NCBI RefSeq assembly: GCF_001592935.1
Contig: NZ_LRDB01000001.1
Location: 496,001 to 560,000 of the forward strand
DNA length: 64,000 nt
Direction of reading: 5' to 3'
From: Roseivirga echinicomitans
GTDB taxonomy: Bacteria; Bacteroidota; Bacteroidia; Cytophagales; Cyclobacteriaceae
Notes under the pieces: model-generated
What the model was told of the DNA's origin: nothing
The model's input: the letters and a program-made list of their open reading frames with translations, nothing else
Databases searched by the model: none
Part shown: positions 1-64,000 of the stretch, piece by piece
How positions within the stretch are numbered: the first letter of the stretch is position 1
How the letters are laid out: every line of letters begins with the position of its first letter
Position numbers and translations under genes: made by a program

Positions 1-91
1 ATGCAATGCATTACTGAAAAAGGAAATTTCCGTTTATCAAGTCTCGGCATAATCCTTGAGGCCTTTTGCGAGTCTTAGAAATCAGAATCCT

Positions 92-99
92 TATATTTG
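92..99 (+). promoter_or_regulatory. Bacteroidota -7 promoter element (TATATTTG)
   Basis: An exact match to the Bacteroidota -7 consensus TAnnTTTG lies six bases before the ATG at 106. Transcription would begin at or very near that ATG, so the mRNA may be leaderless. This argues against the upstream TTG at 97, which falls inside the box. A TTTTG at 63-67 is a poor -33 candidate because its spacing is a little long. Confidence 0.6.
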
Positions 100-105
100 T
101 TTGGT

Positions 106-645
106 ATGAAAAGAAAGCTTTCCACAGCAGTACTTATTTTGGCCGTCATTGTCGGTGGTATTGTTGGCGTACAACAGTATCAGCTTTATCAAACAAAAAA
201 GTACAGTCCAGCTGAAGTAGCCTCTTATAACAACAATGCTATAAACATTGAGGTAACCTACAGCAGGCCATTCAAAAAAGACCGCGAGATCTTCGGAAAA
301 CTTGTTCCCTACGGAAAATGGTGGAGAACTGGCGCTAACGAAGCCACTACTATCCGCCTTTCAAGAGACGTTTCTTTTTCGGGAAAAACCTTAAAAGCAG
401 GTTTCTATTCTTTAATAACTTTTCCTGGTGAAACCGAATGGGAAATTGTTTTCAACAACCAAATTCACGATTGGGGCACTGTTTATACTCCAGAAGATGA
501 TGTATTAAGAGTTAGTGCTAAGGTGGAAAGCCTACCTGAAGTTGTTGAACAGTTTACCATTGATTTTTCTGAAGAAAACGGAAGCCCCGTGCTCATTATG
601 GCTTGGGACAAAACCAAGGTCTCTACTCCCTTTAAAGTACTTTAA
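106..645 (+). CDS. DUF2911 family protein, membrane-anchored or exported
   Basis: A 179-residue protein with one hydrophobic N-terminal segment (about residues 5-22) after a short basic start, so an exported or membrane-anchored protein. The rest resembles DUF2911 proteins of Bacteroidota: a PFKKDREIFGKLVPYGKWWR stretch, then WRTGANEATT, then a beta-rich tail with WEIVFN. The family's function is unknown. The ATG at 106 is chosen over an in-frame TTG at 97 because the promoter box covers 97. It stands alone, with no clear operon partner. A short open frame at 1-78 lies upstream but cannot be supported as a gene. Confidence 0.8.
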   Translation: MKRKLSTAVLILAVIVGGIVGVQQYQLYQTKKYSPAEVASYNNNAINIEVTYSRPFKKDREIFGKLVPYGKWWRTGANEATTIRLSRDVSFSGKTLKAGFYSLITFPGETEWEIVFNNQIHDWGTVYTPEDDVLRVSAKVESLPEVVEQFTIDFSEENGSPVLIMAWDKTKVSTPFKVL

Positions 646-792
646 TTCCCCCTTAAGTATTATTTCATTTTGCAAATCTCAGATTAAGTAGATAAAACCG
701 CCTTTTCTAACCTAGTCAATTCTACATTTTTCCTTCCTCATTAAACCTTGATCTTGCTTTTCAATCCAAGGTTCACAACAAACGAAAAAGAA

Positions 793-1302
793 ATGAGGTC
801 AATAATCAAAATTTTAATGGTAAGCTTGATCGGAGTATCAGCAAACCAAATGTTAGCTCAAAACTCTAGTAAGACATTATTGCAAACAGAGCAAATGGCA
901 GCGAAGCTCGGTTTAAATGAGCAACAAAAACTAGCGCTGGATAAGGAATTGAAAGCAGCGCAAACAGAGCGCAAAGCCTCCATGGAAAAAATGAAGGCAA
1001 TGAGAGAAGAAATGAAACGCGATGCTTTCGTAGAAAGACAAGCCAAGGATGAACGTCTTAAGGAAATTCTGACCGAAGAGCAATACGCCAAGTTAAAGGA
1101 GTCCTCAAAAAATGGTCAAAGAGGTCGGGTTCAAGGTCAAAGAAACCGAGGGGAAATGAGGGGAAACAGGAATGAAGCTCGCTTTTCACCACAAAATAAC
1201 AGAGAAAATATGGGCGCGCGTATGATGATGAGAAAACGTGGTCCTGAAATGAAAGAGAAGGCCAAAGAGAAAAACGAGTCTAAAAAAGACGGAGGAAATT
1301 AA
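793..1302 (+). CDS. Small secreted basic protein, Spy/CpxP-like helical
   Basis: A 169-residue protein. The start at 793 gives a clean signal peptide (basic MRSIIK, hydrophobic core, then ANQMLAQ); an in-frame start at 748 would add 15 polar residues. The middle (about residues 30-100) is highly charged and helical, with LNEQQK and LTEEQYAKLKE phrases like those in Spy/CpxP-type periplasmic chaperones and DUF4890 proteins. The C-terminal third is very rich in Arg, Asn, Gln, Met and Lys and is probably disordered. A periplasmic role is inferred; the family assignment is tentative. It converges on the antiporter gene downstream. Confidence 0.65.
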   Translation: MRSIIKILMVSLIGVSANQMLAQNSSKTLLQTEQMAAKLGLNEQQKLALDKELKAAQTERKASMEKMKAMREEMKRDAFVERQAKDERLKEILTEEQYAKLKESSKNGQRGRVQGQRNRGEMRGNRNEARFSPQNNRENMGARMMMRKRGPEMKEKAKEKNESKKDGGN

Positions 1303-1336
1303 AGATTTGTAAAAGTGTAATATGTGGTTGTTTTGT

Positions 1337-1370
1337 AAAAAGGGGTTGATCGAAAGGTTGGCTCCTTTTT
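1337..1370. terminator. Possible bidirectional terminator
   Basis: AAAAAGGGG (1337-1345) can pair with CTCCTTTTT (1362-1370), with one G-U pair, leaving a T-run on the plus-strand 3' side and A-run on the other. It sits exactly between the convergent genes ending at 1302 and 1373, as a shared terminator would. Confidence 0.45.
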
Positions 1371-1372
1371 CG

Positions 1373-3298
1373 TTATCGGTCGAACTTCAATGTCACTTTT
1401 TGTAAACTCTCTTTGGAACCCACAATCGTTAGCACATCTCCTATTCTCAATCGAGTGTAACCATGTGTAATAATACTTTGCCCATTGCGGTTTACTGAAA
1501 GCACTATGATATCCGCTGGTAATCTCAAGTCCCTTAAAGGAATACCCCTCAGGTTTGGATTGAGTACCTGAATGTCCATGGTGTCTTGGCCTTCTTTCAT
1601 TCCCAAGAGAAGTGTAGCCGCCTGAGGAGAACGAACCAAATGATCCATTAAACTCACCATAGCGGTATGAGGGTCTACAATAAGACATCCTAATTTGTGG
1701 AACTTCTCGAAATTATAGCGCTGATTCAGCCTCACCACAATGTCCTTTGTCCCTACATTCTGATAAATAAGCTCAGCAATCTCAAGGTTCTCGTCATCAG
1801 TAAGCGTGAGCACAATTGCTTCTACTTTTTCAACTTTAATGCCCTTGAATGTTTCTAGATCAAATTCCTTGACTTGATGAATTATAAGATCTGGAAAATC
1901 CTCCACATTCAAGTCTTTCTTTTGTGTCACTATTTCAGCTTCCCAACCATGTTCTTTAAGCTGCCTAGCTAGGGCGACACTCTGAGAATCGAAGCCTACG
2001 ATAAAGGCATCTCGCACACCATCGTATTGAGGGATATTAGCCCTTGTATGGCCTTCCCCCACCAAATTAATGGACCACTTAAAAAGTGGCGGCCCAACGA
2101 ATTGATTCAACACGATAACCGCAACCACTACCGTTGCAAACTCTGATCCCCAAGTTGGAAATGCATCAGCAACTACGGTGGCCAAACCTAAGCCGACACC
2201 CGCCTGAGTAACATAAGGCATCCAACCAATTTTTCGGAACAAAGGAGAATCGCCAGCCAAAGCTCCACCAACAAATGAACCCAACACCATCGTGACCAAA
2301 CGCAGCGTAAATAGCAAAACAGCAATTCCGAAAAGCTCAATAAAAACGTCCAATGAAACGCTTATTCCCGTGAGGGTAAAAAAAGCGATGTATATGTAAG
2401 GACCTATTTCTTCCAGAATTTTCAGAAATTCATAGCGAAACTTACTGTAATTGGTAACGATGAAACTACCGATGATACAGATCAGCAATGGTTCTAAGTG
2501 AAATTCCTTTCCAAATTCTTCAACGGTATAACTTTTTACGAAATAGTAAAATGCATAAACAGCATAACCGGTGGCCAAAATCAGGGCGGTTTTTAAATGC
2601 TGATGCATTCTTTGCTTTAAAAGAAATGTCAAGATTTTCCCTACCAAAAAGCCCAGCCCAAAGGAGGCAGTAAGTTCTGCCAATAAAGTCAGCAAGAATT
2701 TCAGACGCAAAGGATCACCATTGACCAAGGCCTGTGATACAGAGAAACAGATCGCAAAAAGAAGAATTACCAGAAAGTCCTTCACCACGGTTACGCCCAT
2801 GGCCGTTCGGACAAAAGGGCCTTTTGCTCGCATTTCGGTAATTACCGCTATGGCCGAAGCGGGAGAGCGTGCCACGAAAATAGTAGCCATTAATAGAGAG
2901 ACAGCAACCTTATTCGCTGCATTTAAATCGCTCATGAAAGGAATAATGCCAGCCATGAAATAGATGACAATAGAACTGACGATAAAAGTGACGACCAGCT
3001 GCCCGAAAGTCATCCATTTGATACTTTTGAACTGACTTCTAACTTCTTTCAAGTAAAGTTCCGCTGCAGCTGCAAAAGCGATAAATGCCAGAGAAATGTC
3101 ATTGATAAAGTGCAGACCATTGCCCGCACCTTTCGGAAGCAAATTAAAAATGAAAGGGCCAGAAACTAAGCCAATGACCAAAAGCCCCGTAATAAAGGGC
3201 AGCTTGATCTTTGTAAAAAAGCCCGCCAATTGCTTCGCGGCTACAGCTACAATGGCAAAGCCACCCAATAATAAAATCGTGTTTTGGTTAAAGGTCAT
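1373..3298 (-). CDS. Cation:proton antiporter with TrkA-N/TrkA-C domains (KefB/CPA2-like)
   Basis: A 641-residue inner-membrane protein. Residues about 5-395 form a run of some 12 hydrophobic segments of the Na+/H+ exchanger (CPA2) type. Residues about 430-540 look like a RCK/TrkA-N domain that binds a nucleotide (DAFIVGFDSQSVALARQL at its start), and the last about 80 residues are a TrkA-C domain ending in LRIGDVLTIVGSKESL. This order matches KefB/KefC-like potassium or sodium/proton antiporters gated by cytosolic ligand. The transported ion cannot be told from sequence. Monocistronic, convergent with the upstream small secreted protein. Confidence 0.88.
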   Translation of the reverse strand: MTFNQNTILLLGGFAIVAVAAKQLAGFFTKIKLPFITGLLVIGLVSGPFIFNLLPKGAGNGLHFINDISLAFIAFAAAAELYLKEVRSQFKSIKWMTFGQLVVTFIVSSIVIYFMAGIIPFMSDLNAANKVAVSLLMATIFVARSPASAIAVITEMRAKGPFVRTAMGVTVVKDFLVILLFAICFSVSQALVNGDPLRLKFLLTLLAELTASFGLGFLVGKILTFLLKQRMHQHLKTALILATGYAVYAFYYFVKSYTVEEFGKEFHLEPLLICIIGSFIVTNYSKFRYEFLKILEEIGPYIYIAFFTLTGISVSLDVFIELFGIAVLLFTLRLVTMVLGSFVGGALAGDSPLFRKIGWMPYVTQAGVGLGLATVVADAFPTWGSEFATVVVAVIVLNQFVGPPLFKWSINLVGEGHTRANIPQYDGVRDAFIVGFDSQSVALARQLKEHGWEAEIVTQKKDLNVEDFPDLIIHQVKEFDLETFKGIKVEKVEAIVLTLTDDENLEIAELIYQNVGTKDIVVRLNQRYNFEKFHKLGCLIVDPHTAMVSLMDHLVRSPQAATLLLGMKEGQDTMDIQVLNPNLRGIPLRDLRLPADIIVLSVNRNGQSIITHGYTRLRIGDVLTIVGSKESLQKVTLKFDR

Positions 3299-3397
3299 GT
3301 AAAGCTAATGCGAGTTTTTATCCTTACTTCAGTTTTGAACAAGCTCACAAAATAGCTAAAAAATCTCTCTGAAAGCCGATTTTCAAGCAGTTTATGG

Positions 3398-4615
3398 CTA
3401 GCCCTTTAGCTTCGTATTGACAGTTAAGCCTTTAGTAAGTGTTTTGTGTACCGGGCATTTATCTGCAATCTGCAAAATTCGCGCGCTTTGCTCTTCACTC
3501 AAATTTCCAGTTAGCTCCACCTCTCTATCTATAAATTCCATTTGCGCTGGCGACCCATTTATGGCATCATCCGCATGGCGCTTATCGAAAGTCAGGTGTA
3601 CTTTCACATCATCGAGCTCTATCTTTTTGTGGTTTGCATAAAGTCTTATGGTCATGGCGGTGCAAGCACCTAAGGCCGAAACAAGCAAATCATAAGGAGT
3701 TCCACCCAAATTGGTTCCCCCTACATCTTTGGGCTCATCGGCAATTAAGTAATGCTTATTCGCCATAATTTCAGAAAGGAGGCCATCTTCCTTTTCGTTT
3801 CTTACCACCACCTGATGTGTAGTTTCAAGCCCCTCTTCATTTACTTCCAAATCTACATAACGCTTAGCCCAGGTGGCAATTATTTCACCTACATAAATAG
3901 AGTCTTCTTTCGAAGTTAGAAGATGATCAGCCTGGTCTAATGATATATAGCTTTTTGGATGATGGGCGGCCATATAAATCTTTTCCGCATTATTAATGTC
4001 CACCGTTTCGTCTTGTGGGGAATGGAAAATCAGCAATGGCTTTCTTAATTCACTAATGACAGAAGTCAGCTCTGTTTTATCCAAATCATCGATAAACTGC
4101 TTTTTAATTGTAAAAGGTCTTCCACCCAATGAAACCACGGCTTTACCATTTTCCTCAATTTCTTCAAGCGAACTTTTAAAAAGCTTTTTAAGATGTGGCG
4201 TATCAGATGGAGCGCCAATGGTAACTACTGATTTTATGAAATCCAGATGGCTAGCAGCCATCAATACTGCAGCACCACCCAAGGAATGGCCAATCAAAAT
4301 ACTTGGCGCTTCGTAATTTTTCGCCAAATACTTAGCAGCAACAATAAGGTCTTGAATATTGCCAGAAAAATTAGTGTCTGCAAAATCACCTTCACTTTCT
4401 CCCAGCCCCGTGAAATCAAACCTTAAAACGGCAATTCCCTTCGAGGTTAATGCCCTGCTAATATTGGTCACCGCAATTAAATTCTTGGAACAAGTGAAGC
4501 AATGCGCAAACAAAGCATAAGTCACTGGCTTCTTGTCTACAGGCTGTTCGAGTTTTGCTGAAAGCAGAAAACCTTCGGCATTTTTGAATTGAAGCTTGAT
4601 TGTTTTCATGGCCAT
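3398..4615 (-). CDS. Alpha/beta hydrolase fused to an OsmC-like domain
   Basis: A 405-residue two-domain protein. Residues 1-250 are an alpha/beta hydrolase with nucleophile Ser111 in GHSLGG, a probable acid in HSPQDETVD and histidine in ADHLL. Residues about 270-405 are an OsmC/Ohr-type domain with both redox cysteines, Cys318 (GACTAMTIR) and Cys387 (KCPVH). OsmC proteins reduce organic hydroperoxides; the hydrolase half may cleave an ester or thioester, but no substrate is indicated. Such fusions are known in Bacteroidota and proteobacteria. Two close starts (4615 and 4609) are possible. It stands alone on the minus strand. Confidence 0.88.
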   Translation of the reverse strand: MAMKTIKLQFKNAEGFLLSAKLEQPVDKKPVTYALFAHCFTCSKNLIAVTNISRALTSKGIAVLRFDFTGLGESEGDFADTNFSGNIQDLIVAAKYLAKNYEAPSILIGHSLGGAAVLMAASHLDFIKSVVTIGAPSDTPHLKKLFKSSLEEIEENGKAVVSLGGRPFTIKKQFIDDLDKTELTSVISELRKPLLIFHSPQDETVDINNAEKIYMAAHHPKSYISLDQADHLLTSKEDSIYVGEIIATWAKRYVDLEVNEEGLETTHQVVVRNEKEDGLLSEIMANKHYLIADEPKDVGGTNLGGTPYDLLVSALGACTAMTIRLYANHKKIELDDVKVHLTFDKRHADDAINGSPAQMEFIDREVELTGNLSEEQSARILQIADKCPVHKTLTKGLTVNTKLKG

Positions 4616-4877
4616 TTTGGGTTTCTTTTTAAGGTTAATCTATGAAACGAGTTGTAAAGGCATATACCTAAAACCCCAAAGGGCTTTATTCGTTAACACA
4701 ATGTGCTCTTTATTGAGTCACTAATTAATGATTTATTTTTTAGGCATAGGTAAGGGTAAATACCAAAAGCCTTGTTTTCTAATAAATCTACCTATAAATA
4801 AGGTCGCTCAAATATCTCTCTAAAGGAAGAGGAGTCCAATAGAGAATAAAACAACAGATTTGAACGATATAGATGAG

Positions 4878-4905
4878 GCACTATCTTAACCGATAGTGCT
4901 TTTTT
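4878..4905 (+). terminator. Orphan rho-independent terminator
   Basis: Perfect 8-bp stem GCACTATC (4878-4885) with GATAGTGC (4892-4899), a six-base loop, then six T. It is a textbook plus-strand terminator, yet no plus-strand gene lies within the preceding 260 bases, suggesting a small untranslated transcript upstream. Confidence 0.75.
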
Positions 4906-4942
4906 ATTGTCTATTGAAAAGATCAATTGGCCTAGCAGCTTA

Positions 4943-5110
4943 AACCTGAATTATGCATTAACCTTTCTATTCCATAGATAAATTACTTCAAAAGAGTCAC
5001 TTAACATGCATTTAGTGAATCACCATAGCTATGCTATGCCTCTTCAATATAAGTAACCCTTTTTTTGTACTTTATCTCTTCATTTCGAAACCCAATGCAT
5101 AATTCAGGTT
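4943..5110. repeat. 168-bp element with perfect 17-bp terminal inverted repeats
   Basis: AACCTGAATTATGCATT at 4943-4959 is exactly reverse-complemented at 5094-5110, enclosing 134 bases with no open frame. The interior also carries smaller palindromes such as CATAGCTATG near 5024-5033. Non-coding DNA with exact inverted ends resembles a MITE or a large cruciform. I see no clear target-site duplication. Its right end stops eight bases before the hemH -7 box, so it could also influence hemH expression. Confidence 0.65.
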
Positions 5111-5118
5111 AAAACAAA

Positions 5119-5126
5119 TATCTTTG
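5119..5126 (+). promoter_or_regulatory. hemH -7 promoter element (TATCTTTG)
   Basis: Exact TAnnTTTG match 30 bases before the hemH start, a normal leader length. No TTTG-type -33 box sits at the usual 19-22-base spacing, because that region is occupied by the right arm of the inverted repeat. Confidence 0.6.
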
Positions 5127-5156
5127 CAAACGGTTTATCAAGGCTAAATTCCAACC

Positions 5157-6176
5157 ATGCAAAAAGAAAAAATTGGTGTCTTACTCGTTAATCTAGGCAC
5201 TCCAGACAGTCCCTCCACATCAGACGTTCGCAAATACTTACGCCAGTTCTTAATGGATGGAAGAGTTATAGACATCCCATTTCTTTCTAGGTTTCTCTTA
5301 GTTCAGGGTATTATTGCCCCTTTAAGAGCCCCTAAGTCGGCAAAGGAATATGCCAAGCTTTGGGTTGAAAGAGGTAGTCCGCTAAAGTTTTACGGATACG
5401 ATGTTCGCGATTCTTTGCAAGAATTATTAGGCCCTGAGTACAAGGTGGCTTTGGGTATGCGCTATCAAAGCCCAAGTATTGAAGAGGCATTAAACGAACT
5501 AAAAGCTGCCAGCGTAAGCCGAATCGTAGTGATTCCTTTATTTCCGCAATACGCCTCTGCTTCGACAGGTTCCGCGGTGCAAGAAGTAAATGATGTAGTG
5601 AATAAGTGGCAGGTGATTCCTTCTATGAGCTATATCAACCAGTTTATGGACCACCCTAAGTTTATTCAGGCCTTTGCTGAAAACGGACTTAAGTTGATGG
5701 AAACTACAGATTACGACCATGTGGTTTTCAGTTACCATGGTTTGCCCGAACGTCAAATCAAAAAAGGGTCTGATGGCAATCAGTGTCAGTTAGGCAGTTG
5801 TTGTAATAAATTCCATGAAAAGAACCGCTACTGCTATAGAGCGCAGTGTTTTTACACTTCTCGCCTTTTGGCCGAAAAACTGGGCTTAAGCGAAGATCAG
5901 TATACCATTAGTTTTCAATCGAGGTTGGGTAAAGATCCATGGATCAAACCTTACACTGATGAAATTTTAAAAGACCTTCCTAAAAAAGGAATCAAAAAGG
6001 TATTGGCTTATTCTCCTGCTTTTATTGCCGATTGCTTAGAAACTACGGTGGAAGTGGGCGGACAGTTTAAAGAGGAGTTTATGGAAGCAGGTGGAGAAGT
6101 TTGGGATTTGGTACCAAGCCTTAATAACTCGGCTACTTGGATTGCAGGGTTGAAAGAAATGGTAGAAAACGCATAG
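5157..6176 (+). CDS. hemH: Ferrochelatase
   Basis: A 339-residue ferrochelatase, which inserts Fe2+ into a porphyrin ring in the last or next-to-last step of heme synthesis, at the cytoplasmic face of the membrane. Family hallmarks are the N-terminal LLVNLGTPDSPS, His194 in FSYHGLPERQ (metal insertion), SFQSRLGKDPWIKPYTDE, and a glutamate-rich helix near the C-terminus (CLETTVEV). A cysteine-rich loop after the His motif (SCCNKF, RYCYRAQC) could hold a cluster or zinc, as in some ferrochelatases; that is inference. Length is typical. It is transcribed alone and converges with a lipoprotein gene. Confidence 0.95.
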   Translation: MQKEKIGVLLVNLGTPDSPSTSDVRKYLRQFLMDGRVIDIPFLSRFLLVQGIIAPLRAPKSAKEYAKLWVERGSPLKFYGYDVRDSLQELLGPEYKVALGMRYQSPSIEEALNELKAASVSRIVVIPLFPQYASASTGSAVQEVNDVVNKWQVIPSMSYINQFMDHPKFIQAFAENGLKLMETTDYDHVVFSYHGLPERQIKKGSDGNQCQLGSCCNKFHEKNRYCYRAQCFYTSRLLAEKLGLSEDQYTISFQSRLGKDPWIKPYTDEILKDLPKKGIKKVLAYSPAFIADCLETTVEVGGQFKEEFMEAGGEVWDLVPSLNNSATWIAGLKEMVENA

Positions 6177-6220
6177 TCGAACTACCGTTTTATCTTTCTG
6201 AATTAGGTTTTAGAGAGCGG

Positions 6221-6565
6221 TTAATTCGCTGCGCTGATTTGCTCTATTCGAATAAATGCTCCGTCACCCAATAAGTTGGCACAATCAGAAAGTTCGTCTA
6301 GAATTTCTCCCTTAATAAATACCAAAGCCCCATTTTGCTTGTATTGGGCGGGCAAAAATGTAGGGACATAATATCGTCCTCCATCGGTTTGGAAAATGTA
6401 TTCGCAACTAAGGCTTACCGTAGCCCCTTCCACAATGGTGCCTCTGAGTTCAGAAATGTCGATGTCCTCATCAGAGCAACTCAAAAGAAAAAAAGAAAGC
6501 AAGGCCAACAGATATATTGGCCTTGTTGTAGTCTTATGTAATATGGAACGAAATTCGTTCATCAA
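6221..6565 (-). CDS. Small lipoprotein of unknown function
   Basis: A 114-residue protein with a basic N-terminus, a hydrophobic stretch and a lipobox-like LLSC (Cys30), followed by the acidic SDEDIDIS that often marks surface or outer-membrane lipoproteins in Bacteroidota. The mature part is about 85 residues with two further cysteines (near residues 53 and 95) that could form a disulfide. It starts two bases after the cysteine desulfurase stop, so it is probably the last gene of the glmM operon. I do not recognise the family. Confidence 0.65.
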   Translation of the reverse strand: MMNEFRSILHKTTTRPIYLLALLSFFLLSCSDEDIDISELRGTIVEGATVSLSCEYIFQTDGGRYYVPTFLPAQYKQNGALVFIKGEILDELSDCANLLGDGAFIRIEQISAAN

Positions 6566-6567
6566 TT

Positions 6568-7710
6568 CTATGCGTGTACTGGGTTTAGAATCTCAACGAG
6601 TTTTTCAACGGTATAGTCTACTTCCTCTGCAGTAGAATACTTACCAAAAGAAAAACGGATGCCTTGTCTTTCTGGGTCTGCTTTTATTCCTGTTAACACA
6701 TGTGAACCCGTGTTGGCTCCACTAGAGCAGGCACTTCCGCCAGAAGCAGAAATTCCATTAATATCTAAATTGAAGAGAAGCATATCATTGTCTTCGTGTG
6801 CCGGAAAGCTTGCGTTCAACACCGTGTAAAGGCTGTGGCCTTCTCTGATATCTCCGTTGAATTCAATGCCTGAAACATTGTTTTTCAAGCCTTCAATCAT
6901 TCTGGTTTTTAACCCTTGAATATGCTTAGCATGGCTGTCCATATCGCGATAAGCAATTTCTAATGCCTTGGCCAGACCAACAATGCCGTAAACGTTTTCT
7001 GTTCCGCCCCTGTGGTTTCTTTCTTGGCCTCCACCTTCCACAAAACGACCAATTTTTTTACTCTTGCAAACTCTTAAAAAGCCAACGCCTTTTGGACCGT
7101 TGAATTTGTGCCCTGCACCAACAATAAAGTGGCAAGTCAATGCCTGCAAATCATGTTTGAAATGGCCCATGGTTTGCACCGTATCGGAATGGAAAACGGC
7201 ATCGTACTCTTTACACATCTCACCAATTCTGGCAATATCGTTGAGTGTTCCAATTTCGTTATTGGCGTGCATGATAGACACCATTGAACGTGAATTATCC
7301 TTTAACAGGCTATTCAAATGGTCATAATCCATATGACCCTGGCTGTCTACATCAACAAAGCTCAATTTCACTTTGCCTTGCGCTTCTAGCTTTTCTGCCG
7401 TTTGCAAAACTGCCTTGTGCTCAATTTTAGAAGTGATTAAATGCTTTAAACCATAGGCTTCAACACTGCAAGTAATGGCAGTATTATCGGCCTCAGTTCC
7501 CCCAGAAGTAAAGAAGATTTCAGAAGGAGTTGTATTCAGCAACTCCGCCACCGTTTTCCTCGCCCTTTCTACTTTCGTTCTTACTTCTCTTCCATGCGCA
7601 TGGGTTGAAGACGGGTTTCCGTAGAACTCAAGCATCATTGGTTTCATGGCCTCAAAAACCTCAGGATCCAATGGGGTTGTAGCAGCGTTGTCTAAATATA
7701 TCTTCTTCAT
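6568..7710 (-). CDS. Cysteine desulfurase (NifS/IscS type)
   Basis: A 380-residue PLP enzyme that takes sulfur from cysteine for Fe-S clusters and thiolated tRNAs. It shows the YLDNAATTPLDPEV N-terminus, TSGGTEADNTA, the PLP lysine in GAGHKFNGPKGVGF, RGGTENVYG, and the active-site cysteine loop GGSACSSGANTGSHVL. The start at 7710 (MKKIYLDN) is chosen because an upstream frame to 7860 would run into glmM. It begins four bases after the glmM stop. It could serve as IscS or a related paralog; no isc or suf scaffold genes are adjacent, so I give no symbol. Confidence 0.92.
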   Translation of the reverse strand: MKKIYLDNAATTPLDPEVFEAMKPMMLEFYGNPSSTHAHGREVRTKVERARKTVAELLNTTPSEIFFTSGGTEADNTAITCSVEAYGLKHLITSKIEHKAVLQTAEKLEAQGKVKLSFVDVDSQGHMDYDHLNSLLKDNSRSMVSIMHANNEIGTLNDIARIGEMCKEYDAVFHSDTVQTMGHFKHDLQALTCHFIVGAGHKFNGPKGVGFLRVCKSKKIGRFVEGGGQERNHRGGTENVYGIVGLAKALEIAYRDMDSHAKHIQGLKTRMIEGLKNNVSGIEFNGDIREGHSLYTVLNASFPAHEDNDMLLFNLDINGISASGGSACSSGANTGSHVLTGIKADPERQGIRFSFGKYSTAEEVDYTVEKLVEILNPVHA

Positions 7711-7714
7711 TCTA

Positions 7715-9106
7715 TCAAGATTTTGACGAAACGATTTCTTTAATATCGGTAATAATTTTATTAGCCAAATACTCGGCAGTGGCCTGAGATTCTGACTCAG
7801 AATAAATACGAATAATTGGTTCCGTATTCGACTTTCGCAAATGTACCCATTCTTTGTCAAACTCTATTTTTACTCCATCAATGGTATTTATCGGCTGCTT
7901 AGCATATCGCTTTTGCATTCCTTCCAATACTTTATCCACATCAATATCTGGTGACAAATCAATCTTATTTTTTGAGATGTGATAGTTAGGGTAGCTGGCC
8001 CTCAACTGAGACATTTTCTTTCCATACTTAGCCAGGTGTGTTAAGAAAAGAGCGATTCCAACAAGTGCATCTCTACCGTAATGTAATTCAGGATAGATGA
8101 TTCCACCATTTCCCTCGCCACCGATTACAGCATTTATTTCTTTCATTTTGGTTACCACGTTCACCTCACCCACCGCAGCGGCTTCATAAGTGCCTCCTCT
8201 TTTTTCCGTTACATCTCTCAATGCTCGGGTAGAAGAAAGGTTTGAAACGGTATTGCCTTTGGTTTGCGAAAGCACATAATCAGCAACAGCTACCAAAGTG
8301 TACTCTTCGCCAAAAGGATCACCGTTTTCGGATACCATGGCCAAACGGTCAACATCTGGGTCTACCACAATGCCAAGGTCATAAATGCCCTTCTGCATAA
8401 TTCTAGTAATGTCTCCTAAATGTTCTGGAAGTGGCTCGGGATTATGAGGAAAATGGCCATTAGGTTCACAATAAAGTTCTTCAATTTGAACAACCCCCAA
8501 TGCTTTCAACAAAGGAGGAAGTGAAATACCTCCTGTAGAGTTTACGCAGTCAATAGCCACTTTGAATTTGGCCGCCCTAATCGCTTCAACATCAACCAGT
8601 GGAAGTTTAAGTATGGCTTCAATATGTTTTTGAATGTAGGTATCGTCTGTTCTGTATTTGCCTAAAGACTTAACAGGAGCAAACTCATAAGCATCGTTCT
8701 CCGCAATTTCTAATACTGCTTTACCGTCATCACCGCTAATAAACTCACCCTTTGCATTCAAAAGCTTTAGCGCGTTCCATTGCACAGGATTATGACTGGC
8801 GGTTAGAATAATTCCTCCACAGGCGTTTTCAGCGGTAACTGCCATTTCAACAGTCGGGGTAGTCGAAAGGCCAAGATCAACTACATTCAAGCCTAAACCT
8901 TGAAGGGTAGAACTGACGAGAGAGGAAACCATTTCGCCCGATGGTCGAGCGTCACGGCCAATTACAATTGTGTTTTGTTTGGAGTTTTGCTTCGCCCAGG
9001 TGCCAAAAGCGGCAGAGAATTTGACAACATCAATTGGTGTAAGTGCTTCGTTTACTTTACCTCCAATGGTTCCTCTTATTCCTGAAATAGATTTGATTAA
9101 GGTCAC
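7715..9106 (-). CDS. glmM: Phosphoglucosamine mutase (phosphohexomutase family)
   Basis: A 463-residue alpha-D-phosphohexomutase. It has the phosphoserine loop TASHNPVQWN (Ser104), the metal loop DPDVDRLA, the sugar-specificity loop GEGNGG and a C-terminal phosphate-binding region (RKSNTEPIIRIYSES). Glucosamine-6-phosphate to glucosamine-1-phosphate conversion feeds cell-wall and LPS precursors. Start codon is GTG at 9106, giving the usual Bacteroidota MTLIKSISGIRGT start. Phosphomannomutase activity cannot be excluded. First gene of an operon with the cysteine desulfurase and a lipoprotein. Confidence 0.88.
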   Translation of the reverse strand: MTLIKSISGIRGTIGGKVNEALTPIDVVKFSAAFGTWAKQNSKQNTIVIGRDARPSGEMVSSLVSSTLQGLGLNVVDLGLSTTPTVEMAVTAENACGGIILTASHNPVQWNALKLLNAKGEFISGDDGKAVLEIAENDAYEFAPVKSLGKYRTDDTYIQKHIEAILKLPLVDVEAIRAAKFKVAIDCVNSTGGISLPPLLKALGVVQIEELYCEPNGHFPHNPEPLPEHLGDITRIMQKGIYDLGIVVDPDVDRLAMVSENGDPFGEEYTLVAVADYVLSQTKGNTVSNLSSTRALRDVTEKRGGTYEAAAVGEVNVVTKMKEINAVIGGEGNGGIIYPELHYGRDALVGIALFLTHLAKYGKKMSQLRASYPNYHISKNKIDLSPDIDVDKVLEGMQKRYAKQPINTIDGVKIEFDKEWVHLRKSNTEPIIRIYSESESQATAEYLANKIITDIKEIVSSKS

Positions 9107-9131
9107 GTATATATTGGGTTGATTGTATTTA

Positions 9132-9139
9132 CAAAGCTA
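9132..9139 (-). promoter_or_regulatory. glmM -7 promoter element
   Basis: On the minus strand this reads TAGCTTTG, an exact TAnnTTTG match, 25 bases before the GTG start of glmM. It supports that start and the operon beginning here. Confidence 0.6.
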
Positions 9140-9200
9140 GCAAAAACAGAATATGACGGTTCGTTTTGATCAACTTTTGACGGTATTAAAGAAACTGGGA

Positions 9201-9431
9201 TTATTTAAACTTGGAGAGGACTTTATCTACTTCATTATCAGGATTTCCACAGCTTTCACCTGCTTGTACAGTTTTTCCACAATAGCCACAGGCGGCACCA
9301 TCCTTATTCAAAAAGGGATTTTGGGAAGCACATGTTCCTTTGAACTCTCCGTTTTTTAAAAAAATTAAGCGGACAGACATGAATATGAAAAACAATCCTA
9401 CAAGTCCTAAGGTCAAATATAGCGTTATCAT
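9201..9431 (-). CDS. Small cysteine-rich membrane protein
   Basis: A 76-residue protein. Residues 3-25 form one membrane helix; the remaining about 50 residues contain five cysteines, including a CGYCGK pair and ESCG, which could bind a metal or form disulfides. Similar short proteins with a membrane helix and this cysteine pattern occur in Bacteroidota, without assigned function as far as I know. It is divergent from mazG (86 bases between starts) and follows the glmM promoter. Coding status is supported by clean start, helix and conserved-looking cysteines. Confidence 0.65.
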   Translation of the reverse strand: MITLYLTLGLVGLFFIFMSVRLIFLKNGEFKGTCASQNPFLNKDGAACGYCGKTVQAGESCGNPDNEVDKVLSKFK

Positions 9432-9477
9432 GGTAGACTAATTTTTTGCAAATTTAAGATAGTTGTGCGTAGAACGC

Positions 9478-9485
9478 TACCTTTG
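9478..9485 (+). promoter_or_regulatory. mazG -7 promoter element (TACCTTTG)
   Basis: Exact TAnnTTTG match 32 bases before the mazG ATG. No well-spaced -33 box is evident. Confidence 0.55.
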
Positions 9486-9517
9486 GACTGTAAGTTTCCC
9501 AAAAAGCCTTTATCTCA

Positions 9518-10327
9518 ATGCTCCAACCCGAAAAAGACATTCGTAGAAAAGAAAAACTAGACGCCTTCGACCGCTTGCTTACCATAATGGATGAGTTGCG
9601 CTTAAACTGCCCCTGGGACAGAAAGCAAACACTGGAGAGTCTTCGCCATTTGACCATTGAAGAAACTTACGAACTTTCAGAAGCCATTCTCGAAAACAAC
9701 CTTGATGAAATCAAAAAGGAAATTGGAGACGTCATGCTTCATTTGGTGTTTTATTCAAAAATAGCCGATGAACAAAAAGCTTTTGATGTTGCCGATAGCA
9801 TAAACGCCATTTGCGATAAGCTTATTCACCGCCACCCACATATATATAGTGACGTGGAAGCCAAGGACGAACAGGCAGTTAAGGAGAACTGGGAAAAAAT
9901 TAAATTAAAGGAAAAGGGAAATACTTCCGTTTTAGGAGGAGTACCTAAAGGCCTACCAGCCATGATAAAAGCCATGCGAATTCAAGACAAGGCAAGAGGA
10001 GTTGGGTTTGACTGGGAGAAGAAGGAGCAGGTTTGGGAAAAGGTAGAAGAAGAAATGCAGGAGTTCAAGGATGAATTCAACATTGAGAACACTGCTAAAA
10101 TCGATAAGGAAAAAGCTTCTGGAGAATTTGGTGATATGCTTTTCTCGCTCATCAACTACTCTCGTTTTATAGATATCGATGCAGAGGAGGCTTTAGAGCG
10201 AACAAACCTTAAATTCATTAAACGTTTTCAGTTTTTAGAAACCGAATCGAAAAAGGATGGTAAAAACATAGCTGAAATGAGCCTTCAGGAAATGGATAAA
10301 TATTGGGAAAGGGCTAAGAATCTTTAG
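9518..10327 (+). CDS. mazG: Nucleoside triphosphate pyrophosphohydrolase MazG
   Basis: A 269-residue two-domain MazG, which hydrolyses NTPs and dNTPs to the monophosphate and pyrophosphate and removes abnormal nucleotides. The first domain has CPWDRKQT (31-38), the metal-binding EETYE near 48-52 and EIGD (68-71). The second has WEKVEEEMQEFKDEF and the matching EFGDMLF. Length matches the E. coli protein. It is followed 20 bases later by the ClC gene, so the two may be co-transcribed. Confidence 0.93.
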   Translation: MLQPEKDIRRKEKLDAFDRLLTIMDELRLNCPWDRKQTLESLRHLTIEETYELSEAILENNLDEIKKEIGDVMLHLVFYSKIADEQKAFDVADSINAICDKLIHRHPHIYSDVEAKDEQAVKENWEKIKLKEKGNTSVLGGVPKGLPAMIKAMRIQDKARGVGFDWEKKEQVWEKVEEEMQEFKDEFNIENTAKIDKEKASGEFGDMLFSLINYSRFIDIDAEEALERTNLKFIKRFQFLETESKKDGKNIAEMSLQEMDKYWERAKNL

Positions 10328-10347
10328 AGATTTGCAGTGAAATATCT

Positions 10348-12123
10348 ATGAAGTTCAATAAGACATTTTCAACATTTTTAATCTGGAGAATACGCCACAT
10401 CAGTACGCGTAACTTCCTTATAATTCTAAGTGGGGTTATAGGTCTTTTGGGGGGAGTGGCGGCCGTGCTCTTAAAAAGCACCGTCCATTATATTCAACAT
10501 ACCCTCAGTGACTTTAGAGAAGATGTTGCCCATTATCTTTTTCTAATTTATCCACTAATAGGTATCGTTATCACTTCCATTGTTGCTGATAAACTTTTGA
10601 AGGAAAAATTAGGTCACGGAATCACCAGTATCCTGTACACCATCTCTAAAAAATCAAGCATTATAACATGGGTAAAAACCTATAGTAGTATGGTCACTTC
10701 GGCCATTACAGTAGGTTTTGGTGGTTCGGTAGGGCTAGAGGCGCCTATAGTGGTTACTGGCTCAGCCATTGGCTCAAACATTGGGCAGCTGATGCACCTT
10801 AGTTATAAGCAACGGACCTTAATGATTGGCTGTGGTGCAGCCGCAGCAATTTCCGGAATTTTCAACTCTCCTGTTGCAGGTGTTATTTTTAGTATCGAAG
10901 TTATTCTAACAGATGTAACCATTGCAGCCTTTATCCCACTGCTGATCGCTTCCGTGATTGGTTCACTCGTTTCCATGCTCACTCTAGGACCAGATGTGCT
11001 CTTCTCCTTCGACTTAAAGGATCCATTTCTCGCTTCTGATTTTCCTTACTTCCTAGTTTTAGGCGTTTTATGTGGTTTGGTTTCAGTGTATTTCACGCGG
11101 CTGACTCAGTATACTGAGTCTATTGCAGTAAAAATTAAGAGCAAAACAGGAAGGGCCGTTTTTGGAGGTTTAGCGTTGGGGATCATCATTTTTGTTTTTC
11201 ATCCAATTTATGGTGAAGGTTACGATTCCATCACCACTATTCTCAATGGAAACCCTGAAGCACTTCTAAAAGAAAGCTTTTTCCTAAAAAATCAAGACAG
11301 TACACTTTACCTTATTCTTTTTTCTCTAGGAATTTTGCTGATCAAACCAATTGCCACCGGACTTACTTTGGGGGCTGGTGGTAGTGGAGGAATCTTTGCC
11401 CCCTCGCTTTTTATTGGAGCAATTACTGGGTACATCTACTCTCAAACCATCAACTTTTTAGGAATAGGCAAAACACTTTCAATAAGTAATTTCACCTTAG
11501 TTGGCATGTGCGGAGTAATGAGTGGTGTATTGCACGCCCCACTTACCGCCATATTCCTTATTGCAGAAATTACCAGTGGTTACACTTTGTTTCTACCCTT
11601 AATGCTGGTCTCGGCTATTGGGCTAAGCACCTCACGTTATTTCGAGCAGTACTCCTTTTATACTGGTCGTTTAATTAAAGCAGGAGACCTCATTACTAAC
11701 GATAAAGACCGGCAGGTATTAAGCTTGATAAAAATCGAAAAGCTTATTGAAAACGACTTACTTACTATCCATCCAGAAAAAACCCTTGGCGATTTAGTGG
11801 CCTTAGTTCGAAAGTCTAAAAGGAATATATTTCCTGTCGTAAATGAGAAGGGTGAGCTTCAGGGAATCATTACGCTTGATGACATTCGTGAAATTATGTT
11901 TGATCCAGCATCTCAAAAAAGTGTTATTGTCGCAGCCTTAATGCATAAACCCCCTGCTACGGTTTCTACAAGCGATAAAATGGAAGAAGTAATGACAAAA
12001 TTTGAGAAGACAGGCGCGTGGAATCTCCCTGTGATTAAGGACGATAAGTACTTAGGAATTATGTCAAAATCGCGTATTTTCAGTGCTTATCGTACTAAAC
12101 TCAAGCGTCAGAATAAGGAATGA
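10348..12123 (+). CDS. ClC-family chloride channel/transporter with CBS pair
   Basis: A 591-residue inner-membrane protein. Residues about 20-430 form the ClC fold: LGHGI (in place of GSGIP), GSVGLEAP with the gating glutamate at Glu131, and GAGGSGGIFAPSLFIGA for the third ion-binding signature. Residues about 455-585 are a tandem CBS pair, which in the family binds adenine nucleotides and regulates gating. Presence of the gating glutamate fits either a channel or a Cl-/H+ exchanger. It lies just after mazG and ends before a long non-coding gap. Confidence 0.92.
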   Translation: MKFNKTFSTFLIWRIRHISTRNFLIILSGVIGLLGGVAAVLLKSTVHYIQHTLSDFREDVAHYLFLIYPLIGIVITSIVADKLLKEKLGHGITSILYTISKKSSIITWVKTYSSMVTSAITVGFGGSVGLEAPIVVTGSAIGSNIGQLMHLSYKQRTLMIGCGAAAAISGIFNSPVAGVIFSIEVILTDVTIAAFIPLLIASVIGSLVSMLTLGPDVLFSFDLKDPFLASDFPYFLVLGVLCGLVSVYFTRLTQYTESIAVKIKSKTGRAVFGGLALGIIIFVFHPIYGEGYDSITTILNGNPEALLKESFFLKNQDSTLYLILFSLGILLIKPIATGLTLGAGGSGGIFAPSLFIGAITGYIYSQTINFLGIGKTLSISNFTLVGMCGVMSGVLHAPLTAIFLIAEITSGYTLFLPLMLVSAIGLSTSRYFEQYSFYTGRLIKAGDLITNDKDRQVLSLIKIEKLIENDLLTIHPEKTLGDLVALVRKSKRNIFPVVNEKGELQGIITLDDIREIMFDPASQKSVIVAALMHKPPATVSTSDKMEEVMTKFEKTGAWNLPVIKDDKYLGIMSKSRIFSAYRTKLKRQNKE

Positions 12124-12761
12124 TTGTTCCAAAAATAGACGCCCGTTTTTTATAAACTATTTTGCTCCCCATTTATGAAAATATACCTTCAGAATGTCCT
12201 AGGGCAATTTTTTTAAATACTTATCAACAAAAATCAAATTCCACTTGTTTAATTTAAACTCCTTAAAGTCAGTCACTTATGGATTTTGTGTTAATAAATG
12301 TGGACAACTTTGCAGTTTTGTGGAAAACATTATTTGACTTTAATCAATCTTTGTTTTGTCTAAAAATCTTCTCAGTAATCGATTTTAGAAAGCCCATTTC
12401 TGAACCAGAAACGCAGCTTTCAGCAGAGGCTTCAATTGTATTTTCAGTAGTAAGAGTTGACTCAAATCGAAACGCAAATAGTTCAATCTCTAATCACCTG
12501 AATGTTAACCCAATATTACGCTCATATGAGCACGTTATTCTTTTGTATTTGGCCTCAATAAAAACCGAAGTGAAAACAATTTGGTTACTTTGAGCCCTCA
12601 TTAGAATATTCATATTTCTAAACATGAGTGATCGAGGTGCTCATTCTTGAATCCAGTGAAAAATTCTTCAAACAACAGTCACATAAAATATGTTGAATGA
12701 AAGACGGAGAATGACGAGCTTCAAGCTTTGAAAAAGGAATTGCCAATAAAGATCAAAGGTT
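12124..12761. other. 638-bp AT-rich intergenic region with DnaA-box-like motifs
   Basis: No credible gene. A 104-codon open frame at 12279-12593 has no family-like features and odd composition, so I leave it out. The stretch contains TTATCAACA (12221-12229, one mismatch to the DnaA box) and, on the minus strand, TTGTCCACA (12299-12307) and TTTTCCACA (12319-12327), both matching TTWTNCACA or the known TTGTCCACA variant. No clear promoter for the downstream redoxin was found. Confidence 0.5.
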
Positions 12762-13364
12762 ATGGTTTATATTAAAGCATTTGTAACGTCATTTCTCTTT
12801 ATAGTAGGAGGACTGAACCAAAATCCTCAGGGGGTTAAAATAGGGGGTACCGCTCCAGACTTTAACCTTAAAAATATTGATGGTAAAATGGTGTCACTTA
12901 ATACCAATAAAAGCGCGAAGGGCTATATTATTATTTTCACTTGTAATACCTGCCCTTATTCAGACATGTACGAAGATCGAATTATAGCATTGCATCAGAA
13001 GTATGCCGCTTTAGGCTATCCTGTAATCGCAGTTCAACCCAACAACCCAACAATCTCTACAGGGGATTCTTATTCTAAAATGAAAGAAAGGGCCAACGAC
13101 AAAGAGTTTCCTTTCCCCTATTTAATAGACACGGATAATCAGGAAACCACTGCTGCCTATGGCGCAACAAACACGCCTCAAGTATATGTTCTAAACAAAG
13201 AAGGAAAGGAATTTAGAGTAGCCTATATTGGTGCAATTGACAATAACAGTCGAAACCCTAAGGCAGCCACCAAACGATACGTAGAAAGTGCTGTAGATGC
13301 CCTTTTAAATGGGCAAAGCATAGAAACCAACAGTACCAAGGCGATTGGCTGTACTATTAAATAA
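12762..13364 (+). CDS. Thioredoxin-like redoxin (AhpC/TSA family), secreted
   Basis: A 200-residue thioredoxin-fold protein. A short hydrophobic N-terminus (about residues 4-17) suggests export to the periplasm. The peroxiredoxin-type IGGTAPDFNLKNIDG opening is followed by the active-site CNTCPY (Cys61 and Cys64) and the cis-proline region TNTPQVYVL. Two active-site cysteines fit a thiol-disulfide oxidoreductase or a thiol peroxidase. The substrate is unknown. Monocistronic, convergent with the GH3 gene. Confidence 0.85.
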   Translation: MVYIKAFVTSFLFIVGGLNQNPQGVKIGGTAPDFNLKNIDGKMVSLNTNKSAKGYIIIFTCNTCPYSDMYEDRIIALHQKYAALGYPVIAVQPNNPTISTGDSYSKMKERANDKEFPFPYLIDTDNQETTAAYGATNTPQVYVLNKEGKEFRVAYIGAIDNNSRNPKAATKRYVESAVDALLNGQSIETNSTKAIGCTIK

Positions 13365-13412
13365 AATGAAGACTAAACTCAATTAGTTAAAGCAGTCAAC
13401 AGCAGCATTACT

Positions 13413-14951
13413 TTATAAAACTTGCTTGTGATTTGCCCCTAACATCTTGAGAATATCATCTAGGTACTCTCGTGTGTTAGAAAGCCTAGGCACTTTATTC
13501 TGACCACCTAGCTTTCCTCTCCCCTTCATCCATTTATAAAAAGTACCTACTTCGGCTTTATGAACTATCGGGCTGGTTAGGGCCATGTCTTTATAACGCT
13601 TAGCGTCATAGTCTGAATTGATTTCACGAAGCGTTTCATCCAAAAACCTTGTGAAGTCTTCGAGGCTGTCGGGTTCCTTTTCAAATTCAACCACCCATTC
13701 GTGGGCAGCCTTTTCATCTTGGCTAAAGTATTTTGGAGCGGCCGTAAAGTTGTTAATCAGAGCGCCCGTTTTTTCCGAAGCTACTGCAATTGCCCTTTCT
13801 GCGTTTTCAACCACCAACTCTTCACCAAAAGCATTTATATAGTGCTTCGTTCTTCCTGAAATTCGAATTCTATAAGGTGAAACCGAAGTAAATTGAATGG
13901 TATCACCGATTTTATACCTCCATAAACCAGCATTCGTAGAAATGAGCAAAGCATAATTCTCGCCTTCTTCAACTTCTTCCAGCCCAATTACCTTGGGCGA
14001 ATCTTTGTGTATTTCGGCAAAAGGAATGAATTCGTAGAAAATTCCATAATCCAGCATAAGCAACATATCATCAGACCCCATTTCATCCTGAATACCAAAA
14101 AAGCCCTCAGAAGCATTATAGGTTTCCATATAGTGCATTCCGCTCGAAGGAATCATTTTCTGAAAAATGTTTTTGTAAGGGCCAAAAGCTACAGCGCCAT
14201 GAAAGAACACTTCCAGGTTTGGCCAGACATCATGAATATTGTCTGTTCCCTTAAGCTCCATGATTTTCTGAAGCAGAATAATTGTCCATGTCGGTACTCC
14301 TGAAATACTCGTCACATTCTCGTCCATGGTCGTTTTGGCCATGATCTCGATTTTAGACTCCCACTCATCCATTAAGGCAATGTCCAGTGCAGGTGTACGA
14401 ACAAATCTAGTCCAGTAGGGAAGGTTAGACATGATTACTGCCGAAACATCACCATAAAACGATTCTTGACTGCTGTCGAATTGATTCATCTGCTGGCTAC
14501 CACCAATGGTGAGCCCCTTGCCATCGAACATCCGCGTTTCGGGATTATTATTGCAGTAGATAGAAAGCATGTCCTTGCCTCCTTTAAAGTGGCATTCCTC
14601 TAAAGCCTCATATGAAACGGGAATGAATTTGCTCCTGGCATTGGTGGTCCCCGATGATTTGGCAAACCACTTTACATCTGAGGGCCAAAGCAAATTTTGC
14701 TCGCCCATCATGTTTCTTTCTATATAGGGGTTGATTTCCTCATAAGAGAAGATGGGAATGTCTCTTCTAAACTGCTCTTGATTTTGAATGTCCGCAAAGC
14801 CGTGGGTACGACCGAACTCTGTATTTCTGGCAGTAGTAATCAGCTTCTTGAATAATTCGTCCTGCACCTCTAATGGGTATTTCATGAAAAGGCCGATTTG
14901 ATACATCCGCTTTTTCATTACCCATGTCAGTATCGAGTTAATTATTGCCAC
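13413..14951 (-). CDS. GH3 auxin-responsive promoter family protein (acyl-adenylase)
   Basis: A 512-residue member of the GH3 family of the ANL adenylating superfamily; plant relatives join amino acids to acidic hormones, while the bacterial substrates are unknown. Typical parts are the N-terminal MKKRMYQIGLFMKYP, the SSGTTNARSKFIPVS phosphate loop and YNASEGFFGIQ. The start is GTG at 14951, directly after the lptB stop, giving the MAIINS start common in Bacteroidota. It is the last gene of a recJ-lptB-GH3 operon, so a role linked to lipid or envelope acyl groups is possible but unproven. Confidence 0.9.
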   Translation of the reverse strand: MAIINSILTWVMKKRMYQIGLFMKYPLEVQDELFKKLITTARNTEFGRTHGFADIQNQEQFRRDIPIFSYEEINPYIERNMMGEQNLLWPSDVKWFAKSSGTTNARSKFIPVSYEALEECHFKGGKDMLSIYCNNNPETRMFDGKGLTIGGSQQMNQFDSSQESFYGDVSAVIMSNLPYWTRFVRTPALDIALMDEWESKIEIMAKTTMDENVTSISGVPTWTIILLQKIMELKGTDNIHDVWPNLEVFFHGAVAFGPYKNIFQKMIPSSGMHYMETYNASEGFFGIQDEMGSDDMLLMLDYGIFYEFIPFAEIHKDSPKVIGLEEVEEGENYALLISTNAGLWRYKIGDTIQFTSVSPYRIRISGRTKHYINAFGEELVVENAERAIAVASEKTGALINNFTAAPKYFSQDEKAAHEWVVEFEKEPDSLEDFTRFLDETLREINSDYDAKRYKDMALTSPIVHKAEVGTFYKWMKGRGKLGGQNKVPRLSNTREYLDDILKMLGANHKQVL

Positions 14952-15683
14952 TTATACTTTCCGTTTGAGTTCGAAGTTTTTACCTAGGTATACCTTTCTC
15001 ACCTGCTCATCCTCTGCCAACTCTTCAGCAGTCCCTGCCTTTAAAAGTTTTCCTTCGAACATAAGGTAGGCTCGGTCGGTAATCGACAGAGTTTCATTCA
15101 CATTATGGTCTGTGATAAGAATACCGATGTTTTTTTGCTTCAGTTTGAAAACAATGGACTGAATCTCCTCCACGGCAATGGGGTCTACACCAGCAAAGGG
15201 TTCATCAAGCAATACAAACTTAGGGTCTACGGATAGTGCCCTAGCAATCTCGGTTCTTCTTCTTTCTCCCCCAGAAAGCACCTGACCTTTGTTTTTTCTT
15301 ACATGGGTAAGACTGAACTCTTCTAAAAGAGATTCCATCTTTTCCTTCTGTAATTTCTTTGGGAGTTTTGTCATCTCCAGCACCGCCATGATGTTTTCTT
15401 CCACGGTAAGCTTTCTGAAAACACTAGGTTCCTGAGCCAAGTATCCAATGCCTAATTTGGCCCTTTTGAACATTGGTAAGGGGGTAATATCTTCATCTTC
15501 GAGGTAGACATTTCCCTCATTAGGCTTAATTAACCCAACAATCATATAGAATGTAGTGGTTTTCCCGGCACCATTTGGCCCCAGCAATCCAACGATTTCT
15601 CCCTGCTCAACTTGCACAGAAATGTCGTTAACTACTTTTCTTTTTTTATATGTCTTGACGAGATTATCGGCTCTTAATTTCAT
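14952..15683 (-). CDS. lptB: LPS export ABC transporter ATP-binding protein LptB
   Basis: A 243-residue ABC ATPase. Walker A is GPNGAGKTT with Lys41, the signature is [15 protein letters not shown], Walker B is [13 protein letters not shown] and the switch histidine lies in ITDHN. The phrases [18 protein letters not shown] and [23 protein letters not shown] are those of LptB, which powers lipopolysaccharide transport from the inner membrane together with LptF/G and C. It sits 24 bases after recJ and abuts the GH3 gene. The permeases are not in this window. Confidence 0.93.
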
Positions 15684-15707
15684 GATGGAATGGCAAAAAT
15701 AGAATAA

Positions 15708-17408
15708 TCATTCAAACTTAATATCCTTAATGAAGAGTTGAAGACTCTTATGTCCTCTAAAATCGTTCTCTTCAATGGTATAGGCCATGTGAAATTTCAT
15801 GCCAGAATTTACCAAATCGTAATATTCTCCCAAACCAAAACCTATGGCATCAATAGAACCGTTTGTTCCCTCTTGTTTTACTGTAAACTTAAGGTGTTGT
15901 TCTTTCAGTACTTTGGCGTTTTCGGCATGTACATTTTCAGAAACAAACACAGGCTGCATGTTCTGCGGACCAAATGGCCCCATCTGCTTAAGCGTTTCAT
16001 AAAACTTGAAATGGATGTCATCAAGAAAAATGACCAAATCAATTTTAATGGCTGGAACAAGTTGGTCTTCGGTGATGGTACTGGCCACCACACTTTCAAA
16101 TTTTTCTTGGAATGCTTTTACGTTCTCTATCTCCATCGTCACCCCAGCGGCATACATATGTCCGCCATATTGATCGAGTAAGTCGGCACATTCGGTAATG
16201 GCATTGTAAACATCAAAACCCATCACTGAGCGCGCTGACCCTGTTACCTTGCCATTCGATTCTGTCAAAATAACCGTTGGGCGATAGTGCTTTTCGATAC
16301 AGCGAGAAGCCACAATACCAATCACGCCTTTATGCCAATCTTCTTTATACAAAACAGTCGACTTTGCATTTAGCAGCACTTCGTCCGACTGAATCATCAA
16401 CAGTGCCTCCTCTGTAATTGAGTTGTCGAAATCTCTACGCGCATCATTCTTATCATTAATAAGTGACGCTTTTGCATCTGCATCTTCTTCTGTTTTGGCC
16501 AAAAGTAATTTTACAGACGCCCTGGCGTGATCCATTCGTCCAGCAGCATTAATTCTTGGCCCAATACCAAAAACTATGCTGGAAACAGTAAAGTCATTTC
16601 TGTTCTTACAAAGATCTACCAGCGCTTTTAAACCTGGCCTGGGGTCTTGGTTCAGCTTTTTTAGTCCAAAATAGGTGAGCACTCGATTTTCCCCTGTAAT
16701 AGGAACAATATCCGAAGCAATGCTCACCGCCAATAAATCGAGGTACTGTAAAAGGGCGTCTTGGGACATTTCTTTTCTTTGGCAATAGGCCTGTAAAAGC
16801 TTAAAACCAACGCCACAACCCGACAGTTCTTTATAGGGATATTTACAGTCCGTTCGCTTTGGGTCCAGCACAGCATAAGCCGTTGGCAATTCATCACCTG
16901 GGGTATGGTGGTCACAAATAATAACATCTATACCCGCTGATTGTGCTTGACTAACCCTGTCATGTGCCTTAATACCACAGTCTAATGTAACGATAAGCTG
17001 AAAACCGCTCTCGATGGCATATTCGATTCCAGCTTTTGAAACGCCATAGCCTTCTTTATATCTATCCGGAATATAGAACTCAAGCGTATCATGGGTTTCG
17101 GAAAGAAAACCATAAAAAGTGGCTACAGAAGTGGTTCCGTCAACATCGTAATCTCCATAAACGAGAATCTTTTCTCCGTTTTCCAAAGCGCTGGAAAGTC
17201 TATCCACTGCACGATCCATGTCCTTCATTAGAAAAGGATCATGCAACTGATCTAATTGAGGTCTAAAGTAGGCTTTAGCATCCTCATAATTTCTAATTCC
17301 TTTTTGCGCAAAAAGAAAAGCTAGATTTTCACTTATTCCGAGGTTTTCTTGAAGCGACTGTACCAGTTCACCATCTGTTTCTTCATTAAGTAACCACCTC
17401 TTTTGCAT
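15708..17408 (-). CDS. recJ: Single-stranded-DNA-specific exonuclease RecJ
   Basis: A 566-residue 5'-3' ssDNA exonuclease of the DHH family used in recombination and mismatch repair. Manganese-binding motifs are visible: VYGDYDVDGT (Asp86, Asp88, Asp90), LDCGIKAHD, and DHH at 166-168. The DHHA1 substrate domain carries GGHMYAAGVTM, and the last about 110 residues form the RecJ OB-fold. Length is normal. It is the first gene of the operon with lptB and GH3. Its upstream neighbour on the same strand is separated by a strong terminator. Confidence 0.94.
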   Translation of the reverse strand: MQKRWLLNEETDGELVQSLQENLGISENLAFLFAQKGIRNYEDAKAYFRPQLDQLHDPFLMKDMDRAVDRLSSALENGEKILVYGDYDVDGTTSVATFYGFLSETHDTLEFYIPDRYKEGYGVSKAGIEYAIESGFQLIVTLDCGIKAHDRVSQAQSAGIDVIICDHHTPGDELPTAYAVLDPKRTDCKYPYKELSGCGVGFKLLQAYCQRKEMSQDALLQYLDLLAVSIASDIVPITGENRVLTYFGLKKLNQDPRPGLKALVDLCKNRNDFTVSSIVFGIGPRINAAGRMDHARASVKLLLAKTEEDADAKASLINDKNDARRDFDNSITEEALLMIQSDEVLLNAKSTVLYKEDWHKGVIGIVASRCIEKHYRPTVILTESNGKVTGSARSVMGFDVYNAITECADLLDQYGGHMYAAGVTMEIENVKAFQEKFESVVASTITEDQLVPAIKIDLVIFLDDIHFKFYETLKQMGPFGPQNMQPVFVSENVHAENAKVLKEQHLKFTVKQEGTNGSIDAIGFGLGEYYDLVNSGMKFHMAYTIEENDFRGHKSLQLFIKDIKFE

Positions 17409-17443
17409 GTATAAAAATAGTAAATATTGAACCTAAAAGGGTA

Positions 17444-17477
17444 TAAAAAAGCAGTGCTTTATTAATAAAGCACTGCT
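17444..17477 (-). terminator. Strong terminator after the SPOR-like gene
   Basis: A perfect 28-base palindrome (17450-17477; arm AGCAGTGCTTTATT) is followed on the minus strand by six T. It ends the transcript of the coiled-coil/SPOR-like gene before recJ, so recJ needs its own promoter. Confidence 0.85.
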
Positions 17478-17499
17478 AAATTTCTAATGTCATAAGAGT

Positions 17500-18159
17500 T
17501 TACTTCGTTTTCTCTGCGGTTGGAAGAACGTCTTTGAGTGGAACTCTTTTACCATCTTTATATGGGACGATCCAAGCGTCTTCAACCCCCATTTCTCTCA
17601 AATATCTTTTAAGGACATTAGCATCTTCGTAATTTCTAAAATTACCAATTACATACTTTCTAAGTTCTTCCCCTTCTTCAGCAAAGTCCTTGGCCGTATC
17701 TGCATATTTTTTTAAATCTACCTTTCTGAAAGCACCCACTTGGACTTTGAACACAACACCCACACTAAAATCCTCCCCGTTGATGATCTCTGGGTTGTAT
17801 GCTGGACGACTGTCAATTTGAGCCTTTAGGTTCTCTACTTCCTTTTGAGACGCTTGATAAGATGCTTGCATTCTGGCCACCTGTTTCTGCAAATCACCAA
17901 TCTGGCCATCTTTACCACTCAATTGGGTTTCAAGCGTTTGAATATCACTCAAAGCTCCCGCATTGGAGGTTTTCAATTTACGATGTTCCTCAGAAAGTGT
18001 CTTGAAGTCTTCCGGAGACATCGACTTTTTCATTTTCTTCCAAACCTTCATTTCTTGTTTGAAGGCCTTCTTTTCGGCCTTGGTCATTTCTTGACCAATG
18101 GCGGCTGAGGCAATAAAGATGCCTAGTAAAAGCGTGAAAAATACTCTAGAAGCTTTCAT
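17500..18159 (-). CDS. Secreted coiled-coil protein with SPOR-like C-terminus
   Basis: A 219-residue exported protein: signal peptide of about 22 residues ending in AIGQ, then a charged lysine-rich stretch, then a predicted coiled coil (about residues 55-115, with LETQLSGKDGQIGDLQKQVA). The C-terminal about 80 residues (VVFKVQVGAFRKVDLKKYAD and FRNYEDANVLKRYLREMG) look like a SPOR-type repeat, which in other proteins binds denuded peptidoglycan. A periplasmic role at the cell wall is inferred. Monocistronic, between fumC and a terminator. Confidence 0.75.
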   Translation of the reverse strand: MKASRVFFTLLLGIFIASAAIGQEMTKAEKKAFKQEMKVWKKMKKSMSPEDFKTLSEEHRKLKTSNAGALSDIQTLETQLSGKDGQIGDLQKQVARMQASYQASQKEVENLKAQIDSRPAYNPEIINGEDFSVGVVFKVQVGAFRKVDLKKYADTAKDFAEEGEELRKYVIGNFRNYEDANVLKRYLREMGVEDAWIVPYKDGKRVPLKDVLPTAEKTK

Positions 18160-18215
18160 CTTATCTTTGTTTTATTTGAGTGAAACCCATTAAATGACAA
18201 ATTATAACTTTAATG

Positions 18216-19616
18216 TCAGCTTTTCAAACTTCCGATCATATCTTCTGGCCTTACCCATTCGTCAAACTCTTCGGCTGTTAAGTAGCCCAAATTAATAGCT
18301 TCTTGCTTTAATGTAGTTCCATTTTCGTGAGCGGTTTTCGCTATTTTAGCTGCCTTTTCATACCCTATTTTGGTATTCAAAGCGGTAACCAACATCAATG
18401 AATTGTTCACGTGTTGCTGAATGCTTTTATAATTAGGCTCAATCCCAACAGCGCAGTTTTCAGTGAAAGAAACGCAGGCATCTCCAATTAAACGTGCAGA
18501 CTGCAATACATTGTATGCCATCATTGGCTTAAAAACATTCAACTCATAATGGCCTTGCGCACCACCTACTGAAACCGCAACATCATTACCCATTACCTGA
18601 GCACAAACCATTGTCATGGCTTCGCACTGCGTTGGATTTACTTTGCCCGGCATAATAGAAGACCCTGGTTCGTTTGAAGGAATGATGATTTCACCTATTC
18701 CGGAACGAGGGCCTGAAGCCAACATTCTAATGTCGTTGGCAATTTTGTTTAAAGAAACTGACATCTGCTTGAGTGCTCCGTGGGTTTCTACCAATGCATC
18801 GTGGGCTGCTAATGCTTCGAATTTATTTTCAGCAGTAATAAAAGGATGCCCAGTGAACTCAGCAATTTTCTCAGCTACTAATTCAGAATAGCCTTCTGGC
18901 GTATTAATACCCGTTCCTACTGCGGTACCACCCAAAGCCAGTTCTGAAAGGTGTTCTAAAGTATTTCTCAAGGCTTTTAAGCCATGGTTTAATTGAGAAA
19001 CATAGCCCGAAAATTCTTGTCCTAAAGTAAGTGGTGTGGCGTCCATTAAGTGCGTACGACCAATTTTCACCACCTTCATAAACTCTTGAGATTTGGCCTG
19101 AAGCGTATCTCTCAACATTTCCACCCCTGGAATAGTGGTTTCAACAATCATTTTGTAGGCTGCTATGTGCATGCCTGTTGGATAAGTGTCGTTAGACGAC
19201 TGCGACTTGTTCACATCGTCATTCGGGTGAACCTCTGTTTTGCCTTCACCTAATTTATGACCAGCAATTACATGTGCTCTATTGGCCACTACCTCGTTCA
19301 CATTCATATTTGATTGCGTGCCCGAACCCGTTTGCCAAATCACCAATGGAAATTGGTCATCATGCTTTCCTTCTAAAATCTCATCACAAACTTTTGAAAT
19401 AAGGTCACGCTTTTCTACCGCTAAAACACCCAAAGCGTGGTTGGTATGGGCTGCCGCTTTTTTAAGGTAGGCAAAACCATATACTACTTCAAGCGGCATA
19501 CTGGCTTCTGGTCCAATTTTGAAGTTGTTTCTAGAGCGTTCCGTTTGGGCTCCCCAATACTTGTCTGCAGGAACTTTAACGTCCCCCATGGTATCCTTTT
19601 CTATTCTATATTCCAT
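18216..19616 (-). CDS. fumC: Class II fumarate hydratase
   Basis: A 466-residue iron-independent fumarase that hydrates fumarate to malate in the citric-acid cycle. It has the family signature [16 protein letters not shown], the substrate-binding [14 protein letters not shown]-type region (here [10 protein letters not shown]), the [14 protein letters not shown] site and [16 protein letters not shown]. Length is typical of class II enzymes, and the order of motifs separates it from aspartase or argininosuccinate lyase, although aspartase is the nearest alternative. It has its own promoter at 19638. Confidence 0.94.
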
Positions 19617-19918
19617 GTGATGAGATTTTATTCAATTCAAAATTAGGCAATGAAGCACTAGTTAGAAAGTAATTCGGTCATGTTATTCACCGATTATTTA
19701 AAACTGCTGAATGTAGTGGTCGAAAACATTGTGCGTTTACCGAGTTCAGGCGTTCGTTCACCGAATTCCGCCAACAAAAATGGCCTAATCCCACGTACAT
19801 TTGAATGTGTTTCAAGCCCAAAGGTCAAAAAACATCGGTCAATTCAACAACAACAATTACTCAAAACAACAACCACAGCAGGCAGAAACTTTTCTGCCTG
19901 CATTTAACCAAAAAAATT
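19617..19918. other. 302-bp divergent intergenic region
   Basis: Lies between fumC (minus) and the LiaF-like gene (plus). It holds the fumC promoter and, just before the LiaF-like start, an 11-bp perfect inverted repeat: GCAGGCAGAAA (19878-19888) and TTTCTGCCTGC (19891-19901) with a two-base centre. The repeat may be an operator or a 5'-leader hairpin. No small gene is convincing here. Confidence 0.55.
19638..19645 (-). promoter_or_regulatory. fumC -7 promoter element
   Basis: The minus strand reads TAATTTTG, an exact TAnnTTTG match, 21 bases before the fumC ATG. Confidence 0.55.
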
Positions 19919-20617
19919 ATGTCACAATCAGCTAGTAAACGGTATATAGTAGGAGCATTATTTCTTGTCATCGGTTCGCTTTGGACTTTAGATAATATTG
20001 ATGTCCTCAATATTCGTCTTCCTTGGTACTTTACCGAATGGTATTCAATTATGATCCTCATCGGTATTTTAATTGCCACGGTGAGAGAAAAAGTCGGATT
20101 AGGCTTAACGTTTGTAGCCATCGGAGCTGCCTTCCTAATTAGGGATGTATACTATCTTGACTTTAGAGACATCTTCGAATTCTGGCCAGTGATCTTCATC
20201 ATTATAGGTGGGTCGCTTCTTTTCAGAAGAGGTATGGATAAAGACGGTTCTAGTGAAAAAAAAAATACTGAATCAGAAATAGATGGCATAGACGAAATCG
20301 CCATTTTCTGTGGAGCAGAAAGAAAAGTTACCTCGAAACAGTTTAGGGGAGGAAAGTTGACTACGATATTCGGAGGCACTGATATAAATCTTCTAAACGC
20401 AGAACTTGCCAGCGGCACGAATATTTTGGATGTATTTGTATTGTTCGGTGGAACCGAAATTAGAGTTCCGTCCGACATGAATGTGAAAGTACAGGTAACT
20501 GCCATTTTCGGAGGCTTTTCAGACGAAAGAAAAGTGATCACTGAAAATGAAGCCAACAACGGAAAAGAACTAGTAGTAAAAGGATTGGTGCTTTTTGGTG
20601 GAGGCGAGGTAAAGTAA
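19919..20617 (+). CDS. LiaF-like membrane protein (LiaI/LiaF-type TM region plus C-terminal domain)
   Basis: A 232-residue protein. Residues 8-105 carry about four membrane helices of the DUF5668/LiaI-LiaF type; residues about 120-232 form a cytoplasmic beta-rich domain with repeating FGG turns (TIFGGTDI, LFGGTEIRVPSD, AIFGGFSD, LFGGGEVK) as in LiaF-like and DUF2154 proteins. LiaF restrains a cell-envelope-stress two-component system in Bacillus. Here a LytS/LytTR pair follows after a terminator, which supports a sensing role by context only. The ATG at 19919 is preferred over an upstream in-frame start, which would add a polar tail. Confidence 0.82.
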   Translation: MSQSASKRYIVGALFLVIGSLWTLDNIDVLNIRLPWYFTEWYSIMILIGILIATVREKVGLGLTFVAIGAAFLIRDVYYLDFRDIFEFWPVIFIIIGGSLLFRRGMDKDGSSEKKNTESEIDGIDEIAIFCGAERKVTSKQFRGGKLTTIFGGTDINLLNAELASGTNILDVFVLFGGTEIRVPSDMNVKVQVTAIFGGFSDERKVITENEANNGKELVVKGLVLFGGGEVK

Positions 20618-20636
20618 AAACGGTAGCTTAAATCTA

Positions 20637-20687
20637 GAGTATTGAGATAGAGTTGGTCGCTCTTGTTTCAATACTCTTTTTCTTTTT
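20637..20687 (+). terminator. Terminator after the LiaF-like gene
   Basis: GAGTATTGA (20637-20645) pairs perfectly with TCAATACTC (20668-20676), with an inner AGAG/CTCT stem, followed by a long T-rich tail. It separates the LiaF-like gene from the histidine kinase transcript. Confidence 0.8.
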
Positions 20688-20737
20688 TTGCCAAAGCCTT
20701 AGAAGAAATCACTAATTTTCCTTTCGTTTAGATTTTT

Positions 20738-21793
20738 ATGAACCACCCCTTTCTAAAGAACAAAGGCATCATTTTTTATACCGCAGTATGGCTGTTTGTT
20801 GCCATTCTGTTTGGGCTCAGTCTTGGCTATTTTTACGATTTCAGTACTAAAGAAGCGAACATTGATAGCTTCATTTTTAATGGTACTTTCTATGGGTTGG
20901 GCTTGGCCTTTTGGTTCGTAGTACGGTATAATTCCTTCGATTCTTCTCAAATCCTAAATCTTATCGTAAGTCATTTGGCTGCCGCTGCACTCTCTGTAGC
21001 CGCAGGTGTTTTTATCACTGTTACCATTTTGAAAAACGTATTGCCTCAGACTGAAGAGTCATTAATTTACCTGAATAGCTCAGTTGTTTGGCGAGCAGGC
21101 TTGGGCTTACTTTACTATGCAGTGCTTATTTTAGTATATCACCTCATAAAATATTACGATGACTTAAGGGATAGAGGTCAACAACAAGCCCAGTTAGAAA
21201 CGATGCTCAAGGAGTCGGAATTGGAGATGCTGAAATCTCAAATCAATCCGCATTTCATTTTCAACAGTCTTAATTCGGTTGCCTCGCTCACCATTACCGC
21301 CCCAAACCAAGCGCGCGAAATGGTGGTGAAACTCTCTGATTTTTTACGCTATTCTTTGGGAAAAGAAAACCATCAGCTAAACACTTTGGAAGAAGAAATG
21401 GCCAACCTGATGCTCTACCTAGAAATAGAGAAAGTTCGTTTTGGAGATCGCTTGAAAGTAGAAACCCAAATTGACATTGACGCTTTAAACTTCACTTTGC
21501 CCAACCTGATATTACAGCCTTTAATTGAAAACGCTGTTAAGCATGGCATTTACGAAAGCTTGGAAGATGTGACCATTCGAGTAAAGGCAAAAACCGAAAA
21601 CGATATTCTTCGCCTTTATATGACCAACGAGTTCGACCCAAAAGCCGTGAGCAAAAAAGGTAAGGGTATTGGACTTAAAAATGTGCGAGAACGTTTGCGC
21701 GTCATTTATGGTGTGCCGAAATTGGTGTTTACCGAAACCAACGAAAATCTATTTACCGTCCGTTTGGACATTCCCCAACCCAGCGAAAAATGA
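20738..21793 (+). CDS. LytS-family sensor histidine kinase (HisKA_5 type)
   Basis: A 351-residue membrane kinase. About four hydrophobic segments fill residues 10-140, then a short coiled linker, then the LytS-type phosphoacceptor region INPHFIFNSLNSVASL and an ATPase domain with LIENAVKHGIYE (N box) and GIGLKNVRERL (G box). It would phosphorylate the LytTR regulator whose gene overlaps its last four bases. No separate extracellular domain is seen, so the signal may be sensed in the membrane or through the preceding LiaF-like protein. Confidence 0.9.
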   Translation: MNHPFLKNKGIIFYTAVWLFVAILFGLSLGYFYDFSTKEANIDSFIFNGTFYGLGLAFWFVVRYNSFDSSQILNLIVSHLAAAALSVAAGVFITVTILKNVLPQTEESLIYLNSSVVWRAGLGLLYYAVLILVYHLIKYYDDLRDRGQQQAQLETMLKESELEMLKSQINPHFIFNSLNSVASLTITAPNQAREMVVKLSDFLRYSLGKENHQLNTLEEEMANLMLYLEIEKVRFGDRLKVETQIDIDALNFTLPNLILQPLIENAVKHGIYESLEDVTIRVKAKTENDILRLYMTNEFDPKAVSKKGKGIGLKNVRERLRVIYGVPKLVFTETNENLFTVRLDIPQPSEK

Positions 21794-22536
21794 TCAAAGC
21801 CATAATAGTTGACGATGAAAAATTAGCCCGCGATATCATCAAGGCCTATTTGCAAAACTTTGCTCAAGTGGAATTGATTGCTGAATGTGGTGATGGTTTT
21901 CAAGGCCTAAAGGCCATTCAGGAGCATCGGCCCGATTTACTTTTTCTGGACATTCAGATGCCAAAAATCACGGGTTTCGAAATGCTGGAATTAATTGAAA
22001 ACCCTCCAGTGGTCATCTTCAGCACCGCTTTCGATCAATATGCGATCAAAGCTTTTGAATTGAATGCCACCGACTATTTGCTAAAACCTTATGCCGAAGA
22101 GCGCTTTAAAGGAGCGGTTCAAAAAGCGATTGATAAAATTCAAACCAAAACTTCGGCCCAAAAAGAAATTGAGACCTTGACGGAAAAACGCGAAGAGCTT
22201 TCGGAAGGTATTGATCGATTGGTGGTAAAGACTGGAAACAAAATCCATATCCTAGACTTGGATCAAATTGCGCATTTCGAGGCGCAAGATGATTACGTAG
22301 CCATTCATTCAGACCAAGGTAAGTTTTTGAAATTGATGCGAATGAAGCACCTCGAAGATAACCTACCCACTGGTGATTTTATTCGTGTGCATCGTTCTCA
22401 CATCGTCTCCATTAAGCACATTGAAAAACTGGAGCTCTACGAAAAGGACTCTTATTTACTCAGCCTAAAAACGGGGTCACAATTGCCCGTAAGCCGCAGC
22501 GGACACAGTAAGTTGAAAGAGGTGTTGAAGTACTGA
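21790..22536 (+). CDS. LytTR-family response regulator
   Basis: A 248-residue regulator. The receiver domain (residues 1-120) has the acidic pair in IVDDEKLARD, the phosphoacceptor in LFLDIQMP, and conserved Thr/Lys in STAFDQYA and LLKPYAEE. The C-terminal LytTR DNA-binding domain spans about 145-245 (KIHILDLDQIAHFEAQDDYV, FIRVHRSHIVS). It overlaps the kinase gene by ATGA, so the pair is translationally coupled. Targets are unknown; the neighbouring LiaF-like gene is a plausible one. Confidence 0.93.
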   Translation: MIKAIIVDDEKLARDIIKAYLQNFAQVELIAECGDGFQGLKAIQEHRPDLLFLDIQMPKITGFEMLELIENPPVVIFSTAFDQYAIKAFELNATDYLLKPYAEERFKGAVQKAIDKIQTKTSAQKEIETLTEKREELSEGIDRLVVKTGNKIHILDLDQIAHFEAQDDYVAIHSDQGKFLKLMRMKHLEDNLPTGDFIRVHRSHIVSIKHIEKLELYEKDSYLLSLKTGSQLPVSRSGHSKLKEVLKY

Positions 22537-22682
22537 ACTGTTTGTGTGTTGGAGTGTTGAGATGTTGATGTGCCGCTTTAAGCCAACCTATTTCAGGACG
22601 AGACAAACCCAGCACTAGATTTAACCTTCAACTACTTAACCCATACAGACTTCCGCTAAAAATTATTACCCTCATAAGTAAT

Positions 22683-22722
22683 CCCTCCTTTCTCTTGCGC
22701 CCGAAGCCTCAGCGAAGGAGGG
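22683..22722. repeat. Intergenic hairpin, possible dispersed palindromic repeat
   Basis: CCCTCCTT (22683-22690) pairs with AAGGAGGG (22715-22722) around a GC-rich 24-base centre. The local GC-rich composition differs from the surrounding AT-rich gap and there is no T-run, so it is more like a REP-type repeat than a terminator. No second copy was noticed in this window. Confidence 0.4.
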
Positions 22723-22766
22723 TTGGGAGGTGAACAACCTAAGTATACCTTTCAAAATCGGGTTTC

Positions 22767-22801
22767 AAACAAAAACCCCTTCCAATTTCTTGAAAGGGGT
22801 T
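22767..22801 (-). terminator. Terminator of the LemA-TPM-TPM operon
   Basis: AACCCCTT (22774-22781) pairs with AAGGGGTT (22794-22801), and the minus strand continues into TTTTTGTTT. It follows the stop of the TPM-domain gene by 26 bases. Confidence 0.8.
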
Positions 22802-22827
22802 CAAATATCTTTTTAAGTGAATTAGGC

Positions 22828-23628
22828 TTACCAGCTTCCGCCAGATCCGCCACCTCCGAAGCTTCCGCCTCCGAAACCGCCAAAGCCGCCTCCACCACCG
22901 AAGCCAGAACCGCCTCCAAATGAGCCTCCGCCTCCACGGAAATTATCCCATTTGTCGTTATGGCTTCCACCTCCGCTACCCATCATAAGCCAAGCCCACC
23001 ATGGAATACCTCGCGATCCATGACTATTTCCTCTCCTTTTCCCAACCAAAGCCGGAATGATAAAGAAGAAAACAATGAACAGGGTGAAGAATGGAAATCT
23101 TCCACCGCCATCACCAGTTCTTCCGCTTGCTACATCATCTGAAGTATATTCACCAGAAGCCAGTTTGAAAATAACCGTAGTGGCATCGTCCAAGCCTTTA
23201 TAGAAATTACCTTCCTTAAAACGTGGATTCATGTAATCCTCTCGAATGGTATAGGTTGCAGCATCGGTAATGGAACCCTCCATACCGTAACCCGTTACGA
23301 TGGCCGCTTTTCTATCATTAATGGATACAACTATAAAGATCCCATTATCTTTATTCGCTTGGCCAACACCCCATTTTTCGGCTGTTTGCTGTGCGAAATC
23401 TACTACCTCATATCCATCAAGTGATTCTACAATAAGAATTGACACTTGGGTCGAAGTAGTATCCTCATAATTCAACAGTTTTTGCTCAAGCGTATTCGCT
23501 TCAGCAGGCGATAAGGTTGTGCCTGTAAAGTCATTCACCAATCGCTTTTGGCTAGGCTTTTCTGGAATTCCCTGCGCAAAAGCAAGTGCTTGGCTGAAGA
23601 TTAAGGCTATGGTAAGTAAGTATCGCAT
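22828..23628 (-). CDS. TPM-domain (YgcG-type) membrane protein with Gly-rich tail
   Basis: A 266-residue exported protein. A signal peptide of about 18 residues (ending AFAQ) precedes a TPM/Psb32 domain (about residues 30-150, with VNDFTGTTLSPAEANTLEQK and DNGIFIVVSINDRKAAIVTG). A membrane helix follows near residues 175-195, and the last about 60 residues are almost all Gly, Ser and Phe. TPM proteins have been linked to envelope and photosystem repair; the true role here is unknown. It is the third gene of a LemA-TPM-TPM operon, one base after the second. Confidence 0.88.
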   Translation of the reverse strand: MRYLLTIALIFSQALAFAQGIPEKPSQKRLVNDFTGTTLSPAEANTLEQKLLNYEDTTSTQVSILIVESLDGYEVVDFAQQTAEKWGVGQANKDNGIFIVVSINDRKAAIVTGYGMEGSITDAATYTIREDYMNPRFKEGNFYKGLDDATTVIFKLASGEYTSDDVASGRTGDGGGRFPFFTLFIVFFFIIPALVGKRRGNSHGSRGIPWWAWLMMGSGGGSHNDKWDNFRGGGGSFGGGSGFGGGGGFGGFGGGSFGGGGSGGSW

Positions 23629-23629
23629 A

Positions 23630-24070
23630 TTAGTTTTTTCCGAATGAGATGTCGTCTGACAGTTCGTTTTTGTCGTCCTTTTGGTAAGGGAAATACTCTT
23701 TTAGCTTTTCTCCCGCACAGAGGATTCCTTCTACCAAACCTGTAGTAAGATTCCCGTTTTTGAAATGGGCCAACATTTTATCCTTGGTGGTATCCCAAAA
23801 ATCATCACCCACTTTTTGGTTAATGCCGGCATCACCAATAATGGCAAAGCGGTGATCTTTCACCGCCATGTAAATCAATACGCCATTTCTAGCATCCGTT
23901 TTATGCATTTCCAATTTGGAAAACATTTGTGATGCCCTATCGAGTACATTCTCTGTTTTACAGTGGTTTTCCAAATGTACCCGAACCTCTCCGCTGGTGT
24001 TCAATTCAGCTTCCTGAATTGCTGCTTTGATTCGTTTTTTCTGGTCGCTACTGAATAAATCCTCGGCCAT
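23630..24070 (-). CDS. TPM-domain protein, cytoplasmic or membrane-associated
   Basis: A 146-residue protein with a TPM domain but no signal peptide or membrane helix: LNTSGEVRVHLENHC, NGVLIYMAVKDHRFAIIGDAG and an HFKNGNLTTGLVEGI ending. It is the middle gene of the LemA operon and its ATG shares one base with the lemA stop codon, so translation is coupled. LemA plus two TPM proteins is a recurring arrangement across Bacteroidota, which suggests one membrane-associated complex; its function is not established. Confidence 0.86.
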   Translation of the reverse strand: MAEDLFSSDQKKRIKAAIQEAELNTSGEVRVHLENHCKTENVLDRASQMFSKLEMHKTDARNGVLIYMAVKDHRFAIIGDAGINQKVGDDFWDTTKDKMLAHFKNGNLTTGLVEGILCAGEKLKEYFPYQKDDKNELSDDISFGKN

Positions 24071-24663
24071 TAGTCAAAAGTTACTTCTGGTGCTACATCA
24101 GACCCTGGGTTCGCTTCAAAGTATCCTTTATTCTCAAAACCGAACATACCCGCAATGATGTTTTTAGGGAAGGTTTTGATAAAGGTATTGTATCCTTGAA
24201 CCGCAGTGTTGAAATTTCTTCTTTCTACAGAAATTCTATTTTCTGTGCCTTCCAACTGAACTTGAAGTTGGCTAAACTGTGTGCTGGCCTTTAAGTCAGG
24301 GTAGCGTTCTACAGTCACCAAAAGTCTGCTCAAAGCTGAACTCACGCCTTGTTGTGCTTGCTCAAATTGGGCAATAGCATCAGGGCTTAAGTTTTCTGGG
24401 TTGATACTTACCGAAGTAGCTTTGGCCCTCGCTTCAATAACACCTGTTAAGGTTTCTTGCTCAAAATCGGCATAGCCTTTTACAGTGTTTACTAAGTTGG
24501 GGATAAGGTCCGATCTTCTTTGGTATTGGTTTTCAACTTGCGCCCAAGCACCACTGATGCTTTCTTCGCGTTGAACCATTCCGTTGTAAGATCCTTTAAA
24601 AGTAGAGTAACCGATGATAACCACAAGGGCAACCACGATTAAAACAATCCATTTCGTTTTCAT
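24070..24663 (-). CDS. LemA family protein
   Basis: A 197-residue LemA-type protein. One N-terminal membrane helix (residues 4-20) anchors a helical domain with GAWAQVENQYQRRSDLIPNL, NTVKGYA, ASTQFSQLQVQLEGTENRIS and the FNTAVQGYNTFIKTFP stretch. LemA proteins are widespread and their biochemical role is unknown. It is the first gene of the LemA-TPM-TPM operon and is divergent from the PLP decarboxylase (93 bases between starts). Confidence 0.92.
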   Translation of the reverse strand: MKTKWIVLIVVALVVIIGYSTFKGSYNGMVQREESISGAWAQVENQYQRRSDLIPNLVNTVKGYADFEQETLTGVIEARAKATSVSINPENLSPDAIAQFEQAQQGVSSALSRLLVTVERYPDLKASTQFSQLQVQLEGTENRISVERRNFNTAVQGYNTFIKTFPKNIIAGMFGFENKGYFEANPGSDVAPEVTFD

Positions 24664-24715
24664 AATTTTTAGTGCTTTAGATTAAAGTACGTTCTTAGGC
24701 CTACAAGATATATGC

Positions 24716-24723
24716 TAACTTTG
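24716..24723 (+). promoter_or_regulatory. -7 promoter element of the PLP decarboxylase (TAACTTTG)
   Basis: Exact TAnnTTTG match 33 bases before the decarboxylase ATG at 24757. Confidence 0.55.
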
Positions 24724-24756
24724 TTTTCGGACAATATGGCTGATAAACGTAACTAA

Positions 24757-26181
24757 ATGGACAATGAATCTTTCAGGCGACACGCCCACAGCCTTGTGGA
24801 CTGGATGGCCGATTACCTACAAAACGTAGAAGAATATCCTGTTTTACCAGATGTAAAGCCGGGCGATATAAAAAAGCAGTTTCCAAAACTCCCTCCTGAG
24901 CAGTCGGAGCAGTTTGAGGCCATTTTTGCCGATTTCAAGCAACAAATTGTGCCAGGAATGACCCACTGGGAGAGCCCCAACTTTATGGCTTACTTCCCTG
25001 GCAATAAAAGTATGCCTTCCATTTTAGGCGAAATGCTCACTGCTACTTTGGGTGCGCAATGCATGATTTGGCTTACCTCGCCAGCGGCAGCCGAGCTAGA
25101 AGAACAAATGATGGAGTGGATGAAAGAAATGCTGGCCTTGCCAAAGCATTTTACGGGTGTAATTCAAGATACCGCTTCTACTGCCACGCTTTGCGCCATA
25201 CTAACTGCGCGCGAAAAATCTTCAGGTTATAAAGTGAATGAAGAGGGTTTCTCTGGAACGGAGAAATATATAGTGTACGCCTCAAACCAAATCCATTCTT
25301 CCATTGATAAGGCAGTCAAAATTGCAGGCATAGGCTCGAATAACCTTCGCAAAGTGAACGTAGATGAGGCCTTTGCTTTAGACCCTGCGCATTTAGAAGC
25401 GTTGATCAAGAAAGATATTGCTGAAGGAAGAAAGCCACTTTGTGTAGTATCTGCCATAGGCACCACCAGCACAACCGCCATCGACCCAATTATGGCCATT
25501 AGCAAAATTTGCCAGAAATATGATATTTGGCATCATGTAGATGCGGCTTATGCGGGCACTGCGTTAGTCTTGCCCGAAATGCGCTGGATGGCAGAGGGTG
25601 TTGAATTGGCCGATTCCTTCGTTTTCAACCCACATAAATGGATGTTCACCAATTTTGACTGCACGGCTTATTACGTCAAAGATCCACGTGCTTTAATCAA
25701 CACGTTCTCCATTTCGCCCGATTACTTAAAAACTTCGGTTGACGATGAAGTGAAAAATTACCGCGATTGGGGCGTGCCTTTAGGTAGAAGATTCAGGGCA
25801 CTTAAACTCTGGTTTGTGATTCGTGAAATGGGTGTTGAAGGTATTCAAGCCAAAATCAGAAAACACATTGCACTTGGTCAATGGCTGAAAGCTGAAATTG
25901 AAAAACATCCAGATTTTGAGCTTTTAGCGCCAGTTCCACTGAATACGCTTTGCTTTAGATTCGCTCCAAATATTAGCGAGGACAAACTGGATGGCTTGAA
26001 TGAAGAAATAATGAATAGAGTGAATGCTACTGGAAAGCTCTTCTTTGCTCAAACCAAGTTGAACAACAAGTTTTCGCTAAGGTTGGCTTTTGGAAATACA
26101 AATCTAGAAGCCAAACACGTTGAAAACGCTTGGGCTTTAATTCAAGAAAAAGCAAAAGAGGTGTTGGCTAGTTACAACTAG
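24757..26181 (+). CDS. Pyridoxal-dependent (aromatic-type) amino-acid decarboxylase
   Basis: A 474-residue group II PLP decarboxylase. The N-terminus (MVDWMADYLQN-like LVDWMADYLQNVEEYPV), HVDAAYAGTALVLPE with the cofactor-contacting Asp, and the PLP lysine Lys294 in FNPHKWMFTNFDC are all present, and length matches aromatic-L-amino-acid decarboxylases. Likely products are amines from tryptophan, tyrosine, phenylalanine or related amino acids; the exact substrate cannot be read. It is monocistronic. A short inverted repeat (26166-26183) covers the stop codon. Confidence 0.88.
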   Translation: MDNESFRRHAHSLVDWMADYLQNVEEYPVLPDVKPGDIKKQFPKLPPEQSEQFEAIFADFKQQIVPGMTHWESPNFMAYFPGNKSMPSILGEMLTATLGAQCMIWLTSPAAAELEEQMMEWMKEMLALPKHFTGVIQDTASTATLCAILTAREKSSGYKVNEEGFSGTEKYIVYASNQIHSSIDKAVKIAGIGSNNLRKVNVDEAFALDPAHLEALIKKDIAEGRKPLCVVSAIGTTSTTAIDPIMAISKICQKYDIWHHVDAAYAGTALVLPEMRWMAEGVELADSFVFNPHKWMFTNFDCTAYYVKDPRALINTFSISPDYLKTSVDDEVKNYRDWGVPLGRRFRALKLWFVIREMGVEGIQAKIRKHIALGQWLKAEIEKHPDFELLAPVPLNTLCFRFAPNISEDKLDGLNEEIMNRVNATGKLFFAQTKLNNKFSLRLAFGNTNLEAKHVENAWALIQEKAKEVLASYN

Positions 26182-26252
26182 CCAAAAGCATGTGATTAAG
26201 AATCAATCAAAAGATTGACTGATCAAATAAAAGAAAAGGGAGGAGGAAAAGC

Positions 26253-26390
26253 TTAGTGCTCTTCTTCTTTCTTCTTCTTTCCTTTAAAAATCGCATCGTG
26301 CTGGCTTAAAGCAGCAACAAAGCCAATAAGAATTACAACAATCCAAATAAAGGTGTTTGCGCCAGATGCAATTGGTGGGTCGAATAACAT
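26253..26390 (-). CDS. 45-residue single-helix membrane protein
   Basis: A short gene: ATG at 26388-26390 and TAA at 26253-26255 give a 45-residue protein starting MLFDPPIASGANTF. Residues about 13-27 are strongly hydrophobic (IWIVVILIGFVAAL), then SQHDAIFKG and a charged KKKKEEEH tail. A purine-rich stretch lies before the ATG. The single-helix layout is like small subunits of membrane complexes, but I do not recognise the family. Coding status is inferred from the clean helix and charged tail in an otherwise empty 397-base gap. Confidence 0.6.
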   Translation of the reverse strand: MLFDPPIASGANTFIWIVVILIGFVAALSQHDAIFKGKKKKEEEH

Positions 26391-26578
26391 AGTTTCTTCT
26401 TTTATTTCGGAGGGCAAAGATAAATCAAAATGCCAATGTTAAGAAACTGTTCACGAATTTTTAACAGCCTTGTAACATTCTCTTCGTTTTTGAGATAAAA
26501 ATGTAATATAAACTTAACTAAATAAAGGACCGTTCAAAGGGCTGATCGTTCTAGTTTTACGTAAGAATTGGAATCAAA

Positions 26579-26791
26579 ATGAAAAACACACTCCGCGAAG
26601 AGCGAAAGCGAAAAAAGATAACTCAGGAACAACTGGCCGGCCTTGCGGGAGTATCTCGACAAAGCATTAACGCCATAGAGCGAGGTAAGTACACTCCTTC
26701 GACCACGCTCGCCCTTAAAATTTCTGAGATTTTCAATACTACGGTAAACCGTTTGTTCGAACTTGAACCGATGGATTACCAAGCGAAATAG
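26579..26791 (+). CDS. Small XRE-family (Cro/CI-like) HTH regulator
   Basis: A 70-residue protein that is little more than one helix-turn-helix domain: ITQEQLAGLAGVSRQSINAI is the two-helix core, followed by ERGKYTPSTTLALKISEIFN. This size and RQSINAIERGKYTPS phrase match the YozG/Rv-type solitary regulators often paired with a membrane protein, but no such partner is adjacent. Target genes are unknown. Its stop is immediately next to the stop of prfA on the other strand, with no terminator between. Confidence 0.88.
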   Translation: MKNTLREERKRKKITQEQLAGLAGVSRQSINAIERGKYTPSTTLALKISEIFNTTVNRLFELEPMDYQAK

Positions 26792-27865
26792 TTAGACCAT
26801 ACTGTCTTGGGTCATTTTTTCAGAGGCCTCAGCCATTCTTAGTCGCTCTACAAACTCTCCAATTTCTCCATCCATTACTGTGGGTAAATTGTGCTGAGAA
26901 TAACCAATTCGGTGATCTGTTACACGACCCTGAGGATAATTATAGGTTCTAATTTTATCAGATCTATCTGCACTTCCTACCAAAGACTTACGCTTTCCAG
27001 CTTGTTCCGCTTCCTGCTTCTTCAGCTCAATATCATACATCCGAGAACGCAAAACACTCAATGCTTTGTCGAAGTTTTTATGTTGTGAACGCCCATCTTG
27101 ACACTCCACCACAATTCCAGTTGGAAGGTGTGTTAATCGAACTGCCGATTCCGTTTTGTTTACGTGCTGACCACCAGCGCCTGAAGAACGGTAAGTATCC
27201 TTTCGAACATCCTTCATATCGAGGTTGACATCGATATCTTCTACTTCAGGCAAAACTGCCACCGAAGCGGCTGAGGTATGTACTCGTCCTTGAGATTCGG
27301 TTACAGGAACTCGCTGCACACGGTGAACACCCGATTCAAATTTTAATGCTCCGTAAACATCTTCGCCCGAAACCCCGAAAGTAATTTCTTTAAAACCACC
27401 CGATGAAGCCTCGTTGATATTGATCAAATCCTTCTTCCAGCCTTTATTTTCAATATAGCGATCATACATACGGTATAAATCGCCTGCAAAAATTGCCGCT
27501 TCATCTCCACCAGCTCCTGCTCTAATTTCTACAATTACATCTTTAGAATCATCTGGATCTTTCGGGATAAGCATTACTTTCAGCTCTTCTTCAATCTCCT
27601 CTTTTCGTTCGGCCAGTTCATTAATTTCCATTTTGGCCATCTCACGAAACTCCTCGTCCTTTTCGGTTTTCAGAAGTTCTTTAGACGATTCTATATTTTC
27701 AGTCACGTTGACATATTCGTCATAGACAATCACAATCTTCTCTAGGTCCTTGTATTCCTTGTTCAGCTTAGAGTAATGCTTCATGTCTGTCATGGCATCA
27801 GGCTGTAAAAGGAGCTGACCTACTTCTTCGAATCTTGCTTTAAGTGTCTCTAGCTTGTCAATCAT
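26792..27865 (-). CDS. prfA: Peptide chain release factor 1
   Basis: A 357-residue class I release factor that ends translation at UAA and UAG. The GGQ catalytic motif is at residues 231-233 ([11 protein letters not shown]), and the stop-codon recognition region carries [12 protein letters not shown]. The highly charged N-terminal helices and the [11 protein letters not shown] core fit RF1 rather than RF2: no programmed frameshift is seen. The ATG at 27865 (MIDKLETL) is chosen; an earlier in-frame start at 27895 would overlap the promoter. Confidence 0.94.
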
Positions 27866-27883
27866 ATTATGCGAATTAATACA

Positions 27884-27891
27884 CAAAATTA
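27884..27891 (-). promoter_or_regulatory. prfA -7 promoter element
   Basis: The minus strand reads TAATTTTG, an exact TAnnTTTG match, 18 bases before the chosen prfA start and inside the longer alternative frame, supporting the shorter protein. Confidence 0.55.
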
Positions 27892-27947
27892 ACAAACAAT
27901 TGACAAGGCTGTTAATTTTACACCCAACTGAGTAAATATTTTATTTT

Positions 27948-28415
27948 ATGAAAAAGCTAAGCATCGTAATTCTCGCTCTTTTCGCTTTCAATTGTTCCAA
28001 CCAGAAGGTGGATACCAAAAAAGCACTTCAAGATATGAAAAGCCAAGAGATTCAGATCGTTTCTGATGCTGAAATTATTGAAACCGCAATGGCCATGGGC
28101 GATAGTCTTTCCGCCACCTTAAGCTTTACGATGGACGGTGAAAAAATAATCTTAACCTCCATAGAAAATAAAATTGCTGAAGTAGTTGGCTTAGCTTTTA
28201 ACAAAGAAAACACGTTAAAAGGGAAAGAAAAGGCCATTTACGAAGCCTATCAATACAACAGTCAAAACGACATTAAATCACCTGCGAACGTACAGTTTTT
28301 AGAAGACACTCACTTTGTGCTTTACACTTCTTCCATGGTGGCGGAAGGCCAAGAAGTTGGAATGTGGTTGATAAAAATTCCGAGGAAAACCATTGTCTTG
28401 GGTGTGGCCAAATAG
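27948..28415 (+). CDS. Small lipoprotein of unknown function
   Basis: A 155-residue protein with a lipoprotein signal (MKKLSIVILALFAFNC, lipid-acceptor Cys16). The mature part has a helix-like start (KKALQDMKSQEIQIVSDAEI) and a beta-rich end (THFVLYTSSMV, GMWLIKIPRK). It faintly recalls heme-less versions of DUF3365 sensor-type domains, but no CxxCH is present and I do not claim that family. It is divergent from prfA and converges with tag, with only three bases between stops. Confidence 0.6.
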   Translation: MKKLSIVILALFAFNCSNQKVDTKKALQDMKSQEIQIVSDAEIIETAMAMGDSLSATLSFTMDGEKIILTSIENKIAEVVGLAFNKENTLKGKEKAIYEAYQYNSQNDIKSPANVQFLEDTHFVLYTSSMVAEGQEVGMWLIKIPRKTIVLGVAK

Positions 28416-28418
28416 CTT

Positions 28419-28991
28419 CTACTTCCCAGATAAAGCCTCATATCGAAAGCAATCTTGGGTGTGATCCATTACCAAACCGCAGGCCTGCATGTAAGCGTAC
28501 ATAATTGTGCTGCCGACAAATTTAAAGCCTCGCTTCTTTAAATCTTTGCTCAGCGCATCCGACTCAGGAGTAGTGGCAGGCACTTGCTTCATGCTTTCCC
28601 TAGCATTCACAATGGGCCTTCCACCCACAAAGGACCAAATGTATTTGTCGAAAGAGCCGAACTCCCTTTGTACCTCTATAAATTTCTGCGCGTTGATTAT
28701 TGCCCCAGCCACCTTCATCCGGTTGCGAACAATAGCAGGATTCTGAAGCATAATTTCAACCTCGTCTGGGGCAAACTGCGCAACGGCCTCCACATTAAAA
28801 TCGGCAAACAGCTGACGATACCCCTCTCGTTTCTTAAGAATGGTTGACCAACTTAAACCCGCTTGTGCGCCTTCTAGAATCAAAAATTCGAAATGGGTTT
28901 TATCGTCATGCACAGGCACGCCCCATTCCTCATCGTGGTATGTCTCATAAAGTTCGAAGGTGTTTTCGCACCAAGTGCAGCGTTTTTTCAT
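28419..28991 (-). CDS. tag: DNA-3-methyladenine glycosylase I
   Basis: A 190-residue base-excision-repair enzyme that removes 3-methyladenine from alkylated DNA. It has the zinc cysteines of the Tag family at the N-terminus (RCTWCE), the YHDEEWGVPVHDD substrate pocket, EGAQAGLSWSTIL, and the late KRGFKFVGSTIMYAYMQACG helix and GLVMDH ending with the other zinc ligands. Length matches the E. coli protein. Monocistronic. Confidence 0.95.
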   Translation of the reverse strand: MKKRCTWCENTFELYETYHDEEWGVPVHDDKTHFEFLILEGAQAGLSWSTILKKREGYRQLFADFNVEAVAQFAPDEVEIMLQNPAIVRNRMKVAGAIINAQKFIEVQREFGSFDKYIWSFVGGRPIVNARESMKQVPATTPESDALSKDLKKRGFKFVGSTIMYAYMQACGLVMDHTQDCFRYEALSGK

Positions 28992-29070
28992 GCTATGAAA
29001 TTAAGGAATATTAATCTGAATTTAAGCTAGTTTTAATACGAGTGTTATAGGTTCGAAGAAATTTAAGATC

Positions 29071-30420
29071 ATGACAGCACGATTCATAATTTCATCTTTC
29101 ATCATGTTTCTAGTGATTTTTCCAATGAAAAGTCAAACAGTACCTAAAGAACAAGTTGAGCAACTCAAAAGATTAGGGAGAACAAATGATCATATAGAAA
29201 AAGTATACAAAGGTGAAATCATCAAATTACTCTTTGGAAAATTTGAATATGGAGGATCTTTCGATGGAGTTGTTTTTAGAACACAAAACGGGAAAGTAAT
29301 CCTTGCTCGTTTATCACCCATATTTGGTACTGATATAAAGCCTTACTTGGTACTGAATGAAACTGTGGAGATGACCATCATAGGTGACGAATTATTACTG
29401 GAAGAAATGATCTATAAGGATGACTACATCAAAAAATTAGAAAAAGAATTGAAAGGCCCAATCCAAGGGTTAGGAAACATTAAGCGCTTAACTAGCTCAA
29501 ATGGCACCTTTGAACTAGGTAAAATTGATAAGGAATATGTCAATGATTTATACGGCTCTCCGATGACTACAGTAATTAATGTGAATGTCCTAGACAGAAA
29601 AAAACTTGACAAGAATAAAGGAATGCTGATCTTAGAAAATGGAGACACTTTAGTTCTTGCCATTGACTCTAAGGATGATGAGCCGCTAAATTCAAAGAAA
29701 ATATCTTACCTCAAATTTGAAAAAGGCGGTGAAAACGGCAGATATTATAAAGGTAAGAGCACATATAAACTTTATCATGGAGAGATTAATTCTCATGATA
29801 TTTTGATTTACACTCCCTTTGCATTCAACTCTTCATTATTAGAAACCCTAAAGGTCAAACCTGTTGAGTTTGTCTCTGACGACTCTGGATTGGTTACAGG
29901 AATCGAAGCAAAGTCGAAAAAATACGGACTTCAGGTTTATTCCTTTAACTCTAAGGATGCACGCAAAATCTCTCAAAGCTTTAATGTAAAAGATGGAGAT
30001 AGTTTGAATTTTCATTTCAGCGTACTTGGCAAAAACTACCATTTAAAAGCTATAGAAAGGAATGAAAATGAACTGATTTTAACCAGTCGTTTTGAAACAA
30101 GAACCGAAGAGGATTATATTCAGCAAAACGAACCTATTGAAGGAACTGTGAATAAAATATTCTATGCCAAAAAGAATGTTAAGTCCTCATTCAGGGGGCT
30201 ATTAATGAACGACAGTATTTATGTTAAAGTGAACAGCTCGATGGCCATTTCAATAGCCAAATTGATAAAAGAGGGAAAGCCCGTTAAAATTGAAGGCTGG
30301 AAAAGAAAAGAACTAGATTCCGAAATCAACATGTTAGGCTATACCATTTTTATCCCTTCAAAAATCACTGTAAATGGAAAAACCTTCACTACCAAAGTAA
30401 ACCTTACTCGCTCATTATGA
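29071..30420 (+). CDS. Secreted protein of unknown function, coupled to a two-component system
   Basis: A 449-residue protein with a signal peptide (about 22 residues, ending in MKSQ). The mature part looks all-beta with many short charged strands and no cysteines of note or metal motif; I recognise no family. Its last four bases overlap the start of the OmpR-type response regulator, so it is the first gene of a three-gene operon with a regulator and kinase. A role as periplasmic sensor or ligand-binding partner for the kinase is inferred from this coupling only. Confidence 0.7.
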   Translation: MTARFIISSFIMFLVIFPMKSQTVPKEQVEQLKRLGRTNDHIEKVYKGEIIKLLFGKFEYGGSFDGVVFRTQNGKVILARLSPIFGTDIKPYLVLNETVEMTIIGDELLLEEMIYKDDYIKKLEKELKGPIQGLGNIKRLTSSNGTFELGKIDKEYVNDLYGSPMTTVINVNVLDRKKLDKNKGMLILENGDTLVLAIDSKDDEPLNSKKISYLKFEKGGENGRYYKGKSTYKLYHGEINSHDILIYTPFAFNSSLLETLKVKPVEFVSDDSGLVTGIEAKSKKYGLQVYSFNSKDARKISQSFNVKDGDSLNFHFSVLGKNYHLKAIERNENELILTSRFETRTEEDYIQQNEPIEGTVNKIFYAKKNVKSSFRGLLMNDSIYVKVNSSMAISIAKLIKEGKPVKIEGWKRKELDSEINMLGYTIFIPSKITVNGKTFTTKVNLTRSL

Positions 30421-31100
30421 AAATTCTCTTAATAGAAGACGAAGTTAAGCTGGGTAATTTTTTAGTAAAAGGCTTAGAAGAAGAAGGCTATTCTGTTGCG
30501 CATGAAACCAATGGAAGCGAAGCATTAGAAACGGCAGCCACCAACGATTTCGACCTGATTCTTTTAGACATTATGCTGCCTGGGCAAAGTGGTTTTGAAG
30601 TATTGAAAAACATGCGTGAATTTTCTATTCATACGCCCATCATTTTTATGAGTGCTTTAAATGAAAGTGAACACGTAATCAAGGGGCTTGATTTAGGCGC
30701 CATTGACTACATCAAAAAACCCTTCGATTTTGAAGAGTTAAAAGCCAGGGTAAGAAATGTGCAAAGGAAATTCGGCTCAACACGGGCTTCAATTCTTCAG
30801 GTAAAAGACCTTAAAGTAGATTTGATCAAGCGCGAAGTAACCCGGGCCGATCAATTAATAGAGTTAAGTAAGCGAGAGTTCTCTATCTTAGAACTGCTGT
30901 TGAGCAACACCAATCGCGTGCTCTCCAAATCAGAGATTACCCAGAAAATCTGGAACATTAATTTCGATCGAGGAAGCAATGTAGTTGAAGTGCATATGCA
31001 TCAGCTCAGAAAAAAAATAGATTTTGAATTTGAGCCCAAGTTGATTGAAACCCAAGTAGGTTACGGCTATAAAATTCAAGGTGAACTCGTAAAAAGTTAA
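30417..31100 (+). CDS. OmpR/PhoB-family response regulator
   Basis: A 227-residue regulator with a receiver domain (acidic IEDEVKL, phosphoacceptor in LILLDIMLPG, Lys in DYIKKPFDFEEL) and a C-terminal winged-helix DNA-binding domain from about 130 (KREVTRADQLIELSKREFSI, VVEVHMHQLRKKID, TQVGYGYKI). It overlaps the preceding secreted-protein gene by ATGA and is followed two bases later by its kinase. It should act on promoters of unknown genes, possibly its own operon. Confidence 0.93.
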   Translation: MKILLIEDEVKLGNFLVKGLEEEGYSVAHETNGSEALETAATNDFDLILLDIMLPGQSGFEVLKNMREFSIHTPIIFMSALNESEHVIKGLDLGAIDYIKKPFDFEELKARVRNVQRKFGSTRASILQVKDLKVDLIKREVTRADQLIELSKREFSILELLLSNTNRVLSKSEITQKIWNINFDRGSNVVEVHMHQLRKKIDFEFEPKLIETQVGYGYKIQGELVKS

Positions 31101-31102
31101 GC

Positions 31103-32434
31103 TTGCCGCAGATTCAGTTTTTTAAAAGTATTCGATTTAAGATTGCTGCGGCCTTCTTCGTGGTCTTTTTAGGCATTTCACTCGCGTTTAACTATTCCCT
31201 TTTCCAATCCATCCGAAACAGCCTCATCAACGCTTTTCAGAATGGCGGAAAAATTGAAGCCTTGAGTATTCTAAATGGAGTAGATGATGAGCTGACGCAA
31301 ATCCCCGTTACGCAAGAAGATCAACCCATCCAACTATGGTTTGGCAACATGTTCGAAAGCCAAATGGTGTATGAGCGGCCCGATTTCCCAGAAATATTCT
31401 CTTCCGTTTTTGTGGAAATAGAACAACCTACTTCAGACGAGCGGGTTTCCCTGATGGAATTCATCAAGATTGATTCGTTTACTTATTGCATTGCCCGAAG
31501 GCCTTTGGATGAAAGCACTGGCGCGCAAATCAGTTTGGTATTGGCTAAAAACAACCAAGTCGTCTATAATGAAATTTCAGCCTTAAAGTCCAGATTGATC
31601 TTTGCCAATTTGGGTGCTGCGCTGATCGCATTTATCGCTGCCGTTTTAATTGCTCATTTTACTTTAGCGCCACTTCATAAGTTAATTGCCAAGGCCCAAA
31701 GTGTAAAGGCCTCGCCTCAAATGGATCGTTTACCAGTTTCTTCTGCCAATGACGAAATCACTCAGCTTTCGGCTACGATGAACGAAATGATTTCAAGAAT
31801 TGAAACTTCCATTCGCAGTCAGAATCAGTTTTTTGCCATGGCCGCCCATGAACTGCGAACGCCTTTGGCCAATATGCAGTCGGAATTGGAGTACAGGATG
31901 GGCTCGTCTGAAAAAGAACTAAGTCAGGATATACTCACCAGCTTACGCGAAGAAGTGATTAGGCTAAAAAACATTGTCCAAGATTTTCTGCTCATGAGTC
32001 AGCTCAAATCTGAAACGTTAGTGCTACGTAAATCCGATTTCAGATTAGACGATTTGATTTATGATATGTTGGAAAGAATGCGCCCGACTTTATCCACCAA
32101 GAATTTAGACATCAAGCTTTCCATCAATGCCAACCCTGAAGAGCTTACGATAAATGCAGATAGAGAAAAGCTAGAAGGAGTATTGGTTAACCTCTTCGAT
32201 AACATCCGAAAATATGGAGCAAGTAAACAGCCCGTTTCGGTTGAAATCTCTGAACAAAACGAGGTGCTTTCCTTACATATCCAAAACGGAATAGCCGAAA
32301 ATATCGATTCGCTCCAGAAAGGAATGGGGCTTGGTTTACAGATTGCGAAGCAGGTGATAGAAAAGCACAACTACCAGTTTTTACTATCAAAAAGTAAAAC
32401 AAACTTTACTATTGAAATAGTATTCACTCGTTAA
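31103..32434 (+). CDS. Transmembrane sensor histidine kinase (HAMP, HisKA, HATPase)
   Basis: A 443-residue kinase. Two membrane helices (about residues 12-32 and 165-190) flank a periplasmic domain of about 130 residues. A HAMP region follows, then the HisKA motif FFAMAAHELRTPLANMQ and the ATPase domain with LFDNIRKYGAS (N box) and MGLGLQIAKQ (G box). The start is TTG at 31103, two bases after the regulator's stop, giving MPQIQFFKSIRFK. It ends with a four-base overlap with the SDR gene on the other strand. Confidence 0.9.
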   Translation: MPQIQFFKSIRFKIAAAFFVVFLGISLAFNYSLFQSIRNSLINAFQNGGKIEALSILNGVDDELTQIPVTQEDQPIQLWFGNMFESQMVYERPDFPEIFSSVFVEIEQPTSDERVSLMEFIKIDSFTYCIARRPLDESTGAQISLVLAKNNQVVYNEISALKSRLIFANLGAALIAFIAAVLIAHFTLAPLHKLIAKAQSVKASPQMDRLPVSSANDEITQLSATMNEMISRIETSIRSQNQFFAMAAHELRTPLANMQSELEYRMGSSEKELSQDILTSLREEVIRLKNIVQDFLLMSQLKSETLVLRKSDFRLDDLIYDMLERMRPTLSTKNLDIKLSINANPEELTINADREKLEGVLVNLFDNIRKYGASKQPVSVEISEQNEVLSLHIQNGIAENIDSLQKGMGLGLQIAKQVIEKHNYQFLLSKSKTNFTIEIVFTR

Positions 32435-33189
32435 TGCACATAACTGGCGGCATTCACATCAATCGTACAGCCTGTTGCATGGTCCATTAATCCGCTGGCC
32501 ATCAACGTAACCAAGGGTGCCAAATCCTTCGGCTCGGTCAATTGATTTAAAGCAATATCATTAAGGGCAAAACCCTCTCCGTATTGGTCCATAAAATCTT
32601 GCGCCATGTCGGTTCTTACAAATCCAGGCGCAATGGTAAATGCTTTGATTTCATTTTTTCCGTAAGCCCGAGATATGGAACGTGTCAGTGCCACCACTCC
32701 ACCTTTCGAAGCCGCATAGGCCAAGTAATCAGAAGTGTCTCCACGAAAAGCAGCCCGTGATGAAATATTGATAATTCTTCCTCCACCATTATCCAAGAAA
32801 TGCTCAATGCCCTTTTTGCACAGAAGTCCAGTTGCTCTTAGGTTCACGTCCATTGTAAACTGCCAGTCGTTTAGCCAATCTTCATCTGCTTTCACTAAGT
32901 CCGAAGAAATGGCAACTCCAGCATTGTTAATCAACACGTCTAAACCATTCATTTTTTCAATTACTTGTTTAAACAAGTTTATGGTTTCCGATACGTTTGA
33001 AAGGTCGGCCTGAAAAAGCTGACAATCGGAATTCAACTCTTTCAGAATGGACTGCGCTTGTTCTTCATTTGAATTATAGTGAACCGCCACTGCAGCGCCA
33101 GAGTCTGAAAGCTGTTTGGAAAACGCCCGGCCAATGCCCCTAGAACCACCTGTGACCAATATTACCTTGCCTTTTAATGAAATCTCCAT
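32431..33189 (-). CDS. Short-chain dehydrogenase/reductase (FabG-like)
   Basis: A 252-residue NAD(P)-dependent oxidoreductase with the Rossmann TGGSRGIGRAF, NNAGVA, catalytic Ser near 144 and Tyr158-x3-Lys162 (YAASKGG), and an APGFVRTDM loop. Closest in look to 3-oxoacyl-ACP reductases, but the substrate is uncertain and no fatty-acid synthesis genes are adjacent. It converges with the histidine kinase, and the two stops overlap by four bases. Monocistronic. Confidence 0.88.
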   Translation of the reverse strand: MEISLKGKVILVTGGSRGIGRAFSKQLSDSGAAVAVHYNSNEEQAQSILKELNSDCQLFQADLSNVSETINLFKQVIEKMNGLDVLINNAGVAISSDLVKADEDWLNDWQFTMDVNLRATGLLCKKGIEHFLDNGGGRIINISSRAAFRGDTSDYLAYAASKGGVVALTRSISRAYGKNEIKAFTIAPGFVRTDMAQDFMDQYGEGFALNDIALNQLTEPKDLAPLVTLMASGLMDHATGCTIDVNAASYVH

Positions 33190-33371
33190 GATTCAATCTG
33201 TTTATATCTCTTCAAATTAATTGAAAAACTCGCCTTCTTTCTTACCGTCAAAATCATTTCTTGGTGTAGAAAAGGGTGAATCATTCTATCTTAAGCACTT
33301 GCTTAGATTTTGATCACAAGCACAAAACCTTTAATATTCTACTTCGATTAAGCTAAAAACTATCTTAAGCC

Positions 33372-34457
33372 ATGAAAATCAAATTGATTGCCTGCTCCAT
33401 TGGTCTATTTTTCGGGACAACAATAGCCGCCCAAACAATGGATTTTGAAGGATATAATCCGCCATCATCACTCGTTGTTCCTGAGCATCCCTTAACGCGT
33501 TCTAAATTTCCTTTTATCGATATCCACAGTCATCAGAGACGAATGGGCCAACAGGATTTAGGTGCACTTGCGGCTGAAATGGATGGAATCAACATGGGAC
33601 TCATGGTAAACCTGAGTGGCGGAAGTGGCCAATCAATTGCAGACGCTACAAAAAACATCAAGGCCAATCAACCAAAACGCTTTATTGTTTTTGCGAATGT
33701 AACCTTCGATAAGGTGGGTGAGAAAGGTTGGGGTGAAAAGGCTGCCGCGCTACTAGAGCAAGATTACAATGCCGGAGCCCGTGGTTTGAAAATATTCAAA
33801 AGCTTAGGCTTCTCAGTAAAAGATATTAATGGAAACCGCGTAGCGGTTGACGATCCAAGGCTTGATCCGATTTGGGCTAAATGTGGTGAACTGGGCATTC
33901 CAGTGCTTATCCATACCGCAGATCCAAAACAGTTTTGGGAACCCTTTGATGCTGAGAATGAAAGATGGTTGGAGTTGAAAACACACCCTGGCAGAAAGAG
34001 AGAAAACAATGATCCTGAGCCTTGGGAAACCCTAATTCAAGAACAACACAACGTTTTCAAAAAACATAAGAATACGCAATTCATTGCAGCGCACTTAGGT
34101 TGGTATGGCAACGACTTAGCCCATTTAGGAAAACTCTTGGACGAAATGCCAAATATGAATGTAGAAATCGGAGCGGTAATCGCTGAGTTGGGTCGCCAAC
34201 CTCGTGCAGCAAATGCTTTCCTCACCAAATACCAAGACCGTGTGCTGTTTGGAAAAGATGCCTACAACCCAGAGGAATACGCCACCTATTTTAGAGTGCT
34301 GGAAACTCAAGATGAGTATTTTCCCTACTACAAAAAGTACCATGCCTATTGGAAAATGTACGGCCTAGGCTTGTCAGATGAAGTGCTGAAAAAGATCTAT
34401 TACAAGAATGCAATTCGTTTGGTACCGGGTATTGACGCTTCTGCTTTTCCGAGATAG
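33372..34457 (+). CDS. Secreted amidohydrolase (amidohydrolase 2 family)
   Basis: A 361-residue exported metal-dependent hydrolase. A signal peptide (about 19 residues, ending TIAAQ) precedes a TIM-barrel with FIDIHSH (metal ligands), an IHTADP loop, FIAAHLGWYG and a late LFGKDAYNP aspartate. This set is typical of amidohydrolase-2 (decarboxylase or lactonase-like) enzymes. Substrate unknown. It is followed by a separate promoter and the paralogous repeat-protein cassette; there is no clear operon partner. Confidence 0.85.
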   Translation: MKIKLIACSIGLFFGTTIAAQTMDFEGYNPPSSLVVPEHPLTRSKFPFIDIHSHQRRMGQQDLGALAAEMDGINMGLMVNLSGGSGQSIADATKNIKANQPKRFIVFANVTFDKVGEKGWGEKAAALLEQDYNAGARGLKIFKSLGFSVKDINGNRVAVDDPRLDPIWAKCGELGIPVLIHTADPKQFWEPFDAENERWLELKTHPGRKRENNDPEPWETLIQEQHNVFKKHKNTQFIAAHLGWYGNDLAHLGKLLDEMPNMNVEIGAVIAELGRQPRAANAFLTKYQDRVLFGKDAYNPEEYATYFRVLETQDEYFPYYKKYHAYWKMYGLGLSDEVLKKIYYKNAIRLVPGIDASAFPR

Positions 34458-34544
34458 AAATTATTTGAAGTAGTGCTTTTCCCGATTCAGGGTTTGAATA
34501 TGCTAGTACAGTCTGGAAACGTTTTTTCTACCAACAATTCAAAT

Positions 34545-34552
34545 TACGTTTG
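34545..34552 (+). promoter_or_regulatory. -7 promoter element (TACGTTTG) of the repeat-protein cassette
   Basis: Exact TAnnTTTG match 49 bases before the chosen ATG (34602). It lies inside a longer in-frame open frame that begins at 34473, which is why the longer start is rejected. Confidence 0.55.
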
Positions 34553-34601
34553 TTGCATGGGTAGTCTGCAACATGGCGTTGAGAGAAGGGTAAGGAAGCT
34601 G

Positions 34602-35861
34602 ATGCTTTGCATCGGCATTGCGGTGGGCTTGTTGATTATTGTTTCAGAAGCGAAGTCGCAGGAAAAGAACATTTACCTCTACGGAAGGGTAACCACGATT
34701 AATGGCGATAAATACCAAGGCGCTTTGCGCTGGGGAGGCGATGAGGCCTATTGGGTCGACCTTTTTAATGCACAAAAAACCTCAAGCGATTTTTTAAAAT
34801 TCCTTTCAAAAAAAGAAATACAACAGATTTCAGATCAAGAAGGTGGAAGCTCATGGCTGGGTATTGACCTCGGTGTATTGAGCATTTGGGACGACAAATA
34901 TAGCCGCACGGCTCACCAATTCGATTCCCGCTTTGGAGATATCAAAAGCATTAAACCTACGGGAAGAAGTCGGGCGCAAGTGGCGTTAAAAAATGGTGTA
35001 ATCGTAGAAGTGAGTGGTAGTGGTTTTTCAGATGTAGGTGCTAGCGTGAGTGTGTACGATGAAGAATTAGGCATTGTAAAGCTGGACTGGGCGAGAATAG
35101 AAAAGGTTGAGTTTTTAGAAAGTGGTAAAAAGCTGAAATCACTCTTTGGCGAAGCCATTTATGGAAAAGTAAAAGCCGGCAGAAGAGGCGTTTTTGAAGG
35201 TACCATTCAGTGGGACCAAGGCACAAGCGAAAACAACCACAATGAGCGTTTTTTAGAAGACATTCTGAATGGCGAAGACCGTGATGGAGATAAAAATATT
35301 CCCTTTAGGTCGATTACTAAAATTGTAAAAAATCGCAATGGAGTAGATGTAACCCTAAAATCGGGAAGAGAATTCTACTTAACGGGAACGAATGATGTGA
35401 ACAATGAGAATTCTGGTATTGTCATTAACGACCGAGAAATTGGGAAAATCATAGTGTCATGGCGCGATTTCGAAGAGCTGGAAATTATAGAAAGCAAGAA
35501 TCAAGGGCCTTCCTATAGTGAATTCCCATCCTCCACTGGACTGAGAGCTACAGTGATTAACAGAGATGGCGAAAAAATAAGCGGTCTTATTGCCTATGAC
35601 TTAGACGAGGCTTGGGAATATGAAACTTTAGATGGCCAAGATGACCGAGTGGTTTACAAAATCCCCTTCCGAAATATCAAAAACATAATTCCTAAGAACT
35701 TCAGTTACTCAATGGTCATTCTGAGAAATGGCAAAGAGCTATTACTTGGTGAAAGTCGCGATGTATCAGAAGACAATGATGGAGTGCTTATATTTACTTC
35801 GAAAGACGCCAAACCAACTTATATACGTTGGTCACAAATTGACGAAATCATCTTTGATTGA
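34602..35861 (+). CDS. Secreted protein with three beta-rich repeats (paralog 1)
   Basis: A 419-residue exported protein. The ATG at 34602 gives a signal peptide (LCIGIAVGLLIIVSEAKSQ). The mature part holds three copies of a roughly 120-residue unit, each opening with GxVTTxxGDxYxGxxxWD-like strands and closing with a KNGxELxLxxSxDV and WxxIxxIEF-like strands (about residues 22-150, 160-285, 290-419). It is about the same size and layout as the protein at 37867, its paralog; no family is recognised. It starts a run with a LytS/LytTR pair (next start 11 bases after its stop). Confidence 0.78.
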   Translation: MLCIGIAVGLLIIVSEAKSQEKNIYLYGRVTTINGDKYQGALRWGGDEAYWVDLFNAQKTSSDFLKFLSKKEIQQISDQEGGSSWLGIDLGVLSIWDDKYSRTAHQFDSRFGDIKSIKPTGRSRAQVALKNGVIVEVSGSGFSDVGASVSVYDEELGIVKLDWARIEKVEFLESGKKLKSLFGEAIYGKVKAGRRGVFEGTIQWDQGTSENNHNERFLEDILNGEDRDGDKNIPFRSITKIVKNRNGVDVTLKSGREFYLTGTNDVNNENSGIVINDREIGKIIVSWRDFEELEIIESKNQGPSYSEFPSSTGLRATVINRDGEKISGLIAYDLDEAWEYETLDGQDDRVVYKIPFRNIKNIIPKNFSYSMVILRNGKELLLGESRDVSEDNDGVLIFTSKDAKPTYIRWSQIDEIIFD

Positions 35862-35871
35862 GTAAAACACA

Positions 35872-36891
35872 TTGAAATTCAGTCGTAGTCAAATCATCCA
35901 AAATAGTATTGCCATCAGTTTGGTGGTGGGCGTTTTTGTTTTTCTCTACGCCACTTCAGCACCCCGAGAACTTTACTTGACTGCAGGGCTCGTTGTTGCG
36001 GTTTTACTATTGATTCTCCTGGCCAACCGCGCCTTAACAATTTCATTAGATAGAAAGCTTCCTTGGTTAACCCATGGTAACAAGCGCTTTTACTCTCAAT
36101 TGAGCATTGGCGTGTTGGTTTCTTTAATCATTATCAACCTAAGTTATTTTCTGTTCAAGATTACCCTCACGGAAGACCCTCCCGTTGGAAGTCAAATTGC
36201 GACCATCAACGCATTATCAATTTTGATTCTGTTGCCTATCATTTCAATCAATTTTGGAATTCAGTTTTTAAAACGTTGGAAAAACGCCCAGTTGGCTTCG
36301 GAAGAATTTCAGAAAGAATCGATCAAAGCAGAGCTTAACGCTTTAAAAAATCACTTAGATCCGCATTTTCTTTTCAACAACCTCAACATTCTTTCTTCGC
36401 TGATTTCTAAAGACCAAAAGCAATCGCAGGCCTACCTTGAAAAATTTGCCGAAGTCTATCGCATTATTCTTCAAAGTAGTTCCGAAGAATTGGTGGAGTT
36501 GAAACAGGAGCTCAGTTTTGTAAGTGCTTATATGTACTTGTTAGAAATTCGGTTCGAAGACACCATTCAGCTGAGCATGGCCATAGATAAAAAAGACGAA
36601 GCTTTATACTTGCCTCCTCTCACCCTGCAAATGCTCATTGAGAATGCCATTAAGCACAATACTGTCTCGGAATTACGCCCATTAAAAATTCATGTTGAAA
36701 GTCAGAACGGCTATATCTCTATAAAAAATAACCTGCAGGAAAAGAAAGTTGAATTGCCGAACAGTGGGCAAACTGGTTTAGAAAACATTAAGCGTAGGTA
36801 TTCCTACTTTACTACAAAGCCGGTTGAAGTTATTAAGAATCCAAACTCATTCATCGTGCGTGTTCCTCTCATCAATATTTCTGAAATTTAA
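35872..36891 (+). CDS. LytS-family sensor histidine kinase
   Basis: A 339-residue membrane kinase. About four hydrophobic segments (residues 13-140) precede the phosphoacceptor region LDPHFLFNNLNILSSL and an ATPase domain with LIENAIKHNTVS and TGLENIKRRY. The start is TTG at 35872, 10 bases after the stop of paralog 1, so the two are probably co-transcribed. It phosphorylates the LytTR regulator that follows 17 bases later. Sensing may involve the secreted paralogs on either side; that is inferred from position. Confidence 0.88.
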   Translation: MKFSRSQIIQNSIAISLVVGVFVFLYATSAPRELYLTAGLVVAVLLLILLANRALTISLDRKLPWLTHGNKRFYSQLSIGVLVSLIIINLSYFLFKITLTEDPPVGSQIATINALSILILLPIISINFGIQFLKRWKNAQLASEEFQKESIKAELNALKNHLDPHFLFNNLNILSSLISKDQKQSQAYLEKFAEVYRIILQSSSEELVELKQELSFVSAYMYLLEIRFEDTIQLSMAIDKKDEALYLPPLTLQMLIENAIKHNTVSELRPLKIHVESQNGYISIKNNLQEKKVELPNSGQTGLENIKRRYSYFTTKPVEVIKNPNSFIVRVPLINISEI

Positions 36892-36908
36892 CCTTAAAAG
36901 CTAAGCGA

Positions 36909-37670
36909 ATGAAAGTACTGATTATTGAAGACGAAAGGCTGGCATCGGAAAGGTTAATTGAACTGCTGAAAGAACTCAAACCTAAACTGGAAATCGTAGG
37001 TACCATCAGGTCAGTTGAAGCTGGTTTACTTTGGTTCGAAAATAATCAGCCTCCCAACTTCATTGTCAGCGACATCCAGTTGCTTGACGGAACGAGTTTT
37101 GAAATTTTCGAACAGCACAAACCAAAATGTAAAGTAATCTTTACAACGGCATACAATCAATATGCGATCAAAGCATTTGAAGTAAATAGTGTGGATTACT
37201 TGCTTAAACCCATTCAGCGCGAAAAGTTGGCCGCTGCGCTAGAAAAAATTGAAGAACAACCCGCCATTTCCACTTCTCCAGCCTTCGACCTTAGCCAAAT
37301 CAAAGCACTGATTAACGAACAGAACAAAGAATATAAATCACGGTTCCTCACCAAAATTGGCCAGCGAATTCGTGCTATTCCTACAGAAAAAATCGCCTAT
37401 TTCTATACCCACGACAAGCTTACTTATATTGTGACTTTTGAAAAGCAAAAGTACATCATCGATAACACGCTGGAAGAAGTAGATCAAATGCTAAACCCAA
37501 AACAGTTCTTCAGAGTAAACCGTAAATTTTTAGTGCATTTCGATGCCGTTAGTGACATTCACCCTTACTTCAAAGGCAGAGTAAAATTGAGCCTTAGCCC
37601 AGAAATTGATGAAGACATTGTAGTGAGTTCGGAAAAGACACCGCTCTTCAAGCACTGGTTAGACAATTAA
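36909..37670 (+). CDS. LytTR-family response regulator
   Basis: A 253-residue regulator with receiver motifs IEDERLAS, phosphoacceptor in FIVSDIQLLDG and TTAYNQYA/LLKPIQRE, and a C-terminal LytTR domain (about residues 150-250: IRAIPTEKIAYFYTHDK, FFRVNRKFLVH). It is the third gene of the cassette. A likely target is the second paralog (37867), whose leader carries an inverted repeat; this is inference. Confidence 0.92.
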   Translation: MKVLIIEDERLASERLIELLKELKPKLEIVGTIRSVEAGLLWFENNQPPNFIVSDIQLLDGTSFEIFEQHKPKCKVIFTTAYNQYAIKAFEVNSVDYLLKPIQREKLAAALEKIEEQPAISTSPAFDLSQIKALINEQNKEYKSRFLTKIGQRIRAIPTEKIAYFYTHDKLTYIVTFEKQKYIIDNTLEEVDQMLNPKQFFRVNRKFLVHFDAVSDIHPYFKGRVKLSLSPEIDEDIVVSSEKTPLFKHWLDN

Positions 37671-37827
37671 AAATAGTACTAGCAAAACGAGAAGAACCTC
37701 TCTTCTAGAAAACCACCCCTTAGTTTTCAATAATCAATTCCAGTTCAGTAGGGTCTCCTCCCGTTTCGGTTAAAAAATAACTAGGTAGAGCCAATCCGTA
37801 TTTCTTGGTAAAGTGTCATTCTGCATC

Positions 37828-37850
37828 TTTGATTCGTCAAAAGAATCAAA
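37828..37850 (+). promoter_or_regulatory. Inverted repeat at the -7 region of the second repeat-protein gene
   Basis: TTTGATTC (37828-37835) and GAATCAAA (37843-37850) are perfect inverted repeats with a seven-base centre. The left arm overlaps a near -7 box (CATCTTTG at 37824-37831, one mismatch), so the repeat would straddle the transcription start. It could be an operator for the neighbouring LytTR protein or an mRNA hairpin. Confidence 0.45.
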
Positions 37851-37866
37851 CTCAAACAACACAACC

Positions 37867-39102
37867 ATGATTAGATCAATTATTTTAAAATCTGCCCTTT
37901 TTCTCGGGCTCATTGCAGCCCCATTTCTTACGGCCAATGCACAAGATGAAGGATTCATCTACGGAAAACTTACAACCATTGATGGCAAGAGCTACACAGG
38001 TCAAATGCGCTGGGGCGATCGCGGAGAAGGCTATTGGACAGACCATTTTAATGGAAACAAGGAAGAAAACGATAATTATCGTCACCTGACGAGAGAAGAA
38101 AAAAACGATTTAAGGGACGAACAAAGAAGAAGAAATAGCAGCTGGGGTAGCTTCACAATTAGTTGGGGCAATAGCAGCTGGGAAACTACGCACGAATTCA
38201 GAACGGAATTTGGCAACATTTCCAGAATAGATATTAACAGACGTTCCGAGGTAGAGCTAACGCTTCGCAATGGGGATAGGATTTTTGTAAAAGACGGCTC
38301 AGACGATATGGGGGGAACAATCACCATTCTTGATCAAGAGTTGGGAAGCATGAAATTCAACTGGAACAGAATTGAAACCATAGAGTTTATGGATACGCCA
38401 AGCAAGCTCACCAGCAGAATTGGTGATGCGCTTTACGGAACTGTTGAATATTACGGAGGTTCAATCACTGGATTTGTTCAGTGGGACCACGATGAGCGCT
38501 TTAGCACGAACGTACTCGATGGCGATACCCGCGATGGTGACATGAAAATCGAATTCGGTAATATTAAATCCATTGAAAGAGATCGCTCTGGAAGTAATGT
38601 GGTGACCAAGTCTGGCAGAGAGCTTTATTTGAGAGGTTCGAATGATGTAGACAATTCGAATGGTGGAATTATCGTGAGTACCGATTTCGGGAGAGTAGAT
38701 ATTCCATGGAAAGAATTTAAGCGTGTTGAATTCACAAATGCTCCCAACTCTGGAAAAGCATATTCTGATTACGAAGTGAAGAAAATCTCAGGAACCGTAG
38801 AAACTACCAAAGGAGAAACCCTTTCAGGCGAGATCATTTTCGACCTAGATGAAGAATACAACTTCGAGATAATTCAAGGAGAGGACGATAACATTGAATA
38901 CTTTATTCCAATTGAAAACATCAAATCCTTCAGCCCAAGAAATTACGATAATGCAAGAATTGTGTTGAAAAACGGAAAAGAATTAACCCTTGGTTCGGGT
39001 AGGGATGTAAGCGATGAAAATGAAGGTGTTTTGGTTTTCAATTCAAGCGGAAAGCCAACTTACGTGAAATATGAAAACATTAAACAGATTAGTTTTAACT
39101 AA
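37867..39102 (+). CDS. Secreted protein with three beta-rich repeats (paralog 2)
   Basis: A 411-residue exported protein; signal peptide ends in TANAQ. Three repeats of about 120 residues follow: unit starts are GKLTTIDGKSYTGQMRWGD, GTVEYYGGSITGFVQWDHDE and GTVETTKGETLSGEIIFDLD, with matching ends such as RSGSNVVTKSGRELYLRGSNDV and RIVLKNGKELTLGSGRDV. The layout equals that of the protein at 34602, from which it is separated by a LytS/LytTR pair. The ATG at 37867 is preferred over 37813, which would add a polar N-terminus. Function unknown; ends at a strong terminator. Confidence 0.78.
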   Translation: MIRSIILKSALFLGLIAAPFLTANAQDEGFIYGKLTTIDGKSYTGQMRWGDRGEGYWTDHFNGNKEENDNYRHLTREEKNDLRDEQRRRNSSWGSFTISWGNSSWETTHEFRTEFGNISRIDINRRSEVELTLRNGDRIFVKDGSDDMGGTITILDQELGSMKFNWNRIETIEFMDTPSKLTSRIGDALYGTVEYYGGSITGFVQWDHDERFSTNVLDGDTRDGDMKIEFGNIKSIERDRSGSNVVTKSGRELYLRGSNDVDNSNGGIIVSTDFGRVDIPWKEFKRVEFTNAPNSGKAYSDYEVKKISGTVETTKGETLSGEIIFDLDEEYNFEIIQGEDDNIEYFIPIENIKSFSPRNYDNARIVLKNGKELTLGSGRDVSDENEGVLVFNSSGKPTYVKYENIKQISFN

Positions 39103-39136
39103 GCCCAAAAGTCAGAAACATATACAGGTCAATTGG

Positions 39137-39167
39137 AAGGCTGCAACTACGTTGTGGCCTTTTTTTT
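39137..39167 (+). terminator. Terminator of the repeat-protein cassette
   Basis: AAGGC...CAAC (39137-39147) pairs with GTTG...GCCTT (39151-39161) through two G-T pairs, followed by eight T. Its tail overlaps by two bases the end of the cox3-like gene coming from the other strand. Confidence 0.75.
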
Positions 39168-39792
39168 AAAAACTAAACAACAAATAGAAGAAGAGCAAAA
39201 TCCAAAGCACATCTACAAAGTGCCAGAAGTCTGTGAGCATTTTGAACCTGATTTTCTGGTAGGGATTGGTGCAGTAAATCAAGCTTTGCACCGCATCGAG
39301 CGAAACTTTATTACACTTTACCAGCAATCGAACCGCGTAAAGTAAAATGGCTAACACATGTACTACATGCAAACCCGTAATTACATAGAGATAAGCGCCA
39401 GAGCGTACTCCGCTAAAAAGAATCTGATTTTCTTGTAGTTCGCGCCAGCCTAAAAACTGAGAAGTGGCAAAAGCCAAACCCAGTAAAAAAGTAATTCCCA
39501 GCCATTTTTTCAGTTCTTCTAGCTCGTCCTTTTCATAAGCCGGAATAATTTTGGACACCGAAAAACTAGAAAGAAGCATTAGCACTGTGCTGACCACAAA
39601 AAATTTAGGGAATTCAATTTTAAGGAAATTGCTATTCTCAGGTTGGCTGGCGGTAAAAGCAACCACCAAAAAGAGGAAAAGCACTGAACTGCCAATCAAG
39701 GCAACATAGAGCATTATTTGATGCGGATGCATCTGCTCCATTTTATTAAAGGCTTCGCGCCTCAAGCCGATTCTAACTTTTTCTTTTTTCAC
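39166..39792 (-). CDS. Heme-copper oxidase subunit III-like membrane protein
   Basis: A 208-residue protein with about five membrane helices in the order of cytochrome c oxidase subunit III: MHPHQIMLYVALIGSSVLF, a helix near residues 65-85, then KKWLGITFLLGLAFATSQF, GAYLYVITGLHVVHVLAI, and the closing FWHFVDVLWILLFFYLL, a subunit III hallmark. Subunits I and II are not adjacent, so it is a stand-alone copy, as is common in Bacteroidota. Whether it joins an aa3-type or other oxidase is unknown. Confidence 0.85.
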   Translation of the reverse strand: MKKEKVRIGLRREAFNKMEQMHPHQIMLYVALIGSSVLFLFLVVAFTASQPENSNFLKIEFPKFFVVSTVLMLLSSFSVSKIIPAYEKDELEELKKWLGITFLLGLAFATSQFLGWRELQENQILFSGVRSGAYLYVITGLHVVHVLAILLYAVRLLVKCNKVSLDAVQSLIYCTNPYQKIRFKMLTDFWHFVDVLWILLFFYLLFSF

Positions 39793-39894
39793 TACAAATG
39801 CGCTAACAATAAAAGCAATTAAAGAGTTGGGTTAAATGTCGGTTAATTTATTGATTGCTTACACTGTTTTGCCACGAATGGCTTCAGAATTATT

Positions 39895-39902
39895 TACATT
39901 TG
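39895..39902 (+). promoter_or_regulatory. mfd -7 promoter element (TACATTTG)
   Basis: Exact TAnnTTTG match 22 bases before the TTG start of mfd, with a TTTG at 39868-39871 as a possible -33 box (23-base gap). Confidence 0.55.
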
Positions 39903-39924
39903 CCCCCTCTTTTTAGCAAAAACC

Positions 39925-42900
39925 TTGAAAGTAAAAGACTTCATAAAAATTTATAGGGAAGACCCTATCATTCAAACCATTGCCGAGCGAATCAAGCCCA
40001 ATGAGGGAAATAGTATTCAGCTTAAGGGCTTGGTGGGTAGTTTGGACGCTGTTGTAGCAGCTGCCGTCTATCAGCACAATAAGCAAACTTCCCTTTTTGT
40101 AATGCACGACAAAGAAGAAGCTGCTTATTTTCATAACGATATGCAGAATTTGATAGGTGAAAAAGAGGTTTTGCTTTTCCCTACTTCATACAAAAGGCCT
40201 TACCAGTTTGACGAAACCGAGAATGCCAACATTCTCATGCGTGCCGAAATCCTCAACAGGATTAACCATAAAGCCTCTACAGGCGAAATCATTGTTACTT
40301 ACCCAGAGGCACTAACCGAAAAGGTAATCAACAAAAAGGCCCTGGCCACCAATACCTTTTCAACCAAAGTGGGGGAAGAAATTGATGTAGAATTTTTGGC
40401 AGAACTGCTGATGACTTACGATTTCGAGAAAACGGACTTTGTATACGAAGCAGGCCAGTTTTCGGTGCGTGGTGGTATAGTAGATGTCTATTCTTACGCT
40501 CACGATTTACCTTACAGAATTGAGCTTTTTGGCAATGAAGTAGAGAGTATTAGAACTTTCGATCCGGTTTCTCAACTCAGTCAGGAAAGTGTAAAACACA
40601 TTAACATCATTCCGAATATTCAAACCCGATTGTTGCAAGAAGTGAGGCAATCGTTTTTAGATTTTATTCCGAACAACACCAAAATCTGGTTTAAGGATTA
40701 CCAACAAACCTTAGACACGATCGAAAAATACTTCGAAAAGGCTTCGGCTAATTTTGACGAAGTGCTTTCCGTTACTGATGCGCAAATAGTACTCAGCCCA
40801 GATGCGCTTTTCGAAACTCAAAAGTCCTTTAAAAAGGGAATCGAGAGTTTGGCCCAAATCGAATTTGGAAATCGCTTTACCAAAAAATCCGGTTTCGAAT
40901 TTAGGTTTGATGCCGAAGTACAGCAATCCTTCAACAAAAATTTCGACCTCATTGCTGATAACCTTGGTGGTTGGCAAATGAAAAATTATACGCTTTTAAT
41001 CTCTGCGGAATCTGACACTCAAATCGGGCGACTAGAAAAAATATTCACTGAGCTGAACCCTATCATTAAGATTCAACCCCTTAATATTGGCCTCAGACAA
41101 GGATTTATCGATAAAACACTCCAGATGCTCTGCTATACAGATCATCAGCTTTTCGATAGGTTTCACAAATACAAAAGCCGAACACAGCACAGTAAATCAA
41201 AGGCTTTAACGCTCAAAGAATTGCGCTCTTTGCACCCAGGCGATTACGTTACCCACATTGATTATGGCGTGGGGCGTTTTGCGGGAATGGAAAAAGTGGA
41301 AGTGAATGGAAACAAGCAAGAGTCCATCCGTTTGGTGTATCGCGATGACGATTTGCTCTATGTAAGTCTCCATGCTCTTCATAAAATTTCAAAATATTCT
41401 GGTAAAGAAGGCGCTCCACCAACCATGAGCAAATTGGGTTCTCCTGAATGGGAAACCAAGAAATCTAAGGTCAAGAAAAAGGTAAAAGACATTGCCAAAG
41501 ACCTGATTGCACTTTATGCCAAAAGGAAAAGCGCCAGCGGTTTTGCTTTTGAGCCTGACAGTTTTATGCAGGCCGAATTGGAATCATCTTTCATTTATGA
41601 AGATACTCCAGACCAAGCCAAGGCCACCGAAGACGTTAAAGCTGATATGGAATTGGCACACCCTATGGACCGATTGGTATGTGGTGATGTAGGTTTTGGC
41701 AAAACGGAAGTGGCCATTCGCGCGGCTTTCAAGGCTTGCGCCAATGGAAAACAGGTAGCGGTTTTAGTGCCTACCACCATTTTGGCCATGCAGCACTACC
41801 GTACTTTTGCTGAAAGGCTAGAAAACTTTCCGGTTAATGTGGAATACATCAATCGATTTAAAACCAGTAAAGAAATTAAGGAAACCCTTCAACGGGTGAA
41901 AGAAGGCAAAACCGAAATCCTTATCGGCACGCACAGAATTGTGAACAAGGATGTAGAGTTTAAAGATCTTGGGCTTCTTATTATTGATGAAGAGCAAAAA
42001 TTTGGAGTGCGGGTTAAAGACAAACTCAAGGAATTTAAACTGGATGTAGATGTGCTTACCCTGACTGCTACACCAATTCCAAGAACCTTGCACTTTTCGT
42101 TAATGGGTGCGAGGGATTTGAGCGTAATCGCTACGCCTCCTCCCAACCGACAGCCTGTAACCACAGAAATACACACTTTTGACGAAACCATAATTCGCGA
42201 TGCCATCAGTTTTGAGCTGAGGCGTGGTGGTCAAGTTTTCTTTGTGCACAACCGAATCAAAGACATTGTTCAGGTAGGAAATATTATCCTGAAGTTGGTG
42301 CCCGATGCCCGAATTGGCGTGGCACACGGCCAAATGGAAGGAAGTGTGCTTGAAAAACGCATGATGAAGTTTATCGAGGGCGAATACGATGTGTTGATTT
42401 CTACCAACATCATTGAATCTGGACTTGATATTCCGAATGCAAATACCATTATCATTAATCACGCACATATGTTTGGGCTTTCGGATTTGCACCAAATGCG
42501 TGGACGAGTGGGGCGCTCTAACCGAAAAGCCTTCTGTTACTTATTAACACCTCCGTCTATCGGACTTAGTTCCGATTCCAGAAAACGTTTGAGCGCTTTG
42601 GAAGAGTTCTCTGATTTAGGCGATGGCTTTAAAGTGGCCATGCGCGATTTAGATATCCGCGGAGCAGGTAATTTATTAGGAGCCGAACAAACAGGTTTCA
42701 TCACCGATTTAGGTTTTGAGATGTACCATAAAATTCTGGACGAAGCTGTTCAAGAATTGAAGGAAACCGAATTTAAAGACCTCTTCTACAAGGATTTGGT
42801 CAAAGAAGCAGCCGAAGCGGTAAAGGTGGATACTTCGATCGAAACAGATTTAGAAATTCTAATTCCAGAGACTTACGTTTCAAATATTTCCGAACGACTT

Positions 42901-43275
42901 GGGCTTTATTCTAAAATCGATAACATCAAGAATGAAGAAGGCTTAGCCAAATTCACAACCAGTATAAAAGACCGCTTTGGACCTATCCCTGTGCCTGTTT
43001 TGGATTTGATGGAAACGGTGAGGCTTCGTTGGTTGGCTGAAAACCTAGGTTTTGAAAAAGTGGTAATCAAAAACGAGTCGATGAAATGCTACTTCTTACC
43101 ATCTGACAATGAGCGCTATTTCCAATCACCTGCCTTCGGAAAAGTAATTGCCTATGTTCAATCGCATCCAAAAAGCTGCCACATGAAAGAACATAAAACT
43201 CGCTTGATTTTACGAATTGATGAGGTGCTTTCTATTGGGAAAGCAATTGAGGTTTTACAAAACATGACTGCATAA
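39925..43275 (+). CDS. mfd: Transcription-repair coupling factor Mfd
   Basis: A 1116-residue DNA translocase that removes stalled RNA polymerase and recruits UvrA. Visible parts are the UvrB-homology region in the first about 350 residues, the RNA-polymerase-interaction domain (LHPGDYVTHIDYGVGRFAGME), the Walker A VCGDVGFGKTEVAIR, DEEQKFGV and the RGRVGRS helicase motif, and a C-terminal TRCF domain. Length is normal. The start is TTG at 39925 (MKVKDFIKIYRED), supported by the promoter just before it. Monocistronic, ending at a strong terminator. Confidence 0.95.
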   Translation: MKVKDFIKIYREDPIIQTIAERIKPNEGNSIQLKGLVGSLDAVVAAAVYQHNKQTSLFVMHDKEEAAYFHNDMQNLIGEKEVLLFPTSYKRPYQFDETENANILMRAEILNRINHKASTGEIIVTYPEALTEKVINKKALATNTFSTKVGEEIDVEFLAELLMTYDFEKTDFVYEAGQFSVRGGIVDVYSYAHDLPYRIELFGNEVESIRTFDPVSQLSQESVKHINIIPNIQTRLLQEVRQSFLDFIPNNTKIWFKDYQQTLDTIEKYFEKASANFDEVLSVTDAQIVLSPDALFETQKSFKKGIESLAQIEFGNRFTKKSGFEFRFDAEVQQSFNKNFDLIADNLGGWQMKNYTLLISAESDTQIGRLEKIFTELNPIIKIQPLNIGLRQGFIDKTLQMLCYTDHQLFDRFHKYKSRTQHSKSKALTLKELRSLHPGDYVTHIDYGVGRFAGMEKVEVNGNKQESIRLVYRDDDLLYVSLHALHKISKYSGKEGAPPTMSKLGSPEWETKKSKVKKKVKDIAKDLIALYAKRKSASGFAFEPDSFMQAELESSFIYEDTPDQAKATEDVKADMELAHPMDRLVCGDVGFGKTEVAIRAAFKACANGKQVAVLVPTTILAMQHYRTFAERLENFPVNVEYINRFKTSKEIKETLQRVKEGKTEILIGTHRIVNKDVEFKDLGLLIIDEEQKFGVRVKDKLKEFKLDVDVLTLTATPIPRTLHFSLMGARDLSVIATPPPNRQPVTTEIHTFDETIIRDAISFELRRGGQVFFVHNRIKDIVQVGNIILKLVPDARIGVAHGQMEGSVLEKRMMKFIEGEYDVLISTNIIESGLDIPNANTIIINHAHMFGLSDLHQMRGRVGRSNRKAFCYLLTPPSIGLSSDSRKRLSALEEFSDLGDGFKVAMRDLDIRGAGNLLGAEQTGFITDLGFEMYHKILDEAVQELKETEFKDLFYKDLVKEAAEAVKVDTSIETDLEILIPETYVSNISERLGLYSKIDNIKNEEGLAKFTTSIKDRFGPIPVPVLDLMETVRLRWLAENLGFEKVVIKNESMKCYFLPSDNERYFQSPAFGKVIAYVQSHPKSCHMKEHKTRLILRIDEVLSIGKAIEVLQNMTA

Positions 43276-43285
43276 CCTGAAAAGG

Positions 43286-43322
43286 AAAAGCGCTCCAAAA
43301 TTGAATTTTGGAGCGCTTTTTT
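43286..43322. terminator. Strong bidirectional terminator between mfd and the LytTR gene
   Basis: A perfect 15-bp stem (43286-43300 with 43306-43320) around a TTGAA loop, with T-rich ends on both strands. It serves the convergent genes mfd and the response regulator. Confidence 0.9.
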
Positions 43323-43339
43323 CTAATTTCAGCTTAAAA

Positions 43340-44062
43340 TTAGAAGCTCATAATATCTTTAAACTTAAGGGTTTGTCTACGTGAAACATCAATTTCTTCG
43401 CCACCCTTCATATAGATTCTTAAGCTACCGCTGAACCAAGGTTCAATTCTTTCAATCCACTTTAGATTGATGATCTGTTGGCGATTTGCCCTAAAGAACG
43501 TTTTATCGTCTAATCTCGATTCCAGATAATTCAAAGTACGTGTAATCATGGGTTTCGATTTATCGAAATACACCGTGGTGTAGTTTCCGCTTACTTCGAA
43601 AAGGCGAATATCTGCCAACTGAACAAACCAGCATTTTTCTCCATCCTTTACAAAAACCTGATCGTGAATAGTGAGTTTATCACTTCCATTTTCTTGATCA
43701 CGTTCTTTTTTCTCTACCTTTTCAATCACCTTAGAAATGGCCCCAGCCAAACGGTCTTTCTGAACCGGTTTTACCAAATAATCCAGCGCATTGTATTCAA
43801 AAGCCTTTAGTGCGTATTCGTCATAAGCCGTTGAAAAGATTACTTCTGGAACGATTTCAAGCTCTTCAAGCAAATCAAAGCCTGTTTTACCTGGCATTTG
43901 AATGTCCAAGAAAATTAGGTCGGGCTTTAATTCAGCAATTTTTTCGATTGCTTCATCCACACTCGCAGCCTCGCCCACAATTTGAACATTGTCAAATTCT
44001 TTGAGCAGCCTTTTCAGCTCGTTTCTGGCAAGTCTTGAATCGTCTATTACTAAAGTTTTCAT
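43340..44062 (-). CDS. LytTR-family response regulator
   Basis: A 240-residue regulator: receiver domain with VIDDSRLARNEL, phosphoacceptor in LIFLDIQMPGKTGF and STAYDEYALKAFEYNALDYL, then a LytTR domain (about residues 140-240: DIRLFEVSGNYTTVYF, FFRANRQQIINLKWIER). It follows its kinase by 20 bases on the minus strand and ends at a shared terminator. The paired kinase is at 44083. Targets are unknown; the divergent GldJ/K-type gene is the nearest candidate. Confidence 0.92.
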   Translation of the reverse strand: MKTLVIDDSRLARNELKRLLKEFDNVQIVGEAASVDEAIEKIAELKPDLIFLDIQMPGKTGFDLLEELEIVPEVIFSTAYDEYALKAFEYNALDYLVKPVQKDRLAGAISKVIEKVEKKERDQENGSDKLTIHDQVFVKDGEKCWFVQLADIRLFEVSGNYTTVYFDKSKPMITRTLNYLESRLDDKTFFRANRQQIINLKWIERIEPWFSGSLRIYMKGGEEIDVSRRQTLKFKDIMSF

Positions 44063-44082
44063 ATGGCTTAATTTTGAGGTTT

Positions 44083-45222
44083 TTAATTAATTGGGATTTT
44101 GACCGTAGCACAGACCATGTGCTCATTCATATTCTCTATACTTAATGAGGCTTTGTCTCCATAAAGCAACCGAAGCCTTTCACGTGCATTTCCTATTCCA
44201 ATTCCTTTTCTTTTTGAACCATTTGGCCCTTTTAGTTGCCCCGTATTCTTTACAAAGATATTTAAGAAGCTATCTGTCTTTTTTGACTCCACTATTATTT
44301 CCCCTCCTTGTATTAAGTTATTAATGCAGTGCTTAATGGCGTTTTCCACCAAGGTTTGAATAATCATGGGCGGAACAACAAAATCTTTGCTTTCACTATC
44401 AATCAGAAATTGATACCTAAGTCGGTCTTCTAACTGAATGGACTCAAGGTTTAAATAGTGAGCAACCACCTCCATTTCCTTCTCGAGACTCACTTTTTCG
44501 TAATGATCGAATTGAATGGAAAACCTCAAAAGATCTGACAGGTGAGTGATTGAGTCTCTGGCCTTTTCGGCATCTTCTACCACCAAAGACCGAATATTGT
44601 TGAGGCTATTGAATATAAAGTGCGGGTTGATCTGAGATTTCAATGCACTGAGTTCAGCATCTTTTACCGTAGCCTGAAGCTTCCATTTTTCAATTTCCAC
44701 TTCCCTATTTTTTTGTAGAAACTGGTAGGCAAAATAAATCGATGACCAACTGACGAAGTAAACCGAATAGCTTCCAATAAAACTCATGGCCATGATGATC
44801 AATGTGCTAGGCGTAAATATACCACGATTCACTTCTCTTAATTTTTCAAGGGTGGCTTCATCAACCCCCTCCATTTTAGAAAGCCCGGTAAAATGATCCA
44901 TCAAGTTGGGGTCTAGCTTAATCAATAGCATAACAGAGCTAATGGCTACTAAAAAGGTAAGAATGGCCAAGAGTGCACCTTGAAGAATACTACTGAAAAA
45001 AACCCTAGGAATAAGCTTGACAATTTTTAAGTCCTTCCACTTTCTCTTTTTCGCATAAAGCCTGTACAAATGGCTAATAAGAATAGCGCAAAGAACACTT
45101 ACCAATGAAGATATGACAGAGGCCCAGAAAGGCAAGATAAAAGCAATCGCCAGAAAGCTGGTAATGTGGAGTCCGCCCCAACCCCCAATTTGGAGCATCC
45201 AATACAGCTGATTCTTTTTCAT
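44083..45222 (-). CDS. LytS-family sensor histidine kinase
   Basis: A 379-residue membrane kinase. About four hydrophobic segments (residues 8-50, 75-100 and 145-170) precede the phosphoacceptor region INPHFIFNSLNNIRSL and an ATPase domain with TLVENAIKHCINN and GIGIGNARERLRLLYG. It is the first gene of a kinase-regulator operon and is divergent from the gliding-type lipoprotein, with 324 bases between starts. Signal unknown. Confidence 0.9.
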   Translation of the reverse strand: MKKNQLYWMLQIGGWGGLHITSFLAIAFILPFWASVISSLVSVLCAILISHLYRLYAKKRKWKDLKIVKLIPRVFFSSILQGALLAILTFLVAISSVMLLIKLDPNLMDHFTGLSKMEGVDEATLEKLREVNRGIFTPSTLIIMAMSFIGSYSVYFVSWSSIYFAYQFLQKNREVEIEKWKLQATVKDAELSALKSQINPHFIFNSLNNIRSLVVEDAEKARDSITHLSDLLRFSIQFDHYEKVSLEKEMEVVAHYLNLESIQLEDRLRYQFLIDSESKDFVVPPMIIQTLVENAIKHCINNLIQGGEIIVESKKTDSFLNIFVKNTGQLKGPNGSKRKGIGIGNARERLRLLYGDKASLSIENMNEHMVCATVKIPIN

Positions 45223-45546
45223 AACCTAAAGCAAATACATTTATTCAACACCTCTTTCATCAATTTACTGAAAGGTTTAATAGTCGGATTAACCATAAAA
45301 TAAGCCCGATCAGAAAACAAATGACTCAATAGTAACCCTATCTCAAGTTAAAAAATGATTAACACCATAGCTCTTTTCTATCCCTTACTTTTCTTAATGC
45401 ATAGATTTTGATGATCGATTTTAAAATATGTGCTTGAAAGTATCGTTTTTGCATAACAATGAGTGAATTACACCTTTGTTAAACATAAGGGATAAGCGTA
45501 TATTAGCCCCCTTAATTCACCTAAAAGGTCTGATTAAAGCACTAAC
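45223..45546. other. 324-bp divergent intergenic region
   Basis: Lies between the minus-strand kinase and the plus-strand gliding-type lipoprotein. Apart from the promoter candidate at 45475-45506 I see no gene. The sequence is AT-rich. Confidence 0.5.
45475..45506 (+). promoter_or_regulatory. Promoter candidate of the gliding-type lipoprotein
   Basis: TTTG (45475-45478), 20 bases, then TATATTAG (45499-45506), a seven-of-eight match to the -7 consensus at the expected spacing. The ATG at 45547 is 40 bases downstream. Confidence 0.5.
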
Positions 45547-46977
45547 ATGAAAAACACAGCTGGGTTTTTGAAGGTTTCAGTATTCATTTTACTGTCTTCC
45601 TCATTATTATCTTCTTGCTTCCTTTTTAATAAAAATAAAGGAAGAGTGAGTTCTACAACGGGTATGGCTTATGGTAACTCAAAAGACACACTCAATTTTA
45701 CTCCATTTGATACAAAAAATTTACCCAACCCTCCGGGAATGGTGTTTATTCAAGGCGGTAGAACTGTTTTAGGCTCTTTTGAGGAAGATTTATTGGGCAG
45801 CAGGGACAACATAGAAAGAACCGTTACAGTAAACTCTTTCTACATGGACGAAACGGAAGTTACTAACGAAAACTGGAAGGAGTATGTTTTTTATCAATTT
45901 AATCCAATACCAATTAGCTTGGGGAGGGAGGTAAATATTGTTGACGATCCATCGAACCCATTTCTTCCTGCCACCACTTCTCACAACGGACAGACCCTTA
46001 AAGATTTAATCCCTAACGACAGTGTTTGGTCAAGCGACTTTTCTTTCAATGATGTATATAGTGAGAATTACTATAACAACCCAGGTTACAACAACCGCCC
46101 AGTTGTTGGAGTGACTTGGAGACAAGCTGTAGACTTTTGTAAGTGGAGAACTGATTTTGTTAACTACCTAACCATAAGTCAACTACCACTTGAAGATCTT
46201 CCTGATGCTTATAAATTTGAGTTTTTTAACCCAGATGGTACTCTACAAATTCTTGGTAGTAGTGGCGTTGGTCTGACAGGAGCTATAGAAGTAACCCCAC
46301 AAGAGCTGGATGACCTTCAACAGGATCAAATTGCTTTTATAAATGCAAACAAAAAGCTCTTTATAGAAAGAGGTATATATCTACCTGAGTTCAGACTACC
46401 AAATGAGGCTGAATGGGAATATGCTGCAAAAGCAACCATTGGAACTCAATATTTAGATGAAAACGAAGAATACGGAAGAATTTATCCTTGGGATGGAAGA
46501 GGCGTTAGAAATCCATACCGAAAAAGAAGAGGAGAACTTTTAGCCAATTTCAAAAGAGGTAGAGGTGACTACGCAGGTATCGCAGGAAATATCAATAATG
46601 ATGGTGACGTAATTCCAGCTGAGGTTGGAGGATACGAACCAAATGATTTCGGTTTATTCAACATGGGTGGCAACGTAAGTGAGTGGGTAAACGATACCTA
46701 CAGACCCCTTTCTTATCAAGCGGTTGATGATTTAAATCCCGTGAGGAAGGATGGAACTGCAGATTCCGAACAACTTTATGGTTGGGATGGTGATAGAACA
46801 GATTTCAGGTCATTGATTAATGACAGAGCAAAAGTATACAAAGGAGGTTCGTGGAAAGATGTTGCCTACTGGATGTCACCGGGCACAAGAAGGTTTTTGG
46901 ATCAAGATAAGGCGACTAATACTATTGGCTTTAGATGTGCCATGATTTCTATCGGTGTTGAATCTAAAAGAAGATAA
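45547..46977 (+). CDS. Gliding-motility-type lipoprotein (GldJ/GldK, SUMF1 fold)
   Basis: A 476-residue lipoprotein (Cys24 after a hydrophobic signal, SSLLSSC). The rest is an FGE-sulfatase/SUMF1-type domain: PPGMVFIQGGRT, SFYMDETEVTNENW, VGVTWRQAVDFCKW, LPNEAEWEYAAKA, FNMGGNVSEWVND, KGGSWKD and TIGFRCA. Lipoproteins with this fold in Bacteroidota include GldJ and GldK (PorK), parts of the gliding and type IX secretion machine; this protein's N-terminal TTGMAYG and insert between GRE and DSVW fit GldJ better. The exact assignment is moderate. It is divergent from a LytS kinase. Confidence 0.8.
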   Translation: MKNTAGFLKVSVFILLSSSLLSSCFLFNKNKGRVSSTTGMAYGNSKDTLNFTPFDTKNLPNPPGMVFIQGGRTVLGSFEEDLLGSRDNIERTVTVNSFYMDETEVTNENWKEYVFYQFNPIPISLGREVNIVDDPSNPFLPATTSHNGQTLKDLIPNDSVWSSDFSFNDVYSENYYNNPGYNNRPVVGVTWRQAVDFCKWRTDFVNYLTISQLPLEDLPDAYKFEFFNPDGTLQILGSSGVGLTGAIEVTPQELDDLQQDQIAFINANKKLFIERGIYLPEFRLPNEAEWEYAAKATIGTQYLDENEEYGRIYPWDGRGVRNPYRKRRGELLANFKRGRGDYAGIAGNINNDGDVIPAEVGGYEPNDFGLFNMGGNVSEWVNDTYRPLSYQAVDDLNPVRKDGTADSEQLYGWDGDRTDFRSLINDRAKVYKGGSWKDVAYWMSPGTRRFLDQDKATNTIGFRCAMISIGVESKRR

Positions 46978-46995
46978 TAATTAAAAAGAGATTAT

Positions 46996-47028
46996 GAAAA
47001 GGTCGTTTCCTAATTAAACGGCCTTTTC
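46996..47028. terminator. Terminator between the gliding-type lipoprotein and comF
   Basis: GAAAAGGTCGTTT (46996-47008) pairs with AAACGGCCTTTTC (47016-47028) with one G-T pair. It lies 11 bases before the comF stop on the other strand and can serve both genes. Confidence 0.75.
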
Positions 47029-47038
47029 ATTTATATCA

Positions 47039-47737
47039 TCAATAAGTAGAGGCTAAGACACCAAAACTAAGTTCTTTCACTCCAGCCGCTATCAATACAT
47101 TTCCGCAAGCCAACAAGGTTGCCCCAGTTGTGATTACATCATCCACTAAAAGCACACGTTTCTCTTGAACTTCAGAAGCGTTAATTACTTCAAAAATTGC
47201 TTCAACATTATCCAACCTTTCAGCTCTACTCTTTCTAGTTTGAGTTTCATTTGCAGTAACCCGCTTAAGCCCAATGTAAACATCCGTTTTCAATACCTCA
47301 GAAAGGCCGTTTGCAAAAGCTTCACTCTGGTTATAGCCTCTTTTTCTCTGTTTTGAAGGATGTAATGGAACAGGAATAATAAAGTCAAACTCAGTGGCAA
47401 AGCCACCTAGTAACAAATCGTGACCATACCACCTGCCCATCATAACTCCAACATCTTCTTTATGATTATACTTTAACTCGTGTAAAATATGCTGAACGAT
47501 TCCCTTTTTCTGAAAATGTAAGTAGGCCAACATATGATTAAATGGAATTGAACCCGCCAATTTTTGGTAAATATGTGGAACCTCTTGCTTATAGTTATTT
47601 GTTTTCGGCAACTCGTACTGACAAGTGGGGCAGATATGCTTCATCCCATTGGGCAATGGCCCTTTGCACCCAATACATATATTTGGGAAAAAGAGCGCGA
47701 CAAAGTCGTTTAAGATTAAGCTTATCTTGCTGGGCAT
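47039..47737 (-). CDS. comF: ComF-family phosphoribosyltransferase-like protein
   Basis: A 232-residue protein of the ComF type. N-terminal cysteines form a likely zinc site (CIGCKGPLPNG, ICPTCQ), and the C-terminal part has the PRTase/PRPP-binding VLLVDDVITTGATL. ComF proteins in competent bacteria help bring DNA in across the cytoplasmic membrane, although ComF-like genes are found in many non-competent species. The promoter is unclear. It is convergent with the gliding-type gene and divergent from the AhpD-like gene. Confidence 0.9.
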   Translation of the reverse strand: MPSKISLILNDFVALFFPNICIGCKGPLPNGMKHICPTCQYELPKTNNYKQEVPHIYQKLAGSIPFNHMLAYLHFQKKGIVQHILHELKYNHKEDVGVMMGRWYGHDLLLGGFATEFDFIIPVPLHPSKQRKRGYNQSEAFANGLSEVLKTDVYIGLKRVTANETQTRKSRAERLDNVEAIFEVINASEVQEKRVLLVDDVITTGATLLACGNVLIAAGVKELSFGVLASTY

Positions 47738-47751
47738 TCGCGAAACGAAAC

Positions 47752-47759
47752 TATATTTG
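47752..47759 (+). promoter_or_regulatory. -7 promoter element of the AhpD-like operon (TATATTTG)
   Basis: Exact TAnnTTTG match, with TTG at 47727-47729 as the -33 box (22-base gap), 17 bases before the ATG at 47777. Confidence 0.6.
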
Positions 47760-47776
47760 ACGAAAATATTAAGGTA

Positions 47777-48115
47777 ATGACTATTGTAGAAGAATTCAAT
47801 GATTATCGAGCCAAGATGAACGGAAAAATCTTGGAAGAGAACAATACCGTGTTGAAAAGATTATTCAATCTTGACACTAATGCCTTTGCACCTGGTGCAT
47901 TGGACGGAAAAGTGAAAGAACTTATTGGGCTTTCAAGTTCAATGGTATTAAGGTGTGACGATTGCATTAAGTATCATTTAGGAAAATGTCATGAGTTGGG
48001 AGTTACCACCCAAGAAGTATTCGAAGTATTTTCAATCGCTAACTTGATTGGGGGAACCATTGTAATTCCTCACCTTAGAAGGGCCGTAGAATTCTGGGAA
48101 GAGCTTAATAAGTAA
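47777..48115 (+). CDS. Carboxymuconolactone decarboxylase/AhpD-like protein
   Basis: A 112-residue helical protein with the AhpD-core redox motif: Cys60, Cys63 and His67 in RCDDCIKYHLGKC. AhpD-like proteins transfer electrons to peroxiredoxins and also occur as simple peroxidases; true carboxymuconolactone decarboxylases lack this cysteine pair, so a redox role is more likely. It is the first gene of an operon whose next start overlaps its stop by one base (TAATG). Oxidative-stress function is inferred. Confidence 0.87.
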   Translation: MTIVEEFNDYRAKMNGKILEENNTVLKRLFNLDTNAFAPGALDGKVKELIGLSSSMVLRCDDCIKYHLGKCHELGVTTQEVFEVFSIANLIGGTIVIPHLRRAVEFWEELNK

Positions 48116-48477
48116 TGTATAAAAAGGATTTAGAACTTCAGAGAAACTGGGTAAAGTTGCTTACCCACTTAGAGCAACTTTTAGGAAAAAGACCCAAAGA
48201 CCTTAATGGGGTTCTATTTCTTATTGGGGTACAAGAATTAGGCAACGGAAAACAGAATTTCACTAAGGAAGAAAAGCAAGACTTAATGCACATTGCCATT
48301 TGCAAGGTATTGAGTCTCTCTGGCTTTTATGAACTCGAGGGAATTGATGCTGAAGGTTGGCCGCATTGGAAAAAAGCGGAAACCGCTCTTCCTCACTTCG
48401 ACCTGATGGACCAAGAAAAGCTTCTCAAAATACATGTAATTGAATATTTTGAGACGGAATTAAAAATTGAGTTATGA
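48115..48477 (+). CDS. Conserved hypothetical protein, helical
   Basis: A 120-residue acidic, helix-rich protein without signal or membrane segment: a helix over residues 5-25 (LELQRNWVKLLTHLEQLLGK), then VLFLIGVQELGNG and a helix DLMHIAICKVLSLSGFYEL. I recognise it only as a short Bacteroidota-type hypothetical. It overlaps the AhpD-like gene by one base and the exoIII gene by four, so all three are translated together. A role in redox or DNA-damage defence is suggested only by the neighbours. Confidence 0.7.
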   Translation: MYKKDLELQRNWVKLLTHLEQLLGKRPKDLNGVLFLIGVQELGNGKQNFTKEEKQDLMHIAICKVLSLSGFYELEGIDAEGWPHWKKAETALPHFDLMDQEKLLKIHVIEYFETELKIEL

Positions 48478-49235
48478 AGATTATCAGTTACAACGTAAAC
48501 GGAATTAGGGCTGCCATGAAGAAAGACTTTGTGGGCTGGCTAAAAGCTGAAAACCCTGATATTCTCTGTTTACAAGAACTTAAAGCACTACCTGAACAAG
48601 TCGAAACTTCTGAATTTGAGGACTTGGGTTATCATTTATATTGGGAGGCTGCTCAAAAAAAAGGGTACAGCGGTGTAGCAATTTTCAGTAAAGTCAAGCC
48701 GCTTCACGTGGAACATGGTTGCGGAAACCCTTTATATGATTTTGAAGGAAGAGTGATCAGAGCTGATTATGAGGATTTTTCCATAATGAGTGTTTACATG
48801 CCGAGCGGAACCAGTGGTGATATTCGTCAAGATTTTAAATATGAATGGCTCGATTTCTTCTTTGAGTATGCCAATTCGCTGAGAAAAATCATTCCTAACT
48901 TAATTATCAGCGGAGATTATAACATTGCTCACAAGGCAATTGACATTCATAACCCTGTCTCAAATAAGAATTCTTCTGGCTTTTTACCTGAAGAAAGGGA
49001 GTGGTTCACAAAGTATATGGATGCTGGGTTTATTGACTCCTTCCGTGTTTTTAACCAAAATCCAGACAAATATTCATGGTGGAGCTACAGGGCCAACTCA
49101 AGGGCGAATAACAAAGGTTGGAGGATAGATTATCACATGACTACTGAAGAAATGAAAGAGCGATTGGTAGGTGCTTCTATCTTGAACGATGCCATCCATT
49201 CCGATCACTGCCCGATACTCCTAGAAATTCGATGA
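48474..49235 (+). CDS. xth: Exodeoxyribonuclease III (AP endonuclease)
   Basis: A 253-residue ExoIII/APE1-type nuclease that cuts DNA at abasic sites and trims 3' ends in base-excision repair. Active-site pieces are ILCLQELKA (metal Glu), MPSGTS, SGDYNIAHKAIDI (Asp/Asn), and SDHCPILLEIR (Asp-His). It overlaps the preceding gene by ATGA. Together with the AhpD-like protein this operon looks like an oxidative-damage response unit; that is inference. Confidence 0.94.
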   Translation: MKIISYNVNGIRAAMKKDFVGWLKAENPDILCLQELKALPEQVETSEFEDLGYHLYWEAAQKKGYSGVAIFSKVKPLHVEHGCGNPLYDFEGRVIRADYEDFSIMSVYMPSGTSGDIRQDFKYEWLDFFFEYANSLRKIIPNLIISGDYNIAHKAIDIHNPVSNKNSSGFLPEEREWFTKYMDAGFIDSFRVFNQNPDKYSWWSYRANSRANNKGWRIDYHMTTEEMKERLVGASILNDAIHSDHCPILLEIR

Positions 49236-49325
49236 TTTAAATCGTATATTTCTCCTTTAGTCAATTGTTTTACAATCAAATACGGCTCGTTCACGTATTA
49301 ATGTTTACAAGTTTAAATTCAGGAG

Positions 49326-52300
49326 ATGGGTTCTAACCAATTACTAAAGCAGCAGATTCAGGCATATAAGAAAAAGTTCTACACTAACCGGTTGATCAAA
49401 GGCACTATTCTCTTTTTAGCCTTTTTCCTCAGCCTTTTTATTGTAGCCAATGCTTTTGAGTTTTCTGTACGCCTAAGTGGTGGTGGTAGAGCAATTCTTT
49501 TCTTTTCATTTGTCTTTGGAAGTCTATTGGCTTTCGTCTGGTTTATTGGAAAAAACCTATTCCATTTAAGAAATGCGCAGCAACACCTTTCAAACGAAGA
49601 GGCCTCTAAACAAATTGGAGCTCATTTTCCGGCAATTTCAGACAAGCTTTTAAATATAATTCAGTTAGAAAAGCTCAATACAGCTCAAAATGAGTTATTG
49701 CTGGCCAGCATAGAGCAAAAAAGTAACGAAGTTGGTAAAATTTCATTTGTCAACGCCATTGATTATAAAGGCAACCGAAAATACCTTCGTTATATAATCG
49801 GACCAGGTGCAATTATTGTTGTTCTGCTTCTCTTTATTCCACAGTTTCTTACAGAGAGCTCAACTAGAATTATCAACTACAATACTGAGTTTCTTCCAGA
49901 GGCTCCCTTTTCATTTTCAATCAAAAACCTCAATTTTCAAGCGTTTAAAGGTGAAAACTTCACATTAGAAGTAAACACCGAAGGAAGATCAACCCCTCAA
50001 AACCTTTATGTTTGGGCCAATAACCGAAAGGTAAAAGCCAATAAAACGGGTCCCGATAACTTTGAATATACCTTCACAAGAATTCAAGCAGGCACCAAGT
50101 TTTCTTTGGAAGCAGAAAGTATTACTTCTCCTGAATATGAAATCGAAGTCGTTTCTCGACCCTCACTCTCATTATTCAAACTTGAACTCGACTTTCCAAA
50201 ATATTTGAAACGTGAGAAAGAAGTATTAGAAAACTCTGGAAACGTTTCCATTCCTGAAGGCACTAAAGTGACATGGAAATTCAATACCGATAATACCGAT
50301 GAGGTGAAGCTTAATTTCCCAGAACTAAATGTATTCGGAAAAGCAAAAAAAAACTCAAATGGCGCTTTTACCTACGAACAAACGATCAACAAGTCGAGCC
50401 GTTATTCCATTCAACTTAAAAACGAATATAGCCTTAACCGCGACTCACTGGTTTTTGCTCTGGAGTCTGTGAAAGACCGTTATCCAGAAATTACCTTAGA
50501 TCAATATCAAGACACCGTCTTATTTAAGTCTTTGGTTCTCGGTGGAAATATTACCGATGATCATGGATTTTCTCGACTCTCTCTATTCTACCAATATCAG
50601 AATGAGCAAAGCTTCGAAGAACTTCCCTTAGAGCTTAATAGGGACTTGAGCAGCCAGAGTTATTATAAGATTTTCAAACTCGATTCAGCAAAAATCACGG
50701 CTGGTGCAGAAATCAAATATTACGTACAAGTTTCTGATAATGATGGAGTTAATGGTTCTAAATCTATGAAAACCAGCACTTATTCTTTCAAAATACCTTC
50801 TAAGGAAGAGATTGAAAAAGAAATAGATCGTTCCTCTGAAAAGGTTCAAAACGACATTGACAAAACCTTAAAAGAAGCTCAGGAATTAAATGAGAAGTTA
50901 GGTGAGGTAGATGAACGCCTGAAGACAAAGAAAGAATTGGATTGGCAAGATGAAAAGCTGATGCAAGATATTCTTAAGCAGAAAGAGCAACTGGCAGAAA
51001 AGTTAGAGGAGTTAAAGAAGGAAAATCAGCTCAATAACATGAAGAAAGAGCAATTCTCTCCTCAGAACGATAAGATTCAGGAAAAAATGAATCAGCTCCA
51101 AGAGTTGATGAATAACATTCTAGATGATGAAACAAAAAAACTCTATGATGAATTGAGAAAGCTGCTGGAAGATCAAGGGGAGATTTCTGAGTTCAGAGAT
51201 AAAATAGAGGAGATGAAAAATAAAGGAGGTGATCTTGAAAAGGAATTGGAAAGAACCCTAGAGCTGTTCAAAAAGCTCCAGTTCGACATGAAGCTCGAGG
51301 AGAGCATCAAGGAATTAGAAGAAGGAATAAAAGACCAAGAGCAGCTTATTGAAGATACTCAGAATGAAGAGGTAAATACGGATTCACTCAGTCAAAAACA
51401 AGCGCAGGAAAAAGAAGACCTAGAAAAGCTTCAAGAGAAAATGGACAAGTTGGAGGAGTTAAATCAGGAACGAAAAACTCCAGATGACCTGCCTAGCGAC
51501 ATAAAAGAGCAATTCGAAGAAATAAAAGAAGAGCAAGAAAAAGCAAAAGAAGAGCTACAAAAAGACGCTAAGCAAGAGAATAGCGAAGAGAAATCTGAAG
51601 GAGAGCAGGAAGAAGAAAACGAGAAGAGCGAAGAGGAACAACAAAAGGGTAAACCTTCACAGCAAAGACAAAACGCAACCAAAGCTCAGCAAAAAGCGGC
51701 TGAGAAAATGAAGGAGATGAAAAAGGACCTTGAGTCTATGCAAGGCGGTATGGAAATGGAACAACAGCAGGAAAATCTAGAGTTCTTAAAAGAACTAGTA
51801 GACAACCTTGTGACGCTTTCATTCAATCAGGAAGACCTTATGAATTCTTTCCGTGAAATACGCGAGAGCGACCCTCGTTTCATTGATCTCACGCAGAAAC
51901 AGCTCAAGCTTAAAGACGACTCTAAGATTGTTCAGGATAGCCTAATTTCGCTTTCTCAAAGAGTTTTCCAAATCTCATCCTTTGTAATGAGGGAAGTAAG
52001 TGAAATGAACCGCCAAATGGATGGCGCATTAGACGAGTTGAAAGAAAAGAGAATAAATCAAGCCACTGGTAAACAGCAGTTTACGATGACTTCTATCAAT
52101 AATTTGGCCTTGTTATTAGATGATATCGTTCAGCAAATGCAAAACCAAATGGCCAGCTCATCTAATAAAGGCAATAAAAAAAATAAGCCAATGCCTGGTG
52201 GCTTAAGTGAACTTCAAAAACAACTCAGTGAACAAATAAGCGAGTTAAAACAAAGCGGAAAATCAGGAAGACAACTTTCTGAGCAATTAGCGAAACTAGC

Positions 52301-52700
52301 AGCCGAACAGCAACGTTTGAGAAATGCCCTTGAAAATTTTGAAACCGGAGTTGATGGAGATAATTTAGGCGAGAAAATTGATAAGCTGATCGACCAAATG
52401 GAAAAGAATGAGGAAGATCTTATCAATAAAAACCTGACGGAGGAAACAGTAGAAAGACAGCAAGAAATTCTTACTCGCTTGTTAGAAGCTGAAAACGCCA
52501 TGAACGAAAGGGGTGAAGATGAAGAACGAAAGGCGCAAACTGCATCGGACTATGACATCTCGGTTCCTGAATCTATAAACGAATACCTTAAGGCTAAGGA
52601 AAAGGAAATAGAATTATTAAAAACTATCCCTGCAATCCTTAACCCATACTATAAGCAGGAGACGAACAAGTACTTCAAAAAAATAAAGCAGAAGAATTAA
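49326..52700 (+). CDS. Large DUF4175-like membrane protein with long charged coiled coils
   Basis: A 1124-residue protein. Hydrophobic segments near residues 22-40, 52-75 and 155-175 set it in the inner membrane; a beta-rich periplasmic domain follows (residues about 195-490), and from about 500 to the end there are long, very acidic and basic coiled-coil segments rich in Glu, Lys and Gln. The overall plan matches the DUF4175-like proteins found before an RsbW-like ATPase and ybeY in Bacteroidota; their function is unknown. AGGAG abuts the ATG, an unusually close Shine-Dalgarno spacing. Confidence 0.75.
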   Translation: MGSNQLLKQQIQAYKKKFYTNRLIKGTILFLAFFLSLFIVANAFEFSVRLSGGGRAILFFSFVFGSLLAFVWFIGKNLFHLRNAQQHLSNEEASKQIGAHFPAISDKLLNIIQLEKLNTAQNELLLASIEQKSNEVGKISFVNAIDYKGNRKYLRYIIGPGAIIVVLLLFIPQFLTESSTRIINYNTEFLPEAPFSFSIKNLNFQAFKGENFTLEVNTEGRSTPQNLYVWANNRKVKANKTGPDNFEYTFTRIQAGTKFSLEAESITSPEYEIEVVSRPSLSLFKLELDFPKYLKREKEVLENSGNVSIPEGTKVTWKFNTDNTDEVKLNFPELNVFGKAKKNSNGAFTYEQTINKSSRYSIQLKNEYSLNRDSLVFALESVKDRYPEITLDQYQDTVLFKSLVLGGNITDDHGFSRLSLFYQYQNEQSFEELPLELNRDLSSQSYYKIFKLDSAKITAGAEIKYYVQVSDNDGVNGSKSMKTSTYSFKIPSKEEIEKEIDRSSEKVQNDIDKTLKEAQELNEKLGEVDERLKTKKELDWQDEKLMQDILKQKEQLAEKLEELKKENQLNNMKKEQFSPQNDKIQEKMNQLQELMNNILDDETKKLYDELRKLLEDQGEISEFRDKIEEMKNKGGDLEKELERTLELFKKLQFDMKLEESIKELEEGIKDQEQLIEDTQNEEVNTDSLSQKQAQEKEDLEKLQEKMDKLEELNQERKTPDDLPSDIKEQFEEIKEEQEKAKEELQKDAKQENSEEKSEGEQEEENEKSEEEQQKGKPSQQRQNATKAQQKAAEKMKEMKKDLESMQGGMEMEQQQENLEFLKELVDNLVTLSFNQEDLMNSFREIRESDPRFIDLTQKQLKLKDDSKIVQDSLISLSQRVFQISSFVMREVSEMNRQMDGALDELKEKRINQATGKQQFTMTSINNLALLLDDIVQQMQNQMASSSNKGNKKNKPMPGGLSELQKQLSEQISELKQSGKSGRQLSEQLAKLAAEQQRLRNALENFETGVDGDNLGEKIDKLIDQMEKNEEDLINKNLTEETVERQQEILTRLLEAENAMNERGEDEERKAQTASDYDISVPESINEYLKAKEKEIELLKTIPAILNPYYKQETNKYFKKIKQKN

Positions 52701-52708
52701 TTCTCTAC

Positions 52709-53110
52709 ATGAACACTATTAGCATTGAAATTCCATCTCTCGTTGAGAACATTCGTATTGTCGAAAGTTTTATAGACAACGCTAAAGACAAATATCAGTT
52801 AGACGATGATCTCTACGGAAACATCATGATAGCCGTTCTTGAATCGGTGAACAATGCCATTATTCATGGTAATAAGTTAGAGAAAAGTAAGTTCGTACAG
52901 CTCTCCATGATTCTAGAAGAAACTTCGGTGACTTTTTTGATCAAAGATGAGGGTAATGGCTTCGTTATCAATGACTTACCTGATCCAACATCGCCTGAAA
53001 ATCTCACAAAACCAGGGGGGAGGGGTATCTTCTTAATGAAGCATTTGGCTGATGAAGTTTCCTTTAAAGACAATGGCCAAGAAGTTAAACTTACCTTCTA
53101 CCTCAATTAA
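52709..53110 (+). CDS. ATP-binding protein of the RsbW/anti-sigma type (HATPase_c)
   Basis: A 133-residue stand-alone GHKL ATPase domain: an N-box-like AVLESVNNAIIHGN and a KDEGNGF/GGRGIFLM pair that form the ATP-binding site. Small proteins of this form act as anti-sigma factors or serine kinases (RsbW/SpoIIAB type), but no sigma or anti-sigma antagonist gene is near. It starts eight bases after the DUF4175-like gene and shares one base with ybeY. A conserved place beside ybeY suggests a linked but unknown job. Confidence 0.85.
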   Translation: MNTISIEIPSLVENIRIVESFIDNAKDKYQLDDDLYGNIMIAVLESVNNAIIHGNKLEKSKFVQLSMILEETSVTFLIKDEGNGFVINDLPDPTSPENLTKPGGRGIFLMKHLADEVSFKDNGQEVKLTFYLN

Positions 53111-53529
53111 TGGATAAGATTAACTTCTTCTCTGAAGACATAAACTTTAGCCTAACACAGGAAGAAAAGACTAGTCTTTGGCTTGAACGTATTGCAGAAT
53201 CAGAAAATACATTAATCGAAGAAATCAGTTACATCTTCTGCACAGACGATTATCTTCTAAAAATCAATCAAGAATATCTAGATCACGACTATTACACAGA
53301 CATTATCACCTTCGATAATCGTGATAGCCCAGAAGACCCAATAGAGTCCGATATTTTCGTTTCTATTGACAGAGTGACTGAAAACGCTTCAGACCAAAAT
53401 GTCTCATTCGAACATGAACTTAAAAGGGTCCTTGCTCATGGCTTACTTCACCTTATTGGCTACAACGACAAGACGGAAGAAGAGCAGCTGCTCATGAGAG
53501 AAAAAGAAGAAGCTTATCTATCTTTGTAA
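53110..53529 (+). CDS. ybeY: Endoribonuclease YbeY (rRNA maturation)
   Basis: A 139-residue metal-dependent RNase that matures 16S rRNA and takes part in ribosome quality control. The metal motif is HGLLHLIGYND: His110 and His114 are present and Asp120 sits where many bacteria have the third histidine. An Asp at this site also occurs in Bacteroidota relatives, so I think the enzyme is active. It overlaps the ATPase gene by one base and lies 88 bases before mnmG, a gap that holds two parS sites. Confidence 0.9.
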   Translation: MDKINFFSEDINFSLTQEEKTSLWLERIAESENTLIEEISYIFCTDDYLLKINQEYLDHDYYTDIITFDNRDSPEDPIESDIFVSIDRVTENASDQNVSFEHELKRVLAHGLLHLIGYNDKTEEEQLLMREKEEAYLSL

Positions 53530-53547
53530 ATCAATTAGTAAATCAAC

Positions 53548-53563
53548 TGTTCCACGTGAAACA
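53548..53563. other. parS site 1
   Basis: TGTTCCACGTGAAACA is an exact match to the consensus ParB-binding site TGTTNCACGTGAAACA. ParB bound here would spread along the DNA and load the SMC complex, so the site marks the region pulled apart first at cell division. Confidence 0.93.
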
Positions 53564-53584
53564 TAAAGGGTGTTCAACCAGAAC

Positions 53585-53600
53585 TGTTCCACGTGAAACA
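53585..53600. other. parS site 2
   Basis: A second exact TGTTCCACGTGAAACA, 37 bases from the first, both in the 88-base gap before mnmG. Two identical perfect copies in such a small gap make chance very unlikely. Confidence 0.93.
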
Positions 53601-53617
53601 TCAAGTAGAAAAATCAT

Positions 53618-55483
53618 ATGTTCAATCAATACGATGTCATAGTTGTTGGTGCCGGTCACGCTGGATGCGAAGCTGCAAATGCTGCCGCGACTATGGGTTC
53701 AAAGGTTCTGTTAGTAACCATGAACATGAATACCATAGCCCAAATGTCATGTAACCCAGCAATGGGAGGTGTGGCCAAAGGTCAAATCGTTAGGGAAATT
53801 GATGCGCTTGGAGGCATGTCGGGAATTGTTACCGATAAATCCATGATCCAATTCAGGATGCTCAACAAGTCAAAAGGCCCAGCCATGTGGAGTCCGCGTA
53901 CTCAAAGTGACCGAATGAGGTTTGCTGAAGAGTGGCGATTGGCACTAGAGAGTAATCCTAATGTTGATTTTTGGCAAGAAATGGTCACTGGCATTATTGT
54001 CGAAAACAATACTGCAGTGGGTATTACCACGGGAATGGGGATAGAAATTAGATCAAAATCTGTAATCCTTACCAATGGTACTTTCCTAAATGGCCTGATT
54101 CATATTGGAGAAAAGCAGTTTGGTGGCGGAAGAACAGGAGAAGGAGCATCCAAAGGAATCACCGAACAACTCGTTCAGCTTGGCTTTGAGTCCGGGAGAA
54201 TGAAGACAGGAACTCCTCCCAGAGTAGATGGTAGATCTTTAGACTATTCAAAAATGGAAGAACAGAAGGGGGATGAAGTGCCCGGAAAGTTCTCTTTTTC
54301 GCCATCAACAACTCCATTGGCACAACAAAGAAGTTGCTACATTACCTATACGAACCCGGAAGTACACGCAATATTAGAGACTGGTTTCGACAGGTCACCA
54401 ATGTTCAATGGTAGAATTCAAGGTTTAGGCCCACGCTATTGTCCATCTATTGAAGACAAAATCAATCGTTTTGCTGAGAGAACGAGGCATCAGGTTTTTG
54501 TTGAGCCTGAAGGTTGGGATACCGTTGAGATCTATGTCAATGGATTTTCAACATCTCTTCCTGAAGACGTACAGTTCAAAGCTATTCGTAAAATAGCTGG
54601 TTTCGAAAATGCTAAAATGTTCAGGCCAGGTTATGCCATCGAATATGATTATTTCCCCCCAACTCAGTTGAGCACAACACTCGAAACCAACCTTATTCAG
54701 AATCTATATTTCGCTGGCCAAATTAATGGAACCACTGGATATGAGGAAGCGGCCTGTCAAGGGTTAATGGCAGGAATCAATGCGCACAATAAAACACACG
54801 ATAAAGAGCCTTTTGTTTTAGGAAGGTCGGAAGCATATATCGGAGTATTGATTGATGACTTAATCAACAAAGGCACTGACGAACCTTATAGAATGTTCAC
54901 GTCTAGAGCTGAATACAGAATACTATTACGGCAAGATAATGCTGACATTCGTCTCACTGCAAAAGGTCATAAGCTAGGTTTGGCTTCGGACGAAAGACTC
55001 AAAATTGTAGAAGAGAAAAAGAAGTCTGTGTCGAAGTTATTGAACGATATTAGACAAAAGAAGATTGATCCTGATAAGGCCAATCCTGCACTTACTGCAC
55101 TTGGGACTGCAACAATAGAGCACCGAACCAATTATGCAAAACTGTTAAAGCGACCTCAAATAAACATCTACGACCTGCCTGCCTTTGATGAAGAAATGGC
55201 TGACTACTTAGCAAAGTATGATCCTGAGATTCTAGAGCAAGTTGATATTCTTATCAAATATGAAGACTACATAGACAAAGAGGAAAAGCTCGCAGACAAG
55301 ATCAGTAGCTTGGAAAATCATGCTATTCAGAATGACTTTGATTTTGATTCCATCAGCGCTCTATCTGCAGAAGCACGTGAGAAGTTCAAAAAAATAAAGC
55401 CATCTACCATCGGTCAAGCTTCCAGAATTAGTGGTGTTTCTCCAGCAGATATTTCAGTACTTATGGTATACATGGCGCAATAA
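53618..55483 (+). CDS. mnmG: tRNA uridine-5-carboxymethylaminomethyl synthase MnmG
   Basis: A 621-residue FAD-dependent enzyme that, with MnmE, modifies wobble uridine 34 of several tRNAs. The FAD motif VGAGHAGCEAANAAATMG opens the protein; GGRTGEGASKGITEQL, TGYEEAACQGLMAGINA and the helical C-terminus are typical, and length is normal. In many bacteria mnmG (gidA) sits close to the replication origin; here oriC is about 2.5 kb downstream and parS just upstream. It is transcribed towards oriC. Confidence 0.96.
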   Translation: MFNQYDVIVVGAGHAGCEAANAAATMGSKVLLVTMNMNTIAQMSCNPAMGGVAKGQIVREIDALGGMSGIVTDKSMIQFRMLNKSKGPAMWSPRTQSDRMRFAEEWRLALESNPNVDFWQEMVTGIIVENNTAVGITTGMGIEIRSKSVILTNGTFLNGLIHIGEKQFGGGRTGEGASKGITEQLVQLGFESGRMKTGTPPRVDGRSLDYSKMEEQKGDEVPGKFSFSPSTTPLAQQRSCYITYTNPEVHAILETGFDRSPMFNGRIQGLGPRYCPSIEDKINRFAERTRHQVFVEPEGWDTVEIYVNGFSTSLPEDVQFKAIRKIAGFENAKMFRPGYAIEYDYFPPTQLSTTLETNLIQNLYFAGQINGTTGYEEAACQGLMAGINAHNKTHDKEPFVLGRSEAYIGVLIDDLINKGTDEPYRMFTSRAEYRILLRQDNADIRLTAKGHKLGLASDERLKIVEEKKKSVSKLLNDIRQKKIDPDKANPALTALGTATIEHRTNYAKLLKRPQINIYDLPAFDEEMADYLAKYDPEILEQVDILIKYEDYIDKEEKLADKISSLENHAIQNDFDFDSISALSAEAREKFKKIKPSTIGQASRISGVSPADISVLMVYMAQ

Positions 55484-55486
55484 AGA

Positions 55487-56368
55487 ATGGAGAACTTAGA
55501 ACAATGTCCACTTTGCGGCAATTCTCATTTTGAACATCATTCAACAGTCAGTGATCACTTTTTAAGTCATGAAGTATTCGAACTGATGGAGTGTTCTTCA
55601 TGCCATTTGGTCTTTACTAATCCACGACCAATGCATACAGCAATTGGCCCTTATTATAAGTCAACCGATTATATATCTCATTCGAATAAAATAAAAAGCA
55701 TCTCCAGTATTCTATACAAGCTGGTGCGGTCATATACGCTTCGTAAAAAATATAGACTCATTCAATCCTTAATTGGCCAGACCTCAGAGATACATCATTT
55801 GGACTATGGTTCCGGCACCGGCCATTTCATAGATTATACTACAAAGAGGGGATGGGTTTCTAAAGGGTACGAACCGGACCAAAATGCATTAGAGCATAAT
55901 AATAAATCAATTCAAAAATTAATTCTACATAATTTAGAATCAATTCAACTTAATACTTACGATGTAATCACATTATTTCATGTTTTAGAGCACGTACATG
56001 ATCTCAATTCGGTACTAGCCTTACTCACCAAGCAACTCAAACCAAAGGGAATCTTATTACTCGCCCTTCCCAACCACAAATCCTTTGATGCTGAACATTA
56101 CCAGCAGCATTGGGCAGGTTATGATGTACCCAGACATCTATACCATTTCGATCGAAACTCCGTGAAACACTTAGCACAAGAACATGGCCTAAAAATTGAT
56201 AAAATCGAACCAATGGTATTCGATTCCTTTTACGTAAGTATGCTTTCAGAAAAATATGCGGGTAATTCTATGACACTAGTTCGTGGATTATTGAATGGAT
56301 TCAAATCTAACCGGAAAGCAACAAGCAATGGCGAATACAGTAGCTTAATTTATATTCTCAGAAAATGA
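55487..56368 (+). CDS. SAM-dependent methyltransferase with N-terminal zinc-type motif
   Basis: A 293-residue class I methyltransferase. The N-terminus has paired cysteines typical of a zinc site (CPLCGN, MECSSCHLVF), then TNPRP. The SAM-binding part shows HLDYGSGTGHFIDY, VITLFHVLEHVHDLNSV and LALPN. This form (Methyltransf_13/23-like) often methylates sugars or small metabolites, but the substrate is unknown. It follows mnmG by three bases and overlaps the Ig-like lipoprotein gene by four. Confidence 0.87.
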   Translation: MENLEQCPLCGNSHFEHHSTVSDHFLSHEVFELMECSSCHLVFTNPRPMHTAIGPYYKSTDYISHSNKIKSISSILYKLVRSYTLRKKYRLIQSLIGQTSEIHHLDYGSGTGHFIDYTTKRGWVSKGYEPDQNALEHNNKSIQKLILHNLESIQLNTYDVITLFHVLEHVHDLNSVLALLTKQLKPKGILLLALPNHKSFDAEHYQQHWAGYDVPRHLYHFDRNSVKHLAQEHGLKIDKIEPMVFDSFYVSMLSEKYAGNSMTLVRGLLNGFKSNRKATSNGEYSSLIYILRK

Positions 56369-58002
56369 CCAGAATACAGACCCTTTTCATTCTCATACTA
56401 TTATCACTATTGGGTTGTGCTCGCGTGTCATCACCAACTGGTGGACCGGAAGATAAAGACCCACCTGTACTAATAAATTCTAGTCCAAAAGATGGTCAAA
56501 CGCTATTCAATGAAAAGACCATTACCCTTGTATTTGATGAAGCTGTAACCACTAAATCCATTGATAATAATCTGATTATAACACCTTCCATTGAAGGCAA
56601 TTTCAAAACTCGAATTAAGCGTAATACTGTTTATCTCCTATTCGATAGTACTTGGAGAGAGAACACAACTTATTCCTTCAACTTCGGAAATACTATTCAG
56701 GACCTTAACGAAGGAAATGTTCCATCCAATCTTTACCTCAGCTTTTCTACAGGAGCAACTATTGATTCCTTAACCCTTTCAGGAAAAATAACAAACCTCT
56801 ATACTGCAGAACCTGTGAAGGAAGCGTTGGTTTCATTATATCCTTCGTCTGATACATTGAACATAACTTCTGGCGCAGCGCTATACTTGACAAAAACAGA
56901 TACCGCTGGTAACTATAAATTTCAAAATCTTCCCACGGGAAATTTCTTTGTTTATGCTGCTTTAGATAAAAACAACAACTCAAAAGCAGATACTGATAAA
57001 GAGTTATATGGCTTTTTGAAAGATACAGTTAAGCTCAACGAAAACACTTCGCAGCTTTCATTCTCACTACAGCGACTCAATGCCCTTCCTTTATCAATAA
57101 AGACAAACCGTCATTTCGGAAAATATTACGATATCACTTTCAACAAACCCATCACATCTTATCAATTGGAATCTCATAATGATACTCCTTTGGTTCATCA
57201 TCTCTATGCTCCTGATAAGATCAGAATTTATAATACCAAAGCCACCTACGGTGATTCAACAAAAGTTGTAGTACACGCAAATGATTCCATCAACAGTAAT
57301 TTAAAGCAAAACATAAAAGTCTACTTTAATGAGTCTGATTTAGATGGAGATAAACTCAACCAAGAAATTACTCCATCTTCATCATACGTTACAAATAATT
57401 TTGAATTGAAAGCAACTTTCAACAAACCCATTGCTACTTATCAAGCTGAAAAAGTCATTTTACAAAAGGACAGTCTAAATAAGTTTTCTTTACCCGATTC
57501 AATCCTCACATGGAACAGTTCCAAAACAGAAATTTCATGGTCACTAAATGCGAGCAATTTCATTAAACCTGGAGAACAGTTCAAAGCCATCTTCGAATCA
57601 GGAGCATTCATTAGCATTGAATCGGATACATCATCAGTTATTCAAAAAACATTTCAAGTAGCCAAATCTGAAGACTCTGGTATTATAGAAGGAACCATCG
57701 CAACTGATGCTCCCAACTTTATACTTCAGTTATTAAACAATCAAGGAAAAGTAATTCGTGAGCTGTACAATATCAAAAAGTACACCTTCAACAACCTTGA
57801 TGCTGGTAATTATAAAGTAAGAATGATAGTAGATACTAACAACAATAAAAGGCTAGATGTCGGAAATATCCTGACAAGAACATCTTCAGAAACAATTATT
57901 TTCTACACAGATCCATCTTCGAAAAGCAAAAATATAAGCGTTAAAAAGAACTGGGAAATAGGCGATATTAATATTTCACACACTGTGAATAACAACTATT
58001 AA
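56365..58002 (+). CDS. Ig-like domain lipoprotein (Big_5 type)
   Basis: A 545-residue lipoprotein (Cys18 in LLSLLGC) with the SPTGGPEDKDPPVLINSSP start typical of Bacteroidota proteins with a SbsA/Big_5 Ig-like domain, which covers about residues 35-135. Beta-sandwich regions follow, two with a YKFQNLPTGNFFVYAALDKN / KYTFNNLDAGNYKVRMIVDT pattern of carboxypeptidase-regulatory-like folds. Likely an outer-membrane-anchored structural or binding protein; role unknown. Its end contains the first DnaA box of the origin (57984-57992). Confidence 0.83.
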   Translation: MTRIQTLFILILLSLLGCARVSSPTGGPEDKDPPVLINSSPKDGQTLFNEKTITLVFDEAVTTKSIDNNLIITPSIEGNFKTRIKRNTVYLLFDSTWRENTTYSFNFGNTIQDLNEGNVPSNLYLSFSTGATIDSLTLSGKITNLYTAEPVKEALVSLYPSSDTLNITSGAALYLTKTDTAGNYKFQNLPTGNFFVYAALDKNNNSKADTDKELYGFLKDTVKLNENTSQLSFSLQRLNALPLSIKTNRHFGKYYDITFNKPITSYQLESHNDTPLVHHLYAPDKIRIYNTKATYGDSTKVVVHANDSINSNLKQNIKVYFNESDLDGDKLNQEITPSSSYVTNNFELKATFNKPIATYQAEKVILQKDSLNKFSLPDSILTWNSSKTEISWSLNASNFIKPGEQFKAIFESGAFISIESDTSSVIQKTFQVAKSEDSGIIEGTIATDAPNFILQLLNNQGKVIRELYNIKKYTFNNLDAGNYKVRMIVDTNNNKRLDVGNILTRTSSETIIFYTDPSSKSKNISVKKNWEIGDINISHTVNNNY

Positions 58003-58003
58003 C

Positions 58004-58301
58004 TGTGAATAAGAAAGAGGGTAGAGACACTACCATCCACACTCATCCACATTCCTCCCTAACAACATCAGGCCAAGTGGATAAAACCTCAACCTTTCAC
58101 GTAATTTTCAAAACCTCATCCACATTTTAAAAGTCATTAATCATTATCCACAAAATGACGGACTTTTTATTCAAATTTCTTAAGTACTTATTAATCAATA
58201 TATTGAAAGTTAATAAGATGTTTATAACCTTAAATAAGTATACAAGTTGTTCACAGATCTAAATACAAAATGTGAGTAATGAAGTTATACACATATCCAC
58301 A
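58004..58301. other. Predicted chromosomal replication origin (oriC)
   Basis: A 370-base gap crowded with DnaA boxes. Perfect or TTATNCACA-type sites: minus TTATTCACA (58004-58012), TTATCCACA (58144-58152), TTATACACA (58285-58293); another TTATTCACA (57984-57992) lies in the upstream gene. Variants with one or two mismatches: CCATCCACA (58033-58041), TCATCCACA (58043-58051 and 58116-58124), minus TTATCCACT (58076-58084), TTGTTCACA (58247-58255), minus TTACTCACA (58271-58279) and ATATCCACA (58293-58301). A very AT-rich stretch at about 58155-58245 would be the unwinding element. parS sites lie 4.4 kb away. Confidence 0.92.
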
Positions 58302-58375
58302 GTCTTAATAGAGAGTAATTATCTTTAATCAATTAACTATCTTTAATTACTACCGTGTTGAAAATGTTGACAACT

Positions 58376-60199
58376 ATGAGGAAAACAGCTCTTTTACTTT
58401 TTATGATACTCATGAGTACTATTGCTTTTTCGCAAGTCGATGCGATAGCACTTGCCAATGAATACTATGAACAAGGAGAATTTGAGAAAGCACTTAAGGA
58501 ATATAAAAGATTAGCGAAGGACAACTCAAATATTTCTCGAATACATGAAAATTACCTGAAGTTACTTCTAAGTGAAGAAGAATTTAATGAAGCTGAAAAA
58601 TATCTAAAGGGTACGATTAAGGATAACCCAGATAACTTCTTCTATAAAGTTGACTTAGGTATGTTGTACAAAAGTCAAAAGGACGAAGAGAAAGCTGAGA
58701 AGGTATTCAATGATATAATTGCCGAACAGGCGAAAGACGCTGGAGAAAACAATAAAACGAATGGCATAAGGTTTTTAGCACAGGTGTTCTTCGAGAAGAA
58801 CTTAAGGCAAAAAGCACTGGAAACTTATCAAGAAGGAAGAAAGGCAATGAACCGTCCCGATATGTTTTCATTAGAACTTGCGAATGCTTACCAACTGATG
58901 AACCAAAAGCAAGAGATGGTTTTGGAATACCTCGTTTTTTCAAAATCTCAGCCGCAAAACCTCAGCTATGTTAAAAACTCATTTCAAAGAGCGCTTACCG
59001 AACCAGAAGATTTAGATACACTTGAGACTACGCTCTATGATTTCATTCAGAAAGACGCGGGTAACCCCATCTACAACGATCTATTGGTATGGACACACCT
59101 ACAACAGAAAAATTTTTCCGCTGCCTTACGGCAGGCTAGAGCGCTTGATAGAAGACTTCAGAACAATGCCGAGAACATTATTAACGTTGGTCTCATCGCT
59201 TTTAGAAATCAAGAATATAAAACTGCGCAAAAGGCCTTCGATTATGTTTTGAATGAGTTTCCAGAGAGCCCCAGTCGGAGTTTAGCATCACGTTATGTTC
59301 TATTGGCGGATGAAGAGGTGGTAAAAGAAACTTATCCGGTAGATACTACAGCTATTAAAAGTCTGATTGTTAAATATCAGGACTATAAAGAAAGCTTGCG
59401 TGATGTCTTTAATATCATTGACGCCAATCGAAGGGTTGCTCATCTGTATGCCTTTTACTTAAATGAAATTCCGAAAGCCATTGAAATTCTTACGGAAAAT
59501 GTGAACCAACCGGTTGGTAAGCACAGAGTAATTGCTGAGTCTAAAATGGACTTGGCAGATATATATCTGCTCAATGAAGAACCCTGGGAATCTATTTTGC
59601 TTTATGCTCAGGTAGAAAGAATGTTTAAAGACGAACCGTTGGGATATGAAGCTAAATTGAAGAGCGCGAAGCTTTCTTACTTCAAAGGTGAGTTTGAGCT
59701 TGCCCAAAGTCACTTGGATATTCTGAAGCTCGCCACATCAAGAGAAATTGCTAATGACGCTTTGAACTTGAGTATTCTAATTAAGAACAATACAGTTTTT
59801 GATTCAACCGATGTGGTAATGCAAGAGTACGCAAATATTGAACTTCAGCTTTTTCAGAATCAAAAAAATGAAGCCATAGCAGCATTGAATCAAATGATTG
59901 TAAAATATCCGAACCACTCCATTATTGATGAAGTCTATTTTTTAATGGCTAAAACAGAAAGAGAACTTGGTCATTTTGATAAAGCCTTAACGGCATTGGG
60001 CGTAATAAATGAGGGGCATTATTATGAAATTTTGGGCGATGACGCCTTATTTCTCACAGGTATTATTTTGGAAGATGATTTAAAAGACAATGAAAAGGCA
60101 ATGGAGGTTTACCTTCAGCTTCTCGAAAAATTCAAGGGAAGTATCTTTGTTTCAGAAGCCAGAAAAAGACTCAGAGAACTACGAGGAGACTTTGGTTAA
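58376..60199 (+). CDS. Secreted tetratricopeptide-repeat protein
   Basis: A 607-residue exported protein: signal peptide of about 19 residues (TALLLFMILMSTIAFSQ), then many helical TPR-like repeats through the whole length (for example ANEYYEQGEFEKALKEYKRL, and a last one near YPNHSIIDEVYFLMAKTERE). Such proteins usually scaffold complexes in the periplasm or at the outer membrane. Starts at 58355 and 58364 are also open, but 58376 gives the best signal peptide. A near -7 box (TATCTTTA, 58338-58345) precedes it. It is the first gene to the right of oriC. Confidence 0.82.
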   Translation: MRKTALLLFMILMSTIAFSQVDAIALANEYYEQGEFEKALKEYKRLAKDNSNISRIHENYLKLLLSEEEFNEAEKYLKGTIKDNPDNFFYKVDLGMLYKSQKDEEKAEKVFNDIIAEQAKDAGENNKTNGIRFLAQVFFEKNLRQKALETYQEGRKAMNRPDMFSLELANAYQLMNQKQEMVLEYLVFSKSQPQNLSYVKNSFQRALTEPEDLDTLETTLYDFIQKDAGNPIYNDLLVWTHLQQKNFSAALRQARALDRRLQNNAENIINVGLIAFRNQEYKTAQKAFDYVLNEFPESPSRSLASRYVLLADEEVVKETYPVDTTAIKSLIVKYQDYKESLRDVFNIIDANRRVAHLYAFYLNEIPKAIEILTENVNQPVGKHRVIAESKMDLADIYLLNEEPWESILLYAQVERMFKDEPLGYEAKLKSAKLSYFKGEFELAQSHLDILKLATSREIANDALNLSILIKNNTVFDSTDVVMQEYANIELQLFQNQKNEAIAALNQMIVKYPNHSIIDEVYFLMAKTERELGHFDKALTALGVINEGHYYEILGDDALFLTGIILEDDLKDNEKAMEVYLQLLEKFKGSIFVSEARKRLRELRGDFG

Positions 60200-60249
60200 T
60201 TTTTACTGCTCCCGCATTTTATTATCTTGATGAACATTAGCCAACTATT

Positions 60250-62013
60250 ATGAAGACAGCAACCCGACTTTTTGAACTGCTACCACTACAGTTAGAACAA
60301 TATAACCTTGATGTTTGCCTTGCCGATAAAAAGGAGGGTAAATGGAGAAAGTACTCAACCCTAGAGGTCATAGAAAAATCTACTCAGCTTTCTTTTGGGC
60401 TGATGAGCAAGGGAATTCAAGTAGGAGAAAAAGTAGCTATAATAAGTGAAAACAGAACTGAATGGAACTTTGCAGATATAGCCATTCAGCAAATTGGAGC
60501 CATCAGTGTTCCGATGTACCCAACCATTTCTGAAGACGATTATGCTTTTATCTTTGAGCATTCTGAAAGTAAACTCGTTTTTGTTTCTACCGAAGAAATA
60601 TATCAAAAGGCGAAAAATGGAGCGGCAAAAGCAAACTTGGATTTAGACATCTATATTTTTGATGAATCTACAGTTACGGAGCACTGGTCCACCCTTCTGA
60701 CTTCAGGTTCTGAAGAACAAAAGGAAGAAATGGAAAAAAGGAAGGCTCAAGTAAATGAGTTCGACCTTGTCACCATTATTTACACCTCAGGTACAACTGG
60801 CCGGCCAAAAGGTGTAATGCTTAATCATAAGAACATTATTTCAAATGCCACAGCGGTTTCCGAAAGGGCAGAATATAACAATGGCCATGACAGGGTGCTT
60901 AGCTTTTTGCCATTGTGCCACATTTTTGAACGCACCGCAATTTACTTCTACTTTCAGCTTGGCCTGTCTATTCATTATGCTGAAAGCCTAGAGACCATAA
61001 GTGATAATTTACAAGAAATTAAGCCTCACGGATTCAACACTGTTCCTAGGCTCATCGAAAAAATTTATGACAAGATCATAGCCAAAGGTTTTGCCCTTTC
61101 GGGAATTAAGAAGCAGCTGTTCTTTTGGGCTGTAAACTTGGGTCTTAAATATAACCCAGATCAGGCAATGGGTTTTGTGTATGACCTTCAGTTGAAAATT
61201 GCTCGAAAGCTCATTTTCAGTAAATGGCAGGCTGCACTAGGCGGAAATGTACGTCACATTATTGTCGGGGCCTCTGCAATTCAGCCACGCCTCAAGAGGG
61301 TATTTTGGGCAGCAGATATTAAAATACTAGAAGGATATGGACTAACCGAAACATCGCCTGGTATCAGTATTGGTATGCCAGACCCAACTCAAGCCAAACT
61401 GGATTATGTTGGCCCGCTTCTTACCGGTGTCCAGGTCAAAATTGCCGATGACGGAGAAATTTTGGTGAAAGGGCCTAACGTAATGATGGGTTACTATAAA
61501 GACCAAGAGAAAACAGATGAGGTAATTGTAGATGGATGGTTCCATACTGGAGATATTGGCGAATTGACCGATGAGAATTTTTTAAGAATTACCGATCGAA
61601 AAAAGGAAATGTTTAAAACTTCTGGGGGCAAATACATTGCCCCTCAGGTAATGGAAAATAAGCTTAAAGAATCGGTTCTGATAGAACAAGTAATGGTTAT
61701 TGGCGAAAACAGGAAATTTCCAGCGGCCCTTATCGTTCCGAACTTAGAAGCAGTTGGAGGTTGGGCAGATCGTCATGGCTTAAATAGAACCGACCCTGAT
61801 TTGCTCAAGAATGTCCAGATAATGAATAAGTTTCAAGCAGAAGTAGACGCTACAAATCAGAGTTTTGGCAATTGGGAACAGGTAAAAAAGTTTGAAATAC
61901 TGAATGACCAATGGGGGATAGCTTCAGGGGAACTCACGCCAACATTAAAACTTAAAAGAAGAATTATAAAAGAAAAATATGCCGATCTAATAGAGAAGAT
62001 TTACGCAGTGTAA
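60250..62013 (+). CDS. Long-chain-fatty-acid-CoA ligase (AMP-forming)
   Basis: A 587-residue ANL-superfamily ligase that activates fatty acids to acyl-CoA with ATP. The AMP-binding core IIYTSGTTGRPKGVML, the GYGLTETSPG site, and the C-terminal TGDIGELTDENFLRITDRKKE with KTSGGKYIAPQ are intact; length matches FadD15/long-chain acyl-CoA synthetases. No signal peptide. The next gene begins 12 bases later. With the MarR regulator and HAD enzyme that follow, it suggests a fatty-acid-use cluster. Confidence 0.92.
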   Translation: MKTATRLFELLPLQLEQYNLDVCLADKKEGKWRKYSTLEVIEKSTQLSFGLMSKGIQVGEKVAIISENRTEWNFADIAIQQIGAISVPMYPTISEDDYAFIFEHSESKLVFVSTEEIYQKAKNGAAKANLDLDIYIFDESTVTEHWSTLLTSGSEEQKEEMEKRKAQVNEFDLVTIIYTSGTTGRPKGVMLNHKNIISNATAVSERAEYNNGHDRVLSFLPLCHIFERTAIYFYFQLGLSIHYAESLETISDNLQEIKPHGFNTVPRLIEKIYDKIIAKGFALSGIKKQLFFWAVNLGLKYNPDQAMGFVYDLQLKIARKLIFSKWQAALGGNVRHIIVGASAIQPRLKRVFWAADIKILEGYGLTETSPGISIGMPDPTQAKLDYVGPLLTGVQVKIADDGEILVKGPNVMMGYYKDQEKTDEVIVDGWFHTGDIGELTDENFLRITDRKKEMFKTSGGKYIAPQVMENKLKESVLIEQVMVIGENRKFPAALIVPNLEAVGGWADRHGLNRTDPDLLKNVQIMNKFQAEVDATNQSFGNWEQVKKFEILNDQWGIASGELTPTLKLKRRIIKEKYADLIEKIYAV

Positions 62014-62025
62014 TACCTTCGCTCA

Positions 62026-62226
62026 ATGGCAAAATCATTTAATAATTTACGGGTAGGTAAGAAGTTTAAGCTCATTAATTTTTCAGAAACATTTGAGTTT
62101 GAAGTAATCGAAATAAAAGCAAATGAAGACTGCCTTCTTAAAGACCTCAACTCTTTAGATACGTATCATCTTTTTGATCTTATACGTTACGGAAAAGGAG
62201 AAGATTTTGACCTTATCGACTTGTAA
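62026..62226 (+). CDS. Small conserved hypothetical protein
   Basis: A 66-residue soluble protein: NNLRVGKKFKLINFSETFEFEVIEIKANEDC reads like a small beta-barrel, ending GKGEDFDLIDL. It has no signal, no cysteine pair and no recognised domain. It starts 12 bases after the acyl-CoA ligase stop and lies before the MarR gene, so it is probably co-transcribed with the ligase. Function unknown. Confidence 0.65.
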   Translation: MAKSFNNLRVGKKFKLINFSETFEFEVIEIKANEDCLLKDLNSLDTYHLFDLIRYGKGEDFDLIDL

Positions 62227-62274
62227 AGGAGATTCTCTATTTAAAAGAAGAGACAAAATTTTTCAAAAAAATAG

Positions 62275-62306
62275 TATGCATGCATAACAAATTTTCTTTA
62301 ACTTCG
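62275..62306 (+). promoter_or_regulatory. MarR-gene promoter with palindromic operator candidate
   Basis: A perfect 12-base palindrome TATGCATGCATA (62275-62286) lies 13 bases before a near -7 box TAACTTCG (62299-62306, one mismatch) and so would cover the space between the -33 and -7 elements. This is where a MarR repressor bound to its own promoter would be expected. Confidence 0.55.
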
Positions 62307-62322
62307 TAACCCTTACAGGATT

Positions 62323-62757
62323 ATGAAGAGAGAAGAAACCATAGACCACAACGTAAAAATGCTTTGGCATGCGATCTACCGCATGTATAACCAGCAGGCA
62401 GTAAAACACGACATTACCACTTCTATCGGTTTTGTACTTCTTATTATTAATAGTAAAGAAGGAACTCCAGCTACAAAAATTGCCCCTTTAATGGGATTAG
62501 AATCACGAAGCCTTACTCGCATGCTCAAAAGCATGGAAGAAAAGGGCTTTATATATCGTGAGAAAGACCCTAATGATGGTCGTTCGGTTAGAATATTTCT
62601 TACTGAACTTGGAAAACAGAAGAGAGAGATATCCCGTGCCACGGTTTTGGAGTTTAATACTACCGCTAACGAGTTAATAGAAAAAGAAAAGCTAGACACC
62701 TTTTTCGAAGTAATAGAACAGATAAATAATCTTATAGATAAAAAATCAATCTTTTAG
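62323..62757 (+). CDS. MarR-family transcriptional regulator
   Basis: A 144-residue winged-helix regulator: a helix with AIYRMYNQQAVKHDIT, the recognition region APLMGLESRSLTRMLKSMEE, the wing KDPNDGRSVRIFLTELG, and a C-terminal dimerisation helix. MarR proteins respond to small ligands; here the acyl-CoA ligase before it and the hydroxyacyl-CoA dehydrogenase five bases after it suggest control of fatty-acid degradation with an acyl-CoA as ligand, in the manner of other fatty-acid MarR regulators. That link is inference. Confidence 0.9.
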   Translation: MKREETIDHNVKMLWHAIYRMYNQQAVKHDITTSIGFVLLIINSKEGTPATKIAPLMGLESRSLTRMLKSMEEKGFIYREKDPNDGRSVRIFLTELGKQKREISRATVLEFNTTANELIEKEKLDTFFEVIEQINNLIDKKSIF

Positions 62758-62762
62758 AACAC

Positions 62763-64000
62763 ATGAACAGATCGATTAGAAAAGTTGCGGTATTAGGTTC
62801 AGGAGTGATGGGCTCACGTATAGCTTGCCATTTTGCTAATATCGGAGTAGAAGTATTGTTATTGGATATGGTACCAAGGGATTTACCCGAAGAACAAAAA
62901 TCCAATAAGGCGGCCAGAAACAAACTGGTAAATGATGCATTGACCACAGCCTTAAAATCTAAGCCATCTCCAATTTATGACTTGAGTTTTTCAAATAGAA
63001 TTTCCACTGGAAACTTTGAAGACGACATGTCTAAAGTTTCTGAAGTGGATTGGATTATTGAAGTGGTAGTGGAAAGACTTGATATTAAGAAGATCATCTT
63101 CGATCAAGTTGAAAAGCATAGAAAACCAGGAACACTTATTACATCGAATACATCTGGTATTCCTATGCATTTGATGTGCGAAGGTAGAAGCGAAGATTTC
63201 CAGAAGCATTTCTGTGGCTCTCACTTCTTCAACCCCCCAAGGTATTTACGTTTGCTGGAAATCATTCCTGGGCCTAAAACAGACCCAGCGATCATTGATT
63301 TCTTAATGCATTATGGAGACCTTTTCTTAGGAAAGGAAACCGTGCTTTGTAAAGATACCCCAGCGTTTATTGCCAACAGAATTGGTATTTATGCTATTAT
63401 GTCTGCTATGCACACCATTGAAGAAATGGGGCTTACTGTAGGTGAGGTGGATAGAATGACTGGGCCAATTATTGGTCGTGCTAAATCTGCTACTTTCCGT
63501 ACCATGGACGTTGTTGGACTTGATACTACGGTTAATGTTGCCAACAATTTGCATAAGGGCTTACAGAATGACGAGGCCAGAGAGAAGTTTATTCTTCCAG
63601 GTATTGTTGAAGAAGTGCATAAGCGAGGTTGGTTTGGCGACAAGTCTAAGCAAGGCTATTTCAAGAAAACGAAAGACGCCAATGGTAAGACAGAAATTCT
63701 TGAGCTTGATTTAAAAACCTACGAATACGGTGAACGAACAAGGGCGAATTTCAAAGCGCTTGAAGCTGTTAAGGAAGAAGAAAATTTAAAAGCCAGAATT
63801 AAAACACTCGTCAACTTTGATGACAAAGCAGGTGAGTTCTATAGAACTACATTCTACGATACCTTCAAATACGTTTCGTTCAGAATTCCAGAAATTTCAG
63901 ACGAACTCTACAGAATAGACCAAGCAGTTTGTGCTGGTTTTGGATGGGAGCTCGGTCCTTACGAAACATGGGATTTACTAGGCGTAAAAGCTACAGTTGA
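62763..64000 (+). CDS. 3-hydroxyacyl-CoA dehydrogenase, cut by window end
   Basis: An open frame of 412 whole codons from ATG 62763 to the end of the window; the true end is missing. It opens with the NAD-binding VAVLGSGVMGSRIACHFANIG and shows EVDWIIEVVVERLDIKK, SNTSGIP, HFCGSHFFNPPRYLRLLEII and ANRIGIYA. These are the 3-hydroxyacyl-CoA dehydrogenase domains of FadB/FadJ-type beta-oxidation enzymes, in the N-terminal position seen in the Bacteroidota fusion with a later enoyl-CoA hydratase domain. It lies five bases after the MarR gene, so the two are co-transcribed. Confidence 0.9.
   Translation, partial: MNRSIRKVAVLGSGVMGSRIACHFANIGVEVLLLDMVPRDLPEEQKSNKAARNKLVNDALTTALKSKPSPIYDLSFSNRISTGNFEDDMSKVSEVDWIIEVVVERLDIKKIIFDQVEKHRKPGTLITSNTSGIPMHLMCEGRSEDFQKHFCGSHFFNPPRYLRLLEIIPGPKTDPAIIDFLMHYGDLFLGKETVLCKDTPAFIANRIGIYAIMSAMHTIEEMGLTVGEVDRMTGPIIGRAKSATFRTMDVVGLDTTVNVANNLHKGLQNDEAREKFILPGIVEEVHKRGWFGDKSKQGYFKKTKDANGKTEILELDLKTYEYGERTRANFKALEAVKEEENLKARIKTLVNFDDKAGEFYRTTFYDTFKYVSFRIPEISDELYRIDQAVCAGFGWELGPYETWDLLGVKATV

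Follow-up and report, generated by a model that had tools for sequence, protein, structure and literature searches.

Replication origins located away from dnaA have been predicted in several members of the Bacteroidota. In Mariniflexile litorale the position of dnaA disagreed with the skew and Ori-Finder placed oriC beside mnmG, with a figure legend that swaps the labels of the text (PMC11278836); in Algorimicrobium oriC is placed at mnmG and was checked by skew (PMC12843772), and for Elizabethkingia oriC is predicted at 0.74 Mb, with dnaA at 2.61 Mb (PMC8994065). According to Ori-Finder 2022, oriC can also lie away from dnaA (PMC10225481). Going by the accessible parts of these reports, a dnaA-distant, mnmG-linked origin is thus established as a prediction in the phylum. 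The Roseivirga locus described here resembles the mnmG-adjacent oriC of the Flavobacteriaceae (PMC11278836, PMC12843772) in that the origin is by mnmG and agrees with the GC skew, but the Flavobacteriaceae cases are software predictions from another part of the Bacteroidota, and the lipoprotein and TPR neighbours, the parS at the origin and the unwinding module of Roseivirga are not described in the available portions of those two accounts. A similar relationship is seen with the Gammaproteobacteria (E. coli and Yersinia; PMC10225481), in which oriC is near gidA and a DnaA-box cluster is accompanied by an unwinding site; however, their oriC lies between gidA and mioC, whereas in Roseivirga two further genes separate mnmG from oriC. 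For the opening of the DNA, the closest described system is the basal unwinding system (BUS) of B. subtilis, in which box-bound DnaA assembles onto single-stranded trios and which is predicted in most bacterial origins; its rule is three or more consecutive trios with a spacer of 0-16 bp (PMC8287927).

We found nothing in the literature on the Roseivirga replication origin, and noticed no account of a Cytophagales lipoprotein/TPR origin locus in a search made largely at title level and with DoriC outside it. An oriC plasmid of C. hutchinsonii was reportedly described by Xu in 2012. The window analysed here is a 64,000-nucleotide stretch of the Roseivirga echinicomitans genome (C1:496001-560000, forward strand, where C1 is contig NZ_LRDB01000001.1), taken from an assembly of 4.18 Mb in 52 contigs; positions without a contig name are those of the window. 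Within it a DnaA-box cluster and unwinding region at 57984-58352 is proposed as oriC from its box count, the GC3-skew change point and its position in relatives, and we are highly confident that this gap is the chromosomal replication origin of the Roseivirga genome. A sequence-only reading of the window had proposed an oriC at a non-dnaA locus, which at the level of sequence is supported by the GC3 break, parS, the conserved position and a conserved unwinding motif; the place that it gave (58004-58301) is right, and the right end is now at about 58352.

The gap extends from the stop codon of a lipoprotein gene at 58002 to the start of a TPR gene (GTG at 58355 or ATG at 58376). Both neighbours had been recognised from the sequence, and the proteins are indeed an Ig-like (Big_5/DUF2141) lipoprotein (56365-58002, plus strand) and a TPR protein (58376-60199, plus strand, with the possible GTG start at 58355), the latter with best-segment identities of 94% to its counterpart in Roseivirga ehrenbergii and 92% to that in R. 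seohaensis. That list of neighbours omitted the key ones, mnmG and parS. A methyltransferase gene (55487-56368, plus strand) precedes the lipoprotein gene, and is itself preceded by mnmG (gidA; 53618-55483, plus strand, 621 aa), an oriC-indicator gene and known neighbour of origins, which ends 2.5 kb left of the first DnaA box. Further left in the window, at 50500-52700, we note a strongly purine-rich coding stretch with an AT skew of about 0.3, which lies within a DUF4175 protein of 1124 aa that has long segments rich in E, K and Q.

Taking TTATNCACA as the DnaA box and allowing one mismatch for a near box, there are 12 boxes in the 360 bp from 57984, compared to a mean expectation of 0.34; about ten had been claimed for a gap of about 370 bases. 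The perfect boxes reported earlier are borne out by four exact matches, which are TTATTCACA at 57984-57992 (minus strand, inside the last lipoprotein codons) and again at 58004-58012 (minus), TTATCCACA at 58144-58152 (plus), and the first of two tandem overlapping boxes, TTATACACA and ATATCCACA, at 58285-58301 (plus), which form the proposed platform of the unwinding module. Near boxes include TCATCCACA at 58043-58051 and 58116-58124 (both plus, the second retained in several Roseivirga), TTATCCACT at 58076-58084 (minus), TTGTTCACA at 58247-58255 (plus) and TTACTCACA at 58271-58279 (minus). Using 40 stretches that cover 800 of the 818 kb of C1 as background for both skew and box density, the densest separate place has five boxes at the same threshold. 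Genome-wide there are 153 exact boxes (115 for a reversed-pattern control), of which four are within 310 bp at the gap. Over the whole window TTWTNCACA is found nine times against 9.09 expected and shows no excess, so that it is the clustering that is unusual. The gap also contains a central AT-rich block at 58162-58251, which is the best 90-bp window (82% A+T, the 99.97th percentile of 90-bp windows in the 800 kb) and agrees with the AT-rich stretch of about 90 bases noted before.

The strand composition changes at the same place, although the 60-base line counts of G and C from which the change was originally argued do not stand: a recount disagrees line for line, and several lines are flat on both sides. 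The flip itself is upheld, with a 2-kb right-minus-left contrast at the gap that exceeds at least 99.99% of positions in 800 kb. The assembly is in 52 contigs, and all skew figures for this genome refer to C1. A cumulative skew minimum had been named as the deciding check, and over 800 of the 818 kb of C1 the strand-corrected GC3 break falls at the gap and the raw minimum does not. Cumulative GC skew has a clear V shape, but in raw form it reaches its minimum at C1:529534, which is 24 kb to the left of the gap, and it was rejected as a locator on that account. Because gene direction distorts raw skew, third-position skew was fitted as a function of gene strand and side in 644 mechanically chosen ORFs at 380 grid points between 20 and 780 kb. 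The best break of the 380 is at 554000, which is the gap; in 200 resamplings of the ORFs, with the break sought over 400-700 kb, it falls between 544 and 568 kb (2.5-97.5%) and is within 10 kb in 80.5%. Across the gap from left to right the plus-strand GC3 skew of plus ORFs rises from -0.093 to +0.033 and that of minus ORFs from 0.008 to 0.115; the switch is present on both strands. Other compositional measures agree less well, in that the T-A minimum is 21 kb and the intergenic GC minimum 41 kb to the right of the gap, and the gene-orientation bias is weak (44% plus to the left, 53% to the right); T-A skew, intergenic skew and gene orientation were all rejected as origin locators for being too noisy.

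Given the raw minimum and the width of the bootstrap interval, the gap could be an accessory cluster to an origin that really lies elsewhere within about 10-25 kb, such as at parS or in front of mnmG. However, a second box cluster is absent from 544-568 kb and the module profile described below matches only the gap, and we regard such a displaced origin as highly improbable.

The proposed origin in the gap also has putative segregation sequences close by. Two plus-strand parS sites (TGTTCCACGTGAAACA) are located 37 bp apart between ybeY and mnmG, 4.4 kb left of the gap, at 53548-53563 (C1:549548) and 53585-53600 (C1:549585). They are identical, nearly perfect and side by side, and are the only sites in the genome with two or fewer mismatches to the parS consensus. 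The reversed control has four sites at this threshold against two for parS, so the number of sites means nothing and the weight is on their nearness, exactness and recurrence in relatives. The only ParB match in the genome is on another contig (C49) and thus does not help with position.

The statement that the gap is not by dnaA holds, as dnaA is at C1:176013, 378 kb away. It is single and intact, with one Bac_DnaA match without an internal stop in a 476-aa frame that begins with TTG, and there is no exact TTATNCACA within 15 kb of it. Sampled skew in relatives was read from 20 stretches in each of three single-contig genomes (G012, G036 and G047), and fits the origin locus in 18, 15 and 18 stretches and dnaA in 4, 15 and 10, respectively. 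An origin at dnaA was rejected on the lack of exact boxes within 15 kb and on the sampled skew, which contradicts dnaA in G012 and G047. G036 is less clear, in that dnaA fits equally well (15/20, the same as the candidate locus) and the best sampled skew origin is at 1.0-1.3 Mb, compared to 0.84 Mb for the locus. In G047 the skew sign flips between two adjacent stretches at the locus, with the raw fine-scale minimum about 7 kb to the left. Across five single-contig relatives (G012, G028, G030, G036 and G047) dnaA is about 0.86 to 2.4 Mb from the locus, if the contigs are circular. Some genomes (G012, G030, G047, G049 and G174) have extra weak Bac_DnaA matches in frames of 243-290 aa, several with identical scores in one genome, and these are probably IstB-like ATPases of insertion sequences.

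The position of the cluster is shared by the loci examined in the GTDB family Cyclobacteriaceae, which is represented here by 60 genomes including this one. The lipoprotein is present in 56 of the 60 and the TPR protein in 41, and in 40 of these 41 the two are on one contig and strand and less than 2 kb apart; in the exception (G011) they are on different contigs. Comparison with related genomes had been suggested as a check, and in all 30 of the lipoprotein-centred loci examined (30 of the 56 lipoprotein-bearing genomes) the densest box window, with 5-13 boxes, is just downstream of the lipoprotein, with a start anywhere from 16 bp ahead of the match end to 507 bp beyond it. Viewed from the TPR gene, 29 of 30 loci have their densest window (4-14 boxes) beginning 251-526 bp before the TPR match, and the remaining one (L053) is cut at a contig end; these densest-window counts have no shuffle control and, being related, the genomes do not count as independent evidence. 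Of 30 chosen relatives, 22 have an exact parS (TGTTNCACGTGNAACA), and all of the sites are at the origin locus, 2.7-4.2 kb from the lipoprotein match, compared to one of 30 with a match to the reversed pattern; no exact site was found in the other eight, which counts against the reading as oriC.

With the cluster directly upstream of the TPR gene, the gap could alternatively be a DnaA-regulated promoter region for that gene, with the origin elsewhere. But the cluster persists downstream of the lipoprotein in 11 family genomes without a TPR match (L087-L091, L093, L094, L096, L098, L099 and L101), 12 boxes are very many for a promoter, and both skew and parS fit an origin; we therefore consider a promoter without an origin to be extremely unlikely.

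The right end of the gap (58285-58352) contains a conserved module consistent with a role of the gap as oriC, composed of the tandem boxes, a 4-base spacer, the sequence TAATAG, and an AT-rich tract. The spacer to the two DnaA-trio-like triplets TAA TAG (58306-58311, plus strand) is 12 bp from the first tandem box and 4 bp from the second, and from the trios onwards the tract at 58306-58352 (plus strand, about 39 of 47 positions A+T) is the proposed DNA-unwinding element (DUE). This is the layout of BUS, with tandem boxes followed by TAG/TAA-type trios within 16 bp, and the 12 bp from the first box is inside the published peak of 10-13 (PMC8287927). It differs from BUS in having only two in-phase trios, in being away from dnaA, and in the one-base displacement of further triplets in 12 of 25 readable relatives. 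From its match to the BUS layout, melting most likely starts at 58306-58352, and this right-hand tract rather than the central AT-rich block is probably the melting site, as judged from sequence.

Of 36 upstream regions (29 family genomes and seven named loci, leaving out L053, with only 8 bp upstream, and L109, a short 28% match to another phylum), 27 have a strict pattern of box plus two trios on the forward strand, toward the TPR gene, compared to 5% for shuffles. Three of the 36 have it on the reverse strand; the window is one of these, with a single minus-strand match at box 58004, by the left end of the gap, which counts against the reading as oriC. Tandem boxes are found by a looser pattern in 25 of 29 family regions. 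A profile built from 19 relatives without Roseivirga matches C1:554284-554333 with an E value of 4.8e-5; the runners-up on C1 are a match on the opposite strand at almost the same position (E 0.1) and then an unrelated site (E 18). At E values of 0.01 or less the profile matches 18 of 24 lipoprotein loci of non-training genomes (this one and G057 included), and four of 20 order-level loci.

A more complex picture is seen with the trios. At the tandem boxes of the window there is no run of three or more consecutive trios (.A.), as only TAA TAG is in phase, which counts against a standard BUS there, while other boxes of the gap do conform to the loose BUS rule. This rule is satisfied in 28 of 29 family regions compared to 29% of shuffles, so that a single match says little; three consecutive TA[AG] triplets are present in 11 of the 29, compared to 0.07% of shuffles. 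In the 25 of 36 regions that are readable, the first run has exactly two trios in 21, three in three and five in one. At an offset of one base a second run (two or more TA[AG] triplets) is seen in nine, at four bases, which is the same phase slip, in three, and at three bases in one; it is absent from the remaining 12, including the window, which has a lone third TAA at offset four. In shuffles a second run occurs at about 1% for each offset and at 23% anywhere. The one-base slip is thus seen in 12 of the 25 readable relatives, which through kinship are not 12 independent events, and might be a new feature of trio arrays.

DnaA binding is not initiation, and a box cluster alone cannot separate the two. 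The gap could accordingly be a titration or reactivation site (datA/DARS-like) near the origin that soaks up DnaA without starting replication, and extra exact boxes are found near the origin of one relative, G047, with 12 in one 20-kb stretch. However, there is no competing cluster on the 800 kb, the skew switches at the gap, and the module of tandem boxes, trios and AT tract together with the parS neighbourhood are origin features; a titration site in place of an origin is very unlikely. The stretch in G047 (L155, G047:C1:1413415-1433414) covers 20 kb to the left of and into its origin, and its 12 exact boxes, two of which are in the origin gap and four in one ORF (1422066-1422508), compare with 0-4 in 19 other 20-kb stretches; the extra boxes are possibly a DnaA-titration array. 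A second origin candidate left of mnmG in G047, based on the exact boxes at 1422066-1422508 and a raw skew minimum at 1425842, was rejected in that the boxes are inside an ORF and the lipoprotein is here too directly followed by the densest cluster.

With the gap as oriC, a plausible scenario for its use in vivo is that DnaA encoded 378 kb away would bind the box cluster and form a filament extending from the tandem boxes at 58285-58301 onto the TAA/TAG triplets to their right, which would melt the AT-rich tract at 58306-58352. The helicase would be loaded at the melted tract, and two forks would leave in opposite directions, so that strand composition switches at the gap. Segregation of the new origins would then fall to ParB, bound to the pair of parS sites 4.4 kb left of the gap.

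Outside the family, the surroundings of mnmG were read in 20 genomes that each represent another family of the order, with the stretches of f6, f8 and f13 shortened by contig ends. The top box cluster exceeds each of 20 shuffles in 11 of the 20 families, and is 1.0-3.9 kb downstream of mnmG in ten of these and 7.7 kb in one. In f10, f15 and f19 a cluster is correctly placed but does not exceed the shuffles, and around mnmG in f2, f6, f8, f9, f14 and f20 there is no convincing box cluster; a universal rule of a cluster after mnmG across the order was rejected on this survey. At the class level the survey covers the linkage of mnmG, parS and dnaA rather than the origin itself. Exact parS sites are present in 25 of 40 genomes of the order and class, and at least one site is 2 kb or less from the mnmG match in 19 of the 25 (from tables read by eye); in the others the sites are about 25 and 43 kb from mnmG in two and on another contig in four. 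When sought in 18 of the order and class genomes dnaA was found in 17, on the mnmG contig in 12, and in 11 of these 12 it is distant from mnmG (at least about 0.3 Mb). Thus mnmG and parS are widely, but not universally, linked.

It is possible, and we suggest this tentatively, that a fixed cassette of parS, mnmG, methyltransferase, lipoprotein and oriC has served as the anchor of the chromosome across at least one Cytophagales family (and probably much of the order) while dnaA moved freely, and that the module is often a split trio array, with two trios, a one-base slip and two to four more, in which the DnaA filament would tolerate or use the phase break on single-stranded DNA. Such an array lends itself directly to testing how DNA is opened by DnaA in bacteria other than the models. 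With a recognisable origin locus, correct read-depth growth-rate estimates, oriC plasmids and genome rotation would also become possible in this group.

Two of the five single-contig relatives (G028 and G047) have their numbering start at dnaA in the manner of an origin, although the mnmG-linked origin locus is about 0.96 and 1.43 Mb, respectively, from the dnaA start point. Contigs G094:C1, G095:C1 and G144:C1, like those of G028 and G047 (both C1), start within 1.7 kb of dnaA and were apparently rotated to it as the presumed origin; G094 and G095 have no convincing box cluster near mnmG. G144 is a class member in which dnaA is only about 15 kb from mnmG (G144:C1:551-17672).
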